Assembly: GCA_016188575.1 (NCBI GenBank)
Contig: JACPHN010000023.1
Location: 62,001-126,000, forward strand
Source: Candidatus Schekmanbacteria bacterium
GTDB lineage: Bacteria > CSSED10-310 > JACPHN01
Reading direction: 5' to 3'
DNA length: 64,000 nucleotides
In this document: in pieces, positions 1 through 64,000 of the stretch
Numbering within the stretch: position 1 is the first letter of the stretch
Layout: each line of letters begins with the position of its first letter
Program-made: the position numbers and the translations under genes
Notes under the pieces: model-generated
Told to the model about the DNA's origin: nothing
Databases searched by the model: none
Seen by the model: only the letters and a program-made list of their open reading frames with translations

Positions 1-2703
1 GCGCGGGAGAAAATAGCGGCCTACGACTTGTCCAAGGGCCAGTTCGACGAAGCGCTGCGACGTCTCCACGACCTGCGGCGACGGTACCCGGACACGCCGG
101 AATCGGCGCGCGCCGCAAGGCTGTTGGCCTGGGTGTACGTCGGTTTGCAGGACCCGGAGGCGTCACTCGCCTTTCTGCTGGCGGCCAAGGATGAGCTTGC
201 CAGTGAGGACATCGAGGTGCTTTTTCAGGTGGGCCACGCGTATCTCGAAGAGGAGGAGCCGTTCCTCGCGGAGCACTTCTTGCGGCAGTACAGAGAGCTT
301 TCCACGGCGCGCGCGGACCAGTCTGCCTATCTCCTGGGATTGGCGCGAGTGCAACTCGGGAAGTGGCAAGAGGCGCTGAAGAACTTCGAGGAAGTCATCA
401 CACGACACCCCTTCAGTCCGCTCAAAGACGAGGCACAGTTTTGCATGGCGGAAGCCGCGTATCGCCTGGGGAGCTATAGCGAAAGCGAACGGCTCTGGAC
501 AACATACTTGAAGGGCTCCGGAGGTACCGCGCCCATGGCGGATCAAGCCGTCTATGGGCTGGCGTTTAGCCGCATGGCTCAGGACGACAAGCCGGGCGCC
601 GCAAAACACTTCGCCCGGGTATTCGCGGATTTTGGCCAGTCGCCACTGCGATTCGAAGCGAAGTACTTTCAGGCAACACTCCAGGAGTCTTCGGGGGACG
701 ACGACGCCGCCCGCCGCACGTTGTTCGACTTGCTCCAGGCAGACCCTCCCGAGCCGTTTCGTCAGACCATTTCTTATGCCGTAGCGCTTTCGCTCTTTCG
801 CGCCGGCGAGCTTCCCGAGGCGAAGCTGCGCTTCGAGGAGCTGCGCGCCCGGGACCCCGAATCCGCGTTGCTTCCAGAAATTCAGTACATGCTCGGCACG
901 ATCACCTACAACTTGCACCAGCCGGCAGCGGCGGCCGAGCTCTTTGCGGCGATGCCGGCAACCGCCAGGCCGGAACGGGTCGCGGCAGCGCGCCTGCGCG
1001 CCGGGCACAGTTGGTTCCGCGCCGGACGTATGGAAGATGCGGCCCGAGAATACGCGGCGGCCATGGCCTCCGATTCCGCGAGCATCGATCGCAGTGAGGC
1101 CACGTATTGGGCAGGCTACGCCGCCATGATCGCCGGGAAGACCGACGAAGCCGTGCGCCACCTCGAGGCGATCCTGCCGGACAGCAGCGACCCGAATCGG
1201 CATCTCCAAACCGTTCTCGACTTGGCGTACTGTTATTCGACACTGGTCCGCGATGTGGACGCGCGCAACCTATTGAGCGAGCTGACGCACAGCGAAAGCG
1301 TCTCCCCGCGCGTCCGGGCCGAGGCGTTGGTCATGACTGGAATCGCGGAAACGAATCTACGAAACTTCAGCGCCGGCGGCGAGGCGCTGCGCCTCGCCCA
1401 AGAGCTCGCCCCCGCGGAGCGCAGTGCCCAGGAAGCGTCATTTCGCCTCGGTCAACTCTACTTGTCTCAGGAAGAGCTGAGCAAAGCAGAAAGCACCCTC
1501 AAACAGTACCTCGACACCTACGGTAGCGGGCCATGGGCTGCCGACGCCATGTACCTCCTCGGCATGGCCCGATTCCGCAAGCCCGATTATGAGGCCGCCG
1601 CGGCGACGTTTCTGGAGCTGTCGATGGATCACGCCGCCAGTCCCCTGGCGCTTTCGGCAATGCTAAAGCGAGGTGATTGCTTCTATAACTTGGAGCAGTA
1701 TGACCGCGCCGTAGAAACCTATCGCCAGGTCGTGGAGCTGTATCCGGACCGTCCGGAAGCCGCTGAGGCGCATTACGCAATCGGCCTGGCGCGCAACCGC
1801 CAAGGCGACATCGCCTCATTCGCCGCGGAAACAGAGACGTTCTTGTCAGCCCATGCAGACAGCCCGTTGGCGCCCGCCATCCTCTTCCTGTTGGCAGAGG
1901 AGCACCGCAAGGCCGGGCGGATACCGGAGGCGCAGCAGGCGTACGAACGTCTGTTGCGAGAGTACGGAGCGTCGGAGACCGCGGACAACGCGCAATACGA
2001 GCTCGCTCTCACCTATCTCGCGACGAAGGACGTCAACCGTGCCATCGCCGCTCTGTGGGAGGTTGCCCGCCGCCCCGGATCGGAGCTCGCCGCGGCCGCC
2101 TTGCTGAACATCGGCCAGGCGTCTGCGGAAGTCGGCGACCGCGCCGGAGCGGTCGATGCCTATCGCCGCCTGCTCGGCGACCACGCTACCTCCACGTCCG
2201 CCGATCAGGCGACCCTTTCGCTAGCCCTGTTGCTCGGCGAGGAGGGAAAGCCGAGCGAGGCGCTAAACCTGCTTGCCGATTTTGTGGACCGTTACCCCGA
2301 CAGCACCTTGCGGCCCAAGGTAGATCTGGAGCGCGCGAAGCTCCTGCTCGCCGACGAGGAGCATGGCCCGGCGGAGCTGCTGTTGGCTCAGGTTGTCGAG
2401 AGCAAGGACACGCAGGCGGCACCTGAGGCGCAGTTCTATCTCGGTGAGATTCGCTACCGGGAGGGGAAGTGGGAGGATGCGGTGGCCGAGTACATGAAGG
2501 TCCCGTATCTGCATGGATATGCGCCCGAGTGGGCGAACCGCGCGCGTTACCAGGCAGCGCTCTGTTACATCTCGGAAGGCAAGCGGAAGGAGGCGCGGAC
2601 GCTCTTGGAGTCCACCCTGGCCGCATCCCAGGACACGGAGCTGCAGCAGCAAATATCGGACAAGCTTCGGGAGCTGGCCACGCCAGTCTCTGCCGAGCAA
2701 TAA
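1..2703 (+). CDS. Large TPR-repeat protein, 5' partial
   Basis: The frame is open from base 1, so the true start lies upstream; about 900 residues are visible. The whole protein is tandem TPR-type helix pairs of 34-36 residues, with recurring patterns such as ALRRLHDLRRRYPDTPESA near the start and YDRAVETYRQVVELYPD near residue 575. No catalytic motif, membrane span or signal peptide is seen in the visible part, although a signal could lie upstream. It ends 25 nt before an ExbB homologue and reads into an ExbB-ExbD-TonB set. By analogy with TPR partners of Tol/Exb systems (for example CpoB/YbgF) I infer a periplasmic or envelope scaffold for the energised complex; partner and cargo are unknown. 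Confidence 0.85.
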   Translation, partial: AREKIAAYDLSKGQFDEALRRLHDLRRRYPDTPESARAARLLAWVYVGLQDPEASLAFLLAAKDELASEDIEVLFQVGHAYLEEEEPFLAEHFLRQYRELSTARADQSAYLLGLARVQLGKWQEALKNFEEVITRHPFSPLKDEAQFCMAEAAYRLGSYSESERLWTTYLKGSGGTAPMADQAVYGLAFSRMAQDDKPGAAKHFARVFADFGQSPLRFEAKYFQATLQESSGDDDAARRTLFDLLQADPPEPFRQTISYAVALSLFRAGELPEAKLRFEELRARDPESALLPEIQYMLGTITYNLHQPAAAAELFAAMPATARPERVAAARLRAGHSWFRAGRMEDAAREYAAAMASDSASIDRSEATYWAGYAAMIAGKTDEAVRHLEAILPDSSDPNRHLQTVLDLAYCYSTLVRDVDARNLLSELTHSESVSPRVRAEALVMTGIAETNLRNFSAGGEALRLAQELAPAERSAQEASFRLGQLYLSQEELSKAESTLKQYLDTYGSGPWAADAMYLLGMARFRKPDYEAAAATFLELSMDHAASPLALSAMLKRGDCFYNLEQYDRAVETYRQVVELYPDRPEAAEAHYAIGLARNRQGDIASFAAETETFLSAHADSPLAPAILFLLAEEHRKAGRIPEAQQAYERLLREYGASETADNAQYELALTYLATKDVNRAIAALWEVARRPGSELAAAALLNIGQASAEVGDRAGAVDAYRRLLGDHATSTSADQATLSLALLLGEEGKPSEALNLLADFVDRYPDSTLRPKVDLERAKLLLADEEHGPAELLLAQVVESKDTQAAPEAQFYLGEIRYREGKWEDAVAEYMKVPYLHGYAPEWANRARYQAALCYISEGKRKEARTLLESTLAASQDTELQQQISDKLRELATPVSAEQ

Positions 2704-2715
2704 TGAACGAACGTT

Positions 2716-2720
2716 AGAGG
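2716..2720 (+). promoter_or_regulatory. Ribosome binding site setting the exbB-like start
   Basis: AGAGG lies 8 nt before the GTG at 2729. The open frame runs back to 2513 inside the TPR gene, but only the GTG start has this Shine-Dalgarno and gives the usual ExbB N-terminus. Confidence 0.6.
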
Positions 2721-2728
2721 ATCAGTCG

Positions 2729-3415
2729 GTGTTCGAGCTTTGGGATACGTTGTACAAGGGCGGAGTGCTGATGATCCCAATCGGCCTCTGTTCTCTCATT
2801 GCAGTGGCCGTTACGGTGGAGCGATTGTTGTCACTACGCGAGGCAGAAATTCTCCCTGCGGTGTTTCTGAGCCGAGCGCGGAGTGCGCTGTCCCGGGGAG
2901 AGCACGACTCGGCTCGCGTCGCTTGCCGCCAGGCGAACCTCGGAATCGCGAGGATTCTGGAAGCCGGGCTGATCACGGCAGATCAGGACCGCGAGATCAT
3001 GCAGGAATCGATGGAATATGTCGGCCGGCAGGAGGCCGCTGCGCTTGATCGCTATGTGGGCGTGTTAGCTACGGTCGCCAGTGTGAGCCCATTGCTCGGC
3101 TTGCTGGGCACAGTAAAGGGGATGATTGACGTCTTTCAGAGCATTTCGGTGCATGGCGTGGGAGATCCGCTGGCGCTCTCGAGCGGTATTTCGGAGGCTC
3201 TGCTGACGACGGCCGCAGGACTCGTCGTCGGCATCCCGACGCTCGTCGCGCACAACTTTTTTCATCAAAAGGCGCAGCGCCTCGGGCTCAAGCTCGAGAA
3301 AGCAAGCCGCGAGCTGTTCGAGCTCATGGGGCGGGTGCCCAAGGTAGCAGGATCGGAACCGACTGCCGTGGGCAGTGCAACGCTTCTGGCCACGCGCGAC
3401 GACCTCGTGGAGTAG
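2729..3415 (+). CDS. exbB: MotA/TolQ/ExbB-family proton channel
   Basis: A 228-residue inner-membrane protein of the TolQ/ExbB family, which with ExbD/TolR converts proton-motive force into work on a TonB- or TolA-like arm. Three hydrophobic spans fit the family: residues about 12-32, about 110-130 (with the family stretch SVSPLLGLLGTVKGMI), and about 150-175. A GTG start at 2729 is chosen for its Shine-Dalgarno and because everything upstream is out-of-frame TPR coding. ExbD follows 5 nt after the stop. TolQ and ExbB are hard to separate by eye; the TonB-like third gene favours ExbB. Confidence 0.9.
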   Translation: MFELWDTLYKGGVLMIPIGLCSLIAVAVTVERLLSLREAEILPAVFLSRARSALSRGEHDSARVACRQANLGIARILEAGLITADQDREIMQESMEYVGRQEAAALDRYVGVLATVASVSPLLGLLGTVKGMIDVFQSISVHGVGDPLALSSGISEALLTTAAGLVVGIPTLVAHNFFHQKAQRLGLKLEKASRELFELMGRVPKVAGSEPTAVGSATLLATRDDLVE

Positions 3416-3420
3416 CGCCG

Positions 3421-3861
3421 ATGCGTTTTGCTGAGCAAAGGCCGCTGCGAGCGGAGCTCAACGTCACACAGCTTATCGACGTAGTGCTCCTCCTCCTTTT
3501 CTTCTTCATGCTTTCCACAAGCTTTGTCATGCAGCCAGGGATTGCGATAGACCTCCCGGAGGGGACGACGCAGGGTCACCGGACCAAGCAGGACCTGCAG
3601 GTGCTCATGACGGCGGCCGGTGATGTGTATGTCCAGGAGCGTCGCGTTTCCATCGCTGGCGTGGATGCGGCGATTGCCGCGGCGATCGAGAAAATACGGG
3701 CGGCCGGCGGTGCGGACACCCAGATCGTGCTGGTGGTGAAGGCGGACAAGAACGTAAAACATGGGGACGTTGTCAGTGTCATGGACAGCGCCAGAGGCAG
3801 GGGAATCGAACAGCTTACGATCGCGACGCGGCCAGCGGAACAAGACAAAGGCAGGCGATGA
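3421..3861 (+). CDS. exbD: ExbD/TolR biopolymer transport protein
   Basis: A 146-residue single-span protein. It has a short cytoplasmic N-terminus, one membrane helix (residues 18-37) with the proton-carrying aspartate at position 20 (TQLIDVVLLL), and a periplasmic domain ending near residue 140. This is the ExbD/TolR plan, and the protein works inside the ExbB pentamer. The Shine-Dalgarno (GGAG) lies within the end of exbB. The stop overlaps the next gene by 4 nt (ATGA), so translation is probably coupled. The set is complete: channel, stator subunit, and TonB-like arm. Confidence 0.9.
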   Translation: MRFAEQRPLRAELNVTQLIDVVLLLLFFFMLSTSFVMQPGIAIDLPEGTTQGHRTKQDLQVLMTAAGDVYVQERRVSIAGVDAAIAAAIEKIRAAGGADTQIVLVVKADKNVKHGDVVSVMDSARGRGIEQLTIATRPAEQDKGRR

Positions 3862-4694
3862 CAACGGGCGGTAGCTTTGCGGTGCAGCATCGGCTGGCGC
3901 TGGCTATCGCCACCAGTGTCGTCGCTCACACGCTGGGACTGGCGCTTTTGCCGGGAATGCAGTCGCCGCTTGTGGAAAGCCTGCAGAGATTTCAGGTGCA
4001 TCTCCTGGAGCCGGTGGTCCCGGAGCCGGTGTCGCCGCGGGTGACCATCGAGCCAGTGAAGCCCGCCCCCGCCGCGCCCCGAGCCGAAGTAGCTCCGCGA
4101 GCGCTACCGAAAGAGCGCCTGGCCGCCTTAGGCGCCGCGCTGCGGCTGCCGCCGCCGCCGATCGAGCTGGCGCCTACTCACACAGCGAGCCCGCCGAGGC
4201 TCCCGGACGAACAGCGGCCGAGCGCTCGCGAGAAAGATCGCGTACCGGACTGGCTTCGGCGAAAGGCGACGGCGCCCGGCGCACCAGCGGGCACCTCGGC
4301 GCGCGAGGAGATACGGCAAGCGGAGGCAGCGCTAGGGGCCGCAGCCGCGGGGAGCGAAGCCGGCCCAGCCATCGACGTCGGTCAGGTCCTGAGCCGCATG
4401 CGCACCAAGGAGGCTGACTTCCCTGAGATTCGCGGACCGGCGGCAGCGCGAGATCTGGTGTACAAGCCACCGCGGCCGCACGCCGCGATCCCCGAGGAAA
4501 TGGTCATCGAGTTGAAGTTTTGGGTGTCACCGGACGGTCGCGTAACGCGGGTTGTTCCGCAGGTCAAGGGAAACTCGGCGCTCGAGAAAATCGCGATCGA
4601 ATTTCTCCTACGCTTTCGCTTCAATGCGCTGCCCGCCGGCGAGCCGCAAGTGGAGCAGTGGGGCATCATCCCCTTCAAGTTCGCGCGGCGATGA
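3858..4694 (+). CDS. TonB-like energy transducer
   Basis: 278 residues: an N-terminal membrane helix (about 10-28), a long Pro/Ala/Arg-rich periplasmic linker (about 45-165), and a C-terminal TonB-like alpha/beta domain (about 200-278) with VIELKFWVSPDGRV and a closing FKFARR. TonB proteins span the periplasm and pull on outer-membrane partners. Overlap with exbD supports one complex. The C-terminal domain is the TonB_C or TonB-family type; the classical TonB-box receptor it would serve is not in this window. It converges on glyA with 47 nt between them and no clear terminator. Confidence 0.82.
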   Translation: MTTGGSFAVQHRLALAIATSVVAHTLGLALLPGMQSPLVESLQRFQVHLLEPVVPEPVSPRVTIEPVKPAPAAPRAEVAPRALPKERLAALGAALRLPPPPIELAPTHTASPPRLPDEQRPSAREKDRVPDWLRRKATAPGAPAGTSAREEIRQAEAALGAAAAGSEAGPAIDVGQVLSRMRTKEADFPEIRGPAAARDLVYKPPRPHAAIPEEMVIELKFWVSPDGRVTRVVPQVKGNSALEKIAIEFLLRFRFNALPAGEPQVEQWGIIPFKFARR

Positions 4695-4741
4695 GGCCAC
4701 CGAAGGTGTTCGCGGCGGTATCGATGTGGTCGCGGGTCTGT

Positions 4742-5995
4742 TCAGTGCGCGACGATCCCCGGTGCGGGGAATTGCCGGCAGAGCTCGACCACCTCATGGC
4801 GGATGGTAGCGAGAAGCGTCTCATCGGCGCTGGCGCGTAGGACGGCGCCGATCCATCGGGCAATTTGGCGAGCCTGGTCTTCCCGCATGCCGCGAGAGGT
4901 GATCGCGGGTGTGCCCATGCGGATTCCGCTCGGGTCGAAGGGTTTGCGGGGATCATAGGGGATGGTGTTGTAGTTCAGAACGATGCCCGCGCTCTCCAGA
5001 GCGACGGCGGCCTGCTTGCCCGTGATGTCGCATCCCGTGACGTCCATGAGGAGGAGGTGGTTGTCGGTGCCGCCGGAAATCAAGGGGAGACCCTGCGCAA
5101 GGAACTCTTCAGCCATGGCTTTAGCGTTCTTGACGACCTGTTCGGCGTAGACCTTGAAGGCCGGGAGCGAAGCCTCGCGAAGCGCTACGGCGATGGCCGC
5201 GGTCGTGTGATTGTGAGGCCCCCCCTGCAAGCCTGGGAAAACGGCCCGGTCTATCGCCTTGGCGAACGCCGACTTGCACAGGATCATTCCCCCGCGCGGT
5301 CCGCGAAGGGTCTTGTGCGTGGTTGTGGTCACGACATCGGCGTACGGAACGGGACTGGGATGTGCCCCTCCGGCGACGAGACCCGCAATATGAGCGATAT
5401 CGGCGACAAAGCGAGCGCCGACTTCCGCAGCGATGGCGGCAAACGCCGCAAAGTCGAACTGCCTCGGATAGGCAGTGGCGCCCGCGAAGAGCAGCTTTGG
5501 GCGGTGTTCTTTGGCCAGAGCGCGGACGGCGTCGTAGTCGATCAGGTGCGTCACGGGATCCACGGAGTACTGGACTGACTTGAAGTACTTTCCCGTAATC
5601 GAGACGTTCCAGCCGTGCGTGAGATGTCCGCCATGTGGGAGGCTCAATCCCATGACCACGTCCCCAGGCTGACAGAAGGCGAGGTAGACGGCCAAGTTGG
5701 CGGGAGAGCCGGAATAGGGCTGGACGTTGGCGTGCTCGGCTCCAAACAGCGCGCAGGCCCTGTGAATCGCGAGGGTCTCGATGGCGTCAATGTAGATCTG
5801 ACCCTGATAGTAGCGCTTCTCGGGATAGCCCTCGGAGTACTTGTTTGTGAGGATTGTGCCGCTGGCCTCGAGCACGGCGCGCGAGGCGTAATTTTCGGAG
5901 GGAATCAGGCGAATGCACTCGGCCTGGCGGCGCTCTTCACTGCGGACGAGAGCATGGATTTCGGGGTCGGCGAGGGCAAGGTCGGGGTCATACAT
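4742..5995 (-). CDS. glyA: Serine hydroxymethyltransferase
   Basis: A 417-residue PLP enzyme that interconverts serine and glycine while charging tetrahydrofolate with a one-carbon unit. The family landmarks are present: LIPSENYAS near the N-terminus, the HGGHLTHG loop, the PLP-lysine motif TTTTHKTLRGPRGG, and a GIRMGTPAIT stretch in the C-terminal domain. The frame extends to 6064, but the ATG at 5995 is chosen because GGAGA sits just upstream and the product then begins MYDPDLALADPEIH, like other SHMTs. Length is normal. It is a single-gene unit, convergent with the TonB-like gene. Confidence 0.97.
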   Translation of the reverse strand: MYDPDLALADPEIHALVRSEERRQAECIRLIPSENYASRAVLEASGTILTNKYSEGYPEKRYYQGQIYIDAIETLAIHRACALFGAEHANVQPYSGSPANLAVYLAFCQPGDVVMGLSLPHGGHLTHGWNVSITGKYFKSVQYSVDPVTHLIDYDAVRALAKEHRPKLLFAGATAYPRQFDFAAFAAIAAEVGARFVADIAHIAGLVAGGAHPSPVPYADVVTTTTHKTLRGPRGGMILCKSAFAKAIDRAVFPGLQGGPHNHTTAAIAVALREASLPAFKVYAEQVVKNAKAMAEEFLAQGLPLISGGTDNHLLLMDVTGCDITGKQAAVALESAGIVLNYNTIPYDPRKPFDPSGIRMGTPAITSRGMREDQARQIARWIGAVLRASADETLLATIRHEVVELCRQFPAPGIVAH

Positions 5996-6107
5996 GATCG
6001 CTTTTCTCCGGCAAGGTGCGCAAGGCTCATGCCGCTCGCTTGGGTGGTTCGTGGCGGGCTCCACGAGCGTTGCTTGTGGCGACGCCGCGGGACGACCGGC
6101 GCGGGTG

Positions 6108-6137
6108 TTGCCAAACGCGTGGCGGAATGACTATAGT
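6108..6137 (+). promoter_or_regulatory. Candidate sigma-70-type promoter for the gene at 6267
   Basis: TTGCCA (6108-6113) and TATAGT (6132-6137) are separated by 18 nt, each matching the consensus at five of six positions. The predicted start of transcription is about 120 nt before the GTG at 6267. Confidence 0.4.
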
Positions 6138-6266
6138 AGACTTGGGATTGTGGGACGTCCCGGGGGCAAATGTAACGTTCGGGCGCAACAATTATCTTGC
6201 CGGCCTCGATAATTCAAGGTGGCTGATTGCCGCCGGTGCGCGGTGCCAGGCGGGAGGTGGGTCGAA

Positions 6267-9200
6267 GTGAATAGTCGGACTGCGGTGAGGATGGGCACCA
6301 TGCTCCTACTAACGGGCGTGGCCTTGTACGGGTCGCGGCCCGCCTCCGCGCAGGTGGGTGGCTCTTTCGACCTTTCGTGGAATACGATCGACGGCGGTGG
6401 CGAGGCCTCCAGTGGGGGCGCGTTCTCGTTGCGAGGAACCGCCGGGCAACCCGATGCCGGAGATCTTTCGGCCGGGCAGTTCGGACTCATAGGCGGCTTC
6501 TGGCGGGGTGCCGTGGAACGCGCAACCCTGAGGGCAGATCTGTCGCTCACTCTTTCTGATTCGAGCGACCCGATTGTCCTCGGTGATAGCCTGACCTACA
6601 CGGCCGCCAACCATCGACTCGGCCGCCCCCGATCAGGGCACCTGCGACTTTCAGCCCGGCACGCTCACCTGTGCGCTCGGAAGCCTTGCCGCGCTGGCTT
6701 CCGTGCAGGTTGCCATCAACGTCACCCCGACGCAGGCCGGTGATTTCACGGTCGACGCAGCTACTGCAAGCAGCGCCACCGACAGCACTGTCGCCGACAA
6801 TAGCAGCTCGCAGTCGACTACAGTATTGCCGGCGCCGACGGCCACCCCGACGCCGACTTTGTCGCCAACTCCAACTCCCACCTGGACGCCAACGCCTACG
6901 CGCACCGCGACCGCGACACCGACCTTGACACCTACGCCCACGTTCACGCCGACATGGACATCCACGCCGACGCTGACCCCCACGCCGACGTTGACCTCCA
7001 CGCCGACGTCCACGGCCTCGCAGACGCCGACGTCCACGCCTACAGCGACGCCGACCCCAACGGCATCGCCCACCGCCACGCTCGCTCCAGCGCGGATGAT
7101 CAGACTGCCAGATGTCGACGAGCTCGTAGCGACTGCTGGCGATGGTGCGGTATTGCTGACATTCGGCGCGCTTGCGACGGAAGTCGAAGGCTTCACCGGC
7201 ACGGTGCGGCGGGTAGTGCGGCGGGCCACAGGCGGCTACCCGCGCGCGCTCTCAGACGGCGATCTTGTGGCCACTGACCCGCAGCCCTTCCACCATGACG
7301 TCGGCCTGACCAATAGGCAGACCTACTACTACGCGCTTTTTGTCGAGCCGGTGGGCGGACAGAACGCCGATGTCGGGTATGCGGCGTCGCTTGGGACATT
7401 TGCCAAGGCGACTCCGGAATCGGGGGAGACTGACACGGAAGCGCCGAGGATTACCGGCGGCCCGTACGTGACTGCGCTGTCAGAGAGCTCCGCGGTAGTA
7501 GCCTGGACGGCCAACGAAGCCGCGCTCGGCAGCGTGCGCGTGGAGCCGGCCGGAACGGTCGTCAATGACACCGTGTATGCCACGGTCGGCCGGGTAGTAT
7601 TGCAAGGACTGGCGCCGTCGAGCGCGTCCGCTGTGGTTGTCTGCTTGCGCGACGCCAATGCCAACGGCCCGACCTGCTCCGAAGCTGCCGAGATCTCGCT
7701 CGGAACCGCGGCAGATGACACAGCGCCGGTATTCGTAGAGTACCCGTCGGTGCTGGAAGTCGACGAGACGCGTGCAGTATTCAAAACGGTGACGGATGAC
7801 GCTGTTTTCGTCGAGGTTGCGATCGGCGAGACCGAGGCGTACGGGCTAACCGTGGCCAGGCAAGGGGCACCCGCCGCAGCAAACCTGATCGAGATCACGG
7901 GACTCTCGCCAAACACCAATTACAACTTCAAGGTCACCACAAGAAACGCCGCCGGGCTCAGCACAACCTCGGACAACCAGACGTTTGCGACGTGCGCCGG
8001 CTGCAGTCCCACGACGGGAGCGGAGGGCGATACCGTTTGCGATTCACGAACGACGGGAACGACTGCCGCCGTGATAGGGATTTCGTCGCAGCGCCTCGCA
8101 CGCGCCACGATTTCGTGGGGAATCGGCGGCGCCGGGCTGACCAATACCGCGGTCACGGGGTCACTCGAGCGGTGGCAGACCCGTCTTATCTCGGGTCTCG
8201 GACAGAGTGAAACGCTAAACTACTCCGCGCTCTTGACGGACCGGTACGGCAACGAAGGCGCGCCCCTGACGGGGAGCTGCGCTACCGCCCAGAATGCGCC
8301 ATCAGGCACACTACGCATTACGGAGGGGCCATTTGCAGACTACGGACATGTCTCTCCGACCATGGCCGTTCTCGAGTGGCAGACGGATTTCATCGCGAGA
8401 TCGCGGGTACTGGACTTCGGCCTGGCGGCACCGAACGCTGACCTTGGGCCTGCGGGCGCGCTTGAGGGAGTGGCGCTCCGGCGGCTGCAACCGCCCGGAA
8501 ACGCGATGCCGTACGGACTAAGACACCGCGCGAGTCTGACCAATCTGAGCCCGGCAATGAAGTACTATGTGGTCGTCGAAAACTACGACTTGTTTGATCG
8601 CGTCGCGGTTTCTGAGGCGACCGTCTTCTCTACTCCAGAATGGACGGATGTTGCTCCGCTCGCATTCGTCGAGGAACCGACTCTGCTCGTCCTTTCGCAA
8701 GACGAAGCGATCTGGGAGTGGAAGACAGACAGGATTTCGATTTCCGAGCTGTTCCTTCGCTCAGTGCCCACTGCCGGCCGAGACGCCCAGGCCTACAGTT
8801 GGTCGTCGCCAGAGGCGACAAGCTCACACCGCGCCGTGATTTCCGGGGTCTCGTCAGGCCGGTATGCCGTTTCGGTCCAGGCGCGCACGAGCGGCGGAGA
8901 CATGGCCAATGCCTCGCCAGACCAGGTCACGGTCGATCCCCAGTCGCCGCCCGACACGACGGCACCAGTAATATCCAATGTGGCCGCCGTGCCGCTGTCG
9001 AATGGTCAGGGGTTGTTGCGCTGGAATACCGATGAGCCGGCAACAAGCGTCGTCAAGTACGGCACGAGCGTACCGCTGAGGGATAGAATTGACGATCGCG
9101 GCCTGATCCGAGGTCACTTGCTTCAGCTTACCGGGCTACAAGAGGGCGCGAAGATCATTTACGAGATTTCCGCCACGGACGCCGTCGGGAACACCTCGTC

Positions 9201-9630
9201 CCATGATCTGGGCAATCTCCAACTTCAGGAAACTCGCGACTTGGAGCCGCCCGTTATCGACAAGAACAGCGCTCACGTCAGTTGGATAAACCCGCAAACG
9301 GCATTGGTCGAGTGGGACACGGACGAGCCGTCCAACTCCGCCGTGGAGTACGGCGGCGGCATGCAGTACGCCTTGCTAGCTCAAGATGGCCAGCACGTTA
9401 CGCATCACGAGGTCACACTGGGCGGACTTTTCGGAGGCAAGACGTATTTCGCGCGAGTGTTTTCCATAGACGCCGAAGGCAACAAGAGCAACCGGCTGGA
9501 CGTGGACGCATTCACACCTCCGGTGCCGCTTGGCGGCAAAGTAGGATACGCTATCGTGATTGTGGTTCTGTCGGTGCTGTTGGCGGTGGGAGTCGGTCGA
9601 GGTCGAAAGGGCGGACGCTGGCGAAGATAG
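6267..9630 (+). pseudogene. Exported DUF11/Fn3-like protein, frame broken near 6592-6612
   Basis: Two reading frames together form one secreted protein. Frame A starts at GTG 6267 (GGAGG 9 nt upstream), has a clean signal peptide ending ASA, a short beta-rich domain, and the start of a DUF11 domain ([15 protein letters not shown]). Frame B then supplies the rest of that DUF11 domain ([16 protein letters not shown]), a Thr/Pro linker, several Fn3-like domains (for example [21 protein letters not shown]), and a C-terminal hydrophobic helix with an [10 protein letters not shown] tail. About 20 residues expected between the halves are missing, so the break looks like a deletion that also changed frame rather than a simple slip. 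It could be real decay or an assembly error. Frame B alone has a GTG at 6703 but no signal peptide. Confidence 0.75.
6832..7089 (+). repeat. Thr/Pro low-complexity linker repeat
   Basis: An imperfect tandem of ACNCCNACG-type units encodes about 80 residues dominated by TPTPT, TWTPT and TSTPT. It separates the DUF11 part from the Fn3-like part of the surrounding protein. Such linkers are typical flexible, surface-exposed spacers. Confidence 0.85.
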
Positions 9631-9664
9631 GCACCGCACCGCCACCGCAAGGCGGCGGGCGGGG

Positions 9665-10693
9665 TCATGAACCGGCGACCAATGGCGAAGGGATGAACGG
9701 ATCGTTTCCGGCGGCGGCGCTGATTGCCGCCGCCCGGAATCGCCGTACCACGGTGCCGGCGGGCTCCACGGCCGAGATCGTGGCGACGCTCTTGCCGGCC
9801 AACCAGTAGTCCTGGTAGCTCGCCCCGCGTAGCGAGGCCTGGCGAAGCTGCCACAAGGACTGGAGCGCATAGACTGCCCGCATGACCTTTTTCGTGTTCC
9901 GCCCGCGCAGCATGAAGCGCGCCAGCGGACCGGCTTGAGTGCCGATCCTCTCGATGTATGGCGTCCGGATTACCGCGACGGGGACGCCGGATATCTTGTC
10001 AGTCAGCGTGATGTCGTCCTCGGCCGCGCGAATGATCGCCTGCTTGTAGTCAGGGTGAACGCGGCATTCGTCGGTGGCGATGAACCGCGTCCCAAGCTGC
10101 ACGCCGGCATAACCGAGCCGCAACATGGCGACGAACTCGGACTCACAGCCCACGCCGCCCGCGCACACCAGGGGCAGACCAAGGTCCAATAGCTCATCCC
10201 TGAGTATTTCTGGACGTCTGGTACCGGCGTGACCTCCGGCCCGACTGTTGACGCAAATCAGGCCGTCGACGCCGGCGTCACGAGCCTTGAGCGCCCACTT
10301 TCGCTCCGTCACATCGTGGTAAACGGTGGCGCCCAGCTCTTTTGCCTTCTCGACGATCGGGCGCGGATTCCCCAGCGCGGTGATAAAGAACCGAACCTTC
10401 TCTTCGAGGGCGATGTCCAACCAGCGCCTGATTCGATCCTCGTAGAGCTTGGCGGAGGATTCCAGAATGAGGTTAACTCCAATCGGCTTGTCAGTCAGTG
10501 CGCGAATTCGCCGCAATCCTTGTCGGAAATCGTAGCCGAAGACGTAGACCAGAGTCATCGGCTGGACGATGCCGACTCCTCCAGCGGCCGACACCGCAGC
10601 GACAAGCTCCGGATTGCTGCAGGGGTACATGGCGCCACAGATAAGCGGGACCTCGATCCCGAGGCATCTTGAAAAAGCGGTGTCAATCCCCAT
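9665..10693 (-). CDS. Nitronate monooxygenase family protein (NMO/2-nitropropane dioxygenase)
   Basis: A 342-residue FMN-dependent TIM-barrel protein. The family shows in LICGAMYPCSNPELVAAVSA at the N-terminus, GLICVNSRAGGHAGTRRPEI (with the conserved GGHxG histidine), VCAGGVG, and GVQLGTRFIATDECRVH. Relatives oxidise alkyl nitronates, but the family also contains enoyl-reductase (FabK)-like enzymes, so the substrate is open. It lies 55 nt downstream of a hotdog thioesterase on the same strand, which gives a weak hint of acyl metabolism. No strong Shine-Dalgarno is seen at the ATG. Confidence 0.88.
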   Translation of the reverse strand: MGIDTAFSRCLGIEVPLICGAMYPCSNPELVAAVSAAGGVGIVQPMTLVYVFGYDFRQGLRRIRALTDKPIGVNLILESSAKLYEDRIRRWLDIALEEKVRFFITALGNPRPIVEKAKELGATVYHDVTERKWALKARDAGVDGLICVNSRAGGHAGTRRPEILRDELLDLGLPLVCAGGVGCESEFVAMLRLGYAGVQLGTRFIATDECRVHPDYKQAIIRAAEDDITLTDKISGVPVAVIRTPYIERIGTQAGPLARFMLRGRNTKKVMRAVYALQSLWQLRQASLRGASYQDYWLAGKSVATISAVEPAGTVVRRFRAAAISAAAGNDPFIPSPLVAGS

Positions 10694-10748
10694 CCGCGCT
10701 ACTCTGTCAAGGCGGTACCGACACGGTACGACGAAGTCATGTGCGGCC

Positions 10749-11231
10749 TCATTGCAGCGACGGTCCTATCAGCCATTTAGCGGTGCCTTGTGCCACCAGC
10801 TCACCTTGCTGGTCGAAGATCTTGGCAACGACGTCATAATGCCGTTTTTCGGCAGTTGCCGGCGGGCTACAATGGCAGATTGCCGTCAGCTTTCCCCGCG
10901 CCTTCTTGACATACTCGATAGACAGCCCGGCGAGGATCCCTCTGGTTCCGTCCGGCATGCCGTACGTCATCGCCGCACCCGTCGTGAGCTCCGCCAGATT
11001 CGCCAGGGCGACAGCGTGAACGCAATCCAGGTGGTTGCGAACGGCGCGGCGGTCCGCCATCTCGACCTTCGCGTATCCCGGGCTCAGCTCGACGAGGCGC
11101 GCGTCGATCGTAGCGCTGTAGGGGGCTGCCAGACCGATGAGCCGGCTGAACAGGTAGCTCCCGCCGGGAAGATTCTTGAGCAGGTCGTAACCGGAGCGAA
11201 AAGTCGTGCCCGGGTTCGAGAATAGCTCCAT
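10749..11231 (-). CDS. Hotdog-fold DUF4442/PaaI-like thioesterase
   Basis: 160 residues with a PaaI/DUF4442-type hotdog pattern: HLDCVHAVALANLAELTTGA, where the HxxxxxxLxxxxE/T helix carries likely catalytic side chains, then GLSIEYVKKARGKL and an EKRHYDVVAKIFDQQGELVA strand pair. Members hydrolyse acyl-CoA or related thioesters. The start at 11231 has GGAG 8 nt upstream. It is likely cotranscribed with the downstream NMO-family gene and is divergent from the methyltransferase at 11494. Confidence 0.8.
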   Translation of the reverse strand: MELFSNPGTTFRSGYDLLKNLPGGSYLFSRLIGLAAPYSATIDARLVELSPGYAKVEMADRRAVRNHLDCVHAVALANLAELTTGAAMTYGMPDGTRGILAGLSIEYVKKARGKLTAICHCSPPATAEKRHYDVVAKIFDQQGELVAQGTAKWLIGPSLQ

Positions 11232-11493
11232 TGCAGAGCTCCGTAGAAGGAGTTGGACAGGTCACAAATTGACGCTTTGCAACAAGACGATATCGCGCCG
11301 CAGGCAGGTCGTCAACGGGACCGCTTGCCAGCCGAGATGTCGGTGCACTATACCTTGCACGTACGGCGAGGCGTTTCGCCGCGGCGAGTTTGAGGTTGGG
11401 AGCAAGAGTGCGTGCGAACCGCCCAGAGAGCGTGGCGATTGTCAGGGCAGCATCGCGGTTGCGGAGCGCTGCCCGAGACGGTGGCGAGGCAAC

Positions 11494-12936
11494 ATGACGA
11501 AAACCCCAACCGCCCGTGATCCGGCGGTAGTGGATCGGCTGTCCCGGCGCTTGCGCGTACAGGTTGCGGGAAAACCTCAGCGCGGGATCGCGGTTCCGGC
11601 GCCTGGTTTTGCGGCAGAGGCCCTGCAAGAGCTCGGGCGGATTCAGCTTCGCAGCGATGATGTTGAGCAGCGGACGCGGGTGGCGTTGGCGCTGGAACGC
11701 GGGCGCGTTCACCTTGAGGGCATTCGCTTTTCCGACCTCTGCCGCCTCACAATGGCGACGCGACTCGCATGCGACGTGCTGTGGGTGCTGCTTTCCGCGC
11801 GGGCGCGCGGGTACTCGGCATTTCAGCGACAGCTCGCCGAGGTTCCTCTGGACCTCGCATTTCCGGAGGGCGCGGCCATCCGCATCAAGCCGATTTCGAC
11901 AGCAAGTGTCGCCTTCCATGAACGCAGGCTCGGAGAGCTCGTGGAGCTGGAAATAAGGAGACGCGGCTACCGGCCGGCCGAGAGCGGCGATGAGGAGCCG
12001 TTCCCGCTCAGCGTCGAGATTTTCGAGAACCGCCTCACCGTCGCCGCCTCCCTGGCGGGAGAGCCGCTGTATCGCCGCGGGTACAGGGCAGAGCTGCGGG
12101 CGACGGCGCCTTTGCGCGAGGATATCGCGGCGGGTGTCGTCGAGCGGACGATGAGCTTTGCCCGCGTCAGGCGACCCGACTACTTTCCGCGAACCGTGAT
12201 CAACCCCTTTGCCGGCTCGGGCACACTTGCTTTGGAAGCAGCCGCGGCCGTTCTCGATATCCCACCTTGCGTATTCGCACGTCGATTTGCGTGCGAGCAG
12301 CTCTCCGGAGCCCAGGGGAAGGGAGTGCGTTTTGCCCGCCGGCGGTTGCTCGAAGATGCGGCAGAGCGCCTGGCGCCGGCCGCGAGCGTCCACCTGATTG
12401 CGCTTGACATTGATGGAGACGCGCTGAGCGCATTTGAGAATAGCGCACGGCTCTTTTCCCGTGCGCTCCGCGATCGGATAGCGCCTGGTGTCGAGGTGAA
12501 AGTTGTGACGCGAGCAGCGGACTGTCTTCGGGAGTCCTGGGTCGCGGCAGGTGACTCGGGCGGCGGTGACGGAGATGCGCTCATCCTGGCCAATCCGCCG
12601 TACGGGCGCCGACTCCACTGTGGCTCGGACTTGGCGGAGCTGTTTCAACGAGTTGGCCGAGCCGCGATGCTGGAAGTCGAGCGCTGGAGGGGGTATCGCG
12701 ACGGCACTATTGCCGGCGCCATACTCTGCCCGAACGAATCGTCCTGGCGGGCGGCGCGGGGCGCGTTTGACGCTTCCGATATGGCCATCACGACCAGCCA
12801 CTTCACCCACGGAGGTCTCGACATGCGGCTGCTTTGTTTCGCATCGGCGCGGCGCCAGGGCCACTGGCCGCCCCCGCAAGTCCAGGAAGACACGGTTGGC
12901 ACCGAGCGAGACTCGCTCGGACGCCTGTGCTCGTAA
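11494..12936 (+). CDS. RlmL/TrmN-like THUMP RNA N2-guanine methyltransferase
   Basis: 480 residues. The N-terminal ~170 residues resemble the ferredoxin-like/THUMP region of RlmL-type enzymes (FSDLCRLTMATRLACDVLWV). The C-terminal Rossmann domain has the SAM-binding INPFAGSGTLALEAAA and the catalytic NPPYGRRL typical of N2-guanine RNA methyltransferases. The frame is open back to 11206, but the ATG at 11494 has a GAGG just upstream and the preceding stretch looks non-coding. By analogy with RlmL it would modify 23S rRNA; tRNA cannot be excluded. A thioredoxin-like gene follows after 19 nt. Confidence 0.87.
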   Translation: MTKTPTARDPAVVDRLSRRLRVQVAGKPQRGIAVPAPGFAAEALQELGRIQLRSDDVEQRTRVALALERGRVHLEGIRFSDLCRLTMATRLACDVLWVLLSARARGYSAFQRQLAEVPLDLAFPEGAAIRIKPISTASVAFHERRLGELVELEIRRRGYRPAESGDEEPFPLSVEIFENRLTVAASLAGEPLYRRGYRAELRATAPLREDIAAGVVERTMSFARVRRPDYFPRTVINPFAGSGTLALEAAAAVLDIPPCVFARRFACEQLSGAQGKGVRFARRRLLEDAAERLAPAASVHLIALDIDGDALSAFENSARLFSRALRDRIAPGVEVKVVTRAADCLRESWVAAGDSGGGDGDALILANPPYGRRLHCGSDLAELFQRVGRAAMLEVERWRGYRDGTIAGAILCPNESSWRAARGAFDASDMAITTSHFTHGGLDMRLLCFASARRQGHWPPPQVQEDTVGTERDSLGRLCS

Positions 12937-12955
12937 GGGAAATGGTGAGGCAGCA

Positions 12956-13816
12956 ATGATGTCCAAGTATTGTCGCGACGTAACCGAGGAATCGTTCGCC
13001 ACCGACGTCGTGGAGCGCTCGTTTGAAGCGCCGGTAGTGGTCGATTTCTGGGCGGAATGGTGCGGTCCGTGCAGGACCCTCGGCCCCATGCTCGAGCGGC
13101 TGGCCGCGGAGGGGCAGGGCCGGTGGTTGTTGGCCAAGGTGGATGTCGATCGCAACCAACGGCTCGCGCTGCAGTTCAGAGTTCAGGGCATACCGGCGGT
13201 AAAGGCCTTCGTCAACGGCCAGGTACGCGATGAGCTCACGGGCGCACAGCCCGAATCCGTTGTTCGAGAATTTCTCAACCGCTTGTCGCCGCGGGCCGAA
13301 GACCCCAACCTGAAGCGCGCCGCCGACCTGGAACGTGCGGGAAGGACAGGAGCTGCCCTGGTGCAGTACGAGAAGGCCGCCGAGAAGCCGGAATCCGCCG
13401 GCAAGGCGTTACTCGGCGCCGCCCGCTGCTGCCTTGCGGAGCGTCGAGTCGAGCAGGCGCGCCAGTATCTGGAGCGGATAGGGCCATCGGACGAGGCAGC
13501 CGGAGAGAAAGAACGTCTGCTTCGGATCGTGGACCTCGTGGATCAGGCGCGCGGGGCGGGCTCGCTGCAGGAGAACCGGGAAAGGGTCGCGGCGAATGCG
13601 AAGGACTGGCAAGCGCGTTACAACTTGGCGCTGCTGTTGGCGACATCGGAGCACTACCAGGATGCCCTGCGGCATCTACTTGTCATCGTGCAACAGCAAC
13701 CGGCATTTGCGGACGGCGCAGCAAGGCGTGCGATGCTGTCGGTCTTCGCGTTACTCGGAGATGACGACGCGCTGACGCGGGAGTATCGGTCGAAGCTGGC
13801 AAGTGCTCTCTACTGA
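12956..13816 (+). CDS. CnoX/YbbN-like thioredoxin-TPR co-chaperone
   Basis: A 286-residue protein with an N-terminal thioredoxin fold (residues 5-108) carrying an intact WCGPC active site and the cis-proline loop QGIPAVKAF. It is followed by an all-helical TPR region (about 120-286). This is the CnoX (YbbN) architecture, a chaperone-thioredoxin that protects folding clients. E. coli CnoX lacks the full CxxC, whereas this one should be redox-active. GGTGAGG precedes the ATG at 12956 by 5 nt. It is likely an operon with the upstream methyltransferase and converges on a subtilase across a long hairpin. Confidence 0.88.
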   Translation: MMSKYCRDVTEESFATDVVERSFEAPVVVDFWAEWCGPCRTLGPMLERLAAEGQGRWLLAKVDVDRNQRLALQFRVQGIPAVKAFVNGQVRDELTGAQPESVVREFLNRLSPRAEDPNLKRAADLERAGRTGAALVQYEKAAEKPESAGKALLGAARCCLAERRVEQARQYLERIGPSDEAAGEKERLLRIVDLVDQARGAGSLQENRERVAANAKDWQARYNLALLLATSEHYQDALRHLLVIVQQQPAFADGAARRAMLSVFALLGDDDALTREYRSKLASALY

Positions 13817-13831
13817 CGGCGCCCAAAAGGC

Positions 13832-13866
13832 CCAGAGCGCCCCTGGCGGGGGCAGGGGCGCTCTGG
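13832..13866. terminator. Bidirectional hairpin between convergent genes
   Basis: A perfect 14-bp stem (13832-13845 with 13853-13866) and a 7-nt loop lie between the convergent CnoX-like and subtilase genes. A short TTTT follows on the minus strand; no T-run follows on the plus strand. It is the best terminator candidate for both genes, stronger for the minus strand. Confidence 0.65.
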
Positions 13867-13946
13867 CGAAGTTGGGCTCGCGACCCTGCGGCGCCATCCG
13901 CGAACGGTCGCGGCGGGTCAGCGAGAAGGAGCTCCGGCAGTGGCGG

Positions 13947-15458
13947 TCAGTTGACGGCCACAGTCGAGGTGGCGGCAGCTTCCAGGGTGGCCAGGAAATC
14001 GACTTGGCCGTAGCCCGTTTCCGCATCTACACCAGCGGAGCCTATGTCCTTGGCGTTCTCGCGCATCACAGCGTAGACTTCATCGGGAGTGAGCGACGGA
14101 TCGACGGAGAGAACGAGGGCGCCGAGCCCCGCGGCCTCGGGAGTGGCCATGGAGGTGCCCAGGGCGCCGCTGTAGGTATGTTGGCCCGGCTGATACTGGC
14201 CGTTACTCGCATCGGCAGCCCCCTTGCTCACGACCCAGGTGCTCCAGACCCATTCAGTGACGGAGATGTCTTCGCCGTTCTTGACGAAGTCCCCGCCGAG
14301 AGCCGTAGCGGCGACCTGGCCGTAGCTACCACCGAAATCGGAGTAGTACGAGCGTTGCCCGGCGCGATTGCTCGAACCGACAGCGAATACGCCGTCAAGA
14401 GCCGCCGGATACGAGACGCCACAGCTCGTACCGTTCTCTGCGGCGTTGCCCGTGGCGGCGAAGATGGCGACACCCTTGCCGTAGGCGTAGGCGACGGCGT
14501 CACTCATGGCGCCGAGCTGGTCCGGGGGAATGGGAATGATGCACCAAAGCTTCTGCGGCATGCCGAGGGACATGTTGATGACGTCAGCACCGTGATCGGC
14601 CGCGTACTTGAGACCGTTGGCGATGGCGTTGAGGTCGCCGGCGCCTTCATCGGTCATGACGCGAACTGGAAGAATCCGCGTCCCGCCGCCAGCGGTGCCG
14701 GCGATGCCGGCGCCGTTGTCCATGATCCCGGCGATCAGCCCCGCGACGTGGGTGCCGTGGGAGACGCCGACGTCAGTGTAGCCATCGCCATTATTGTCGA
14801 CGCCGTCGCCATTGCCCTTGTCACCGGCGATATCGGTGGCGGGGTTGGAATCGTTGTCAGCGAAGTCGTAACCGCCCGATGCGATGATGTTCTTCAGGTC
14901 GGGATGGGAGACCGCAACGCCGCTGTCGACGACGGCGACGGTCACGCCGCTGGATCCTTTGGAGAGGTCCCAGGCGTCGAGGGCGTTCATATAGTAAAGA
15001 TAGAACTGATCGACGTTTCGGTCCGAGGGATCGCCGTCATCAACGGCGTACGGGTCATTCGGCGCATAGTCGGCCTTGAACGTCCAGTTGAACGTCACCT
15101 TGGCGACAGTCGGGTCAGCTTCAAGGCGGCGGTAGGTGTCGATGATGTTGCGCACGGCGTCGCGTCGAGAGGCAGCGTTGGCCGCAATCCGCACGTCAAA
15201 CCAGCCGTGCTCGGCAGCGCCGACGACTTTCAGACTGACGGCCCCATAGTGCCGAGCGAGGTTGCTTTGCATGCGCGCCATGTCGGCCGCCGGCTGGAAC
15301 CGGACGAGCAGAGAATCAGTGCGAAACGGCGGCTGAGCAAAAGTTTGGGGGTTGGACAGCAGATCCGCCGTGAAGTCACGGGCAGACGCCGGAGCGACCA
15401 CGCAAAAGCTCGCGAGCAAGAGGCCTGGCCAAGTCAGTCGTCGAAGAAGAGCGGGCAT
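13947..15458 (-). CDS. Secreted subtilisin-like (S8) serine protease
   Basis: 503 residues with a signal peptide (1-26, ending ASA), an inhibitor-like propeptide (about 30-115), and an S8 catalytic domain. The triad is Asp178 (VAVVDSGVAVSHPDL), His234 (SHGTHVAGLIAG) and Ser in GTSMATPEAAG near residue 450. Between Asp and His lies a Gly/Asp-rich insert (GNGDGVDNNGDGYTDVG) resembling a calcium-binding loop. It should be an exported endoprotease. The ATG at 15458 is preceded by GGGAGGAC; an in-frame extension to 15521 is rejected because it would bury the signal peptide. No C-terminal anchor is evident. Confidence 0.93.
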   Translation of the reverse strand: MPALLRRLTWPGLLLASFCVVAPASARDFTADLLSNPQTFAQPPFRTDSLLVRFQPAADMARMQSNLARHYGAVSLKVVGAAEHGWFDVRIAANAASRRDAVRNIIDTYRRLEADPTVAKVTFNWTFKADYAPNDPYAVDDGDPSDRNVDQFYLYYMNALDAWDLSKGSSGVTVAVVDSGVAVSHPDLKNIIASGGYDFADNDSNPATDIAGDKGNGDGVDNNGDGYTDVGVSHGTHVAGLIAGIMDNGAGIAGTAGGGTRILPVRVMTDEGAGDLNAIANGLKYAADHGADVINMSLGMPQKLWCIIPIPPDQLGAMSDAVAYAYGKGVAIFAATGNAAENGTSCGVSYPAALDGVFAVGSSNRAGQRSYYSDFGGSYGQVAATALGGDFVKNGEDISVTEWVWSTWVVSKGAADASNGQYQPGQHTYSGALGTSMATPEAAGLGALVLSVDPSLTPDEVYAVMRENAKDIGSAGVDAETGYGQVDFLATLEAAATSTVAVN

Positions 15459-15787
15459 AATGTCCTCCCGATACGGTAACACACCACGAAATCTACCTGG
15501 GGAAGGATATGCAAGTTCCACGCCAATATCTCCGCTTCACGGTGGCGGTCAATCAGTCCAGCACGTGGGCGCAGGGCGCCTGAAAAGAAAGCTCAGCCAT
15601 GCGACTTTCGGCGGGAGACGAGGAGAGCGAGGACGGTCAAGGTAGCGGGAAACCCGGACTGCAGTGTCGCGCCGGGACGACACAGTGTAACCCAGAAATC
15701 ACAGCGAGTACCGGCCACCTGAGGAGCGGTCAGGAAATGGCTGCGTCAAGCAGCGAGAAATTATCGGGTCTTCCCTGACAGTTCCTT
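15459..15787. other. Intergenic region between subtilase start and rpsT terminator
   Basis: About 330 nt lie upstream of the subtilase gene. No open frame here is supported by a ribosome site or a family match, and no tRNA-like fold or repeat is seen. It presumably holds the subtilase promoter, but I cannot single out clear -35/-10 boxes. Confidence 0.4.
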
Positions 15788-15815
15788 AAATGAAAAGAGC
15801 CCGTCGAGCGGGCTC
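15788..15815 (-). terminator. Intrinsic terminator of rpsT
   Basis: On the minus strand GAGCCCG, a 5-nt loop and CGGGCTC (15797-15815) are followed by TTTTCATTT. It begins about 20 nt after the rpsT stop and has the standard stem plus T-run shape. Confidence 0.85.
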
Positions 15816-15836
15816 CTGGAGCAGGGCGCGGCAGCT

Positions 15837-16109
15837 TCAGGCCACGGGCTTGGCCTTGTTGATCGCCTTTGCCAGCCTGGATTTCAGTCGTGCCGCAGTA
15901 TTTCGGTGAACGAGATGGGTGGCGGCAGCCTTGTCGAGGAGTGCCGCGACCTCGGGGAGCGACTCGCCGCCATGATCGTTCTCGCCACTGGAGATCAGCC
16001 GGCGCAGCCCGCGCACAGCGTTCCGCAGCCGCGTCATGCGACCTTTGTTCCGCTGCCGATGCGCCTCGTTTTGGCGCAGTCGCTTGCGCGCTGAAATCGA
16101 ATGTGCCAT
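15837..16109 (-). CDS. rpsT: 30S ribosomal protein S20
   Basis: A 90-residue basic protein beginning MAHSISARKRLRQNEAHRQRN and ending with the usual KSRLAKAINKA helix. This is the S20 signature: a three-helix bundle binding 16S rRNA early in 30S assembly. Length is normal. The gene is monocistronic, with a near-consensus promoter (16176-16204) and an intrinsic terminator (15788-15815). It is divergent from the yceD-rpmF-fab operon, so ribosomal genes flank the region in both directions. Confidence 0.97.
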   Translation of the reverse strand: MAHSISARKRLRQNEAHRQRNKGRMTRLRNAVRGLRRLISSGENDHGGESLPEVAALLDKAAATHLVHRNTAARLKSRLAKAINKAKPVA

Positions 16110-16175
16110 GTTTCTTCTCCTGATTCTTGATTCGCCTACCCGCCCGGCGTACGCTTTGGTCGGTGGAGCGGTGAT

Positions 16176-16204
16176 GTTTTAGCACACCCGACCGACGATG
16201 TCAA
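16176..16204 (-). promoter_or_regulatory. Sigma-70 promoter of rpsT
   Basis: Reading the minus strand, TTGACA (16204-16199), an optimal 17-nt spacer, and TAAAAC (16181-16176). The predicted transcription start is about 60 nt before the rpsT ATG. It is the best promoter match I found in the window. Confidence 0.75.
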
Positions 16205-16222
16205 TTCCAAAGGGGACGAAAC

Positions 16223-16747
16223 GTGAAGATCAGCGTTTCTACAATAGAGTCGTTTGAAAGCCGGCAGTACGAGCTTCAGTTCGGGCTGCGTGAGCTCGGC
16301 TCGGATCCGGGAGTGAAGCTCGACGGAGCGGCGCGACTGAACCTGGAAGTAGCGCAGATGACGGAGGGGCACTTCATGGTGCGCGGGGTCTTGCGGGCTC
16401 CATGCCGTTACGAGTGCAGCCGCTGTATCGAGTCGTTTCCCGCGGAGGTAGAGATTCCCATCGCGGCCGTGTTCGTGCCGGAGGGGGACTTCGCACAGAT
16501 CACGGGCGGTAGCACGCAGGACGATGACGCGGCCTTCTGGCCGTATGCGCAGTCGCAACTCGATCTCGGGCCGATGGTGCATGAGTACCTGGCGTTGTCC
16601 GCCCCCATGCAGCCGCTGTGCAGCGTGGGGTGCCGCGGATTGTGCCCGCACTGCGGTGCAAACCTGAATGAGGCGACGTGCAGTTGCGCCGGTGACCGCG
16701 TCGAGCCGCGCCTCGCCCCCTTGCGCAAGCTGCTGCCACGGCGCTAA
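16223..16747 (+). CDS. yceD: DUF177/YceD family protein
   Basis: A 174-residue protein of the YceD/DUF177 family, found immediately before rpmF in most bacteria and linked to 23S rRNA or ribosome biogenesis. The N-terminal half is a beta domain with CRYECSRCIE. The C-terminal half carries CSVGCRGLCPHCGANLNEATC, a cysteine-rich cluster that could bind zinc. GTG start with AGGGGA upstream. rpmF follows after 48 nt. Confidence 0.88.
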   Translation: MKISVSTIESFESRQYELQFGLRELGSDPGVKLDGAARLNLEVAQMTEGHFMVRGVLRAPCRYECSRCIESFPAEVEIPIAAVFVPEGDFAQITGGSTQDDDAAFWPYAQSQLDLGPMVHEYLALSAPMQPLCSVGCRGLCPHCGANLNEATCSCAGDRVEPRLAPLRKLLPRR

Positions 16748-16795
16748 TAAGCGGGCCTCATCATTGACCTCAATGCTTCGAAAAGGAGTTGCGCG

Positions 16796-16978
16796 ATGGC
16801 TCTGCCGAAACGTAAGATCAGCAAGACGCGGCGGAATAAGAGGCGGGCGCACGATGCGCTGACGGCGCCCAGTCTGTCCACCTGCCCCCAATGCCGTGAG
16901 CGGAAACTGCCGCACCGCGTGTGCCCGAGCTGTGGCACCTACCGCGGTCGAGAAGTCATCGAGGTCGAAGAATTCTAG
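16796..16978 (+). CDS. rpmF: 50S ribosomal protein L32
   Basis: 60 residues starting [19 protein letters not shown], with a four-cysteine zinc ribbon (CPQC and CPSC). This is a typical Zn-containing L32 of normal length. AAAAGGAG lies upstream of the ATG. It is in the conserved order yceD-rpmF-fab, but here the next gene is fabG directly, 33 nt on. Confidence 0.97.
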
Positions 16979-17011
16979 CCCGGCGCTCGCGCATTCTCCG
17001 GCGACACGTTC

Positions 17012-17767
17012 ATGAAGCAGCTACTCGAGGGGCATACCGCGCTGATTACCGGTGCGAGCAAGGGAATCGGTGCGAGCATTGCGGAGCGGCTGGCGAGCGC
17101 TGGCGCCATTGTCGGGCTCCTGGGGAGAGACGTGGCGGCGCTCGAGTCGGTTGCCGAGGGCATTAGAACGCGTGATGGCACTGCCCTACCGCTGGTGGCG
17201 GATATTGCAGATGGCGGCGCCGTCGAAGCTGCAGTGAACGAGCTGCGCGCAACCGCAGGACCGGTGACGATTCTCGTGAACAATGCGGGGATCGCGCGCG
17301 ACGGGCTGCTCGCCCGCATGAAGGACGAGCAGTGGCAAGCAGTACTTCAGACGAACCTCTACGGTGCATTCGCAGCGACGCGCGCGGTCGTTCGCGATAT
17401 GCTTCGGGCCCGGCACGGTGCGATCCTGAATATTTCCTCCGTCGTCGGCGTTGCCGGCAATGCCGGCCAGACGAACTATGCCGCGGCCAAGGCTGGCCTG
17501 ATCGGCTTTACTCGATCAGCGGCAAAGGAGCTGTCCCCACGAGGGATCCGGGTGAACGCGATCGCTCCCGGCTTCATCCACACCAACATGACTGCGCAGC
17601 TTTCGAAAGAAGATGTACGAGCTATCGAAGCCGCCATTCCGCTGCAGCGGCTCGGTACGCCTGCCGACGTAGCCGGTGCCGCGCTTTTTCTGGTCTCACC
17701 GCTGGCAAGCTACATTACCGGGCAGGTGTTACACGTGAACGGGGGCTACTACACGGGAATCGCGTAG
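17012..17767 (+). CDS. fabG: 3-oxoacyl-[acyl-carrier-protein] reductase
   Basis: A 251-residue short-chain dehydrogenase/reductase performing the NADPH-dependent first reduction of each fatty-acid elongation cycle. It shows the cofactor loop TGASKGIGASIAERL, NNAG (NILVNNAGIARDGLL type), the catalytic Ser in NISSVVG and YAAAK, and the closing GQVLHVNGGYYTG. Full length. Position between rpmF and acpP supports FabG rather than another SDR. Confidence 0.95.
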   Translation: MKQLLEGHTALITGASKGIGASIAERLASAGAIVGLLGRDVAALESVAEGIRTRDGTALPLVADIADGGAVEAAVNELRATAGPVTILVNNAGIARDGLLARMKDEQWQAVLQTNLYGAFAATRAVVRDMLRARHGAILNISSVVGVAGNAGQTNYAAAKAGLIGFTRSAAKELSPRGIRVNAIAPGFIHTNMTAQLSKEDVRAIEAAIPLQRLGTPADVAGAALFLVSPLASYITGQVLHVNGGYYTGIA

Positions 17768-17801
17768 CCGCACCGCGTGACATCGCTCGAGGAGGACATG
17801 A

Positions 17802-18044
17802 ATGGCAGACAGAAATGATGTGGAGGCGCGGGTCGTCGCGCTGATCGCGAAAGAGCTCGAGGTTTCGGAGGAAGAAGTCACCGCCGACGCTTCTTTCCGA
17901 GTCGACCTGGGCGCCAACTCGCTGGACACGGTGCAACTTGTCATGGCGTTCGAGGAGGAATTCGACCTCGACATCTCGGACGACGATGCAGAGAAGCTCG
18001 AAACCGTCGGTCAGACTATCGAGTACTTGATCGGCCGTCTGTAG
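17802..18044 (+). CDS. acpP: Acyl carrier protein
   Basis: 80 residues, strongly acidic, four-helix ACP. The phosphopantetheine-bearing serine is Ser40 in DLGANSLDTVQL; the usual DSL is NSL here, a tolerated variant. GGAGGACATGA places a strong Shine-Dalgarno at the start. It carries growing acyl chains for the neighbouring FabG and FabF. fabF begins 2 nt after the stop. Confidence 0.96.
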   Translation: MADRNDVEARVVALIAKELEVSEEEVTADASFRVDLGANSLDTVQLVMAFEEEFDLDISDDDAEKLETVGQTIEYLIGRL

Positions 18045-18046
18045 CT

Positions 18047-19351
18047 GTGGACGGCACGGCGGGACGGCAGCACTTGGCCCGCGAGGCCGGCGACACGGGC
18101 GGCCGCCGGCGCGTCGCCATCACCGGGATGGGCCTGGTTACCTGCCTCGGAACCTCCGTTTCCACAACGTGGAGCGCCCTCCTGGAGAGACGCTCCGGAA
18201 TCGGCCCAATTCGCTGTTTCGTGCCAGAGCCTTCATTTCCTTCCCGCATAGCCGGAGAGATCCAGGACGTGCCCGCGTGCCCGGACCTCACCGCGCGAGA
18301 GGCCAAGAGAACGGAGCGATTCGTGCTCCTGGCGCTGATCGCTGGTCGCCAGGCCATGGCAGCCGCCCGGCTGGAAGTTGGCCGGGCATTGCCCCATTGT
18401 CGAGTTGGTGTCTGTGTCGGTTCGGGCATCGGCGGCATGCAGGCGATGGAGCAGGAGCACCGGACGCTGCTTCACCGTGGCCATCATCGGGTGGGGCCGT
18501 TCTTCGTGCCGCGGCTGATTTGCAACATGGCCGCGGGGAGGCTCTCGATCGCTCTCGGCGCCCAGGGTCCGAACCTGGCCCCAGCGACTGCGTGCGCAGC
18601 CGGCGCCCACGCCATCGGCGAGGGTTTGCGGCTGATCCAGCACGGCTACGCGGACGCGGTGGTGGCCGGGGGCACCGAGGCCGCCATCACGCCACTGTGT
18701 CTGGCCGGATTCGTCGCGATGCGATCGACTTCGACGCACCGAAACGACTCTCCCGCCTCGGCTTCGCGCCCATTTGACCGCAGGCGGGACGGTTTCGTCA
18801 TCGCCGAGGGCGCCGGCATGGTCGTGTTGGAGGCCGAGGAGCTCGCGAAGCAGCGGGGAGCCGAGATCGTCTGCGAGCTCGCGGGCTACGGCGCCAGCTC
18901 CGACGCCACCGATATTGTCGCTCCGCACCCGGCCGGGCACGGGGCCGAGCTCGCCATGCGCGGCGCGCTTGCTGATGCAGCGCTTGGCGCTGATCAAATC
19001 GCCTACGTCAACGCTCACGCGACCGCGACGGTGGACGGCGACCTGGCCGAGCTGCGAGCCCTCGAGCGGGTATTCGGAGCGCGCTCGACACCGGTGTGGG
19101 TGGGCGCAACCAAGTCCATGACCGGTCACGCCCTGGGCGCCTCCGGCGCGATCGAGGCCGCCATTACCGCTCTTGCAGTGGCCCGCGGCACCATTCCGCC
19201 GGCGCTCAACCTGGAGGAGCCTGAGGCGACGGAGGGCATTCTCTTGGTCCAGAACGAGGTCATGAAGGCGCCGGTGCGGGCGGCTATCAGCAACTCCTTT
19301 GGATTCGGGGGAACCAACGCCGCGCTGGTGTTGCGGGAATGGCGGGACTAG
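18047..19351 (+). CDS. fabF: 3-oxoacyl-[acyl-carrier-protein] synthase II
   Basis: A 434-residue condensing enzyme of the KAS II family. The Cys-His-His triad is visible: Cys in ATACAAGAH, His in VNAHATATVDGD, and His in TKSMTGHALGASGA. The glycine-rich NSFGFGGTNAALVL closes the fold. The GTG at 18047 gives about 20 extra N-terminal residues before RRRVAITGMGLVT; a shorter start is possible, but the 2-nt spacing from acpP argues for coupling. The second histidine loop reads HATAT rather than the commoner HGTST. Confidence 0.95.
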   Translation: MDGTAGRQHLAREAGDTGGRRRVAITGMGLVTCLGTSVSTTWSALLERRSGIGPIRCFVPEPSFPSRIAGEIQDVPACPDLTAREAKRTERFVLLALIAGRQAMAAARLEVGRALPHCRVGVCVGSGIGGMQAMEQEHRTLLHRGHHRVGPFFVPRLICNMAAGRLSIALGAQGPNLAPATACAAGAHAIGEGLRLIQHGYADAVVAGGTEAAITPLCLAGFVAMRSTSTHRNDSPASASRPFDRRRDGFVIAEGAGMVVLEAEELAKQRGAEIVCELAGYGASSDATDIVAPHPAGHGAELAMRGALADAALGADQIAYVNAHATATVDGDLAELRALERVFGARSTPVWVGATKSMTGHALGASGAIEAAITALAVARGTIPPALNLEEPEATEGILLVQNEVMKAPVRAAISNSFGFGGTNAALVLREWRD

Positions 19352-20067
19352 AAGAGCGCACGGACAACGATCTCCGGGTCCTTCAGGAAAGGCTCGGCTA
19401 CCGTTTCAGACAGACGGGGCTGCTCATCCGGGCGCTCACGCATGCCTCGTATGGTCATGAGCTCGTCTGTGACGATAACGAGCGACTTGAGTTCCTCGGT
19501 GACGCGGTGGCCGATTTTGTCGTGAGCGTGCTGCTGTTTCGACGCTTTTACTGGTGGGATGAGGGGGAGCTCACGCAGGCGCGCAGCGATCTCGTCAGCT
19601 CGAGAACCATGGCGGCCAAGGCCGCGGAGCTGGGGATTGGTGAATATCTCAGGTTGGGGCGCGGGGAGCGGCTCGCGGGCGGGCACTCAAAATCGTCCTT
19701 GCTCGCCAATGCCTTTGAGGCGATTCTGGCCGCAATCCTCCTGGACGGGGGAATCGACAAGGCTGCACGGACGGTGTCGCGGCTTTTTGCCACGGAGCTC
19801 GCGGCGCTACGGGCGACAAATCGTCCTCCAAACGCCCGTGCGGCGCTCCGGGAGCAGCTTTCGAGCTTGTTGCGAGGCCGCGCCGAGTATCGCCAAACCG
19901 CCGCCTCCGGATCAGGTAAAGTAAGGTTTGTGCAGGTCGCGCTGTTCGTTGACGGGGTACAGTGGTCGACCGGCGAAGGGAGAACCCGGATCGAAGCCGA
20001 GCAGCGGGCCGCAAGCCTGGCGCTGCGGCGGCGGCGCTCGCACACCGCTCCAGCAGCCGGCGAATAG
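19339..20067 (+). CDS. rnc: Ribonuclease III
   Basis: A 242-residue double-strand RNA endonuclease: a catalytic domain (about 10-155) with the signature NERLEFLGDAVADF and the metal-ligand helix LANAFEAILAAILLDGG, then a dsRNA-binding domain (about 165-235). It processes rRNA precursors. The ATG lies inside the end of fabF (13-nt overlap), so expression is coupled to fatty-acid synthesis genes, as in many bacteria. The extreme C-terminus is Arg-rich. Confidence 0.94.
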   Translation: MAGLEERTDNDLRVLQERLGYRFRQTGLLIRALTHASYGHELVCDDNERLEFLGDAVADFVVSVLLFRRFYWWDEGELTQARSDLVSSRTMAAKAAELGIGEYLRLGRGERLAGGHSKSSLLANAFEAILAAILLDGGIDKAARTVSRLFATELAALRATNRPPNARAALREQLSSLLRGRAEYRQTAASGSGKVRFVQVALFVDGVQWSTGEGRTRIEAEQRAASLALRRRRSHTAPAAGE

Positions 20068-20102
20068 AGCCGCGGCACAACCCAACGCGTCATTCTTGCC
20101 TG

Positions 20103-20124
20103 CCGGAGTCGCGGGGGTCTCCGG
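20103..20124. terminator. Hairpin between convergent rnc and PHP-domain gene
   Basis: CCGGAG and CTCCGG form a 6-bp stem around a 10-nt loop in the 70-nt gap between two convergent genes. There is no T-run, so it is a weak terminator at best. Confidence 0.3.
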
Positions 20125-20137
20125 GCGCGGTCACCGC

Positions 20138-21214
20138 TCAAGGCTGGTAGTTCACCCAGACCGGCGAAGACCAGGCGCGGTGTCCATCACTCTGGGTTAC
20201 TCGCACGTAGTAGAAGGTCAGCCCGAGCTCGATCTGTCGATCTTCCTCCTCGAATGAGAAGGTATTCTCGCGGGGCTCAAAGACGCGAATTACTTCGTTG
20301 TTACGCAGCAGCTCCACCTGCTGCACAAGCGGCGATGGGGAATCGAGAGACTCCCAGGCGGGCCGCTCGGCGCGGACCGTAACGCAGAGCCGGGGCGGGG
20401 ACTCGGACGAAAACTCCGTGCCCATTGGCCGCCCATTGGCGGCGAAGTGCAAGACTGTCCGAGCTCCGGTAGTTCCGTACACATAGCGCGACGTGAACGC
20501 CTCCCATAAGGCATCGCGGCTGAGCTCGCGGGCGTACGCGGCCATGATGCCGCCGTGGTGGCGAAGAATCAGGCGGTGGGTGAAAAGCTCCGTGCGCTCC
20601 GGGCTGCCCGGCTTGGCGCAGTGGGTATCTGTGCCGCACACCATGCCGAGGCGATGTCCAAGCGCGAGCGCCGCTTGAACGCTCGCCAGGCGGCTCCGGC
20701 TTGGCGCTCTGAGCCGTGGCTCCGAGCCGCGATGCTCTGAGCTGCCGTGCTTGGAATAGACCTCGACGAAGGGCTGCATTCGATCGTTGCGAAAGTTCCA
20801 ATCCGTGACGATTCCGGTCGCCAGAGGGTGGTGGGGAATCGTCAGCGCACTAAAGGGTTCCAGACAGCGCCAGAGCTTGGGAGGGGTATCCGACTCCCGT
20901 TGGGAATGCTTGAAGATCCTCTCGGGAACAGCATCGTCAGCGAAGAGCACGACCTTGTGCCCGTATTTGGTCGCCGTCCACTCGTACGCAACGAAGGAGG
21001 TAAAGCGGCCGGGTTCGTAGAACCGGCCGGCGAGCTCCTGGATTTTCTCCCATCGCTTGGGAGTGATCGAGAAGTCGTGGTCGGTAAGCGCCGAGAAATC
21101 GAGCTTCGCCTCGTCCCGAGCGTACCAATAATAACTGGGGGGATCGCCGACTGCTTCGCGTGACCATCGGGAGTGTCCGTGCAGATCCCCCCAAAAAAGT
21201 CGAGGTTCATCCAT
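20138..21214 (-). CDS. PHP-domain/DUF3604-like metal-dependent hydrolase
   Basis: 358 residues. An N-terminal PHP-type metal site is marked by LFWGDLHGHSRWS, the LTDHDF motif, IPHHPLATG and the late GTDTHCAKPG, matching the PHP/DUF3604 family of phosphoesterase-like proteins. The C-terminal ~90 residues form a beta-sandwich-like region (QQVELLRNNEVIRVFEP). No signal peptide is seen. It is the last gene of the minus-strand MinD/TPR set, 32 nt after a TPR gene. The substrate is unknown. Confidence 0.8.
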   Translation of the reverse strand: MDEPRLFWGDLHGHSRWSREAVGDPPSYYWYARDEAKLDFSALTDHDFSITPKRWEKIQELAGRFYEPGRFTSFVAYEWTATKYGHKVVLFADDAVPERIFKHSQRESDTPPKLWRCLEPFSALTIPHHPLATGIVTDWNFRNDRMQPFVEVYSKHGSSEHRGSEPRLRAPSRSRLASVQAALALGHRLGMVCGTDTHCAKPGSPERTELFTHRLILRHHGGIMAAYARELSRDALWEAFTSRYVYGTTGARTVLHFAANGRPMGTEFSSESPPRLCVTVRAERPAWESLDSPSPLVQQVELLRNNEVIRVFEPRENTFSFEEEDRQIELGLTFYYVRVTQSDGHRAWSSPVWVNYQP

Positions 21215-21246
21215 GGTGACACTCGAGTGTAGATTGAAAAGCGCAT

Positions 21247-21996
21247 CTAGACCGACTGACCGGCCGCGGCACCGAGTCGCTCCAGGTTGTTTCGATACGC
21301 GGGATCGGCAGGCCGCAGACGAGCCGCGGTGCCTGCATAGTGCAGGGCAGTATCCATCTGATCGAGCTTGCGCGCAAGTCGCGACATGAGATAGCAGACC
21401 GGCGCGCTGCGCGGATCGACACCGAGGTACAGCTTGCCGAAGTGCATCGCTTCAGCGAACTGACCGAGGTTGGCGCAGATCATGGTGAGCAGAAAGAGCG
21501 CCTGGGGATCGCCGGGGCGGAGCTGGACGACTGCGGTGAGAGCGTCCTTGGCTCCGTGGTAATCGGCAATATGATGGTCATAGAGCAAAGACCCGAGCAG
21601 GCTGCGCAGGCGGATGGCCGTCGGAAACTCGACAATGCCGTCCTCAAGGAATGCCCGAGCTACCGCATGGCTGTTGGTAGCAACGGCGGCGGCCGCGGCG
21701 AGCTCATAGGTGGCGGCGCTTGCCGCGCCAAGGCGGATCACCTTTCCGGTGGCAGCGAGCGCATCCACATTACGGCCAAGCTTCAAGTAGCATGCTGCAA
21801 GCTGGTTGAGCGGTTCGGGCTCCCCGGGTGCCCGGCGCATCGCGGCTTTTAGATAGTATAGAGCCATGTCCGGTTTCCCGAGACGGTTCAGCGCCTTGGC
21901 AGCGCGCAGCAGTGCCTCTGAGCCACCGTCGCCGGCCGCGAGCCGGGCAGCCGCGTCACGGAACTCGCGTCTGGCTAGCTGGTAATTTCCGGACAT
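21247..21996 (-). CDS. TPR-repeat protein (249 aa)
   Basis: 249 residues built of TPR helix pairs, such as GKPDMALYYLKAAMRRAPGE and CYLKLGRNVDALAATGKVIR. There is no signal, membrane span or enzymatic motif. Its start overlaps the end of the preceding hypothetical gene by 22 nt, so the two are probably translationally coupled. It is one of three TPR proteins in this operon and presumably a cytoplasmic adaptor. Confidence 0.85.
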   Translation of the reverse strand: MSGNYQLARREFRDAAARLAAGDGGSEALLRAAKALNRLGKPDMALYYLKAAMRRAPGEPEPLNQLAACYLKLGRNVDALAATGKVIRLGAASAATYELAAAAAVATNSHAVARAFLEDGIVEFPTAIRLRSLLGSLLYDHHIADYHGAKDALTAVVQLRPGDPQALFLLTMICANLGQFAEAMHFGKLYLGVDPRSAPVCYLMSRLARKLDQMDTALHYAGTAARLRPADPAYRNNLERLGAAAGQSV

Positions 21997-22661
21997 GGTT
22001 CCGCGATCAAATCAGCACGGATGTTTCCCTCGAGCGGTTCATCGGGTTCGGGAAAGGCGATTTTCAGGTGGGTTCGGACCGCGTCACCCGCCAGCCACAG
22101 GCCATCGCAGTCTTCCGCAAGGTCGCGGCCGAGGCGGCGAAACCCGTCGCTCGCGGTCAGCCCGCCAAGCTGGTCCTGGGGAGTCTCGGACAGCGCCTCG
22201 CGAAGCAAACGCGCCATTTCGGGCGCAGCTCCGTCCACCCCGATTGGGCACGTCGTCTCCCGACGGCCGACGACGAGGTGACAGTGATTCTCCGCCTGAT
22301 CTTCGTCGCTGACCACGGAGATGGTGGCCCCGAGCACCGCGGAGAGTCGGCCGGCATCCTGCTTCAGCGATGCTGCGGTGCTATTGCGAGGATCATCCAA
22401 GGGGACCAGGGCGCCGCCGATCGCGCGCAGGCCGCCTCTCGGCTCCTTGCGATCCGCGAAAACGGGGCTCGGCGCCGGACTGACCAGCTTTCGCATCGTC
22501 TCCACGTGATCTTGGGAAGCGTCAGAATACTCCGCGTCCGCGGCTCTCTCCGAGTCGGACGGCAGATCCGGAGACTCGACTACCACGGGTCGATGTTCCA
22601 ACCGTTCCGAACCCGGCGGCGACAAGAACCCGCCGCCCTTGAAAGACTGAATATCGGTCAT
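21975..22661 (-). CDS. Hypothetical protein (228 aa) in MinD/TPR operon
   Basis: I do not recognise this family. The N-terminal ~60 residues are polar and probably disordered (SPDLPSDSERAADAEYSD). Residues about 65-228 look like a compact alpha/beta domain with a helix-strand pattern (SLKQDAGRLSAVLGATISVV, HCHLVVGRRET, APEMARLLREALS). No catalytic signature, signal peptide or membrane helix. Its fixed place between two TPR genes in one transcript, with overlap on the downstream one, suggests a dedicated partner of the TPR/ATPase set. Confidence 0.7.
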   Translation of the reverse strand: MTDIQSFKGGGFLSPPGSERLEHRPVVVESPDLPSDSERAADAEYSDASQDHVETMRKLVSPAPSPVFADRKEPRGGLRAIGGALVPLDDPRNSTAASLKQDAGRLSAVLGATISVVSDEDQAENHCHLVVGRRETTCPIGVDGAAPEMARLLREALSETPQDQLGGLTASDGFRRLGRDLAEDCDGLWLAGDAVRTHLKIAFPEPDEPLEGNIRADLIAEPCPEITS

Positions 22662-22797
22662 CCTCTGGTGCCTCCCTAAAGCTACGTTGCGTTATCATTT
22701 TAGCCTACTTATCGTCGGAATGGCAGCGCTTGTTGCATGAGAGGCGCCATGCCGCGTACTCCCCAAGCCGCGGGCACCGGCAACCGCGACGAATCGA

Positions 22798-25323
22798 CTA
22801 GGGCTGCACTTGCCGAAGTCGCCTGCGAATTCCGGGCTGATCCGAATCGAGCTCGAGGGACCGGGCGAAAGCCGCCGAAGCACGCTCGTCGTCGCCTCGC
22901 GACGCGTAGACAGCGCCGAGGTTGGCCCACGCCTTCGCATTCTTGGGGTCAAGAACCGTGGCAGTCTGGTAGGCCGTCACGGCGCCAGCGAGATCTCCTT
23001 GCTTGTGCCGGGCAACGCCAAGAAAGTAGAAGGCCTGTGCGTCGTTCGGGTTTGCCGCCGTGGCGCGCGCCAGCAGGGCGACCGCTTCATCCACGGACCC
23101 GGCCTTGTACCGATCCATGGCAATCTCGGTGAGGGCGATGGAGTTGTTCGGCTCCGCGATCATGGCGAGCTTGAAGGCTTTGGCGGCCCCATCTCGATTC
23201 CCGGCAGCCGTGCGAATCTCGGCGAGCAGGAGGTAGCCGGACGCGGCATCAGGCGCCCACAACCCAAGGCGGTCGAGAATCTGCTCGGCCTTCCCGTACT
23301 CCTTCTTTTCCTTGTACAGGCGCGCGAGGTCGAGATAGGGCGCGACGTCGCGATAGGGAGCGGCAGTGATCGCCAGCTCCAGCATGTCAGCAGCCTCGTC
23401 GCGGCGCCCGACTTCCTGCAGGCGGCTAGCCATGACGACACGGAAAGAAGCTTCGACCGATGCCGATTGAGCGGCCTGCTGGAGATGGGCGAGAGCTTCG
23501 TCGTGGCGTCCGAGTCGCCACTCGGCATCGGCAATCCAGCCGACGGCGACGGCGGGGTCGCTGGCAGCGCTGGCGGCCTCTTTCAGAATGCGGTGCGCCT
23601 CGTCGACGTTTCCGGCCTCGAGATGAGCGCGGCCCAAGAGCAGGTAAACCTCGGCTCTGGAGGGGACGAGGGGATCGGCGGGAGCGTTTGGAGGAGAGTC
23701 GGCCGGCGGCAAGGAATCAGCTAGTCGCTGAAAGTGGGTGGCAGACTCCGGGAATCGTGCAAGCGCGAAGAGGCTCTTGCCGCGCGCCCAGTTGGCAGCC
23801 ATCCACGCCTTCCAGAGGGGATCGCCAGGCGGGTAGCTCGCCTTGGTGAGGTCCAGCGCGAGCTCGCCGGCGAGCTTGTCGATCGCGAGGAGGCCATCCT
23901 GTCCAGGTTCGACGTCAAAGCGATGGGCGGCGAGCTCGATGCGGGCGGAAGCGTCGCCGCTCCAGTAGCGAACCGCGAAATAGCTGCCCGCGCCGGCGAG
24001 AGCAGCGGCGGCGAGAATCGTGACAGGGATGAGGAGCAGACGTCTGGAGGACCGCCGGCGTGTGGAGGGGGGATCAGGCCGAGGGGAGCCGCCGCGCTGC
24101 GGGGGCGGCGCAGTCACGCGCGTGGCAGCCCCGAAGCTGAGCGCTACCGAGGTAACCGGGGCACTCGAGCCGCGGGCCGCGGGCGGATCGCCATAACGAG
24201 GCGCCAGGCTCTCGTCGGGGTTCTTGGCGAGGAAGGGATGGGCCGAGGCAGATGCCGGGGTGGGGGCGGGCTCGTCGAGATCGTACAGGCCGAGTCGATC
24301 ATCGTCGTGGATAACGTACTCGGTCTCCGCTGGTTCCTCGTCTTGTGGAGTCGGCGGTGGGGTGCGCGTGACCATCGGAGCCGGGCCGTCCTCCGCTGTT
24401 CGGGACGGCTCGCGCGGGCCAGGTGCAGGGGACGGACGGCGGCGCGGTGACGCGGCGCGCGGCGAGCTGGGCGACGCGGGCCGGGTGGGTTTGGGCGCCG
24501 GTGGTGCGGGTTCGCTTTCCCAATGGAGCTCGAGCTCCGGCAGCTCGTCGCCTCCTCCCGGTTCCTTGGCGCCGCTGGCGGCGAGATCGGCCACGAGCGC
24601 CGTGGCGCCGCCGTGATTCGGGTCGCGAAGGAGAATATCCTGAGCAAGCAAGAGTGCCTCTCCGGGACGGTCGAAGGCCGTAGCTTCCTCTGCTCGCGCC
24701 CAGAGATCGGCGACCTCCTTTTCGTCCGCCAGGCGTGCCTGCAGGCGTGCTGACATCTCATAGGCGTCGCCATTGGTTGGATCGTGGCGTAAGATCTCGG
24801 CGTATGCGGCAGCAGCTTCCGCGAGCGCACCGCGGTCGACCAGCGCCTTCGCTTTTGCCAGCGCCGCCGCGGCGAGGTCAGCGGGCATCGCAGCGGGAGC
24901 AGCACGGGCTGGCGGGGGCAGCTCGGGAAGGAGGTCGTCGTCTAGGGTGGGGAGAATCTCGGTGCCGCCGGCCGCGGCGCGACCGAGCTCGGCGTTGACC
25001 GTCTGAAACATCTCATAGGCCACGTCGCTGTCGGGGTTGCGGTCCAGCGCCTCCCGAAACAGCTCTGCGGAAAGCTGCAATTTCCCGGCGTTTCTGGCCT
25101 CGACCGCAAGGTTGAATAGCGCATCGCTCGCGCCTTTGGCGCCAAGACGTTCCTCGCAAATCGAAAAACACTCCCAGACGATCGGGTCCAGACGGTTACG
25201 CTCAAGGAGTGGCAAGAGGCGGCGAAATCCGTCGTCCACCCGGCCCGCGGAAATTGCCTTGCGGACCTCCTCGAGCACCTTTTCTCGGCGCTCTTCCTCG
25301 CCGCTATCGTCATCCAGAAGCAC
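22798..25323 (-). CDS. Membrane-anchored TPR protein (841 aa)
   Basis: 841 residues: cytoplasmic TPR units (about 10-240), a Pro/Ser/Arg-rich linker (about 250-420), one membrane helix (about 428-452, LIPVTILAAAALAGAGSYFA), then a second TPR array to the C-terminus (KAFKLAMIAEPNNSIALTEI and similar). The layout suggests TPR surfaces on both sides of the inner membrane. The frame is open to 25464 with an ATG at 25353, but the GTG at 25323 has a near-perfect GAGGAGGTG 8 nt upstream and is preferred. Likely links the cytoplasmic MinD-like ATPase and TPR partner to envelope proteins. Confidence 0.82.
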   Translation of the reverse strand: MLLDDDSGEEERREKVLEEVRKAISAGRVDDGFRRLLPLLERNRLDPIVWECFSICEERLGAKGASDALFNLAVEARNAGKLQLSAELFREALDRNPDSDVAYEMFQTVNAELGRAAAGGTEILPTLDDDLLPELPPPARAAPAAMPADLAAAALAKAKALVDRGALAEAAAAYAEILRHDPTNGDAYEMSARLQARLADEKEVADLWARAEEATAFDRPGEALLLAQDILLRDPNHGGATALVADLAASGAKEPGGGDELPELELHWESEPAPPAPKPTRPASPSSPRAASPRRRPSPAPGPREPSRTAEDGPAPMVTRTPPPTPQDEEPAETEYVIHDDDRLGLYDLDEPAPTPASASAHPFLAKNPDESLAPRYGDPPAARGSSAPVTSVALSFGAATRVTAPPPQRGGSPRPDPPSTRRRSSRRLLLIPVTILAAAALAGAGSYFAVRYWSGDASARIELAAHRFDVEPGQDGLLAIDKLAGELALDLTKASYPPGDPLWKAWMAANWARGKSLFALARFPESATHFQRLADSLPPADSPPNAPADPLVPSRAEVYLLLGRAHLEAGNVDEAHRILKEAASAASDPAVAVGWIADAEWRLGRHDEALAHLQQAAQSASVEASFRVVMASRLQEVGRRDEAADMLELAITAAPYRDVAPYLDLARLYKEKKEYGKAEQILDRLGLWAPDAASGYLLLAEIRTAAGNRDGAAKAFKLAMIAEPNNSIALTEIAMDRYKAGSVDEAVALLARATAANPNDAQAFYFLGVARHKQGDLAGAVTAYQTATVLDPKNAKAWANLGAVYASRGDDERASAAFARSLELDSDQPGIRRRLRQVQP

Positions 25324-25330
25324 CGCCCTG

Positions 25331-25340
25331 ACACCTCCTC
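25331..25340 (-). promoter_or_regulatory. Ribosome binding site of the membrane TPR gene
   Basis: GAGGAGGTGT on the minus strand ends 7-8 nt before the GTG at 25323. It decides the start against an ATG 30 nt further upstream that lacks a good site. Confidence 0.65.
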
Positions 25341-25384
25341 GGAGCGCGCGCATGAAAGCGCAAGCCTGGGCCTGTCGGCCTCCC

Positions 25385-27280
25385 CTAAAGCACCTGTCCT
25401 CCGCGTGATTTCTCACTGACGGGGGCGCGCGATTGCTGCACCGCGGGGCTCTCGTCGGCGGCAAGCCGGGCCAGGTCGGGCCATTCCGACTTGCGAACCA
25501 CGTTGTCGGCCTCGTCGTTACAGCCGAGTCGGCGCAGCAAGCTCACCAGCCGCACGAACAAGTTCTTTCGATCGTGCCGGAGCATGAAACCGGTTCGCGA
25601 ATAGTACTCCGGCAGGCTCTCGCGGAGCGTCAAAATGACGTCGGCGGCGTCGCGCAGTGCGGCGTATGCTTCCTGCAACCGTTGTTGCCGCACTAGCCAC
25701 TTGCCGTGAACGTAGTGCACGCGCCAGGTTTCCTCCGGCAAGTGGAGCTTGCGGGCCTCGACTCGGGCTGCCTCCAAGTGCGTCTCGATGACACGGCTGG
25801 ACTCTTCCTCGGAGGCGAGCGCACTCGCGGCGTCGAGGAGGAGCAGGCGGGCGCGCAGCCGGAGCAGCGGGTCATCTCCCGCCATCTCCAGGACCTGCTC
25901 TCCGCAGCTTTTCGCGGTCAGGGAATCGTCGCGGCTGAGAGCGACGGCGCCCCTGGTCAGCATGATGCCGGCCCGATCGCGCGGATTGCCGCACGCCGAA
26001 AAGCACTCCTGCGCCTGGCGCAGGCCTTCGTCGGCGTGTTGATGCCGACCTTGCCAGTGCTCCAGGGTGCCCATGACGGCCAGGACCGCAGAACGGGCCG
26101 CATCGGCGAGCACCAGGCCCGCCTCCGGGTCGATGATAGGGGCAACCTGGCCGGGGGCGCGGTCGTCTGGGAGGCGCACGCCGACGGACTCGCCGACGCT
26201 GCCGGCAAGGTGCCACGCAGCGTCGAAGGCGCCGATATCGCCGAGCACCTCGGCTTCTTTCATGGCGATGCGGAGTGCGGGTCCCGTCTGGGAGGCAGCG
26301 AGGAGGAGCTCGCGCGCGTCGGACAGGCAGCGCAGCGCATAGTCGTACTCTCCCATGAGGTGGTAGAGCTCACCGAGCCCGCCGATCGCTTGCCCCCGAA
26401 CGCTCGGGTTCTCCGCGGCCAGATCGAGAGTCTGACGCAGTCCTTGGAGCACCGCTGCGAAGTCGCCGAGCTGCAAATTGATGGTGCTCCAGCGGAGCCG
26501 AGCGAACGCCTCGAGGCCGCGGTCGGACAGGCGTTTTGCCAGCTCGATCGCTTTTGAACAGGTTTCGAGGGCGAGCTTGAGATCGCCGCGGATCTGGTAA
26601 AGGCCGGCGAGATTGAGCAGGTCGCCGACCTGAGCGTCGACGTCAGCGAGCGTCGTATCGAGTTGGTAGCCGCGCTTGAAATGATAGAGCGCTCTGGCGA
26701 AGTCACCACGGCTGCGGTAGGCGCAACCCAGGTTGGCGAGAATCGAGGCCTCACCGCCGCGATCGCCATTGGCCTGAAAGATCTCGAGAAGCTCGCGAAA
26801 GCGCGTGATTGCCTCATCGACTTGACCGCGCGCGAAGAGGTCGAGGGCGAGGGTTTCTTTCTCGCGGATCATGAAGTCGGGCAGGCGCCCCTCCAGGTCG
26901 ACAGTATCGGCGTCCTCCGGGCGGGCCGCGGCGTCTGGTTCGGCGAGCGGCGTCGAGCGCTTGGCGGCGGATTTGAGCCGCTTCACGACTTCGCTGTCGA
27001 CCGCCGCGGGCGGCGCTGCCACGGGCTCGCTCGACGCCGCGGGCGCTGCCGGGGGCTCGGAAGTTGCCGGGCTTGGGGGGAGCGGCTGCGCGGCGGCCTT
27101 CTCACGTGGGCTTCGGATCACCGGGCCGAGCTCGTCGAAGGCATCGATGTCGACTCCCGGGACCAGCCCTCGGGTGGATGTGTCCGCGACGGAGGGAATC
27201 TCATCCGCCTCCACTGCCTCGCGGTCCTTCCTGGATTCGGTTCCGGACAGCAAACCTTTGAAGCGTTTTGCCCAACTCAT
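25385..27280 (-). CDS. TPR-repeat protein (631 aa)
   Basis: 631 residues. It starts MSWAKRFKGLLSG, a short amphipathic helix that might touch membrane. A disordered Ala/Pro/Glu linker (about 15-135) leads to a long array of TPR or TPR_12-like helix pairs (ILANLGCAYRSRGDFARALY, LLNLAGLYQIRGDLKLALE). No enzymatic motif. Its ATG is 9 nt after the MinD-like stop, so the two are almost certainly coexpressed, and it likely binds that ATPase. Confidence 0.82.
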   Translation of the reverse strand: MSWAKRFKGLLSGTESRKDREAVEADEIPSVADTSTRGLVPGVDIDAFDELGPVIRSPREKAAAQPLPPSPATSEPPAAPAASSEPVAAPPAAVDSEVVKRLKSAAKRSTPLAEPDAAARPEDADTVDLEGRLPDFMIREKETLALDLFARGQVDEAITRFRELLEIFQANGDRGGEASILANLGCAYRSRGDFARALYHFKRGYQLDTTLADVDAQVGDLLNLAGLYQIRGDLKLALETCSKAIELAKRLSDRGLEAFARLRWSTINLQLGDFAAVLQGLRQTLDLAAENPSVRGQAIGGLGELYHLMGEYDYALRCLSDARELLLAASQTGPALRIAMKEAEVLGDIGAFDAAWHLAGSVGESVGVRLPDDRAPGQVAPIIDPEAGLVLADAARSAVLAVMGTLEHWQGRHQHADEGLRQAQECFSACGNPRDRAGIMLTRGAVALSRDDSLTAKSCGEQVLEMAGDDPLLRLRARLLLLDAASALASEEESSRVIETHLEAARVEARKLHLPEETWRVHYVHGKWLVRQQRLQEAYAALRDAADVILTLRESLPEYYSRTGFMLRHDRKNLFVRLVSLLRRLGCNDEADNVVRKSEWPDLARLAADESPAVQQSRAPVSEKSRGGQVL

Positions 27281-27289
27281 TTGGCTTCC

Positions 27290-28582
27290 TTACCCTCGAT
27301 GCGGTGGCACTACCGCCACGTCCTTGAACATCTCGCGGAGCAACTCCTCGGGTTGCAAGATACCTATATCACCGAACTCGCTGACCCTGCGATTGTGCAT
27401 GACGTAGCGCGCTCGGGAGACGACGTACTCGAAGTTTTGCCGGAAATCCGCCTTGTCGTGGTCGGCGAACATGGTTTCGAGCGTCTTGAGCTGAGAATCG
27501 AGGTCGGCTTTCAGCTCCGTCTTCGGCTTTTTGAAGTCACGGGTCTGGCGTTTGGCCGCAGACGGCGGCGTCGGCAGCCCGAGGAACTGTCGTCGAAGCT
27601 CGGCAAGCCGCAGTTGAATTGGGTCGAGCCGGCGCTGGGGAGTAGACGGTGGAGCGGCCAGCAGCGCTGGGCGGCCCGAGCAGTTGGCGGCATGGATCTT
27701 GTCGTCCTTCACGATCCAGCCGAGGTTCGTTACCCGCACGCGTGCGGAGAGATTTTTCGCGGTGTTCGTCACGAAAGGTTCGATGACGCGCTGGTGGGAC
27801 TCTTGAACGTCATTGAACTGATTGAGGACGATCCAGATGCAGAAGTACTGTATGGTGTTTGCCAGTCTTTCGACGGTCGGATGGTCGCCGAGCGCTTCGT
27901 GAAGAGATACCACGAAGTCGTCGAGAGTGGAAATGGAGTCGTCGTACACGTCCTCGACGCGATCGATCATATCGTTGAGCAGCATGGCGTACCGCCGTTT
28001 GCTCAGCTTGTTGTCGCCAATGGTCTCGTAAAATGGCGAATCCGGAGCAAAAACGATACGGAGCTTGCGAAAGAGGATCGCACGGGCCATGTCACTGGCG
28101 GCGAGGGTTGCTGACGGCAGGTGCGGCGTAAGCACGAGGATCCCGGTGTTCGACATGGGAAGGAAGTCCAAAACATTCTCGTCGAAACCGGCTTTGAGGT
28201 CCAGGACGATGTAGGTAGCATTGAGGCGGTTAATCGCCTGGATGAGCTCGGCGCGCCGTTGGGGGCGCATGTTGGTGATCTCGTCGATGAGATGCCGCGG
28301 TCCCGCGACAAATCCGAACGAGCGATAGTCGCCGTTCCGATCGAGCTTGTCGGGCAAGCTCGTGATACACTCAGCGAGCGTAAAACCCTTGCGAAAGAAG
28401 TGATACAAGTCGCGCTCGACAGGAACACCGATCGTATTCCGCACGGACGACGTACCAGTATCCAGGTCAATCAGAACGGTTCGCGCGTGCCGACTGAGCG
28501 CAATAGCGAAGTTCACGGCAAAGGTAGTCTTGCCGACGCCTCCCTTTCCCGATGAAATGGGAATGATTCTCCGCAGCCCCAA
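27290..28582 (-). CDS. MinD/ParA-like deviant Walker ATPase
   Basis: About 430 residues from the preferred start. The N-terminus has the deviant Walker A SSGKGGVGKTTFAVNFAIAL with the signature lysine, then LIDLDTGTSS and YIVLDLKAGFDENVLDF, as in MinD/FlhG/ParA dimeric ATPases. A C-terminal extension (about 300-430, basic and Pro-rich, then helical) is not in classic MinD, and no MinD membrane-targeting helix is obvious. The frame extends to 28678, but the extra 32 residues look random. A TTG at 28582 (with GAGGCGGG upstream) fits best; the start is uncertain. It leads an operon of TPR proteins; no minC, minE or flagellar gene is nearby. Confidence 0.82.
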   Translation of the reverse strand: MGLRRIIPISSGKGGVGKTTFAVNFAIALSRHARTVLIDLDTGTSSVRNTIGVPVERDLYHFFRKGFTLAECITSLPDKLDRNGDYRSFGFVAGPRHLIDEITNMRPQRRAELIQAINRLNATYIVLDLKAGFDENVLDFLPMSNTGILVLTPHLPSATLAASDMARAILFRKLRIVFAPDSPFYETIGDNKLSKRRYAMLLNDMIDRVEDVYDDSISTLDDFVVSLHEALGDHPTVERLANTIQYFCIWIVLNQFNDVQESHQRVIEPFVTNTAKNLSARVRVTNLGWIVKDDKIHAANCSGRPALLAAPPSTPQRRLDPIQLRLAELRRQFLGLPTPPSAAKRQTRDFKKPKTELKADLDSQLKTLETMFADHDKADFRQNFEYVVSRARYVMHNRRVSEFGDIGILQPEELLREMFKDVAVVPPHRG

Positions 28583-28701
28583 GCCGCAAACCCGCCTCGA
28601 CGATCGTTGTCCTGGATCCTGTCCCGAAATGCGATTGCGTAGCCTACGCCTGCTGAACACGACTGTCAATGGCACCACCCATCGCGGGCGGAACCAGGAA
28701 A

Positions 28702-29910
28702 ATGACTGACCGAACAGGGGCTCATGGCGCGATCTCGCGTCACGACATGCGGATCGCGTTGTTCACGACGGACTCTGCCTGGACGCTGCGCTCTCTGGTG
28801 GAAGCCGGCTTTCGCGTTTGCCTGCTGATCCGACCCATCGCGTATGGGGCGGGCGGGGCTAGTGATCGAAAGCGACGGCGACCGGGTTGGCTTCTCCGGT
28901 GCGCGGGGAGAGTCCGGCTGTGGACGCACAGTTATGACAATCTTGACGGCGCTGCCTTTCGCTATCGGATCCCGATCGTCTGGTGTAGCCGCGCCGACAA
29001 CTGGCGGTTGTTTCGACGGCTCCGCAAGGTGCGGCCACACTTGCTCGTGGCGGCCGGCTTTCCGTTGATCTTGCCGAGCTCCGTGCTGGACCTTGCGAGC
29101 TTTGGCGGAGTCAACGTGCATGCGTCGTTGCTCCCGCAGCTCCGCGGTCCTCAGCCAACGGCGTGGACAATCTACATGGGGATGACGGAAACAGGCGTGA
29201 CCGTGCACCGCATGGCGGCCACACCCGACACCGGCGCGATTCTGGCGCAGCGCCCGGTGCCGCGTTTCGCGTATGATGACGTTGCGAGTCTGTCGATGCG
29301 CCAGTTCCAGGCAGGTGCAGAGCTGCTTGTGGAGGTGATCGACCAGATCCGGCGAGGAACAGCGCAGGCGCAGGAGCAAGATCCCAACGCCGGGTCGCAC
29401 CGCCCGCGGATGGGCGAAGCGGAAGGACATATCGACTGGCAGCGAAGCGAGGCGGCGATCCTGGCTCACGCCCGGCTCGCCGGGTGGCTGCCACTGCACA
29501 CGCGGTCAGCCGGCGTATCCTTGCGGCTCGAGCGCGTGCGAGCCCGGGGCGACCGCCTCCTGCTGCGCGACGGCCGCAAGGCCACGTTGGTGACGATGCC
29601 AGGGAGTCCGTTGCCGCCTGGCGGGGAAGTGGGCTCACGGCCCGCCGCAGGCACCATCCTGGCCTGGTACCGGGACCACGCGCTGGTGAGCACCGCGGAT
29701 GGGGCGGTGTGGGTCGGCGGACTTCGCCCGCGCCATGGTTGGCTCAGAAGGCTGTGGTGGCGGCTGCGCGGAAGCTCGACGTTGCTCCCGCCGGGAAGCC
29801 GTCTCGAGAGCTCCACGCCGTCGCAGGCTGCTCCAGGGACCTCAGTCCCGCGTGAGGACCATGCTGAATCCGAGGCCACCGGCGGCGCAGATGGTCACGA
29901 GCCCCGTTGA
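28702..29910 (+). CDS. Fmt-like formyltransferase (hydroxymethyl-/formyl-THF-dependent)
   Basis: 402 residues. The central domain has the formyltransferase pattern NVHASLLPQLRGPQPTAWTI, with the conserved Asn-x-His and downstream DTGAILAQ. These place it with methionyl-tRNA formyltransferase and related enzymes such as ArnA- or PurN-like transferases. The N-terminus is Rossmann-like (RIALFTTDSAWTLRSLVEAG). The C-terminal ~60 residues are low complexity. Its tail overlaps the convergent thiolase by 69 nt. No def gene is adjacent, so a role on initiator tRNA is uncertain; sugar or antibiotic formylation is possible. The start could be at 28702 or 28747. Confidence 0.72.
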   Translation: MTDRTGAHGAISRHDMRIALFTTDSAWTLRSLVEAGFRVCLLIRPIAYGAGGASDRKRRRPGWLLRCAGRVRLWTHSYDNLDGAAFRYRIPIVWCSRADNWRLFRRLRKVRPHLLVAAGFPLILPSSVLDLASFGGVNVHASLLPQLRGPQPTAWTIYMGMTETGVTVHRMAATPDTGAILAQRPVPRFAYDDVASLSMRQFQAGAELLVEVIDQIRRGTAQAQEQDPNAGSHRPRMGEAEGHIDWQRSEAAILAHARLAGWLPLHTRSAGVSLRLERVRARGDRLLLRDGRKATLVTMPGSPLPPGGEVGSRPAAGTILAWYRDHALVSTADGAVWVGGLRPRHGWLRRLWWRLRGSSTLLPPGSRLESSTPSQAAPGTSVPREDHAESEATGGADGHEPR

Positions 29911-31140
29911 CAGGTCGCGGCGCTTGAGCTCCTTGAGCAGAGTCATGACCAACCGCGCTCCGGTAGCGCCGAAGGGGTGACCGATCGCGATCGAGCCGCC
30001 GTTGACATTGAGCTTGTCCAGCTCGGGGGCGCCCATGGCTTGCGTTCGTCCGAGCTTCTCCTTGGCGAACTTGTCGGAAGCCATCTTTTGCAGGTTGGAG
30101 AGGACCTGAGCCGCGAAGGCCTCGTGCATTTCCACCAGGTCGATGTCGGCGAGCGTCATGCCCGCACGTTCCAGGGCCAGCGGCGCCGAATACGCGGGGC
30201 CAAGGAGCAACTGCTCCTTTTGGATATCCAGCGCTGCCACCGCCCAGGAGCGAATGAAGCCGAGCGGTTCCAGACCGAGCTCGCGGGCCCGCGTGGCGCT
30301 GGCAAGGAGCACGGCCGAAGCACCGTCGGTAAGGGGCGACGCGTTGCCGGCGGTAATCGTTCCGTGCTTCTTGTCGAAGACGGGGCGGAGCTTGGCGAGC
30401 TTCTCCAGAGAGGAATCCGAACGAACGTCGGTGTCGGTCTCGACGATCGTCTCGTAGGCCGGCGGAATGGGCACGGCAACGAGCTCCGCCGCCAATCTGC
30501 CGCTGGCGACGGCGGCGGCGGCGCGCTGATGGCTCAGCAGCGCGAGCTCGTCCTGGGCTTCGCGGGTAATGCCGTTTTCCTTGGCCATGATCTCGGCGCT
30601 GTCGCCCATCGTCAGGCCGGTGGTCGGCTCGGTGAGGCCGGGAGCAGCGGGAAGCAGGGCGGAGGGGTTGGCGACGAGCTTCTTCACCAGGGCCAGGTAG
30701 TCAGCGGGTCCCTTGGCCTTGCTGGCTTCCTGGAGCAGGTGTGTCAGCTCTCTAGTTGCCACGGCGCGCATGGCGCTGATCGACTCGCCGCCGCCGGCGA
30801 TCGCCAGCCGGGCGTGGCCAAGCGTGATGTCACAGGCGGCCGAAGCGATTGCCTGGCCAGACGAGGCGCAGTACATCTGGACCGTGTATGCGGGGGTGGC
30901 ATTGGGTATGCCGGAGCGAAGCACAACCTCGCGGCCGAGATTTGGTCCTTCTACGGGAGCTCCGACGATGCCGAAAACGGCTTCGTCCACGTCCGACGGC
31001 GCCACACCAGCTCGGCTGAGGAGCTCCGTTGTCGCGATTCGCGCGAGATCGGCCGCCGACATGTCCTTGTATACGGTCCACGCCCGCGCAAAAGGCGTCC
31101 GCACTCCGTCGATAACCGCAACCCGGCCGTTTCCGCTCAT
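29842..31140 (-). CDS. Acetyl-CoA acyltransferase (thiolase)
   Basis: 432 residues of the thiolase family (FadI/AtoB type). Landmarks are the active-site Cys in VQMYCASSGQAIASAA, HEAFAAQVLSN, NGGSIAIGHPFGATGARLV and CAAGGLGFSMVL. It would cleave 3-ketoacyl-CoA in beta-oxidation or condense acetyl-CoA. The ATG at 31140 is preceded by AAGGAGACC. It is a lone gene; no fadB/fadJ hydratase partner follows in this window. It overlaps the converging formyltransferase-like gene by 69 nt. Confidence 0.92.
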   Translation of the reverse strand: MSGNGRVAVIDGVRTPFARAWTVYKDMSAADLARIATTELLSRAGVAPSDVDEAVFGIVGAPVEGPNLGREVVLRSGIPNATPAYTVQMYCASSGQAIASAACDITLGHARLAIAGGGESISAMRAVATRELTHLLQEASKAKGPADYLALVKKLVANPSALLPAAPGLTEPTTGLTMGDSAEIMAKENGITREAQDELALLSHQRAAAAVASGRLAAELVAVPIPPAYETIVETDTDVRSDSSLEKLAKLRPVFDKKHGTITAGNASPLTDGASAVLLASATRARELGLEPLGFIRSWAVAALDIQKEQLLLGPAYSAPLALERAGMTLADIDLVEMHEAFAAQVLSNLQKMASDKFAKEKLGRTQAMGAPELDKLNVNGGSIAIGHPFGATGARLVMTLLKELKRRDLSTGLVTICAAGGLGFSMVLTRD

Positions 31141-31443
31141 CCGCTGGTCTCCTTCGTGAACCGGTCTCTGCGACCTGGGCGGTCGCAATGCAGTGCGTCA
31201 ATTTGTAGCGCCGCCGCGCTGGAAACGCAACCGCGATGGCATGGCCTGAACCCACCGCCTGGCTGAGTGCAATCTGCGTGGCAAGCGCATCACGAAGACC
31301 CCCCACCTTACCGCCCCCCGCCAGCGGGGGGACGGACGGAGGGAGGGCGGATTCGGGGCATCGCTGGACCGCTTGCGTCCTCAGCGGCGCGGCGGCACAA
31401 TGATCCGGGCATTGCTTGTCCTTGCCGACAGTGGGAGTAGAGA
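31141..31443. other. Divergent intergenic region with GC hairpin
   Basis: The thiolase and the PhnD-like gene point away from each other. Around 31312-31332 is a G/C palindrome (CCCCCCGCC-AG-CGGGGGG type). I see no gene, tRNA or clear sigma-70 boxes; both promoters must lie here. Confidence 0.4.
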
Positions 31444-32481
31444 GTGGACGCCAACATGCCGGACTCCGAGCGTCGCGAGGGCGAGCCCGGTTCGCCGGGG
31501 CACCGCCTGCCCGCAACCGCCCCGCGCCTGGTCGTGCGGCCGCGGGCTAACCGCCCGCGCGTCATGCTCGTACTGTTCGTAGCCGCAGCCGGCGCCACTG
31601 CCTGGCTGTGGTGGGCTTTGATCGGGCGCGTTCCGGTCGTCGATCTGTCGTCCGCGGCGGTCCGCTATCTGGGATCGCACCCGCCCCCGCCGCCGCTCTA
31701 CATTTCGCCGGTTTTGGCGCGGGATCGGAGCAGCCACGTGTATGCAGGCTTTGCGGATTACCTGTCCCGCTGCCTGCAGCGGCCGGTGCGCGTGCTTCAG
31801 CGCCGCACCTACCGCGAGGTTTACGAGCTGCTACGCCGTAGCCGCCTCGATCTGGCGGCGCTCAGCACGGGCGCCTTTCTGCGTTCGCAGTCGGAGCGTG
31901 TCCTCATCGAGGCAGTTGCAGTGCCGATCTTTCGCCACGGCGAGAAAACACAGGCGCTGGTCATCGTCGGCGCTCAGTCTCCGTACCAGACGATCAATGA
32001 CTTGCAGGGACACTCGTTCGCCTTTACGGATCCGCTGTCGCTCATCGGACACTATTATCCGGTGTCGCTACTTTCAGGCGACGGAGCTGATCCCCACACT
32101 TTTTTTGCGTCGACGCTCTTTACCTACAGTCACGTGGGCAGCGTGCGCGCCGTGCTCGATGGGGTAGTCGACGCGGCCGCGGTCGATAGCCGGGCGTTCG
32201 CGGAGGAGACGAGCCGCGACCCCGAGCTCGGCGCTCGGATTCGCGTCATTCACCAGTCCCCTCCGCTCGGTAATCAGCCCTTCGTGGTGCCGCGGGCACA
32301 GGACCCGGTGCTACGCGAAGCGATCCGCGCGGCGATGCTACGCATGAGCACGGACGAAAGGGGCGCGCGCGTGCTTGCCGATCTCGGCGTGGAGCGCTTC
32401 GCCAACCCAGTTCCGGAAATGTACGTCGAGGCCGCCGAGGTCGTCGCACGCGCCCGCCGTCATCTGCAGGTGAGGCCGTGA
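31444..32481 (+). CDS. PhnD-like periplasmic substrate-binding protein
   Basis: 345 residues of the phosphate/phosphonate/transferrin-type binding-protein family. An uncleaved-looking N-terminal helix (about 38-60) anchors it. The binding domain has RRSRLDLAALSTGAFLRSQS, TINDLQGHSFAFTDPLSLIG and VVDAAAVDSRAFAEETSRD, characteristic of PhnD-like domains. No ABC permease or ATPase is nearby. Instead it overlaps a histidine kinase by 4 nt, so it is best read as the ligand-sensing member of a three-component signalling system. Ligand unknown. GTG at 31444; an ATG at 31456 is an alternative. Confidence 0.82.
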   Translation: MDANMPDSERREGEPGSPGHRLPATAPRLVVRPRANRPRVMLVLFVAAAGATAWLWWALIGRVPVVDLSSAAVRYLGSHPPPPPLYISPVLARDRSSHVYAGFADYLSRCLQRPVRVLQRRTYREVYELLRRSRLDLAALSTGAFLRSQSERVLIEAVAVPIFRHGEKTQALVIVGAQSPYQTINDLQGHSFAFTDPLSLIGHYYPVSLLSGDGADPHTFFASTLFTYSHVGSVRAVLDGVVDAAAVDSRAFAEETSRDPELGARIRVIHQSPPLGNQPFVVPRAQDPVLREAIRAAMLRMSTDERGARVLADLGVERFANPVPEMYVEAAEVVARARRHLQVRP

Positions 32482-33923
32482 GGCGAAGCTTACCGCGTCT
32501 GCGCACGAGCATCGCCGGCCAGTTCGTCGGCCTCTTGTTGCTCTGGAGCTTGCTTATCGTCGCCTGGCTCGGGTACCAGCTTTTCGCGACAACTCGTGCC
32601 TTTTTCGCGGAGCGCGGCGCCCAGACGGTCCGCGCGCTTGCCGCCGAGTGCGCGTTTCTCGTGTATCACGAGGATCTTGAAGCGCTGGCGGAAGTCTTCG
32701 CGCGGTACCGCCTGGCATTTCCGGATATTCGCTACGTGGCCGTGATGGAGACCAGCGGCCAGGTGTTGGCGAGCACCGTGCCCGGGGGGCTGCCCCGCGA
32801 CTTGCTGGCCTTGGCGCACCGTCAGCCGAAAGTGGATGGCCTTTCCGTCGAGCTGATCCGCTCGGCCACGGACGGGGATCTGATCTACGATTATCAGTTC
32901 TCGCGTCCGACCTTTTGGGTGCGGCTGGGGCTCAGCGCCAGTCCGCTCAGCGAGCTCGCGTGGTCCGCGCTGGTGATCGGCGCTGCTGGCAGTCTGCTGG
33001 TCTTTGTTGGGATTGTGATCGTGGCTACCCGTGTGAGTCGGCCGATCGAGGATCTGAGCCGGGGGATGGCGCGACTCGCGTCGCTGCAGGAAGGGGGTCA
33101 AGGGGCGCTATCCGAGAGCTCGACCTGGGAAACGGCGACGCTTGCCGGCGGCATACATCAGCTCGTCGAACAGCTCGCGGAGCGCACCCGACAGCTCGAC
33201 AGGAGCAAGAAGCTGGCGTACCTTGGGGAGATTTCGACCGGCGTCGTCCACGAGCTCAGCAACCCGCTAGGGGTAGTGGCGATCAACAGCGGTTTTCTGG
33301 TAGCGCGCCGAGAGTCGGGCGAGCTGAGCGACGGGGCAGCCGAGGAAGTCGACCGGCTGGCGATCGCGGTCAAACACGTGACGCTGGTGGTTCGCAAGCT
33401 GCTCCAGTTCGCGCGTCACGCGACTCACCCGGCCGCGCCGCGGCTGCGCGCGGTGCGCCTCGACCGCCTCGTCGCCGAAACGCTTGAGCTGGCGCAGGAC
33501 CGTGTCCTTGCCCGCGGCTGCGCGGTGCGAGTCCAGCTTCCCGAGCAACTCGGCCCGATTCGGTGTGACGAGCATGGCCTCCAGCAAGTACTCTTGAACC
33601 TGCTAGCCAACGCTCTGGACGCCGTGTCGGGCGGGTGCGAGATTCGCCTGGAAGCTGCGGTGGAGAATGGCGATTGGCTCGTGCTACACGTGACGGACGT
33701 CGGGGCAGGGATGACGGAGGAGGTGTTGCGGAAATGTCGTGAACCGTTCTTCACCACGAAGGGACCAGAAGGCGGAACGGGTCTGGGCCTGGCCATTTCG
33801 GATTCGATCGTGCGCGCCCATGGAGGTCAGCTCGAGCTGACCAGCGCGCCGGGCAGGGGCACGCGAGCCACGGTGCGCATTCCGATCGCCGGACCGGGAG
33901 GAGAGCATGGCGAGCTCACCTAG
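32478..33923 (+). CDS. Sensor histidine kinase
   Basis: 481 residues with an N-terminal membrane helix (about 15-38), an extracytoplasmic sensor region (about 40-150), a second helix (about 165-185), HAMP-like linker, and the kinase core. The phosphoacceptor His is near residue 258 in [15 protein letters not shown] ([10 protein letters not shown]), G1 (VTDVGAGM) and G2 ([14 protein letters not shown]) boxes are intact. It starts within the PhnD-like gene (4-nt overlap) and its end overlaps the response regulator by 17 nt, so the three genes form one coupled unit. Confidence 0.93.
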
Positions 33924-35112
33924 CGCGTGCGGACGCATTCTCATCGTTGAGGACGACCAGGCGATGCGGGCAAGCTGCCGGCAGGCGCTGCAGCAGGCGG
34001 GGTATGAGGTCCTGGAGGCGGCGGCGCCGACCACGGCGTATGCGCTGTTGTGCCGCGAGGAAATCGATCTGGTGGTCACGGACCTGCGCATGCCCGAAGG
34101 GGGCGGCCAGCGGGTGCTCGCCGACACGCGCGAGGTGTCGCCGGACACTCCGGTGATTCTCATTACCGCGTTTCCGAGTGTCGAGTCCGCGGTGGAGGCG
34201 TTCAAGTCCGGGGTGCTCGACTATCTACCGAAGCCGTTCACCGGCGAGGAGCTGATCGAAGCCGTGCAGGCAGCGCTGAGCGTGGGTCGGGCGCGTGATC
34301 GGGCGGCGCTGCTGCGACGCATGGGGCCGGCGGGGGCACAGGCCGCGGGGGCGATTGGCAGCTCCCCGGCGTTTCTGGCGATGCTCGCCGAGGCCCGCCG
34401 GGTAGCGGCACTGGACGGTTCCGTGGTCGTCACCGGGGAAACGGGCTCGGGGAAGGAGCTCGTGGCGCGCGCCATCCACCAGTCCTCGACGCGAGCGAAT
34501 GGCCCGTTTGTCGCCGTAAACTGCGCTGCGATTGCCGAGAATCTGCTCGAATCGGAGCTCTTCGGCTACGAGCGCGGCGCGTTCACTGGTGCGGCGGCCG
34601 CCAAGCCGGGCCTGATCGAGCACGCTGACCTCGGTACGCTGTTTCTCGACGAGCTCGGGGATCTGGCGAGCTCGGCACAGGCCAAGCTGCTGCGCGCGCT
34701 CGAGGAACGGGCCGTACGGCGCGTCGGGGGCTTGGCCTTGATCCCGGTGGATTTCCGCATCGTGGCCGCGACGAACCGCGACCTGCGCGCGGAGGTCCGC
34801 GCCGGGCGCTTCCGCGAGGACATCTACTACCACAACGTGGTGCAGAAGGTCCTGGCGCGCGCCACCGGGCCGCTGATCACCGCCGATGACTTGCGCCGCG
34901 CCGGGCTCCAGCCGGAACCGGTGCGGGCGGTCTCCGCGGGCGTTAGTGCGCGCGACGAGGCGGTAACGTCCTTCGAGCGGCACTATGTGGAGGAGGCGCT
35001 CCGCCAGCACCATGGGAACATCACGCACGCAGCGCGCGCCCTCGGCATTCATCGCGCCACCTTGCACCGCCTCATCAAAAAGCTCGGCGTCGCCACTGAC
35101 AGCGCGTCCTGA
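33907..35112 (+). CDS. NtrC-type sigma-54 response regulator with internal AAA+ deletion
   Basis: 401 residues: receiver domain (1-120, phospho-Asp59 in VVTDLRMP, Lys109), AAA+ domain with Walker A GETGSGKE (177-184) and the sigma-54-contact GAFTGA (224-229), and a Fis-type helix-turn-helix (about 355-395, [19 protein letters not shown]). After [10 protein letters not shown] (residue 309) it jumps directly to [20 protein letters not shown]. The usual PPLRxRxxDI and WPGNVREL parts, about 60-70 residues holding the lid and sensor II, are absent. This is an in-frame deletion near nt 34831-34840. It probably cannot hydrolyse ATP normally unless the deletion is an assembly collapse. Confidence 0.9.
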
Positions 35113-35143
35113 CCCACCAGCGGTCACGTGCGGCGCGGCGCAC

Positions 35144-36070
35144 CTATCGCAGCGCCAATACCACCTTGCGCAGCTCCGTCCCGTTATCCTCGGGGCAAAG
35201 AAAGACGAGGCCATCCACCAGATCGCGGAGCTGCGCCACTTGTGCCAGCACCTCGGCGGCCGTGAGCGGCGCGAGCGCCTTGCGGCCACCCGGTGCGCGC
35301 AGATGTATGCGCTGGACCGTGCCGTCCGGCCGCTGACGCGTCTCCCACCGCGCCGGCGCCATGGAAAGCTGCGCATAGACGGGTACGTGCGCCGCCCCCT
35401 TTCTCACCATAGCGATCAACCGCGCGGCGGCACTGCGGAAGTCCGGTGCGGGATCAACCTGGAAGCGCTGCAGTTGCACGGTGAAAAGATCCACGAGCGG
35501 CGCAACGCGCTCCCCATCCTTTTCCAGCAGGACATTGTCGGGGCAAAAGGCCAGCCGTGTCTTGAGCTCGTCGGTCAGTTTCCGCGCGCGGCCAACGGCG
35601 GCGGGGAGGTCTGCGTAGTCCTCAGGCGGGGTCTTGCTGGCCCGCCATTGCTCAGGGTTGAACGACACGAAGTCGACCCTGGCCTCGCGCAGTTTTTCCC
35701 GCGCCTGCCGGATCTGCTCGATCGACATGAAGCTGACCAGCGTTTTGGCCTTGGGCAGCGGTCTCACGAGAGATAGCTTTCCTCCCCAGTAGAAAACGCC
35801 ATCGGCCTCGGTAAGCAAGTCATCGTAACGGTCCACTGTCGCCTGGCCGCCGCAGAGGCCGAGGATCAGGGGCAGGTGCTGGGGTTCGGCGCGCAGTGGA
35901 GGGCCACTGCCGAGCTGTGTGGCAAGGAGCATGAGAAACAGCGGAAGGTGAGCACAGGGGCGACCGCGTCTGCACAAGCGCGCGATGAATCGCGCGCTTA
36001 CTCTCTTCGCAACGACGTAGCGGCGCGACTTATCGCGCCGTGATGCATGAGCGTATGCCATGGTGCGCAT
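35144..36070 (-). CDS. Secreted hypothetical protein with palindrome-derived N-terminus
   Basis: About 308 residues; I do not recognise the family. A hydrophobic segment (LPLFLMLLATQL) followed by PPLRAEP looks like a signal-peptide core with Ala-x-Ala-type cleavage. The mature part is alpha/beta with YDDLLTEADGVFYWGGKL, a conserved-looking FNPEQWRASKTPPEDYADLP and a C-terminal VDGLVFLCPEDNG. The start ATG at 36070 has GGGGGA upstream, but this gives an unusually long basic n-region because two palindromic repeats lie in codons 10-32. A start at 35932 would give too short a signal. Converges on the NtrC-type regulator. Confidence 0.6.
   Translation of the reverse strand: MRTMAYAHASRRDKSRRYVVAKRVSARFIARLCRRGRPCAHLPLFLMLLATQLGSGPPLRAEPQHLPLILGLCGGQATVDRYDDLLTEADGVFYWGGKLSLVRPLPKAKTLVSFMSIEQIRQAREKLREARVDFVSFNPEQWRASKTPPEDYADLPAAVGRARKLTDELKTRLAFCPDNVLLEKDGERVAPLVDLFTVQLQRFQVDPAPDFRSAAARLIAMVRKGAAHVPVYAQLSMAPARWETRQRPDGTVQRIHLRAPGGRKALAPLTAAEVLAQVAQLRDLVDGLVFLCPEDNGTELRKVVLALR
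35976..35999. repeat. 11-bp palindrome AAGCGCGCGAT-GA-ATCGCGCGCTT
   Basis: A perfect inverted repeat, variant core of the dispersed palindrome also present at 36021-36040 and 52891-52912. Confidence 0.7.
36005..36040 (-). repeat. Dispersed palindromic element copy 1
   Basis: On the minus strand, an 8-bp arm palindrome (CGGCGCGA-TAAG-TCGCGCCG) is followed by CTACGTCGTTGC. The same core and flank recur on the plus strand at 52891-52926 as CTACGCCGTCGC, indicating a mobile or REP-like family. Confidence 0.65.
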
Positions 36071-36294
36071 CAAGCGTCCCCCGTCGAGGCAGGAAGGAGG
36101 GCGATTCGACAGGAACAGGATAGTACACCGGGACGCCGCGGATTTCGCGGGTCGGATGTCGCGCGTCGCGCTGGCGCGTCACTGTCGCGGCCCTGCGGCG
36201 GTGCGGCAGCGACCACACCAGGAGAGATGCCGTCGTGAAAAGCTCGCGGTGTTGGCATGCTCATTGCTACTCAGTGATCCGGAGAAGACGGATC

Positions 36295-36681
36295 ATGAAC
36301 ACATGTAACGCTTCAACCCTCCTGGTCTGCAGCCCCGAACCGGAGATCGCTGTCGCGCTCGAACGCAAGCTCGGCGAGCAGCGGATGCGGGTCGTGGCCG
36401 TAGCACCGGGAGTCGCCTTCGTGCGCAGCGTGATGGCCGAGCGGCCGCTGATGGCGGTGCTCGATCGCGTTGACGAGCGGCCGGTGGCGGCCCAGATGGA
36501 AGTCGAGCTTTTGAAAATCGCCAGGCCAGAAGTGCGCATTGTCGTGCTGAGCGCGCACTCAACGCCACACGACGCGGCACTGCTCAAGCAAGGGGTGCTG
36601 TATTTCGTCGCGCAGTCATGGCGACAGGTGCTGGCGCAGGTGGTCGACGCGGCAATACAGGCTGAAGCGACAAGAGCGTGA
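36295..36681 (+). CDS. CheY-like pseudo-receiver protein
   Basis: 128 residues resembling one receiver domain: a beta-strand start TLLVCSPEPEIAVALERKL, Asp in MAVLDRVDERP, and VVLSAHSTPHDAALLKQG. The acidic pocket residues after strand 1 are replaced, and the conserved Lys of strand 5 is missing (YFVAQSW). It therefore looks like a stand-alone pseudo-receiver that may not be phosphorylated. The ATG at 36295 has GGAG upstream. It lies between sensory genes; partner unknown. Confidence 0.68.
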   Translation: MNTCNASTLLVCSPEPEIAVALERKLGEQRMRVVAVAPGVAFVRSVMAERPLMAVLDRVDERPVAAQMEVELLKIARPEVRIVVLSAHSTPHDAALLKQGVLYFVAQSWRQVLAQVVDAAIQAEATRA

Positions 36682-37094
36682 GGCGCACCATGGTCGGTTG
36701 TACCGGCGTCGATTGAGACGCGACAAGGAGATGTCGGTATGAAACGAGTACTACATCACCATGGGCACGATGTCCTGGGTAGCGGCGCGGAGCGGAAGGC
36801 GTCGACACCATGAGTGAGGCACGCCGCGAGGTGAGCGCGGACCTGGGAGCAGGATCGCGGTGCCCGCGGCGTGCTGTTTCGAAGGAGCGTGCCGCGAAGA
36901 GCATGGGCGGCCGCAGACGCGAACGCGACCGGAGAGGGCTCGCCCCGAGGGGGCTCAGAGCGGAGCACTCCGGTGGCACAGGCGAGACGTGACCGGATGA
37001 CCACAACGCCACGACGATAGGGCGCCTCCTTCGGCCTGGCCGACGGCCTCTGGTCCGTCTCTTTTTTCCCCGCGCTCCGGCGACAGCAATGTGA
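36682..37094 (+). other. Gene-poor stretch with a possible 24-residue His-rich ORF
   Basis: At 36739-36813 an ATG with AAGGAG upstream encodes MKRVLHHHGHDVLGSGAERK and a few more residues. An Arg-rich frame at 36810-36992 overlaps its stop. Neither shows a recognisable domain, so I do not call either as a gene with confidence. No repeat or tRNA is seen. Confidence 0.3.
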
Positions 37095-37129
37095 TTGACA
37101 AGACCCCGCGACCGGATCTAGGAATCCGG
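37095..37129 (+). promoter_or_regulatory. Candidate promoter with dyad upstream of HDOD gene
   Basis: TTGACA (37095-37100) and a weak -10 TAGGAA (37119-37124) are spaced 18 nt. The -10 lies inside the inverted repeat CCGGAT-N6-ATCCGG (37112-37129), which could be an operator. Placement about 40 nt before the gene fits. Confidence 0.35.
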
Positions 37130-37153
37130 CTATCACTCATCGGAGCTTGTGCC

Positions 37154-37158
37154 AGGAG
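37154..37158 (+). promoter_or_regulatory. Ribosome binding site of HDOD gene
   Basis: AGGAG lies 8 nt before GTG 37167, favouring that start over GTG 37149, which has no good site. Confidence 0.55.
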
Positions 37159-37166
37159 CAAACCGC

Positions 37167-38009
37167 GTGGATCGTGTCGAACAAATCGCTTCCCGTGCCG
37201 GCGATCTTCCGCCGCTGCCACAAGTGGCGTCCAAGGTCGTCCAGCTCGTGGCGGATCCGGATTCGAGCGCGGGCGATCTCGTCCGCGTGATTTCGCGGGA
37301 TCAGGCGTTGACGGTGAAAGTCCTGAAGATCGCCAACTCGGCGCTTTTCGGAGTCTCTCAGGCGGTGACAACTCTGAGCCGCGCGATCACCTTGCTCGGC
37401 TTCAACACGCTCCGTTCGCTCGTGATTGCGGCATCGACACAAGCATTGTTTCGGTCCAAACCGACGAGCAGCTTTCAAGATCGGATTTTGTGGGAGCATT
37501 CGTTGGCGGTGGCGCTGGCAGGCCGGCTGGTGGCGCGCCGCTCCCGGTATCGCGGTATTGAGGAGGCGTTCGTCTCGGGGCTCGTGCATGATATCGGCAA
37601 GGCGGTCATGGATCGAAACATTGCGGAACAGTACCAGCGGGTCGTCGAGCTCGTATACAACGACGGCATCCCGTTCCTGGAGGCGGAGCAAGCGGTTCTT
37701 GGCTTCGACCACACGACCGTGGGCGCCCTGGTCGTGCGCAAATGGAAGCTCGGGGAGACCTATGAGGAGGCGGTTCAATGCCACCACGATCCGCGGGCTG
37801 CGACCGTCGATCCCAAGCTGAGCGCTGTCGTGAGTCTGGCCAATGCGCTGTGCGTGCGCGTGGGGATCGGTCCGGAGCGCCGCCCTGAGCTCGATTTCGG
37901 TAGCCTGCCGGCGCTCGAGATGCTCGGAGTCGAGGTTGCCGAGATCGAGGAGATGACGCAAGAAGTCGAGAAGGCGTTCAAGGAAGAGAAGGAGCTTTTC
38001 CGGCTGTAG
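37167..38009 (+). CDS. HDOD-domain signalling protein
   Basis: 280 residues covering one HDOD domain (about 5-205) with the typical opening DLPPLPQVASKVVQL, VISRDQALTVKVLKIANSALFG, and LSRAITLLGFNTLRSLV. An HD pair is retained in SGLVHDIGKAVMD and a later HH in QCHHD, so residual metal binding is possible. HDOD proteins act in chemotaxis, c-di-GMP and stress signalling, usually without known catalysis. It sits downstream of two-component genes. A GTG start is preferred on its Shine-Dalgarno. Confidence 0.87.
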   Translation: MDRVEQIASRAGDLPPLPQVASKVVQLVADPDSSAGDLVRVISRDQALTVKVLKIANSALFGVSQAVTTLSRAITLLGFNTLRSLVIAASTQALFRSKPTSSFQDRILWEHSLAVALAGRLVARRSRYRGIEEAFVSGLVHDIGKAVMDRNIAEQYQRVVELVYNDGIPFLEAEQAVLGFDHTTVGALVVRKWKLGETYEEAVQCHHDPRAATVDPKLSAVVSLANALCVRVGIGPERRPELDFGSLPALEMLGVEVAEIEEMTQEVEKAFKEEKELFRL

Positions 38010-38081
38010 CGGTCAACCGCGAGCGGCGACTCCGGGCGAAGGGTCATCCGAGCGCCGCGTGTCCCATCGGAACGAGTTACC

Positions 38082-41000
38082 ATGACCGCCAGCAGGTTTC
38101 GATATGCGTGGGCGCTACCGCTCGTCATCGCGGTCGCGGCAGGCTTGCGATTCTTTGGCCTCGGGCACGGCATTTCATTCCACCCGGACGAGCGGCATAT
38201 CGTGATGGTCACCCAGGGGCTGCACTGGGGCGACATGAGCCCTCGTTTCTTCGCCTATGGCAGCTTCCCGATGTACCTGCTTTGGGCGCTGGCGCAGGTC
38301 CTCGGACGCGCGCACGGGTATTTGGGCGGCTATGACGGCATGTTCTGGATCGGGCGCGTCGTATCCGCGCTCGCCGGAACGCTGACGGTCGCCATGACCT
38401 ATCGGCTGGCGCGGGAGTGCGGTTACCGCTCGAAAGTCGCGCTCGTGGCCGCGGCCATTCTCGCCGCCAACGTCTTCCACATCCAGCTTTCGCACTTCTA
38501 CGCGGTGGACGTGCTGTTGACCGCGCTGACGACCGCGGCGCTCCTGGCGATCCTGCGCACGATCTCCGCGGACGGAACGTGGAGAATGCTGGTAGCCGCC
38601 TTCTTCGTCGGCACCGCCACGGCAACCAAGGTGAGCGCGCTCGCGTTGCTGGCGCCGCTCGGTGTGGCCTGGCTCGGAGCGCGTGCGCGGTCGCGGGCAT
38701 GGTGGTCGCCGACGGCAATCGGCCGACTTGGCCTCGGGCTCGTAGCGATTGCCGCTGTTTTTCTCGTGTTCGAACCGTACGCGGCGCTTGACTACGCGAC
38801 GTTTCGAGCGAACATGCGCGAGCAGGGGAACATGGCCTGGGGTCGCTCGGAACCGGTCTACGTCATTCAGTACGCGGGGACCGCCCCCTATCTCTATCCG
38901 CTCCAGCAGATCCTGGAATATACGGTGGGCTGGCCCGCGGGTCTGGCGATGCTTCTGGGGACACTGTGGGTAGGCGGTCGCGCGCTGCGCGGCCAGGCGC
39001 GGGCCGAGCACCTCGTCTTGCTGGCCTGGGTCATCCCCACCTTCGTGCTCGTCGGTGCCTTTCAAGTCAAGTTTCCGCGTTACCTGCTCCCCCTGTACCC
39101 CTGCCTGGCGGTTTTTGCCGCCGACGCACTGGAACGTGTGGGCAGGGGACTGGCGCGGCTGTGGCCCAGCCGCAAGCAAGCGTTGCGGGGACTGCCTAAC
39201 TGGCTGATTCTGGTGCCCGCGGGCGCCTACGCTCTCGCTTTCATGAACCTCTATACCCAGGAGCACGTATGGTTTCAGGCGTCGAGATGGATGTACGGGC
39301 GCCTGCCGTGGGGGGCCGCGATCCTCGGGGAACACTGGGACGACAAGCTTCCGCTGCATCTACGCGGCGGCGAGACGCCGGCGCGCTATCGCACGGGAGG
39401 ACGCGAGTGGGAGCTGCCGCTGTATGAACCGGACGCGGTCGCCAAGCTGCGCGGTGTCGCCGACAAGCTTGCCACCGCCGATTTCATCGCGCTGCCCACG
39501 GCGCGCCTGTACGGCTCGATCCTCGGGGTTGCCGACCGCTACCCCGACACGTCGCGCTACTATCGGCTGCTCTTCGACGGCGCCCTCGGCTACGAGCTCG
39601 TGCAGACCTTCAAGGTGTCGCCGGCGCTCGGTCCGCTGGTCTTTTCCGACGAGCTCGCCGACGAGAGCTTCACGGTTTACGACCACCCGAAGGTCTGCAT
39701 TTTCAAGAACCGGGACAGATTGTCTGCGGAGGAGCTCTACGCGCGGATCGGTCCGGGCGGCAGCCCGGTCAGCCGGCCGTCGCGAGCGGAGATCCTGCAG
39801 GCGCGATCCGGCGCGACCGTCACGCTCCCGGCCGCGCCCGGTGTGCTCGCGAGCCTGATCCGCTGGCTCTTCGTGCTCGAAGTGCTTGGCCTCCTCGCCT
39901 ATCCGCTGGTGGCCACGGGGTTTCGCGACGCACCGGACCGCGGCTACGGAATCGCGAAGATCGTAGGCGTCGTGGTCACGGGTTACCTGTCATGGCTGTT
40001 GGCATGGTGCGGCGCCTTTCCCGCTACGGGGCCGGTCTTCGCGCTGTGCGTGCTGGCTCTGGGTGGCGCGGGCAATTACGCGGCGCAGCGGTGGTGGGGG
40101 GGCTGGCGGCGCGTTCTGGGCGCCGGTGGTCGACACCTCGTCGCGGCGGAAAGCGTCTTTCTTGGCGGCTTCGTCGTGTTCGCTCTGATTCGGTCCTTTC
40201 ACCCTGAAATCTACTGGGGTGAAAAACCGATGGATTTCACCTTCCTCAACTATTTCGCGCGCCTGGAGCACTTGCCGCCGAACGATCCGTGGGCCGCGGG
40301 GCGCGAGATGCACTACTACTACTTCGGGACGTACTTGCTGGCGCAGCTTCTCAAGGTAACGAGCATCGCACCGGGGGTCGGGTACAATCTGGCGATCGCG
40401 TCGGTTGCCGCCTGGCTGCTGGCGGCTTGCTACACGGCGGTGGTCGCGATTACGCGCGGGCACCGGGTTGCGCTGTTTGGCGCGGCGGCAGTGGTGATGA
40501 GCGCAGATTTCGACGTGCTCTATCGCTGGCTCGTGGAAAAGAAGCCGCTCGGTTTCGACCTGTTTTGGGCAAGCTCGCGTGTGCTGACCTCGCCTGCCAT
40601 CACCGAGTATCCGCTCTGGAGCTTGCTTTTCGCGGATCTACATGCGCACGTCATCGCGTTGCCGGTCGCCGCGGCTCTGGTCGCGTGCGCCATGAGAACA
40701 GCGACAGCGTCCGCGGCGATGACCGAGGACCGGCTATCGCGATGCGCACTGTTCGGCATCACGGCGTTGTTGTGGGGGAGTCTGCTCGGAATCAACACGT
40801 GGGATTTCCTGAGCTACGGGTTCGTGCTGCTCGTGGCTCACGTATACGCAGCGCCCGGGTATGGGTGGGAAACGGGGCCGGTGCACGTGGGGCCAACGAG
40901 AGGCGTGAAGCAGATTCCGGGGATGGGGCGCTCCTTGCTCTGGGCGGCGGCGCTGGCAGTGGCAGCCGTGGTGTGCTATCTGCCGCTCTTCGCGAGTCTC

Positions 41001-43874
41001 CGGGGTGGCGGCGGCGGCGGGGCCAGCTTCAGCGTGTCGCGCGAGGGGTTGGACGAGCTCCAACAGGTCGCGCGAGTCCTGGGTCACTGGTGGCTCCTGG
41101 TCGGCGCCGCGGCGCTCGGTTTGCTCGGCGCGCGCGTGCGCGCCGGCGTCGCCATGGGGCGGGCCGTCTGGTGGCGAGCAGCCGGAGTCGGCGTGCTGCC
41201 CGTGGCGATCGCCGCCGCAAGCTGGGCACAGGCGGACGTGGCCTTGCCATGGGGGATTTTTGTCGCCACCGGTGTCCTTGCCGCCGTCGGCTCGGTGCTC
41301 GCCGACAGCGGCGGCGCCTCGCGGCGGTCGCTACGCGCGGCCGGTGCTCTGATCGTGTGTACGGCGCTGTTGACGGCACTGGCGGAGCGCTTCGTGCTCA
41401 TCGATCGCATGAATACGATCTTCAAGTGCTACAACGCGATCTGGATGCTGCTTGCCATAGCCGCGGCGGGGCTCTTGGGGATGTGGCTCGAGAGGCTCCC
41501 GGCCGGAGGGGTTCGCATTGCGCCGCGGCGCGCGCCAATCCGCGGACTGTTGGGCGTGGCGGCGCTCGTGGTGGGCGCCATGGCCGCTGGAAGCGTCGTG
41601 GATATCGGCATCATGGTGACCCATCGCCGGGTGGATGGACCGCGCCCGACGCTGGACGGCCTGGCCTACCTCGAGGGGCTCAGGCCGGGTGAGGCGGGAT
41701 TGGTATCGTGGGTGAACCGCACCGTTCCGGGGACGCCGGTGTTGCTGGAGGCGCAGGGGCGGTCCTACGGCGACCATACGCGTCTGGCGATGTATACGGG
41801 GTTACAGACGGTGCTGGGCTGGGACCACCACGTCAAGCAGCGTGGCACGCCGGCGGAGGAGGTGCGGCGCAGGGCGCAAGATATTACGCTCGCCTACACG
41901 TCGTCCGACCCCGAAGACGCCGCAGCGGTGATCGACAAGTATGGCGTGGACTTTGTCGCGGTCGGCTGGCTGGAGCGGCGCGAGTACCCTGAGGAGGGGC
42001 TCGCCAAGTTCGCTGCGGCGACGGACCTGTTCGTGCCGGTGTATCGGCGCGATGATGATGTGCTTTACGCCACCCGACGCGCGTGGTCGGTGACCGCAAG
42101 CCGCGCCGCCGCCGAGCTTTTGGACAGCGCTCCGGAGGGTGGCGGCGTGAGTGGCGATGGCGGCGTTAGCAGCGCAAGCGCGACGGCGGGACTTGCGACC
42201 AGGCAGGGGGCGCGGCACCATGGCTGGCTCGATGCGGGCGCGCTCGGTAGCAAGCCGATCGCGCTGGCCTCCGGCCGCGGCGAAGTCTTGGTCTATGATG
42301 CCGCTGCAGGACAGGTCCGGCGCATTGGTCGTGACGGCAAGCGGAATCGGGTGCTGGAATTCGTGCCGCCCGAGGAGCTCGAAAACACGGAGGCGCTGGC
42401 TTTTGGCGGCAACGGGAAGAGCCTGTGGGCGTTGGCCACGGATCCTTCCCGGCTGCTCCGGATTTCGCTCGACGAGGAAGCGCTGACCACGTATCCGTGG
42501 CCAACCGGAGACGCGCCGGCGCGGCCGTCGTCGTTGTCCGTGGATGAAGCCGGTGGGGTTTGGGTTCTCGACGCCGAAGGCAGCGCGCTCTGGAAGCTCG
42601 CCGCGACCGCCGGCAAAGCGGCGGGTGAGGGCGCCGTCGCGGAAGCGGAGGCGACGTGGCGGCGCGTTCTGGGACCGGAGGTGCTGGGCGACTCGCGGCC
42701 CACTGCAGTGAGCACCGGCAGCGGCACCATCTGGCTCACGAGTGGCAGAACGCCGGAGCTACTGCGGTTCGACCCGCGCGGCAACCTGCTCGGGCGCTCG
42801 CGGTACCAGCAGCGGTTCCTGCCGGGGCTCCCTCCGTCTCCCCGGGTCGCCGCTACCGGTACGGGCGCGCTCGTTGCGGGAATCGGCGTAGACGGCGTGA
42901 TCGAGCTCGACGAGCGCGGCTCGATCGTGCGCACGTTGACCGGCGACTGGATCCTGCCGTGCGAAATCGCGGTGCTCGCCGACGCTTCGGGCACCGCCGA
43001 CGCGGCAGTGGTGCTGGACGTGGTGGCGGGAGTGGCGCACAAGGTGGGCCTGCCGAGTGGAAAGCGGTTGCTCTCCGGGGTCGAAGGCCCGGCACCAGGC
43101 GATTTCCGGGAGCCGCGCGGCATCGCTCGGGGCCCCGACGGCAGCATCTACGTGGTCGACATGCGCAACTTCAGGATTCAACGGTTCGCGGCCGATGGCC
43201 GCTTCCTGGATGCCTGGGGCGCGGAGGGCGAGGCTGTCGGCAAGTTCAAGGACGCCACCGGCCTGGCGGTGACGTCGGACGGCTTCGTCCTTGTCGCGGA
43301 TACCTGGAACCACCGAATTCAGAAGCTGGACGCCACCGGGCGGATGCTGGGCGTTTTCGCGGATGGATTCTACGGCCCACGCGACGTCAAGGAGGGGCCT
43401 GATGGGACGGTGTACGTCAGCGACACCGGCAACGGCAAGGTTGTCGTGTTTGCTCGGTCGGGCACGCGGCTGCGGGAGATCGGCGAGCGCGGCGACGCGG
43501 ACGGGCTCATGCGCGATCCGATCGGTTTGGCGGTGCGCGGCGATACGGTCTTTGTGGCGGATGCAGGCAACGCCCGGGTGCAGGTTTTCACGAGCGGCGG
43601 GGCATTCGTGCGGCGCTGGCCGGTCGATGGCTGGGTGCGCGAGGGTATTCGCGAGCCGTATCTGGGTCTCGATCGCCATGGCCATCTCGTCCTGGCCGTT
43701 GCCGCGACGCACGAGCTCCGCGTCTACGGTGACGATGGGACGCTCGTGGACTCGATCCCGGTGCCTTCCCTTGGGTTCCCGACGGGCCTGGCCGTGCTCC
43801 CGGAGGAGCATGCGGTGCTCGTAGCGGATGCGCAAGGCCATCGCATCCAGAAGGTCACGCTGACGCACCCGTAG
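38082..43874 (+). CDS. Giant fusion: GT39-like + DUF2298 membrane protein + NHL propeller
   Basis: 1930 residues. Residues about 1-560 resemble a GT39/PMT-like glycosyltransferase: many membrane helices, an early FHPDERH acidic motif, and FYAVDVLLTALTTAALL. Residues about 570-1330 match DUF2298 (YYY) membrane proteins: PEIYWGEKPMDFTFLNYF, then MHYYYFGTYLLAQLL and EYPLWSLLFADLHAH. Residues about 1380-1930 are a beta-propeller of NHL repeats (FREPRGIARGPDGSIYVVD, VADTWNHRIQKLDATG, VYVSDTGNGKVVVFARSG). The parts occur separately in other bacteria. It is probably an inner-membrane glycosyltransferase-like protein with a periplasmic or extracytoplasmic binding propeller; substrate unknown. Confidence 0.88.
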   Translation: MTASRFRYAWALPLVIAVAAGLRFFGLGHGISFHPDERHIVMVTQGLHWGDMSPRFFAYGSFPMYLLWALAQVLGRAHGYLGGYDGMFWIGRVVSALAGTLTVAMTYRLARECGYRSKVALVAAAILAANVFHIQLSHFYAVDVLLTALTTAALLAILRTISADGTWRMLVAAFFVGTATATKVSALALLAPLGVAWLGARARSRAWWSPTAIGRLGLGLVAIAAVFLVFEPYAALDYATFRANMREQGNMAWGRSEPVYVIQYAGTAPYLYPLQQILEYTVGWPAGLAMLLGTLWVGGRALRGQARAEHLVLLAWVIPTFVLVGAFQVKFPRYLLPLYPCLAVFAADALERVGRGLARLWPSRKQALRGLPNWLILVPAGAYALAFMNLYTQEHVWFQASRWMYGRLPWGAAILGEHWDDKLPLHLRGGETPARYRTGGREWELPLYEPDAVAKLRGVADKLATADFIALPTARLYGSILGVADRYPDTSRYYRLLFDGALGYELVQTFKVSPALGPLVFSDELADESFTVYDHPKVCIFKNRDRLSAEELYARIGPGGSPVSRPSRAEILQARSGATVTLPAAPGVLASLIRWLFVLEVLGLLAYPLVATGFRDAPDRGYGIAKIVGVVVTGYLSWLLAWCGAFPATGPVFALCVLALGGAGNYAAQRWWGGWRRVLGAGGRHLVAAESVFLGGFVVFALIRSFHPEIYWGEKPMDFTFLNYFARLEHLPPNDPWAAGREMHYYYFGTYLLAQLLKVTSIAPGVGYNLAIASVAAWLLAACYTAVVAITRGHRVALFGAAAVVMSADFDVLYRWLVEKKPLGFDLFWASSRVLTSPAITEYPLWSLLFADLHAHVIALPVAAALVACAMRTATASAAMTEDRLSRCALFGITALLWGSLLGINTWDFLSYGFVLLVAHVYAAPGYGWETGPVHVGPTRGVKQIPGMGRSLLWAAALAVAAVVCYLPLFASLRGGGGGGASFSVSREGLDELQQVARVLGHWWLLVGAAALGLLGARVRAGVAMGRAVWWRAAGVGVLPVAIAAASWAQADVALPWGIFVATGVLAAVGSVLADSGGASRRSLRAAGALIVCTALLTALAERFVLIDRMNTIFKCYNAIWMLLAIAAAGLLGMWLERLPAGGVRIAPRRAPIRGLLGVAALVVGAMAAGSVVDIGIMVTHRRVDGPRPTLDGLAYLEGLRPGEAGLVSWVNRTVPGTPVLLEAQGRSYGDHTRLAMYTGLQTVLGWDHHVKQRGTPAEEVRRRAQDITLAYTSSDPEDAAAVIDKYGVDFVAVGWLERREYPEEGLAKFAAATDLFVPVYRRDDDVLYATRRAWSVTASRAAAELLDSAPEGGGVSGDGGVSSASATAGLATRQGARHHGWLDAGALGSKPIALASGRGEVLVYDAAAGQVRRIGRDGKRNRVLEFVPPEELENTEALAFGGNGKSLWALATDPSRLLRISLDEEALTTYPWPTGDAPARPSSLSVDEAGGVWVLDAEGSALWKLAATAGKAAGEGAVAEAEATWRRVLGPEVLGDSRPTAVSTGSGTIWLTSGRTPELLRFDPRGNLLGRSRYQQRFLPGLPPSPRVAATGTGALVAGIGVDGVIELDERGSIVRTLTGDWILPCEIAVLADASGTADAAVVLDVVAGVAHKVGLPSGKRLLSGVEGPAPGDFREPRGIARGPDGSIYVVDMRNFRIQRFAADGRFLDAWGAEGEAVGKFKDATGLAVTSDGFVLVADTWNHRIQKLDATGRMLGVFADGFYGPRDVKEGPDGTVYVSDTGNGKVVVFARSGTRLREIGERGDADGLMRDPIGLAVRGDTVFVADAGNARVQVFTSGGAFVRRWPVDGWVREGIREPYLGLDRHGHLVLAVAATHELRVYGDDGTLVDSIPVPSLGFPTGLAVLPEEHAVLVADAQGHRIQKVTLTHP

Positions 43875-44171
43875 GCGGCGAGGGCGGTGGCGCCTGCTTG
43901 ATGGCATTTTCACCCTCCCCGCGCGCGGGGGGGGGACGAGGATTGGGTGGAGTAGATCGTTGTTGTCGGGTTGCCAGACCTGGACAGCGCCGTCGGTATT
44001 GACGTTCTTGTCGCACCTCTTTAGGATACGGGCTGACGCTTGGTCGCGCCGCTTTGGCCCCGCTGCGAGCGCTGATCCTCTTGGGATGGGGAGCGCCAAA
44101 CTGGTCCAGCAAGCCTGCCGCCGCCGGAAGTGAAGGCGGGCGTGCAGCAACTGACTTAAGGAGAGTACGAC
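43875..44171. other. Intergenic region with G/C palindrome
   Basis: About 300 nt after the giant gene. A CCCCGCGCGCGGGG palindrome followed by more G (43917-43934) may act as a terminator hairpin, though no T-run follows. No gene seen. Confidence 0.4.
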
Positions 44172-44675
44172 ATGGGGTTTTCCCAGGTGCTGGAAGCACT
44201 CGCCGACCGCCGGCTCGAAGAGGCCGCCGCGGACCTGGAATCGGCGCTGGGACTCGATTGCGAGGAGGAGATGCTCGCTCTGCCCTTACACCTGTTGGCG
44301 CTCATCGAGTTCCTTCGCCGCGAACCGAACAACGCGGTCGAGTTTCTCGAGGAAGTGGCCGATATCGAGCAGCGCCTCGGGTACGAGACTCTCGGTGACC
44401 ATAGTTACAAGCAGGTCGATCTGGTGGCAGACCCCGAGCAGAACCTGGCGAGTTTGGCCAAGCACTACCGTGAGGCCATAGAAGCCGCGCAGCTCAAGAA
44501 CAACTACCTGGACGCGGCGTTATCGCTGAAATCCCTCGGCGAGCTATTTCTCGTGCGCGGGGAGCGCGATCGGGCGGTGGGCCTGTTCGAAAAAAGCCGT
44601 CTGATGTTCAAGCGGGCCTCAGACCCCGCAGCGGGGCACCTATCTCAGTGGTGTACGCTGCTGGCAACGCATTGA
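44172..44675 (+). CDS. Small TPR-like helical protein (167 aa)
   Basis: 167 residues, all helical, with two or three degenerate TPRs (LEEAAADLESALGLDCEEE, AHYREAIEAAQL-type and GELFLVRGERDRAVGLFEKS). No signal or membrane span. AAGGAGAG precedes the ATG. Its 3' end overlaps the converging sortase gene by 68 nt, so one of the two may be mis-ended, but both have coherent family-like C-termini. Function unknown. Confidence 0.68.
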   Translation: MGFSQVLEALADRRLEEAAADLESALGLDCEEEMLALPLHLLALIEFLRREPNNAVEFLEEVADIEQRLGYETLGDHSYKQVDLVADPEQNLASLAKHYREAIEAAQLKNNYLDAALSLKSLGELFLVRGERDRAVGLFEKSRLMFKRASDPAAGHLSQWCTLLATH

Positions 44676-45276
44676 CCACGAGCGCGGACGCCTTGCCGGC
44701 AGCGGGCTGAGCGGCCAGCGCGCGCACGACGTATCGCAGTCGTGCCGACCGCAGCCCGTGAAACGGGTAGCAAGTGATCAGCGTCAGGGTGTCCGCCGCG
44801 GTACTATCGAGAACGGCCACGTCGGAAGCGTGGACTACAGTCGTTTCGACGGCGCGGTAGCGGACGGTGCGGCCTGGTGTCGTCACCATGATCTCATCAC
44901 CCACCTCGAGGTCGGCCAGAAACGCGAACCACGAATCGCGATGCCCTGCAATGACGACGTTTCCGGGCGATCCGGGCCAGGCCGTGCCGTCAACGTGCCC
45001 TGGCCCGAAGGCGAGCGAGCTACCCGAAGCACCGCTCAAGACCGCTCGGCGAACACCGAGCCGGGGGACTTCGAGGCGCGCGATGGGATACAGGTCCGCC
45101 CACGACCAGGGGCGGTGGTGGCCAGCGTCTTTGAGATGTGCCACCAGCGCCCGATCGATCAAGACTGCGGCAAAGGCCGCCTTCGCCGTCAGCCAGAGTT
45201 GCTCTCCAAGCAGCGCCAAGCCGGCGGCGATCAGCGCTGCCGCGACTCCGAGCCGGGTGCGCCGCGACGCGATCAT
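44608..45276 (-). CDS. Class GN/marine proteobacterial-type sortase
   Basis: 222 residues: an N-terminal membrane helix (about 10-38), then a sortase domain with His112 (VVIAGHRDSWF), Cys169 (TLTLITCYPF) and Arg181 (SARLRYVVRA), the full catalytic set. This is the Gram-negative sortase family that occurs beside a VIT/VWA target protein, exactly as here. It would cut the C-terminal signal of its substrate and transfer it to an envelope nucleophile. The ATG at 45276 has GAGGAGA upstream and lies 11 nt after the VWA stop. The long upstream extension of the frame (to 45822) is antisense-like noise. Confidence 0.9.
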   Translation of the reverse strand: MIASRRTRLGVAAALIAAGLALLGEQLWLTAKAAFAAVLIDRALVAHLKDAGHHRPWSWADLYPIARLEVPRLGVRRAVLSGASGSSLAFGPGHVDGTAWPGSPGNVVIAGHRDSWFAFLADLEVGDEIMVTTPGRTVRYRAVETTVVHASDVAVLDSTAADTLTLITCYPFHGLRSARLRYVVRALAAQPAAGKASALVVNALPAAYTTEIGAPLRGLRPA

Positions 45277-45287
45277 GGGCCGTCTCC

Positions 45288-47411
45288 TCAGCGGGCGCTG
45301 CGCGTCAAGGCGAGTCCGACCGCGAGCAAGGCCAGTCCCGCAAACAGGCGCAGAGGGGCATCGGTTCCGCCACGCGGCAGCATGCCGTGGGACATTCCTG
45401 CCGGCACGGCATTGGCGAGGCGGTGCTCCCGCGACTCTCCGGTTGCTGTGGAAGTTTCGTCCACCGCGACGAAGCTCGTGTAGGGGGTCACCAGCTTGAA
45501 GAGCGTGGCCAGGGAGATGACGTCCGCGCGCACCTGCCCCGCCGCGGCGCCATCGTGAAGCGAGTCGAGCAGTGCCTCGACCTTGGCGCGCGCCCAGCGC
45601 GTGGCGATGCCCGTCGACGTGTGGGCGCTTGGCCTGGAATCCACGCGCAGTGCAAAGGAGGCGCTCGCCGACTTGCCGCGCACCGCGACAGATACCTCGT
45701 CGTGGGCACCCCGGAGCCTGACCGCCGCGACCAGCGGCTCCCGCGCGAACAGGTCCGGCAACGGATTCGGGTACACCTCCGCGGTGACATCGATTCCCCA
45801 GTCCAGCGCAAGGTCGGTCCAAACCGGCCGGTCGAGCCGGGCGAAAAAAGCGTCGATCGGGTTGACGTCCGTCTCGTTTTCGGCGATGAAGGTCGACAAT
45901 CCCTGGCCCAGTTGCGCCATTTTCCGCATCAGATAACGGTTCGGCGCGGAGCCGATGCCGATCGTGTGCAAGCGGGTGGATCCGAGGCGTGGCGCAATCT
46001 CGGCCAGAATCGCGGCCTCACCGCTCACGGCACCATCCGTTAGAAAGACGATCTGGGTAACGGCGCCGCCGTTTGCTTCCCGGGCGACCAGATCGAGGGC
46101 CGTGATCAGCGCACCTCGAATGTTCGTGCCGCCTCCGGCTTCCAGACGAGCCACCCATGCCGACACTGACGCCACGTTCGCGGCAGTGGCCGCATAAAAG
46201 GAGCCGCCGAATGTGGACGTGTCATCGTCGAACTCGACGATACCGAAGCGGTCCGTGGCCCGCAATCGGTGGAGCGCCGCCGCCAGCGCTTCCTTGGCGA
46301 GGTGAATTGACGCTCCCGCCATCGAACCGGATGTGTCGATTACAAAAAGCGTGCTGGCCGCGAGCGACTTGCCACTTGGGCGCCAGGCGGGCGGGACGAT
46401 CATGAGCAGCCCGTAGGTCTCGCCATCTCGGGTCTCGGTGAGGAGCGCGGTGGTCGGTTCATCGCCAGGACGGGGCCGCCACCGCAGTGTGAAGTCGCGG
46501 TCGGGCAGGAAGTCGCCGGCAGGCGGCAGCACGAGCCAGGCGCCATCGCGCTCAATCGCATGAATGGGATGCGAGTCACTGGTTACCTCGGTGAGCGGCA
46601 CACCGGCGTCGATGCGCACGGAGATGATTCCTTTCGGGGCGGGCCCCGAGCTTGAGGAAGCGAAGGGAGGACTGACGCGGTCCGCCGCTGAGGCATCCGC
46701 GGCGGCGCTGGTGAACCGCGGCGTGAGCGTGAACGGGAACGCCAGGCTGAATGCGCCCGCCTCGTAGGATACCTCGTCGACGAAGCTCACGATGACCGTA
46801 ACGGACTCGCCTGGGTTGACGTTGGCGACGCTGGTAGTGAACAGGTTGGGCCGCGCCTGATCGAGCAGGGCCGCCTTGCGGCCGGTGGCGCGGGCGTTGG
46901 CGTAGGTGGCCTGCGCCTGCTGGCGCTCCATGATCTTGCCGGCGATCTGACGGGAGCCGATGCGCAGCTCGAGGCCATCCACGGCGCTGCGCTCGGGGAG
47001 CGGCAAGACGTATATGGCGTCGATGACGTGGTCGGTGGGGTTGGCGAAGATCTGGGTAACCGTGCCCTGAGCGACCAGCCCGGCCACGCGAATGTCGACA
47101 GACATATCCAGAATGGGCAGCGGAATTAGCCCATCTGGAGATTGCCACAGCAGCTCGCCGCTACCAACTTCGTCAGTCGAGGCGACGGGGCGTGGCTTCC
47201 AGAGCTTCAGCAGCCGCTCGAAAATCGGGTTTGCGGCGTGAAGCTCGGCGCGGGCAGCGGGGCAGAGCAGCAGGAGGAGCAGGGCGGCGACCAGCGAGAG
47301 AAGCGCGGCGGTCGCTGCGCGCTGGCCGGTGCGGCGGTGACAGGGAAGGAGGGGGAGTGTTTCGGCGCCGCCAGCGGAGCGCGGCAGATGGAGATGTGCG
47401 GTGGCATGCAT
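45288..47411 (-). CDS. VIT and VWA domain protein, sortase target
   Basis: 707 residues: signal peptide (helix LLSLVAALLLLLLCPAARA near 35-55), VIT domain (about 80-210, VAGLVAQGTVTQIFANPTDH), VWA domain (about 335-510) with an intact MIDAS start FVIDTSGSMAGASIHLAKEA, and a C-terminal tail with LPRGGTD, a hydrophobic helix and RSAR. That tail is the likely sortase signal. This is the 'marine sortase target' architecture and the sortase follows 11 nt downstream. It is probably an adhesion or binding protein displayed on the cell envelope. The ATG at 47411 has GGAG upstream. Confidence 0.9.
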   Translation of the reverse strand: MHATAHLHLPRSAGGAETLPLLPCHRRTGQRAATAALLSLVAALLLLLLCPAARAELHAANPIFERLLKLWKPRPVASTDEVGSGELLWQSPDGLIPLPILDMSVDIRVAGLVAQGTVTQIFANPTDHVIDAIYVLPLPERSAVDGLELRIGSRQIAGKIMERQQAQATYANARATGRKAALLDQARPNLFTTSVANVNPGESVTVIVSFVDEVSYEAGAFSLAFPFTLTPRFTSAAADASAADRVSPPFASSSSGPAPKGIISVRIDAGVPLTEVTSDSHPIHAIERDGAWLVLPPAGDFLPDRDFTLRWRPRPGDEPTTALLTETRDGETYGLLMIVPPAWRPSGKSLAASTLFVIDTSGSMAGASIHLAKEALAAALHRLRATDRFGIVEFDDDTSTFGGSFYAATAANVASVSAWVARLEAGGGTNIRGALITALDLVAREANGGAVTQIVFLTDGAVSGEAAILAEIAPRLGSTRLHTIGIGSAPNRYLMRKMAQLGQGLSTFIAENETDVNPIDAFFARLDRPVWTDLALDWGIDVTAEVYPNPLPDLFAREPLVAAVRLRGAHDEVSVAVRGKSASASFALRVDSRPSAHTSTGIATRWARAKVEALLDSLHDGAAAGQVRADVISLATLFKLVTPYTSFVAVDETSTATGESREHRLANAVPAGMSHGMLPRGGTDAPLRLFAGLALLAVGLALTRSAR

Positions 47412-47586
47412 CGTTCGTGTTCTCCGTAAGAGGACATGGACCTCATGCGAAGAGGAGCACGAAGCGTGCCATCGACCCGATCGCGCGGTGCTCGCGTCCG
47501 AGCAGTAGAGACAGGGGCGGAGGCGTGGCTCTTTGACACGTACTGTGGCCGGCGGGCACGGCCGCGCCCGCCGAGCGAGGAAAGCA

Positions 47587-47603
47587 GCCGGCAAGTCGCC
47601 GGC
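47587..47603 (-). terminator. Hairpin after the selenoprotein gene
   Basis: GCCGGC-N5-GCCGGC then TGCTTTCC on the minus strand, 16 nt after the methyltransferase stop. The weak T-run makes it a possible terminator only. Confidence 0.35.
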
Positions 47604-47618
47604 CGCCGTGAGGCATTG

Positions 47619-48407
47619 TCAGGCGTCCAGCCTGCGAGCGTAAACGTTGATGCCGACCACGCCAAACTTCCGTGCCGTCTTCTCCTTCGACGTGCCCAGG
47701 AAGGGATCGAACCTGCGGACCTCGCGCGCGTCCGCGAACCCGTGCTGGCACAGGCCATCGGTAAGCTCTGCGACCTGCAGAGCACCGGCAATTCAGCCGG
47801 TCCAGAGATCGATATCGCGGCGGGTTTTCTCCGACAGGTCCTGCTCGACGACGATGTCGGCAAGCTGAAGACGGCCGCCGGGCCGCAGGATCCGCGCGAT
47901 CTCGCGGAAGGCGCGGCTTTTATCGGGGGTAAGGTTGAGGACGCCGTTGCTGATGACAACGTCTGCGGAGGCTGTGGCCACCGGCAGGTCGAGGGCGTCA
48001 CCGCGCCGGAGCTCGACGTTGGTAGCGCCCATGACCTTGACCGCGCGATCGGCGCGCTCGAGCATCTCGGTGGTCATGTCGACGCCGATGGCGCGGCCGG
48101 ACGGGCCAACGCGCCGGGCGGCCAGCAGGAGATCCATGCCGGCGCCGCAACCGATGTCGACAACGACCTCACCCATCTGCAGAGGCGCGATCGCGCACGG
48201 GTTTCCGACGCCGGCAAACGAGGAGGTGGCATCCGCGGGGAGCGCCGCGAGCTCGGCGAGATCGTAGCCGAGCCGCTCGGCGGCGTAGTGCGGGCCACGG
48301 TGAAAATGGAACTCGCCGTTCGGCTCCACCGCGACGCGCGAGTAGATGGCGCGAACCTCGACGGCGAGGCGCGCCGTATCGAGATCGACCGGGCAACTCA
48401 AGGACAT
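47619..48407 (-). CDS. ArsM/UbiE-type SAM methyltransferase, predicted selenoprotein (UGA = Sec205)
   Basis: 262 residues if TGA 47793-47795 is read as selenocysteine. The SAM site is VVVDIGCGAGMDLLL with GVDMTTEML and ISNGVLNLTPDK, typical of arsenite-methyltransferase-like proteins. At RRDIDLWTG the frame meets TGA, then continues IAGALQVAELTDGLCQHGF and on to ARKFGVVGINVYARRLDA and a TGA at 47619. In ArsM-like proteins WxGC[I/V]AGAL carries a conserved Cys, which in algal ArsM binds arsenic, so TGA replaces exactly that residue. A SECIS-like hairpin follows. I recall methyltransferase selenoproteins (named MduS) in public models but cannot confirm identity. The ATG has GGAGG 8 nt upstream. 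Confidence 0.85.
47759..47795 (-). promoter_or_regulatory. Bacterial SECIS-like element at in-frame UGA
   Basis: After the TGA and a 16-nt interval that contains the stem, a perfect 7-bp helix GCTCTGC/GCAGAGC closes a 5-nt loop AGGTC (47772-47776) with G among the first two or three bases. Below it CGGT pairs with ACCG across a TT bulge. Bacterial SECIS elements sit directly after the UGA with a short G/U loop 16-37 nt away, which this fits. Confidence 0.82.
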
Positions 48408-48657
48408 GAAACAGTCCTCCGTCGGGTTGAAGGAAGGGTCGCCCGGCCCGGCGCGGCGCGCCGGGTGGCGGCCATGATGCTTTCTGCTTGTAGCATGCGC
48501 CTGACGGCGAAACAAGCGCCGAGCGAGCGGTGACGTGCGGAGCGGCCGCGATCGCCGGGAGCTACGACCCATTGGCAAGGGTCTTTCGCGGCGATAGCAT
48601 GAATGCAGGCGTCGCGCCTTTCACTGGAAAGACCCCTCGCGCTGGGATGGTGCCGGA

Positions 48658-51600
48658 ATGAACCGTACTGGATGGTCTCTCGCGCAACGACCGACGCACG
48701 GCCGCGTTTGTCTCATGGCCCTGTGGCTCGGGGTAGCGGCGCTCGCCCACGGGATGGCGGAAGCCGCGACGATCGGGGGAACGATTAACGATCAGTCGGG
48801 CAATCCCGTGGCGGAAGGCTCGGTGTTCGTGTTCGATCTGGCGAACGAGCTGCGGGATCCGCCGGTCACGGCATACATCGGCACCGACGGCTCGTACGAA
48901 GTGGTGGCTCCCAACAGCGTCCTGCTCGTTGCGGCGCATTCTCCGGGTCACGCCACGACGTTTCACGGGGCGGCCGGTGTGGACGTGACCGATTGGACCC
49001 GGGCGGATTTCGTTATCGCGGTGACCGGCGGCTCGCTTCCCATCGACATTCGGTTGATCGGGGCAAGCGGCTACATCGAGGGCAGAGTCACGGACGAGAC
49101 CGGGTCTCTGGTGGCCAATGCCGCGGTGACCGCCTACCCGCTCATCTCGCTGGTACCGCGGCAGGTGCTGACCAATGAAAGCGGCGCCTATCGGCTGGGG
49201 GATTTGGCCCCGGACAGCTACTACGTGGTCGCGCAAGTGGACGGAAAAGCGGCGCAGTACTATCCGTCGGCGGACGTGTGGGGCGCCGCGGTACCGGTCG
49301 CGGTCGGCGCCAGCGCGCCATATCCCTCGGGGATCAATTTCACGCTCGGCCAGGCCGGGCGGATTCGGGGTCAGGTGCTGACCGGGGACGGCGAAAACGC
49401 CATCGCAGGAGTGGTCGTCACAGCGTTCACGCGCAACCAGGAGTGGGTGCAGCAGGCGCTGCCCACCGGCGACGATGGCGTATTCACGCTCGCGAGCTTG
49501 CCTCTGGGCGACTTTGTGCTCGCTACTACCTCGACGTGGCTGGCCGGCAACGGCGGCGGCTGGGTGGACGTTTACTACCCAGAGGCCGACACCTTCTCGG
49601 GGGCCACGCCGATCACGCTCACGGCGGATCAGCCCGAGAAACTGGACGCCGACTTTCGACTGAAGGCGGGCAGCTCAATCGCCGGGCAGGTATGCAGCGT
49701 GGCCGGGCCGGGCATTGCGGACGCCGCGGTCGTCGCCTTCGCGTCGGACTACTACACCACCGGTACCTATCGTTACGCAGTGACGGATGATAGCGGTAAC
49801 TACGTCATCAACGGGACGCGGCCGGGGGCGTACGTGCTGGTGGCGCTCGCGGAAGGCTATGTGGCCGAATTCTACGACGGCGTATTGACGCCGGATCAGG
49901 CCACAGCGATCGTCATCCCCGACGGCGGTGCGCAACTGCTCGACAAGAGCTTCAGCCTGGAGACCGGGCGCAGCGTGTCGGGGAAGGTCACGGGGCCCGA
50001 CGGGGTTGCCGTCGCCGGCGGGCAGGTCGTGGCGATCGATCCCCAGTCCGGCCTGGAGCGCGACGATCAGACCGACGCCAGCGGCAACTACACGATCGCC
50101 GGCCTGCTGGCGGTAGATGGCTATCGCCTCGAAGCGCGCGCGCCCGGGTATGGCAGCGGCGCGCACCCCGTGCCGATCGACTTGACAGTCAGCGACCAGA
50201 TTGGAAAAGACATCGCGCTGACCGATTCGCGGTCGCTTTCCGGAACGGTTCGCGCAGACGATGGCGGGGGCCGACATGTGCCGGTGGCCGGGGCCTGGGT
50301 GCAGGCCTACTCCGCGACGCGCGGGGGCACGCAGGTGGCGGTCACCGGAAACGACGGCACGTATCGGATCTTCGATCTTCCCGCGGCGAATGACGTGCTG
50401 GTCGTGGCGGCGTCAGCGCAGCATGCCCCGCAGTACTACGACGGCGCGAACAGCCCGGAGACCGCCACTGAGGTCGACCTGTCGGCTGGCAATGCGAGCG
50501 ACATCGATTTCGCGCTGGCGGCGGGGAGGCAGATCACGGGAGCGATCAGCGACGGTGCTGGCCAGCCGGTGGTCGGTGCGGGTGTCTGGGCGTATTCCGC
50601 AACGCGCCGAGCGGCGGGGTGGGCGATGACCGGCGTGGGCGGGGAGTATGCCATCACCGGCCTGGTTGCGGCGCCGGACTACCTGGTCGCGGCATCCGCC
50701 GGAAACGCCGCCACCACCTTCAATCCTGGCGTTGCGAATCCGGCGGCGGCGACGCTCGTGAATCTGGACGCCAGAAATGGGGAGGCGAGCTTTGCGCTGA
50801 TTAACCCGGGCAGCATCTCCGGCACGGTGCAGGAGCAGGACCGAGGCGTGGCCGGGGCGGTCGTTTTCGCTTATTCCGGGGCGACGGGCGCCGGAGGCAC
50901 GGCCGAGACCGCGGCGGATGGCACGTACAAGATCACGGGGCTGGCGCCGGCGGCGGACTACGTGGCCGGTGTGGTCGCGGACAAGTTCGCGGCACAGTTC
51001 TTCCAGCAGGTGGGCTCGGTGAGCGATGCAACGTTGGTGCCGGTCAACGCGGGGGCGGATACACCGGCGGTCGACTTCGACCTGGCGCGCGGCGGGCGCA
51101 TTGCGGGGCGGGTATCGGACGGCGTGGCGGCAGTCGGCGGCGCGAACGTCGCGGTCTTCGATGGCGTGGGCGGCTACGTGACGCAGGCACAGTCCGGGGA
51201 GGACGGCACGTTCAAGACGATCGCGGTCGCTCCGGGCAACTACACCCTCGAGGCCATGACGGCAACAGCCGTGCGGCGCGACGTGACGGCGGTGGCGGTC
51301 GTGGCGGGGGAGACAACTGACGTCGGCGATGTCGTGCTGGACGAGACGTTGGCGGGAGCAATCTCCGGAACGCTCACGGGCGCCGGCGGTCCGATCGCGA
51401 CGGAGGCGGTCGTGTTCGCGTACTCCGACTCCGCGGCTGCGTGGGTGCAAAGCGGCGTGGCGGATGGGACGGGCGCCTATGTGATCGAGGGCCTGGCGGC
51501 GGGCAGTTATCGGCTTTATGCGGCGGCCGAAGGGTTTGCCGGGGAGTTTTATGACGATGCGGCGGATCTGGCCACGGCGATGCCGGTGGTGGTGGCGGCC

Positions 51601-52728
51601 GGAGGGGTGACGAGCGGCATCGGCATGGAGCTGGCGGCGGGGGGAGGGAGCAGGCGCGGCCGGTGGAGCGGCTTCATGGCGAACTTCGGAGCGACCACCG
51701 GTCCTGGCGCCGGCCGCTGGTACAATGGCGAGCGCATCGGGCTGTCCTGGGTTCCGCCGCAGGACGCTTCGGTGTCCGGATACAGCCTCGTCTGGGATAG
51801 CTCGCCGTCCACGCAGGCGGCGCCGCGGGTCACCCTGGATGGCCGGGCCGACACGTCCGAGAGCCCGGTATTGGACGCGGATGGGACCTACTATGCGCAC
51901 TTGCGGGCTCTCGGCATCGTGGATTCCGAGCCGGTCTGGGGCGATACGTATCATGCGGGCCCCTTCCTGTTGGACCGTACGCCGCCTTCGGCCCCGACCG
52001 GCGCAGCCGCAACTGCCTCCGACGGGAGAGTGCAGCTTTCGTGGGAGAGCTCCGCGGAGGACGTCGGCGGTTCGTCGCTCGCCGAGGTCCGCGTGACACG
52101 TGGTACGGACGCCTACCCAACTACCTCGCGCGACGGCACGGTGATCTATGCCAACGCGCAGCCGCAGCGCGGCGGCACGGATGGGACGACGGACACCGGG
52201 CTGAGCAACGGAACGGCGTACTATTACGGGTTATTCGCGGTGGACGGCGCGGGCAATGAGTCTTCGCCGGTTCAGCTTGCGGCCACTCCGACCAGTGTCG
52301 GCCAGGACGTCACGCCACCAGCCTCCGTGCAGGGGCTCACGGCCACACCGGTCGCCGGAGGGGTTCAGCTTACGTGGAAAAAACCGGCGAGCGGCGACGT
52401 TGGCGGTGTTCTCCTGGTTTACCGGACGGATCGGTACCCCGGGGATCCCAATGATGGAGAGCTGGCCGGAGATGTGAAGGCGAGCGAGAGCTCCGCGGGG
52501 CCTGTTGTGCATGGTGGTCTCAGCGAATCCCAAACGTACTTCTACGCCGCTTTCGCGTACGATCTCACGGGAAATACAGCCGGCGCGATCCCTGGTAGCC
52601 GGGCGCAGGCCACGCCTCTTCCCCCCGTGCCAGTGCTGTGGGGAACAGCGGGGGTGGCTGCGTTCGTTCTGGCTGGGATAATGGCGCGGCGGCGGCGGCG
52701 CCATAGCGCGGTTGACCGCGGCTTGTGA
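48658..52728 (+). CDS. Exported protein with ten carboxypeptidase-regulatory-like repeats and Fn3 domains
   Basis: 1356 residues. Signal peptide (about 20-38, ending AEA), then about ten repeats of 80-100 residues, each opening with a G-x-[IV]-x-G-x-[VI] strand (RIRGQVLTGDGENAIAGVVV, SISGTVQEQDRGVAGAVVFA), which match the CarboxypepD_reg/Cna-B-like fold. Residues about 1000-1310 form one or two Fn3-like domains (PPSAPTGAAATASDGRVQLS). The C-terminus is PPVPVLWG, a hydrophobic helix and RRRRRH. It should be a secreted or surface-displayed structural protein. ATG with GTGCCGGA upstream. It lies divergent from the predicted selenoprotein gene. Confidence 0.85.
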   Translation: MNRTGWSLAQRPTHGRVCLMALWLGVAALAHGMAEAATIGGTINDQSGNPVAEGSVFVFDLANELRDPPVTAYIGTDGSYEVVAPNSVLLVAAHSPGHATTFHGAAGVDVTDWTRADFVIAVTGGSLPIDIRLIGASGYIEGRVTDETGSLVANAAVTAYPLISLVPRQVLTNESGAYRLGDLAPDSYYVVAQVDGKAAQYYPSADVWGAAVPVAVGASAPYPSGINFTLGQAGRIRGQVLTGDGENAIAGVVVTAFTRNQEWVQQALPTGDDGVFTLASLPLGDFVLATTSTWLAGNGGGWVDVYYPEADTFSGATPITLTADQPEKLDADFRLKAGSSIAGQVCSVAGPGIADAAVVAFASDYYTTGTYRYAVTDDSGNYVINGTRPGAYVLVALAEGYVAEFYDGVLTPDQATAIVIPDGGAQLLDKSFSLETGRSVSGKVTGPDGVAVAGGQVVAIDPQSGLERDDQTDASGNYTIAGLLAVDGYRLEARAPGYGSGAHPVPIDLTVSDQIGKDIALTDSRSLSGTVRADDGGGRHVPVAGAWVQAYSATRGGTQVAVTGNDGTYRIFDLPAANDVLVVAASAQHAPQYYDGANSPETATEVDLSAGNASDIDFALAAGRQITGAISDGAGQPVVGAGVWAYSATRRAAGWAMTGVGGEYAITGLVAAPDYLVAASAGNAATTFNPGVANPAAATLVNLDARNGEASFALINPGSISGTVQEQDRGVAGAVVFAYSGATGAGGTAETAADGTYKITGLAPAADYVAGVVADKFAAQFFQQVGSVSDATLVPVNAGADTPAVDFDLARGGRIAGRVSDGVAAVGGANVAVFDGVGGYVTQAQSGEDGTFKTIAVAPGNYTLEAMTATAVRRDVTAVAVVAGETTDVGDVVLDETLAGAISGTLTGAGGPIATEAVVFAYSDSAAAWVQSGVADGTGAYVIEGLAAGSYRLYAAAEGFAGEFYDDAADLATAMPVVVAAGGVTSGIGMELAAGGGSRRGRWSGFMANFGATTGPGAGRWYNGERIGLSWVPPQDASVSGYSLVWDSSPSTQAAPRVTLDGRADTSESPVLDADGTYYAHLRALGIVDSEPVWGDTYHAGPFLLDRTPPSAPTGAAATASDGRVQLSWESSAEDVGGSSLAEVRVTRGTDAYPTTSRDGTVIYANAQPQRGGTDGTTDTGLSNGTAYYYGLFAVDGAGNESSPVQLAATPTSVGQDVTPPASVQGLTATPVAGGVQLTWKKPASGDVGGVLLVYRTDRYPGDPNDGELAGDVKASESSAGPVVHGGLSESQTYFYAAFAYDLTGNTAGAIPGSRAQATPLPPVPVLWGTAGVAAFVLAGIMARRRRRHSAVDRGL

Positions 52729-53031
52729 GGTACATTGGGAGGAACCCGCGCTCGTCCTCATGGGCGCTCGGACAAGAGATGGAGCCAATGTCCCCTCCCC
52801 CCGCTCGCGGGCGGAGGACATTAGGCCATCGTCACGTCACCGTCCGTCTCCCGGCACGCGTGATGCACGGTATCGCACACGCTCGGTGTTGCGGCGCGAT
52901 GAATCGCGCCGCTACGCCGTCGCCTATGGGGCAGGCGTGACTTGTCCCGCGCTCTCACCGCAGCGAATGTCCGGGCGGTGGATCTCCAAAAATGAGGTGC
53001 ATCACGGGTGCGAGCGGAGGGCGAATGGGTC
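52729..53031. other. Intergenic region with palindromic repeats
   Basis: Between convergent genes. It contains a G/C hairpin near 52793-52820 (CCTCCCCCCGCTCGCGGGCGGAGG type) and a copy of the dispersed palindrome. No coding frame is supported. It may contain the termination signals of both genes. Confidence 0.5.
52891..52926 (+). repeat. Dispersed palindromic element copy 2
   Basis: A perfect 10-bp inverted repeat GCGGCGCGAT-GA-ATCGCGCCGC followed by TACGCCGTCGC, matching the element at 36005-36040 in core and flank. Confidence 0.65.
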
Positions 53032-56000
53032 CTATTCGGGTGCCATGCCGAGGTCGCGCGCTACCCGGTCGCGGAGCTCGACGACAAAGCTCACGGCCGG
53101 TTTGGCGAGGAAGCCGGCGAGCCTTTCGGGGGCTATGGAGTTTTGCGCGCGCCGTAGGAGCTCGTCCGCTTGCCCGAGCTCCGTGCGAGCGACATCGCGG
53201 TGCCCCAGATGCAGTTGGGCCCAGGCAGCCAGAGCGTGTGCGCGCGCTGCAATAATGGTGGGAATGGAGCCGGGTTGCGAATTTTCGAGCCGGCCGAAAG
53301 CGGCAAGGCTTGAACCCAGGTCGCCCTGGCGGTAGGCGACCTCCTGAAGCAAGCAATGCGCCTCGCTCCATGCTCGCAAACTGACGCGCGACCAGTCGGC
53401 CAGCTTTTCATCCGAGAGCGTCTCCATGACTTTGCCGACTCGGCCACCAGCGAGCAGGCAGCGCGCTTCGATAACTCGCGCCTCCGCTACATCCTCCTCG
53501 TTGCCACCCATCGTCGTGTCGGCCAAGGCTCGGGCAACAATCATCAGTGCTTGTTCAGTATCACCGCGGCTGCAAGCCGCCTCGGCAAGGCGAGACAGGC
53601 CCATGCCGCGCAGATCGGTAGCGCCCGCCGCCCCGAACAGCTCGACGGCGGCAGCAAGATGCTGAGCGGCCTCTGTGGTCACGCCCTGTGCGTCAAGGCA
53701 CTGCCCCAGATTGAAGCAGGCGTAAGCCTGCCCGAGGCGGTTCTGCACTGCCTCCTGTAGGGAAAGGGCTTCTCTGAGATGCGTCTCAGCATTCATGAAC
53801 GACTCTCGCTCCAGCAGCAACCGCCCCAAGTTGTTCAGGGCAGTTGCCAATCGTGCTGGGTCTGCCACTTCCCGGCATTCGGTAGCGTGGCGCTCGAAAA
53901 GGGACACCGCCTCGTTTTCGGCACCGCTTTGGTGGGCCGCAATCGCCCAGTTTCCCAGTGCGTGGAGCTTGGTGGCCGGGTCGCCCAGCCGCGCCGCCAG
54001 CTCATAGGCCGCGCGATGACGCGCGAGAGCGGCCACAGGGTCGGTGATGAGGTCGAGAACGCCGAGCCGATCAAGCACCGAGGCGAGGAGATCCAGCATC
54101 TCGTCCCCCCCCGAACGTGCCAGCTCGTGCGCCTCGTTCACAGCCTCGTAGGCCGCCGGGACGTTGCCCGTGATGTAGCACACCGTCCACCGCGCCAGCA
54201 GCGCTCCGACGCGTGCCCTCACCAGTCGCACCGGCACGGCGCCACCATCCTCCGCCGCACCGTCCCGCAGCCCATCCGCCTCCGCGAGCGCCACGTCGAG
54301 CTCGCACAGCGCCTCGTCGTTGCGCCCCGTGTGCGACAGCACCTTGTCCGCCAGCTCGGTCCGCGCCTCGATGGACTCGGGTCCGGGCGCCGGCGCCAGG
54401 GACAGGAAAGCCCGGTACAGCCCTTCCGCGGCGTCGTGCGCGTAGCGCGCCACCTCGCGGCGGGCCGCCCGCAGGTAGTACGGCAGCGCGCGCTCGACCA
54501 CGCCCGCCGCCCGCCAGTGCTCCGCGAGCCGTGCCAGGTGCTCCTCCAGTTCCGCGCCGCAAACCTCCTCGATGCCCAGCGCCGCCGCCCGATGCGCCGC
54601 GACCCGCTCTCCCGTCGCCATGCCCTCGTAGGCCACCTGGCGCACCTTCGCATGAGAAAAGTGCAGCTCACCCCGCTCTGCTTCCGCGAGGATTCCCCGC
54701 TGCACCAGCGCGTTCACCGCGCCAAGCACCGCGTCATCGTCGCCGCCGCTGACCCGCTGCAGCAGCACCGGCGGAACCGCGGCGTCGAACACCGCCGCCG
54801 CGCGAAGAACCCCTAGCTCCACCAGCGACAGGTCCGCCAGCCGCCTGCCGAGCAGCTCCCGCAGCGAGGTCGGAAGCGGCAGATTCCAGTCTTCGCCGCG
54901 GACCGCGCCTGAGTGCTCCGCCCGCGCCTCGAGCCGCCATGCTCCAAGCTCGTCCCGCCACAGGACATTCGCCGCCACTGCAGCTCGCAGATACTCTGCC
55001 ACGAAGAACGGATTGCCCTCCGCGTGCCGGTTCAGGTAGCCGCTGAAGCTCTCCGGAAGCCGATCCATGGCGAGCATGCCGGCGACCATGGCCGCGATCG
55101 CCCGCGTATCCAGCGCCGCCAGCCGCAAAGTGTCCACGCCGGGAGCCTCCACGATGGCGCGCAACGCCGGTCCCGGCTCGTCGGTCCGGTACGTCGCCAG
55201 TACCATCAGCGCCCGGTCGCGCGCGACCTCGTGCCGCAGCGCGTGGGCCACGGCGCCGAGCGACAGATCGTCGGCCCACTGCAGGTCCTCGAGCACGAGC
55301 AGGATCGGATGGCCAGCTACCTCGGCCGCCGCCGCGAAGGTCTCCCACACCGCCCGAAAAAGGCGGTCGTGCGCCTCACGCACAGGCAGCGCGACGGGTT
55401 CCGCGAGCGCCTCCTGACCGGCCAGCGACCGCAGCGACGGCTCGTAGGGGTTCAGCACCTTGCCGCGCAGACCGAAAATTCGCTGCGCCGCGTCCCCACC
55501 GCTTTCCCGGCACCAGTCACCGAGCAAGCGGAGCGGCCGTTGAAACGGCTCGAGCGCCTGCCTCCCGGCCGCCCCTCCCCCGCCGCAGGCGCCGTCCAAG
55601 ATGTCGATCGCCATCGCCGCCGCCGCGTGCCCGGCCTCCATCGCGAGTCTCGTCTTCCCCACTCCAGTTTCGCCGCCGAGGAGCAGTGCGCCCCCCTGCC
55701 CGGCGGCCGCCCCGGCCAGGCGCTCCTCGAGCTCTGACAGCTCGGCCTGCCGCGACACGAAGGCCGGCCGGTAGAGATAGGTGCGTGGTCGCGGCGCGTC
55801 CGCAAACCCTGCGTCGCCCGCCCCAAGCTCCGCCAGCGCCGCGCCCACATCCTGGGCGTAACCGATGCGGCGCGCCTGATCTTTCTCCAAGAGGCGCAGC
55901 ACAAGCTTGTCCAGCGCGTGCGGTACCCCCTGCGCGAAGGTCGATGGCAGCAGCGGCACCCGCCTCAGGTGGGCCTCCAGGACGCTCGCCGTGGGCAGGT

Positions 56001-56907
56001 GGCGAAACGGCGGCGTGCCGGTGATGAGCTCGTAGAGAATGCAGCCGAGCGCGTAGAGGTCGGTCCGCGCATCGATGAGCTCGCCGCGGATCTGCTCCGG
56101 CGCCATGTAGTCGGCGGTGCCGGCGATGGAGGCGTCGACCTCGAAAGCCTCGCGCCCGGCGTCGCCGGAGAATCGGGTCCACAGGCCGAAGTCGACGATG
56201 ACCGGCAGGCCGTTCGGGCGGATGATGATGTTGACGGGCTTGAGATCGCGGTGGACGATTCCCTCGCCGTGCAGATAGGCGAGCGGCACGCAGAGGCGAC
56301 GGACCTGAGTCAGCACGGCGGTGAGCTGCCCGCCGGCGGCCTGCGATCGCGGGAGGGGAGCGGCCTCGGGCGGCGGCGAGCCCAGCCTGTTGTCCCAGGT
56401 CGCGGAGCGCGCCTCGTTGTCGCCGGCGAGCGCCCGGGGGCTGATGACCGTGGAGCCCATTGGCGTCGCCGCCGGGTGCACGCTGGTGGTCGTAGATGCC
56501 GGGCCGGTGGCGTCGACCGCGTCGGTTTCGCGCGACCCGAGCTCCGCCCCCTCGGTCGTCGGCTCGCCCCCGGCCACCCACGTTCCGGCGACACGCGGGG
56601 CCACCGGCTTCAGGCCGCCAAAGTGTTCGCGCAGAGTCACCCCTTCTATCAGCTCCATCGCGTACCACGGCGCCCCCTCCAGGACACCGTGGCCGACGAT
56701 GTGCACGATTCCCGGGTGCTGGAGCGATGCGAGCGCGAGGATCTCGCGGCGCAGCGCGGACAGGCTGCGCTGGCGCTGCGCGCGGACCGTCTTGATCGCG
56801 ACGCGCTCGCCGCTGCGCTCGTCCGTGCCATGGTACACGACGCCCATGCCGCCGCTGCCCAGCACGCCGTCGATGCGATAGTGGCCGATTCGCTCGGGTG
56901 AGCCCAT
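53032..56907 (-). CDS. Ser/Thr kinase-AAA ATPase-TPR signalling protein
   Basis: 1291 residues. Kinase domain (about 8-340): Gly-loop GSGGMGVVYHG, Lys39, HRD 219-221 (IVHRDLKPVNI), DFG 239-241, MAPEQ. Between the hinge and helix E is a Ser/Thr/Ala-rich insert (about 100-192). Then an AAA/NACHT-like ATPase (about 400-700) with GGETGVGKTRLAMEAGHA and LLVLEDLQWADD, then TPR-like repeats (about 780-1291). This three-part plan is that of large bacterial signalling ATPases (AfsR/TOMM-kinase-like) that regulate transcription or secondary metabolism, but no output DNA-binding domain is seen. ATG at 56907. Confidence 0.9.
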   Translation of the reverse strand: MGSPERIGHYRIDGVLGSGGMGVVYHGTDERSGERVAIKTVRAQRQRSLSALRREILALASLQHPGIVHIVGHGVLEGAPWYAMELIEGVTLREHFGGLKPVAPRVAGTWVAGGEPTTEGAELGSRETDAVDATGPASTTTSVHPAATPMGSTVISPRALAGDNEARSATWDNRLGSPPPEAAPLPRSQAAGGQLTAVLTQVRRLCVPLAYLHGEGIVHRDLKPVNIIIRPNGLPVIVDFGLWTRFSGDAGREAFEVDASIAGTADYMAPEQIRGELIDARTDLYALGCILYELITGTPPFRHLPTASVLEAHLRRVPLLPSTFAQGVPHALDKLVLRLLEKDQARRIGYAQDVGAALAELGAGDAGFADAPRPRTYLYRPAFVSRQAELSELEERLAGAAAGQGGALLLGGETGVGKTRLAMEAGHAAAAMAIDILDGACGGGGAAGRQALEPFQRPLRLLGDWCRESGGDAAQRIFGLRGKVLNPYEPSLRSLAGQEALAEPVALPVREAHDRLFRAVWETFAAAAEVAGHPILLVLEDLQWADDLSLGAVAHALRHEVARDRALMVLATYRTDEPGPALRAIVEAPGVDTLRLAALDTRAIAAMVAGMLAMDRLPESFSGYLNRHAEGNPFFVAEYLRAAVAANVLWRDELGAWRLEARAEHSGAVRGEDWNLPLPTSLRELLGRRLADLSLVELGVLRAAAVFDAAVPPVLLQRVSGGDDDAVLGAVNALVQRGILAEAERGELHFSHAKVRQVAYEGMATGERVAAHRAAALGIEEVCGAELEEHLARLAEHWRAAGVVERALPYYLRAARREVARYAHDAAEGLYRAFLSLAPAPGPESIEARTELADKVLSHTGRNDEALCELDVALAEADGLRDGAAEDGGAVPVRLVRARVGALLARWTVCYITGNVPAAYEAVNEAHELARSGGDEMLDLLASVLDRLGVLDLITDPVAALARHRAAYELAARLGDPATKLHALGNWAIAAHQSGAENEAVSLFERHATECREVADPARLATALNNLGRLLLERESFMNAETHLREALSLQEAVQNRLGQAYACFNLGQCLDAQGVTTEAAQHLAAAVELFGAAGATDLRGMGLSRLAEAACSRGDTEQALMIVARALADTTMGGNEEDVAEARVIEARCLLAGGRVGKVMETLSDEKLADWSRVSLRAWSEAHCLLQEVAYRQGDLGSSLAAFGRLENSQPGSIPTIIAARAHALAAWAQLHLGHRDVARTELGQADELLRRAQNSIAPERLAGFLAKPAVSFVVELRDRVARDLGMAPE

Positions 56908-57084
56908 GAATCCTCCCGATCCCCACTGGGGGGAACGCCCCCGCCTTGCCAGGTTTCAGAGTCGCGAGCCTCGTCCGGGCGGCGGCGGCGCTCCTGGAAA
57001 GAGTAGCTCACGGCGGCGTCCGGCGAAAGCCCCGGCGCGTGCGCTGGCGGGGCGCTCTTGCCGGGGCGTGGCGGAGCGCGTACG

Positions 57085-58473
57085 ATGCGAAGAGAGTCGC
57101 TCTGGGGCGAGCTCTCCCGGCAAAGAGCGGAGAAATCGATGCTTCTGCCTCCATCCGTACACCAGCTTTTGCGCTTGGCCGTGCCGGCGACCGCGGTAAT
57201 CGCCGTCCTGGCCGGCGGCGCATACGCCTCGTTCACCCACTTCGAGCGAGGCAGCGCCGTGCAGATCGGGGTGCTACTTGTGGTGGCCCTGACGGCGTTC
57301 GCGGCAAGACAGGGGTCTGTCGGGCTCCTGCGCAGGATCCCGGTGCGTTGTCCGCGATGCGGGGGCAGGGCGTACAACCCCAGGACGGCGCCGGCCCATG
57401 TCTTCGCCTGTCGCGCCTGCGGCGGCGCGCATCGCAGCGGTTTCGCACCGGGGCAGTTCCTCGGCGGGGCAGCTTTCGCCGCAGTGGGGTTAGGGGTAGC
57501 CGCGATGGTCCTTTCGGCGGACGGGGAGGGGTTCCCCAAGCTCGCGGTGGCACTGTTCGCACAGGTCTTTACCGTCACGGGTTTGCTGGTCGCCGGAGGC
57601 GGCAAGCGGCTGGTGACGTGGGTGGGCAGGCGCTTTCCGCGGCTCGCCGCGCTGCCGTGGGACGCAGTTGCGGGCGGCGGAATCGCGATGATCGCCGGGA
57701 TCGCGCTCATGACAATCAGCATCTACGACCCCCGCGACCGCGCTTTTGGCGCCGGCAGACCGCCCGTTTTTCTGGCCGGCCTCGTGTTCTTTCTGATCGG
57801 TGTCGCGGTCGTCGCCACCGTCCTGGAGCGCGCGCATCGGGCCGTCCTTCAGGCGATCGCCGGCGTCTCGCTGATCACAGGCATGAGCCTTGTGGTCCTG
57901 ATGATGGCGATCGACCACCGCTCGCCGCTGGTGGTCGCCGGCGCGGGCGCCATGACGGTGCTCGCGGCCACCATGTGGAACCACTTGCTGGTGCGGTGGA
58001 TTCCGCACCGGAGGAGCCGCGCCGTAGTCTGCGTCGCGATCGCCCTGGCCCTTCCGGTGCTGGCGGCGGCCCTGCGCAGCCCATTGGCGACGCCGGTGCC
58101 GCCGCTTTCCGATGCGGCTCCGAGCGAGATCGAATTTGCCGTCGAGCGCACCGGCGCGTTCCCGGGAGAAATGGTGTCGGTGCGCCTGGCAAGGCCGCTG
58201 TCGATGCCGCCCGGCTACTACTACTGGATCACTGTGGTCGCGCCGGATGCACCTGTTCACAGCTATGGGTGGTGGCAATACGTCACGCCGGGGGCAACGG
58301 AGGTGAGCGCCCGGATGCCGCAGCAGGTAGGAGAGTACGAGGTGAGGTTGCACGCGGACTTGAATCGCGTGGTGGGCGCCCAGCGCATCGTGGTCCATGA
58401 GGGGGCGGAGTACGACGAGATGGTGTTTCCGTCTCCGCCCCCAAGAGCCCGCGGCACGAGCCAACAGCCATGA
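57085..58473 (+). CDS. Multi-pass membrane protein with zinc ribbon
   Basis: About 462 residues; not a recognised family. A four-Cys zinc-ribbon motif (RCPRCGGRAYNP ... ACRACGG) lies between helices 2 and 3 near residues 95-125. About eight to ten hydrophobic helices follow, then a soluble C-terminal domain (about 350-440) of beta character with DRYYWITV-like strands (PGYYYWITVVAPDAP) and a final Pro-rich tail. It could be a membrane protein with an exported ligand-binding end. Start uncertain: ATG 57085 or 57139, both with GGAG upstream; the second gives 444 residues. Confidence 0.6.
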   Translation: MRRESLWGELSRQRAEKSMLLPPSVHQLLRLAVPATAVIAVLAGGAYASFTHFERGSAVQIGVLLVVALTAFAARQGSVGLLRRIPVRCPRCGGRAYNPRTAPAHVFACRACGGAHRSGFAPGQFLGGAAFAAVGLGVAAMVLSADGEGFPKLAVALFAQVFTVTGLLVAGGGKRLVTWVGRRFPRLAALPWDAVAGGGIAMIAGIALMTISIYDPRDRAFGAGRPPVFLAGLVFFLIGVAVVATVLERAHRAVLQAIAGVSLITGMSLVVLMMAIDHRSPLVVAGAGAMTVLAATMWNHLLVRWIPHRRSRAVVCVAIALALPVLAAALRSPLATPVPPLSDAAPSEIEFAVERTGAFPGEMVSVRLARPLSMPPGYYYWITVVAPDAPVHSYGWWQYVTPGATEVSARMPQQVGEYEVRLHADLNRVVGAQRIVVHEGAEYDEMVFPSPPPRARGTSQQP

Positions 58474-58508
58474 CCGGCGGTTGACGGGATGGCGCGCGGG
58501 GCTAACGG

Positions 58509-59408
58509 TCAATCCAGCAGGTCGGGCTTGAAGGCGGTGAGCATGGCATCAATGCGCAGTTTCTGGTCGGGCGTGAAGCGCTCCATGCAGGCATCGTCGA
58601 CATAGTCCATGAAATTATTCACCGGGTCCGCCCCCCCGCCCGGGCACGTGTCGCGGCCGACGGGGCAACCAAATGCTGCGCTCTCCTCGGCGGGCGTGTC
58701 GTCTACGCGATCGCCCAGATCACCGCAGCCACCCTGGAAGGTGTGGTAGAGGCCAAGGTAGTGACCGGCCTCGTGAGTGAGGGTATCGCCCTCATTGTAG
58801 GGAGCAGCCGATCCTCCGGGCACGGTGGAATGAAGGATCACCACGCCGTGCATGAAGCTGTCCTCGGTGTGCGTCCACGGCAATGTCGCCCAGCCCAGCA
58901 CTCCATCTTGTGGGTTGGCGCTGTAGACGTTCAAGTAGTTTGCGGGGCTGACCGCGAGAGCGCGTTTCATGTCGCGTTCAGCGCGACTCAGATTGGCGAC
59001 CGTCCACCAGTCGGGATCCTCCGTGCGCTCGACGCTGGCCAGGCGGAACTGGTAGCCATGCGCACCGTAGGAGCGGTTCAGGACGGCGATCTGGTCGTCG
59101 ATGGCGGACCTTGGCAAGTCACCGCGCGCGCCCTCGTGGATGACGTGCCAGACTACGGGAATGGTGACCGTTGCGGTGGAAGCGGCGCCGGGTACCATGG
59201 CGTGGGTCACGGCAGCGAGCTCATCCTCGACCCAGGCCTGCTGAGCGGGTTCGGGCGCCGGCACCCCACAGCGAACGCCGCGCTGCAGGCGGCCATGATC
59301 GCCGATGAAGTGGATGTCGGGTCCGAGCCGAGGCGCGGCCAGGGCGCCGCCGGCGGCCGATCCGAGGTGAAGAGCGACGAGAAGGCAGCAAGAGAGACCT
59401 GTTCTCAC
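58509..59408 (-). CDS. Secreted M43 (pappalysin-like) zinc metalloprotease
   Basis: 299 residues with an N-terminal signal (about 5-25, CCLLVALHLGSAAGGALA). The protease domain has HEAGHYLGLYHTFQGGCGD, the extended HExxHxxGxxH zinc motif of the metzincin M43 family, followed by a Cys-rich loop (FGCPVGRDTCPGGG) and a late NNFMDYVDDACM methionine-turn. These are the M43B hallmarks. The GTG at 59408 is supported by GGAGGAAAA directly upstream; the longer frame (to 59627) would hide the signal. An exported protease that may mature surface proteins. Confidence 0.9.
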   Translation of the reverse strand: MRTGLSCCLLVALHLGSAAGGALAAPRLGPDIHFIGDHGRLQRGVRCGVPAPEPAQQAWVEDELAAVTHAMVPGAASTATVTIPVVWHVIHEGARGDLPRSAIDDQIAVLNRSYGAHGYQFRLASVERTEDPDWWTVANLSRAERDMKRALAVSPANYLNVYSANPQDGVLGWATLPWTHTEDSFMHGVVILHSTVPGGSAAPYNEGDTLTHEAGHYLGLYHTFQGGCGDLGDRVDDTPAEESAAFGCPVGRDTCPGGGADPVNNFMDYVDDACMERFTPDQKLRIDAMLTAFKPDLLD

Positions 59409-59709
59409 GGTTTTCCTCCACGAGACGGCGGAACGGCGGGGTCGAGCCAGGGTCACCTGGGGACGCGTCGTGCGCCACATCGACCTCGCCACGACGACCG
59501 CCCGGAAGCAAGAATCGGGCCAGGTGCCTGGGGGTGAGATAATCGCGACGAGTGTGGAGGCGAACGGTAGAGCAAGCGGTTCTTGCTCGCGAGTCGGTGG
59601 ACGGGCGAGGGCGCGGGCGAGGCTCATGGTGTCACGACGACGCCAGCCGCCGCGAAGCGCTCGGCGCCCGCCCCAGCCCTCGCGGTGCCCGCGCGCTTCG
59701 GCCCCGACT
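59409..59709. other. Short intergenic stretch upstream of metalloprotease
   Basis: About 300 GC-rich nt between two minus-strand genes. I find no gene, hairpin or repeat I can support; it probably holds the metalloprotease promoter. Confidence 0.35.
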
Positions 59710-60804
59710 TCAGCGCCCGCCGGCGCCTCGCCCGGCTGCTCGCCCCCGCCGTCCCGCCGCCCATGCCGCCACCGCGGCGCGCAGCGACAACACGGTCACC
59801 CCGCCCGCAAGCAGCAGCGTGCCCAAGGGGGACGCCGCCGGAGCCGCGGGCAGGGCTTCGGTCGGGGTCGCGGTCGGCTCATCTCCAGGCGTCGGCGTCG
59901 GAGTCGGCGATGCCACTCCGGGGATGTCCATCCGATCCGCCGCGATCTCCCCGGCGAAAATGGACGCGAGCCGCCGCGGATGCATGAGATCTCCCTCCCG
60001 GCCGATCTTCGCATAGTCCGGGATTCCGCCCGACGACCATACCTCGTCAGGAAACGCCGTGCTTGGCGTATTTTCGAGAAACGGCGTATACATGTCGATG
60101 AAGCGGAGCCGCAGCTCGGGCTGCTCGGCCTGCAGCTCCTCCACGGCTTCCCGCGTGCGGTTCACGAAGCGCTGAAGCTGAAGCGCCACGTACTCGGGAT
60201 CAGTGGGGTCGCCCGAGCCGCCGCGCTGGTCGTCGGGTAGGTGGCCTGTGACATAGATCATCGGCGAGGCGACGCAATTCGATCCGTTGGCCAACAGCAC
60301 GATCAGCTCCTTGAGCTGCCGCTTGAATTCGTCGTCGTTGTCGAGCCCGAAGTCGTTGCCGCCGCGCGACGCGAAGGCGACGTCATAGCAATGCGTCCGC
60401 GCCTCGAGCTCGCCGCGCCGCTGCTCGAGCCACGAATCGATGCTGGTTCCGGAAATGGCCGATGTCGCGCCCGGGGTCGTCGAGGGATAGGTGCCGGTGT
60501 ACGGGAAGTCGTCGCCGTCGAGCCACGTCTCCGTTCCGATCCACTCCACGGTGACCGCGGCGTCGCGGAGGCGAAGCCGATCGGCGAGCGGCACCATCCA
60601 CCCGTACTCCTCGTTGTCATTGCGCAGCTCACCCCCGCCGCGGCCGTTCAGCCTGCCGTCCCCGAGAAACGGCGGCTCGACAAAGTGATTTCGGCGCTCG
60701 ATGCTCTCGCCGGCGACGTAGATCCGGATCGTCTGTGCGCTTACGTCACGAGCCGCAGCGATGCACGCTAGTAGCGCGAGGAACGCCCATGGTAGTTTTC
60801 TCAA
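59710..60804 (-). CDS. Secreted SGNH/GDSL-like hydrolase
   Basis: 364 residues: signal peptide (1-24, ending SAQ), SGNH-like domain (about 25-280) with the block I variant VAGESIE (Ser), GGND (FASRGGNDFG) as block III, and DLMHPRRLAS near residue 275 carrying the catalytic His/Asp block V. A short Thr/Pro linker (PTPTPTPGDEPTATPTEA) leads to a C-terminal Pro-rich motif, hydrophobic helix and Arg-rich tail (GRRGRAAGRGAGGR). It probably deacylates a surface polymer or lipid. The tail suggests a sorting or anchor signal like those of other exported proteins here. Confidence 0.83.
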   Translation of the reverse strand: MRKLPWAFLALLACIAAARDVSAQTIRIYVAGESIERRNHFVEPPFLGDGRLNGRGGGELRNDNEEYGWMVPLADRLRLRDAAVTVEWIGTETWLDGDDFPYTGTYPSTTPGATSAISGTSIDSWLEQRRGELEARTHCYDVAFASRGGNDFGLDNDDEFKRQLKELIVLLANGSNCVASPMIYVTGHLPDDQRGGSGDPTDPEYVALQLQRFVNRTREAVEELQAEQPELRLRFIDMYTPFLENTPSTAFPDEVWSSGGIPDYAKIGREGDLMHPRRLASIFAGEIAADRMDIPGVASPTPTPTPGDEPTATPTEALPAAPAASPLGTLLLAGGVTVLSLRAAVAAWAAGRRGRAAGRGAGGR

Positions 60805-60837
60805 CGTCCTTGCTCCTCCCTGTCGGTTGCCAGGGGG

Positions 60838-61701
60838 TCATGCGATTGTGGGTGGGTGCGTAGGCGGCGGGCTGCAGACGGCAGGGGGGCTCGCCGCGGC
60901 GCTCTTGGACTCTCGCCGGTCCGCTACCACCCGCGCCGGCAATCCCACGGCAACGGAGAAATCGGGAACGCTGCGGGTAACCACGGCACCGGCGCCGACG
61001 ATGCTGTGGGCGCCCAGCGCAGTGCCGTCGAGAACAGTTGCGCGCGCGCCGAGCCAGCAACCGTCACCCACGACAACGCCGCCGCGCAGCTCGAGGCCCT
61101 GCTCCGCAATTGGGATGTCCAGGCGGTCGGTCCGGTAGTGACTGCCGCCGACGAGATAGACGTATGGAGCGATAACGCAGTCCGACCCCACACGAACGGC
61201 GCTGCCGCCGACCGAGTGGACCGTGCTGTTGGTCCCAATTCCCGTTCGCGATCCGATGCGAATCTCGCCGTCTTTGCACGAAAGCGTCACGCGCCGGCTC
61301 AAGATGACGTCATCGCCAATATGGATGCCCCCATCGTCCGAACGGGCGTCCAGCACGCAGCCGTCGTCGATCATGACGCGATTACCGAGGTGGATGCGGC
61401 GCGGGTGACGAACGATGACCCCGCGGCCGATCACCACGCCTTTCCCACAAGCCCCGAGGATCCACGGGTACGCCACGGCGCGCAGCGCGATCCCTGCCGC
61501 CCCAGGAAGGCCGCTCAGCAAGAAGGTGATTGTCTCGACTTTCAGCAGCTCCCAGAGGGAATCAGAGCCGATCACCATCGCCTGGTATCGCCGCAGTGCC
61601 GAGCTGCGCCGTGCCAGCCCCACATCGCGGCTGGAGCGATAGCCCTTGGCGCCACCCGGCTCGTCGCGCGCGTCCAGGTCCTCGCCGCCCGCGCCGTTCA
61701 C
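60838..61701 (-). CDS. Hexapeptide-repeat acyltransferase
   Basis: 287 residues. The C-terminal half (about 110-270) is a left-handed beta-helix of hexapeptide repeats (VIGRGVIVRHPRRIHLGNR, IHIGDDVILSRRVTLSC, VVGDGCWLGARATVL) as in maltose/chloramphenicol-type O-acetyltransferases, with GAHSIVGAGAVVTRSVP as the closing loop. The N-terminal half is a short helical segment. It likely acetylates a sugar in surface polysaccharide. The GTG at 61701 overlaps the asnB stop (GTGA) and has GGGAGGCGG just upstream, so it is cotranslated with asnB. Confidence 0.85.
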   Translation of the reverse strand: MNGAGGEDLDARDEPGGAKGYRSSRDVGLARRSSALRRYQAMVIGSDSLWELLKVETITFLLSGLPGAAGIALRAVAYPWILGACGKGVVIGRGVIVRHPRRIHLGNRVMIDDGCVLDARSDDGGIHIGDDVILSRRVTLSCKDGEIRIGSRTGIGTNSTVHSVGGSAVRVGSDCVIAPYVYLVGGSHYRTDRLDIPIAEQGLELRGGVVVGDGCWLGARATVLDGTALGAHSIVGAGAVVTRSVPDFSVAVGLPARVVADRRESKSAAASPPAVCSPPPTHPPTIA

Positions 61702-63641
61702 CGCGCCGCCTCCCGCGCGAGTGCCCGCGGTGCCGCGGCGGCCTCGGCCGAGGTGTCCACGAAGCGCCGATGCCACAGTGCAAGGTTGAGCAGCGCCCAG
61801 AGCGTATGATTGTGATTGGCGCGCAGACTCATGTGCTCGTCGATGACTGCCTGCACACCGGCCGGGCGGCAAATCTCGCGGATCAGGGGGCACGAGCGCA
61901 GCGTATCCAGGAGAAACTCGCGCCAATCCTCCCGCAGCCAGTTCTTCAGCGGCAGGCTGTACCCCTGTTTCTTGCGGGTCAGGATCGGCTCGGGGAGGAT
62001 GTCCCGCATGGCCTGCCGCAGGACCCATTTCGTGGTCATGCCGCGCAGCTTCAGCTCCGCAGGAACCTGAGAAACGGTTTCGATGAGCTTGTGGTCGAGA
62101 AACGGCACGCGCACTTCGAGCCCGAACGCCATGCTCATGCGGTCTACCTTGGACAGGACGCTGTTGGCCATGGGCACGGTCAGATCGAGGTAGAGCTCGC
62201 GGCTCAGCGGGTCGGCGCCGGCCGTGTGCGCGAGCGCCTCGCGATACGGCGCGAAGGCGTCCGGATCGATCCGCGCCAGGAGCTCCGGAGCAAGGAGCCG
62301 CGTCGCGAGTGGGTCATCAAGGAAGTACTGCCAGCGCATGTGCAAGCCGTCATCGGGTAGCGCCGCACCGGCGATGAAGCGCTTGAGCAAGTTCACCGGG
62401 CCCTTTTTCTGTGGCCGGTCCCGCAGGCGGCCGGCGAGCCGCGGCAGCGTGTGGCGCCGGAGAGCATCTGGGAGGAACCGATAGAAACGCCGCTCCAGGC
62501 GGCTGGCGATGAAACGCTCGTAGCCGGCAAAGACCTCGTCGCCGCCTTCGCCGCTCATGCAGACCTTGACTTCTTTCGCAGCCTGGCGGCAGATGAGGAA
62601 GAATGCGAGGGTCGAGAGGTCGGTCATCGGTTCGTCCAGGTGCCATACCACGCGCTCCACATCGGCGGGTTCCGGCGGCTGGATGATCAGCTCTTCGTGG
62701 TCGGTACCGAAATGGTCGGCCACGATCCGCGCGTAGCTCAGCTCGCTAAAGCTGCGGTCGGCATAGCCGACGCTGAAGGTGCGCAGCCGCCCGGCATAGT
62801 GGCGCGCCATGAAGGCCACTATGGAGCTCGAATCGAGGCCCCCGGAGAGAAATACGGCAACGGGCACGTCACTGACGAGCCAGCGCTTGACCGCCTCTTC
62901 AAGGGCCCCGCGCACCTCGTCAGCCCAGGCCGCCGCCGGCCGGGCGCGGCCTGCCGCCAGTGCCGCGCCCTCGGGGAAGGTAATGTCCCAGTATCGCGAA
63001 ATCTGCAGGAAGCCGTCGGCCGGGCGATACCGCAGATAGTGCGCGGCCGGCAGCTTGCTGATTCCCGCGAAGGCCGAACGCGGAGCGGGAACGTATTCGT
63101 GCCCGAGGTAGTAGAAGAGACCTTGATAGTCGACCTCGCGCGGCACGCTCCGGTCGCAGAACAGCGCCTTGACCTCGGACGCGAAGCTCAGCCGGCCGTG
63201 GTTGAGCGTGTAATAGAGCGGCTTGATGCCGAGCCGATCGCGCGCCAGGAACAGCTCGCCGCGCCGCGAGTCCCAAAGCGCGAAGGCGAACATCCCGATA
63301 AAACGGTCAAGACAGGCGGCGCCTTCCTCTTCATAGGCGTGCAGCACCACCTCAGCGTCAGTGTGGCTGCTGAGCTGGTGCCCGCGCGGTTCGAGCCAGT
63401 CGCGAATGTCCTGGTGGTTATAAATCTCGCCGTTGTAGACCAGCCAAACCGTCCGATCCTCGTTGCACATGGGCTCGGCGCCCGCCGCGGACAGGTCGAT
63501 GATGCTGAGCCGCCGGTGGCCGAGACTGATGCCCGTGCCGACGTAGTGGCCGTCGCCGTCCGGTCCGCGATGGGCCACGATCTGGGTCATGGCCTCCAGA
63601 AGCGGCCGATCCTCACCCGTGAATCCCACGATCCCGCACAT
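61698..63641 (-). CDS. asnB: Asparagine synthase (glutamine-hydrolysing)
   Basis: 647 residues: N-terminal glutaminase with Cys2 nucleophile (MCGIVGFTG) and, near residue 250, the synthase domain with the PP-loop-type SGGLDSSSIVAFMARHY. It uses glutamine to amidate aspartate-like acids. Its pairing with an acetyltransferase and epimerase is common in surface-polysaccharide loci, where the enzyme may amidate a sugar acid instead of aspartate. The stop overlaps the next gene by 4 nt. Confidence 0.93.
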   Translation of the reverse strand: MCGIVGFTGEDRPLLEAMTQIVAHRGPDGDGHYVGTGISLGHRRLSIIDLSAAGAEPMCNEDRTVWLVYNGEIYNHQDIRDWLEPRGHQLSSHTDAEVVLHAYEEEGAACLDRFIGMFAFALWDSRRGELFLARDRLGIKPLYYTLNHGRLSFASEVKALFCDRSVPREVDYQGLFYYLGHEYVPAPRSAFAGISKLPAAHYLRYRPADGFLQISRYWDITFPEGAALAAGRARPAAAWADEVRGALEEAVKRWLVSDVPVAVFLSGGLDSSSIVAFMARHYAGRLRTFSVGYADRSFSELSYARIVADHFGTDHEELIIQPPEPADVERVVWHLDEPMTDLSTLAFFLICRQAAKEVKVCMSGEGGDEVFAGYERFIASRLERRFYRFLPDALRRHTLPRLAGRLRDRPQKKGPVNLLKRFIAGAALPDDGLHMRWQYFLDDPLATRLLAPELLARIDPDAFAPYREALAHTAGADPLSRELYLDLTVPMANSVLSKVDRMSMAFGLEVRVPFLDHKLIETVSQVPAELKLRGMTTKWVLRQAMRDILPEPILTRKKQGYSLPLKNWLREDWREFLLDTLRSCPLIREICRPAGVQAVIDEHMSLRANHNHTLWALLNLALWHRRFVDTSAEAAAAPRALAREAAR

Positions 63642-63659
63642 AGGTCGACTCTCCTCGCG

Positions 63660-64000
63660 CTACAGATAGGCGTTTGCTCGGTACCAGTCGCCGGTGCGCC
63701 GCAATCCTTCATCAAGGCCGATGGCGGGATCGTACCCGAGCTCGCGGACGGCGCGGTCGATGCGGAAGGCGCGGTTTTGCCGATACCAGTCGGCGCGCCG
63801 GCGGAATAGCGGCGGCTCGATGCGCAGCGGCATGCAAAGAGCCTCGCACGCCGTGCTCGCGGCATAGAGTGGCCAAAAGGGGAGCTGCACGATTTTTACC
63901 GCGGTCCCCATCGCCGCGGCGGTGCGCTTGACGAGGTCCGCGATCGTCACGTAGTCGCGATCCGCGATCAGGTAGGTGCCGAGCGGGGCGTCGGCTTCGC
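63660..64000 (-). CDS. NAD-dependent epimerase/dehydratase, 5' partial
   Basis: The window ends inside this gene; 113 residues of the C-terminus are visible (GTYLIADRDYVTIADLVKRT near the cut, then ADWYRQNRAFRIDRAVRELG). This is the C-terminal substrate domain of an extended SDR epimerase of nucleotide sugars. It lies 18 nt before asnB on the same strand, upstream in the same likely operon. The Rossmann motif and YxxxK are outside the window. Confidence 0.72.
   Translation of the reverse strand, partial: EADAPLGTYLIADRDYVTIADLVKRTAAAMGTAVKIVQLPFWPLYAASTACEALCMPLRIEPPLFRRRADWYRQNRAFRIDRAVRELGYDPAIGLDEGLRRTGDWYRANAYL

Follow-up and report, generated by a model that had tools for sequence, protein, structure and literature searches.

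A predicted selenoprotein methyltransferase of ArsM ancestry whose relatives carry UGA, UAG or Cys codons at a single position

A methyltransferase gene on the minus strand of the window (the whole 64,000-nucleotide stretch of DNA analysed) is interrupted by an in-frame TGA, and judging from its sequence and that of its relatives we are highly confident that it is a genuine selenoprotein gene, with selenocysteine (Sec) at codon 205. The features on which this reading is built are as follows.

47619–48407, minus strand: full-length methyltransferase coding sequence, 262 residues with Sec at 205, Methyltransf_31 and NF008823-like, terminating at the TGA at 47619–47621
47793–47795, minus strand: in-frame TGA, predicted to encode Sec as residue 205; its counterpart in CmArsM is C224
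47765–47783, minus strand: bacterial SECIS hairpin, 7-bp stem (47783–47777 / 47771–47765) and loop 47776–47772 (AGGUC)
48416–48420, minus strand: Shine-Dalgarno-like GGAGG, seen in the sequence 8 nt 5′ of the ATG

Translation of 48407–47619 with TGA read as U yields MSLSCPVDLD...IDLWTG-U-IAGALQ...VYARRLDA-stop, with U as residue 205; the frame holds 262 codons, and a second TGA forms codon 263. This agrees with the sequence-only reading, which had placed a TGA at residue 205 of an ArsM-like frame and had seen that frame run on to another TGA. Its expectation that gene callers would truncate the protein was also borne out, the ORF called with translation table 11 ending at 47793. Standard annotation stops such genes at residue 205 and misses the decisive residue. 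Among ten close Chloroflexota genes, pN/pS is 0.15 after the Sec codon and 0.14 before it.

The hairpin follows the UGA after a 9-nt spacer (GCUCUGC / AGGUC / GCAGAGC), its apical loop begins 16 nt past the UGA, and its RNA fold z-score against dinucleotide shuffles is –2.8. According to published rules, a bacterial SECIS element (bSECIS) has a loop of 3–9 nt, a stem of 4–16 bp and a G in loop positions 1–2, and lies 16–37 nt from the UGA (PMC13188914). The window hairpin satisfies these rules, and its stem covaries among relatives. The perfect 7-bp stem, 5-nt AGGTC loop and 16-nt distance noticed earlier stand as described. For the window gene alone, synonymous re-draws of the same peptide give seven of seven pairs in this register with a chance of 1.6%. 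In the fixed register, the 28 Sec genes together pair 184 of 196 cells (93.9%) and the 12 Cys genes 36 of 84 (42.9%), while synonymous codon re-draws of the same 28 genes pair 129 ± 4.6 of 196 (66%), with a maximum of 143 in 500 re-draws. The 25 distinct sequences are 93.7% paired in register versus 27–51% in slid registers, and as a set outscore every one of 500 shuffles on three measures out of five. Two-sided (compensatory) changes occur in them at three stem pairs, the third pair being found as U-A, C-G and G-C, and RNAalifold, unaided, proposed the same seven pairs. Three genes with UAG at the Sec site share the standard register only partly; a candidate hairpin, read by eye, is offset by two nucleotides and has a CGUGC loop. 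The hairpin is retained beyond codon constraint only in stop-bearing genes.

A scan of named genomes returned five full-length members of the subfamily. The codon aligned with codon 205 is TGA in a Thioalkalivibrio MAG (L036) and a Chloroflexi MAG (L038), TAG in Modestobacter sp. DSM 44400 (L039), and TGC in Dadabacteria (L037) and Hyphomicrobiales (L040). Searching 400 Chloroflexota genomes revealed 31 close members, 26 with an in-frame TGA and 5 with Cys; in all 25 loci that were read TGA lies at the same codon, within the motif LW[TS]G-U-IAGAL, and non-TGA members have Cys there. Full-length Cys forms are found on haloarchaeal plasmids as well, and the viral contigs searched contained no relatives of the methyltransferase. 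On the tree the window gene clusters with the Sec gene L036 and the Cys gene L037, and 6 changes of the Sec/Cys label are needed, of which well-supported branches demand 5; exchange of Sec and Cys has been repeated, with at least 5–6 changes. Three genes of a second, more distant Chloroflexota methyltransferase group (L126, L127, L128; motifs FTG[LV], NG[IL].NL and WF.-stop-I[AG]GA) also have TGA at the equivalent codon and likewise lack equivalents of C72 and C174 of CmArsM.

Two further genomes in the order of Modestobacter have TAG at the Sec site, making three actinobacterial genomes, and tRNA-Sec(CUA) is present in all three (genes L039/L130, L131, L132; tRNAs L068, L161, L166, L137). The Modestobacter tRNA-Sec (L068) has the anticodon CUA, one of the three genomes (G496) has both CUA and UCA tRNA-Sec genes, and ARAGORN names the CUA genes tRNA-Pyl. 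Homologues thus show Cys (TGC/TGT), UGA, or UAG together with tRNA-Sec(CUA) at this position, which answers the alignment check proposed from the sequence. Such a triad at a single codon, with anticodons that match, lets Sec recoding be tested cleanly in nature. Among TGA-bearing Chloroflexota genomes, 22 of the 23 tested have tRNA-Sec; no convincing tRNA-Sec was found in two TGA-bearing draft genomes, the Thioalkalivibrio MAG (G008) and G141, probably because these drafts are incomplete. Four genomes with the Cys form (G197, G303, G009, G012) showed no convincing tRNA-Sec either, and five others (G267, G255, G408, G687, G420) carry one, so a Cys form implying absence of tRNA-Sec is not a rule.

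All four genes selA, selB, selC and selD, proposed as a check by the sequence-only reading, are present in the gene's own 9.2-Mb genome: tRNA-Sec scores 76.8 bits and has the anticodon UCA, and the matches to SelA, SelB and SelD reach 473.6, 366.4 and 340.6 bits, respectively. The SelD gene (L123, contig C166) itself has an in-frame TGA within CAGUASK, at codon 510 of frame 1, with a hairpin after the UGA; a second predicted selenoprotein gene of the same genome would thus use the same device. A second SelB-like match (C261:32-1141; 183 bits, below the cut-off) lies close to a contig edge.

The properties that define a bacterial selenoprotein gene are therefore found together here: a UGA aligned with a conserved Cys/Sec and flanked by coding sequence on both sides, a conserved bSECIS, and selA, selB, selC and selD. 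We propose that the ribosome would decode UGA at codon 205 as Sec, guided by the hairpin that follows after 9 nt and relying on the host's own SelA, SelB, SelD and tRNA-Sec(UCA). If the TGA were instead a real stop, the gene would be a pseudogene, would encode a truncated 204-residue enzyme, or would contain an assembly error for TGC/TGT. Standard ORF calling does end at 47793, and the Rossmann core is already complete before the TGA, but TGA recurs at this codon in 25 Chloroflexota loci and a gammaproteobacterium, three actinobacteria have TAG there, each with a matching tRNA-Sec(CUA), and Cys is found elsewhere. Conservation of the codon, the UAG/CUA match and coding selection that continues unchanged past it lead us to reject truncation or assembly error, and a hairpin kept beyond codon constraint in stop-bearing genes alone also speaks against a real stop, which we regard as very improbable. 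Reading TGA as another amino acid through a different code is unneeded since the gene itself terminates with TGA and Sec machinery is present. Insertion of Sec at the TGA, as proposed from the sequence, is supported by machinery, codon conservation, SECIS covariation and selection.

An AlphaFold model of the methyltransferase (pLDDT 94), built on 27 alignment rows with plasmid-derived rows left out, predicts an ArsM fold with a SAM-binding Rossmann core. The closest solved fold to the model is CmArsM of Cyanidioschyzon merolae (PDB 4fr0; Z 27.0, rmsd 2.0 over 213 residues); CrArsM is also among the closest folds, and methyltransferases of other function follow with Z near 21. U205 aligns with C224 of CmArsM (C206 in human AS3MT), an arsenic ligand, in line with the earlier suggestion that the TGA stands at the arsenic-binding Cys of algal ArsM. 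In CmArsM, C72, C174 and C224 bind As(III) and all are needed for methylation of inorganic As(III), while methylarsenite methylation is retained by C72A but not by C174A or C224A (PMC3877260). Compared with CmArsM and AS3MT, the window protein has no equivalents of C72 and C174, a shorter C-terminus, and Sec in place of Cys; of the three ligand sites it retains just one, C224, and fills it with Sec. V stands at the C72 site of the window protein, with T or M in some relatives, all aligned members have G at the C174 site, and position 205 is the sole invariant Cys/Sec among the 36 members aligned. Subfamily motifs are FHF, FAG[VTM], SNG[VI] and LWTG-U-IAGAL. Another ArsM of the same genome (L019) keeps all three arsenic-binding cysteines.

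Among curated families the best match is NF008823 (arsenite methyltransferase), in which the window protein scores 228 bits, under the cut-off of 263; five relatives score 209–222, and all six members tested fall below 263, while the ordinary ArsM of the same genome passes with 286. Because C72 and C174 are missing and the cut-off is failed, we assign the protein to ArsM by ancestry and fold and refrain from classing it with the arsenite methyltransferases. The earlier label of ArsM accordingly describes fold and ancestry and leaves ArsM activity putative, since the other two arsenic ligands are missing.

The product would be a class I SAM-dependent methyltransferase, 262 residues long, from a standalone subfamily with just one invariant chalcogen residue, a Sec or Cys that occupies the CmArsM C224 position, and its selenolate may hold a soft electrophilic or metalloid substrate beside the methyl group of SAM. 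As only the C224 position remains, the substrate is more likely a trivalent arsenical that already carries methyl groups, or some other soft species of a metalloid or chalcogen. By our own estimate, an arsenical or other metalloid takes somewhat under half of the weight, reduced selenium or sulfur chemistry slightly less than a third, and something else about a quarter. An ordinary arsenite methyltransferase, turning As(III) into methylarsenicals and having Sec where one Cys used to be, would account for NF008823 being the best curated family and for CmArsM and CrArsM being the closest folds, and PMC13188914 lists a Sec-containing ArsM with UxxG as verified by experiment. The bit scores of the six members tested argue against it, as does the replacement of C72 (mostly by V, T or M) and the constant G at C174 in the members read; moreover, the recurrent neighbours of relatives are not ars transport genes. 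We consider this activity improbable.

Those neighbours bear on another possibility, methylation of reduced sulfur or selenium (persulfide, selenide, low-molecular-weight thiols) in reactive chalcogen detoxification. On draft contigs and uncorrected for taxon, relatives recurrently lie near MBL-rhodanese (8 loci), OsmC (8) and MFS transporter (10) genes, as well as ArsR-rhodanese regulators, TusA and DsrE; an MBL-fold plus rhodanese protein, an ArsR-rhodanese regulator and an MFS gene recur around the Sec methyltransferase at L038, L167–L170, L173, L179 and L183. In 27 ordinary arsM control loci no OsmC, TusA, DsrE or MBL-rhodanese was found, and their overlap with the loci of the relatives is confined to regulators of the ArsR type and a small number of MFS genes. 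The neighbours hint at detoxification of reactive sulfur, selenium or metalloids. Nevertheless, rhodanese and OsmC genes could accompany metalloid resistance too, and none of these neighbours stands beside the window gene, which is flanked by VIT/VWA and sortase genes on one side and a carboxypeptidase-regulatory-domain protein on the other, a neighbourhood that says nothing on function. We view a role in chalcogen methylation as somewhat unlikely. Elsewhere in the window, the VIT/VWA protein and the sortase after it (44608–47594, minus strand) are likely a sortase-target pair, and 53032–56907 (minus strand) encodes a 1291-residue serine/threonine kinase with AAA ATPase and TPR parts.

A more far-reaching reading, to which we give somewhat less than an even chance, is a standalone Sec subfamily, spanning Chloroflexota, Actinomycetota, Pseudomonadota and the window's own phylum, in which one selenolate would stand for the three thiolates of ArsM, the substrate would be other than inorganic arsenite, perhaps a reduced chalcogen, and in Modestobacter and its relatives the codon would have changed from UGA to UAG along with the tRNA. 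Should no other soft ligand exist beside the lone Sec, a comparison of Sec with natural Cys forms would reveal what selenium contributes to methyl transfer.

The Sec site as such is already known, since an arsenite methyltransferase with UxxG is listed as a verified selenoprotein (Fomenko et al. 2007, via PMC13188914), along with three Sec methyltransferases that have a second domain (PMC13188914). The deep-Sep paper names no methyltransferase, and in the literature, partially covered, we did not find the standalone single-ligand subfamily or its UAG-coded members. UAG-decoded selenoproteins with tRNA-Sec(CUA) have been reported for Geodermatophilaceae (PMC5330540), and the relatives in the order of Modestobacter share this Sec codon and tRNA; the proteins named in the accessible part of that report are FDH, UGSC and AhpC, with no methyltransferase among them. 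ArsM_AhpD_UU (NF041537), ArsM_DUF2284_UU (NF041536) and MTase_UXPK_star (NF047649) also have a methyltransferase domain with Sec at UxxG, but they add a second domain and have more than one Sec, whereas the 262-residue window protein is a single domain with one Sec, lacks their second C-terminal Sec domain, and scores 218, 202 and 185 bits against cut-offs of 510, 575 and 460, respectively; with NF008823 included, no named NCBIfam cut-off is reached. The published Sec arsenite methyltransferase (NF008823, UxxG) likewise combines the ArsM fold with U-x-x-G (U-I-A-G in the window protein); the subfamily described here falls under the NF008823 cut-off and has no cysteines at the C72 and C174 positions of CmArsM, which may set it apart from the published representative. 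Methyltransferase selenoproteins with U at this UxxG site are therefore already catalogued, and the branch to which the window gene belongs differs from them.
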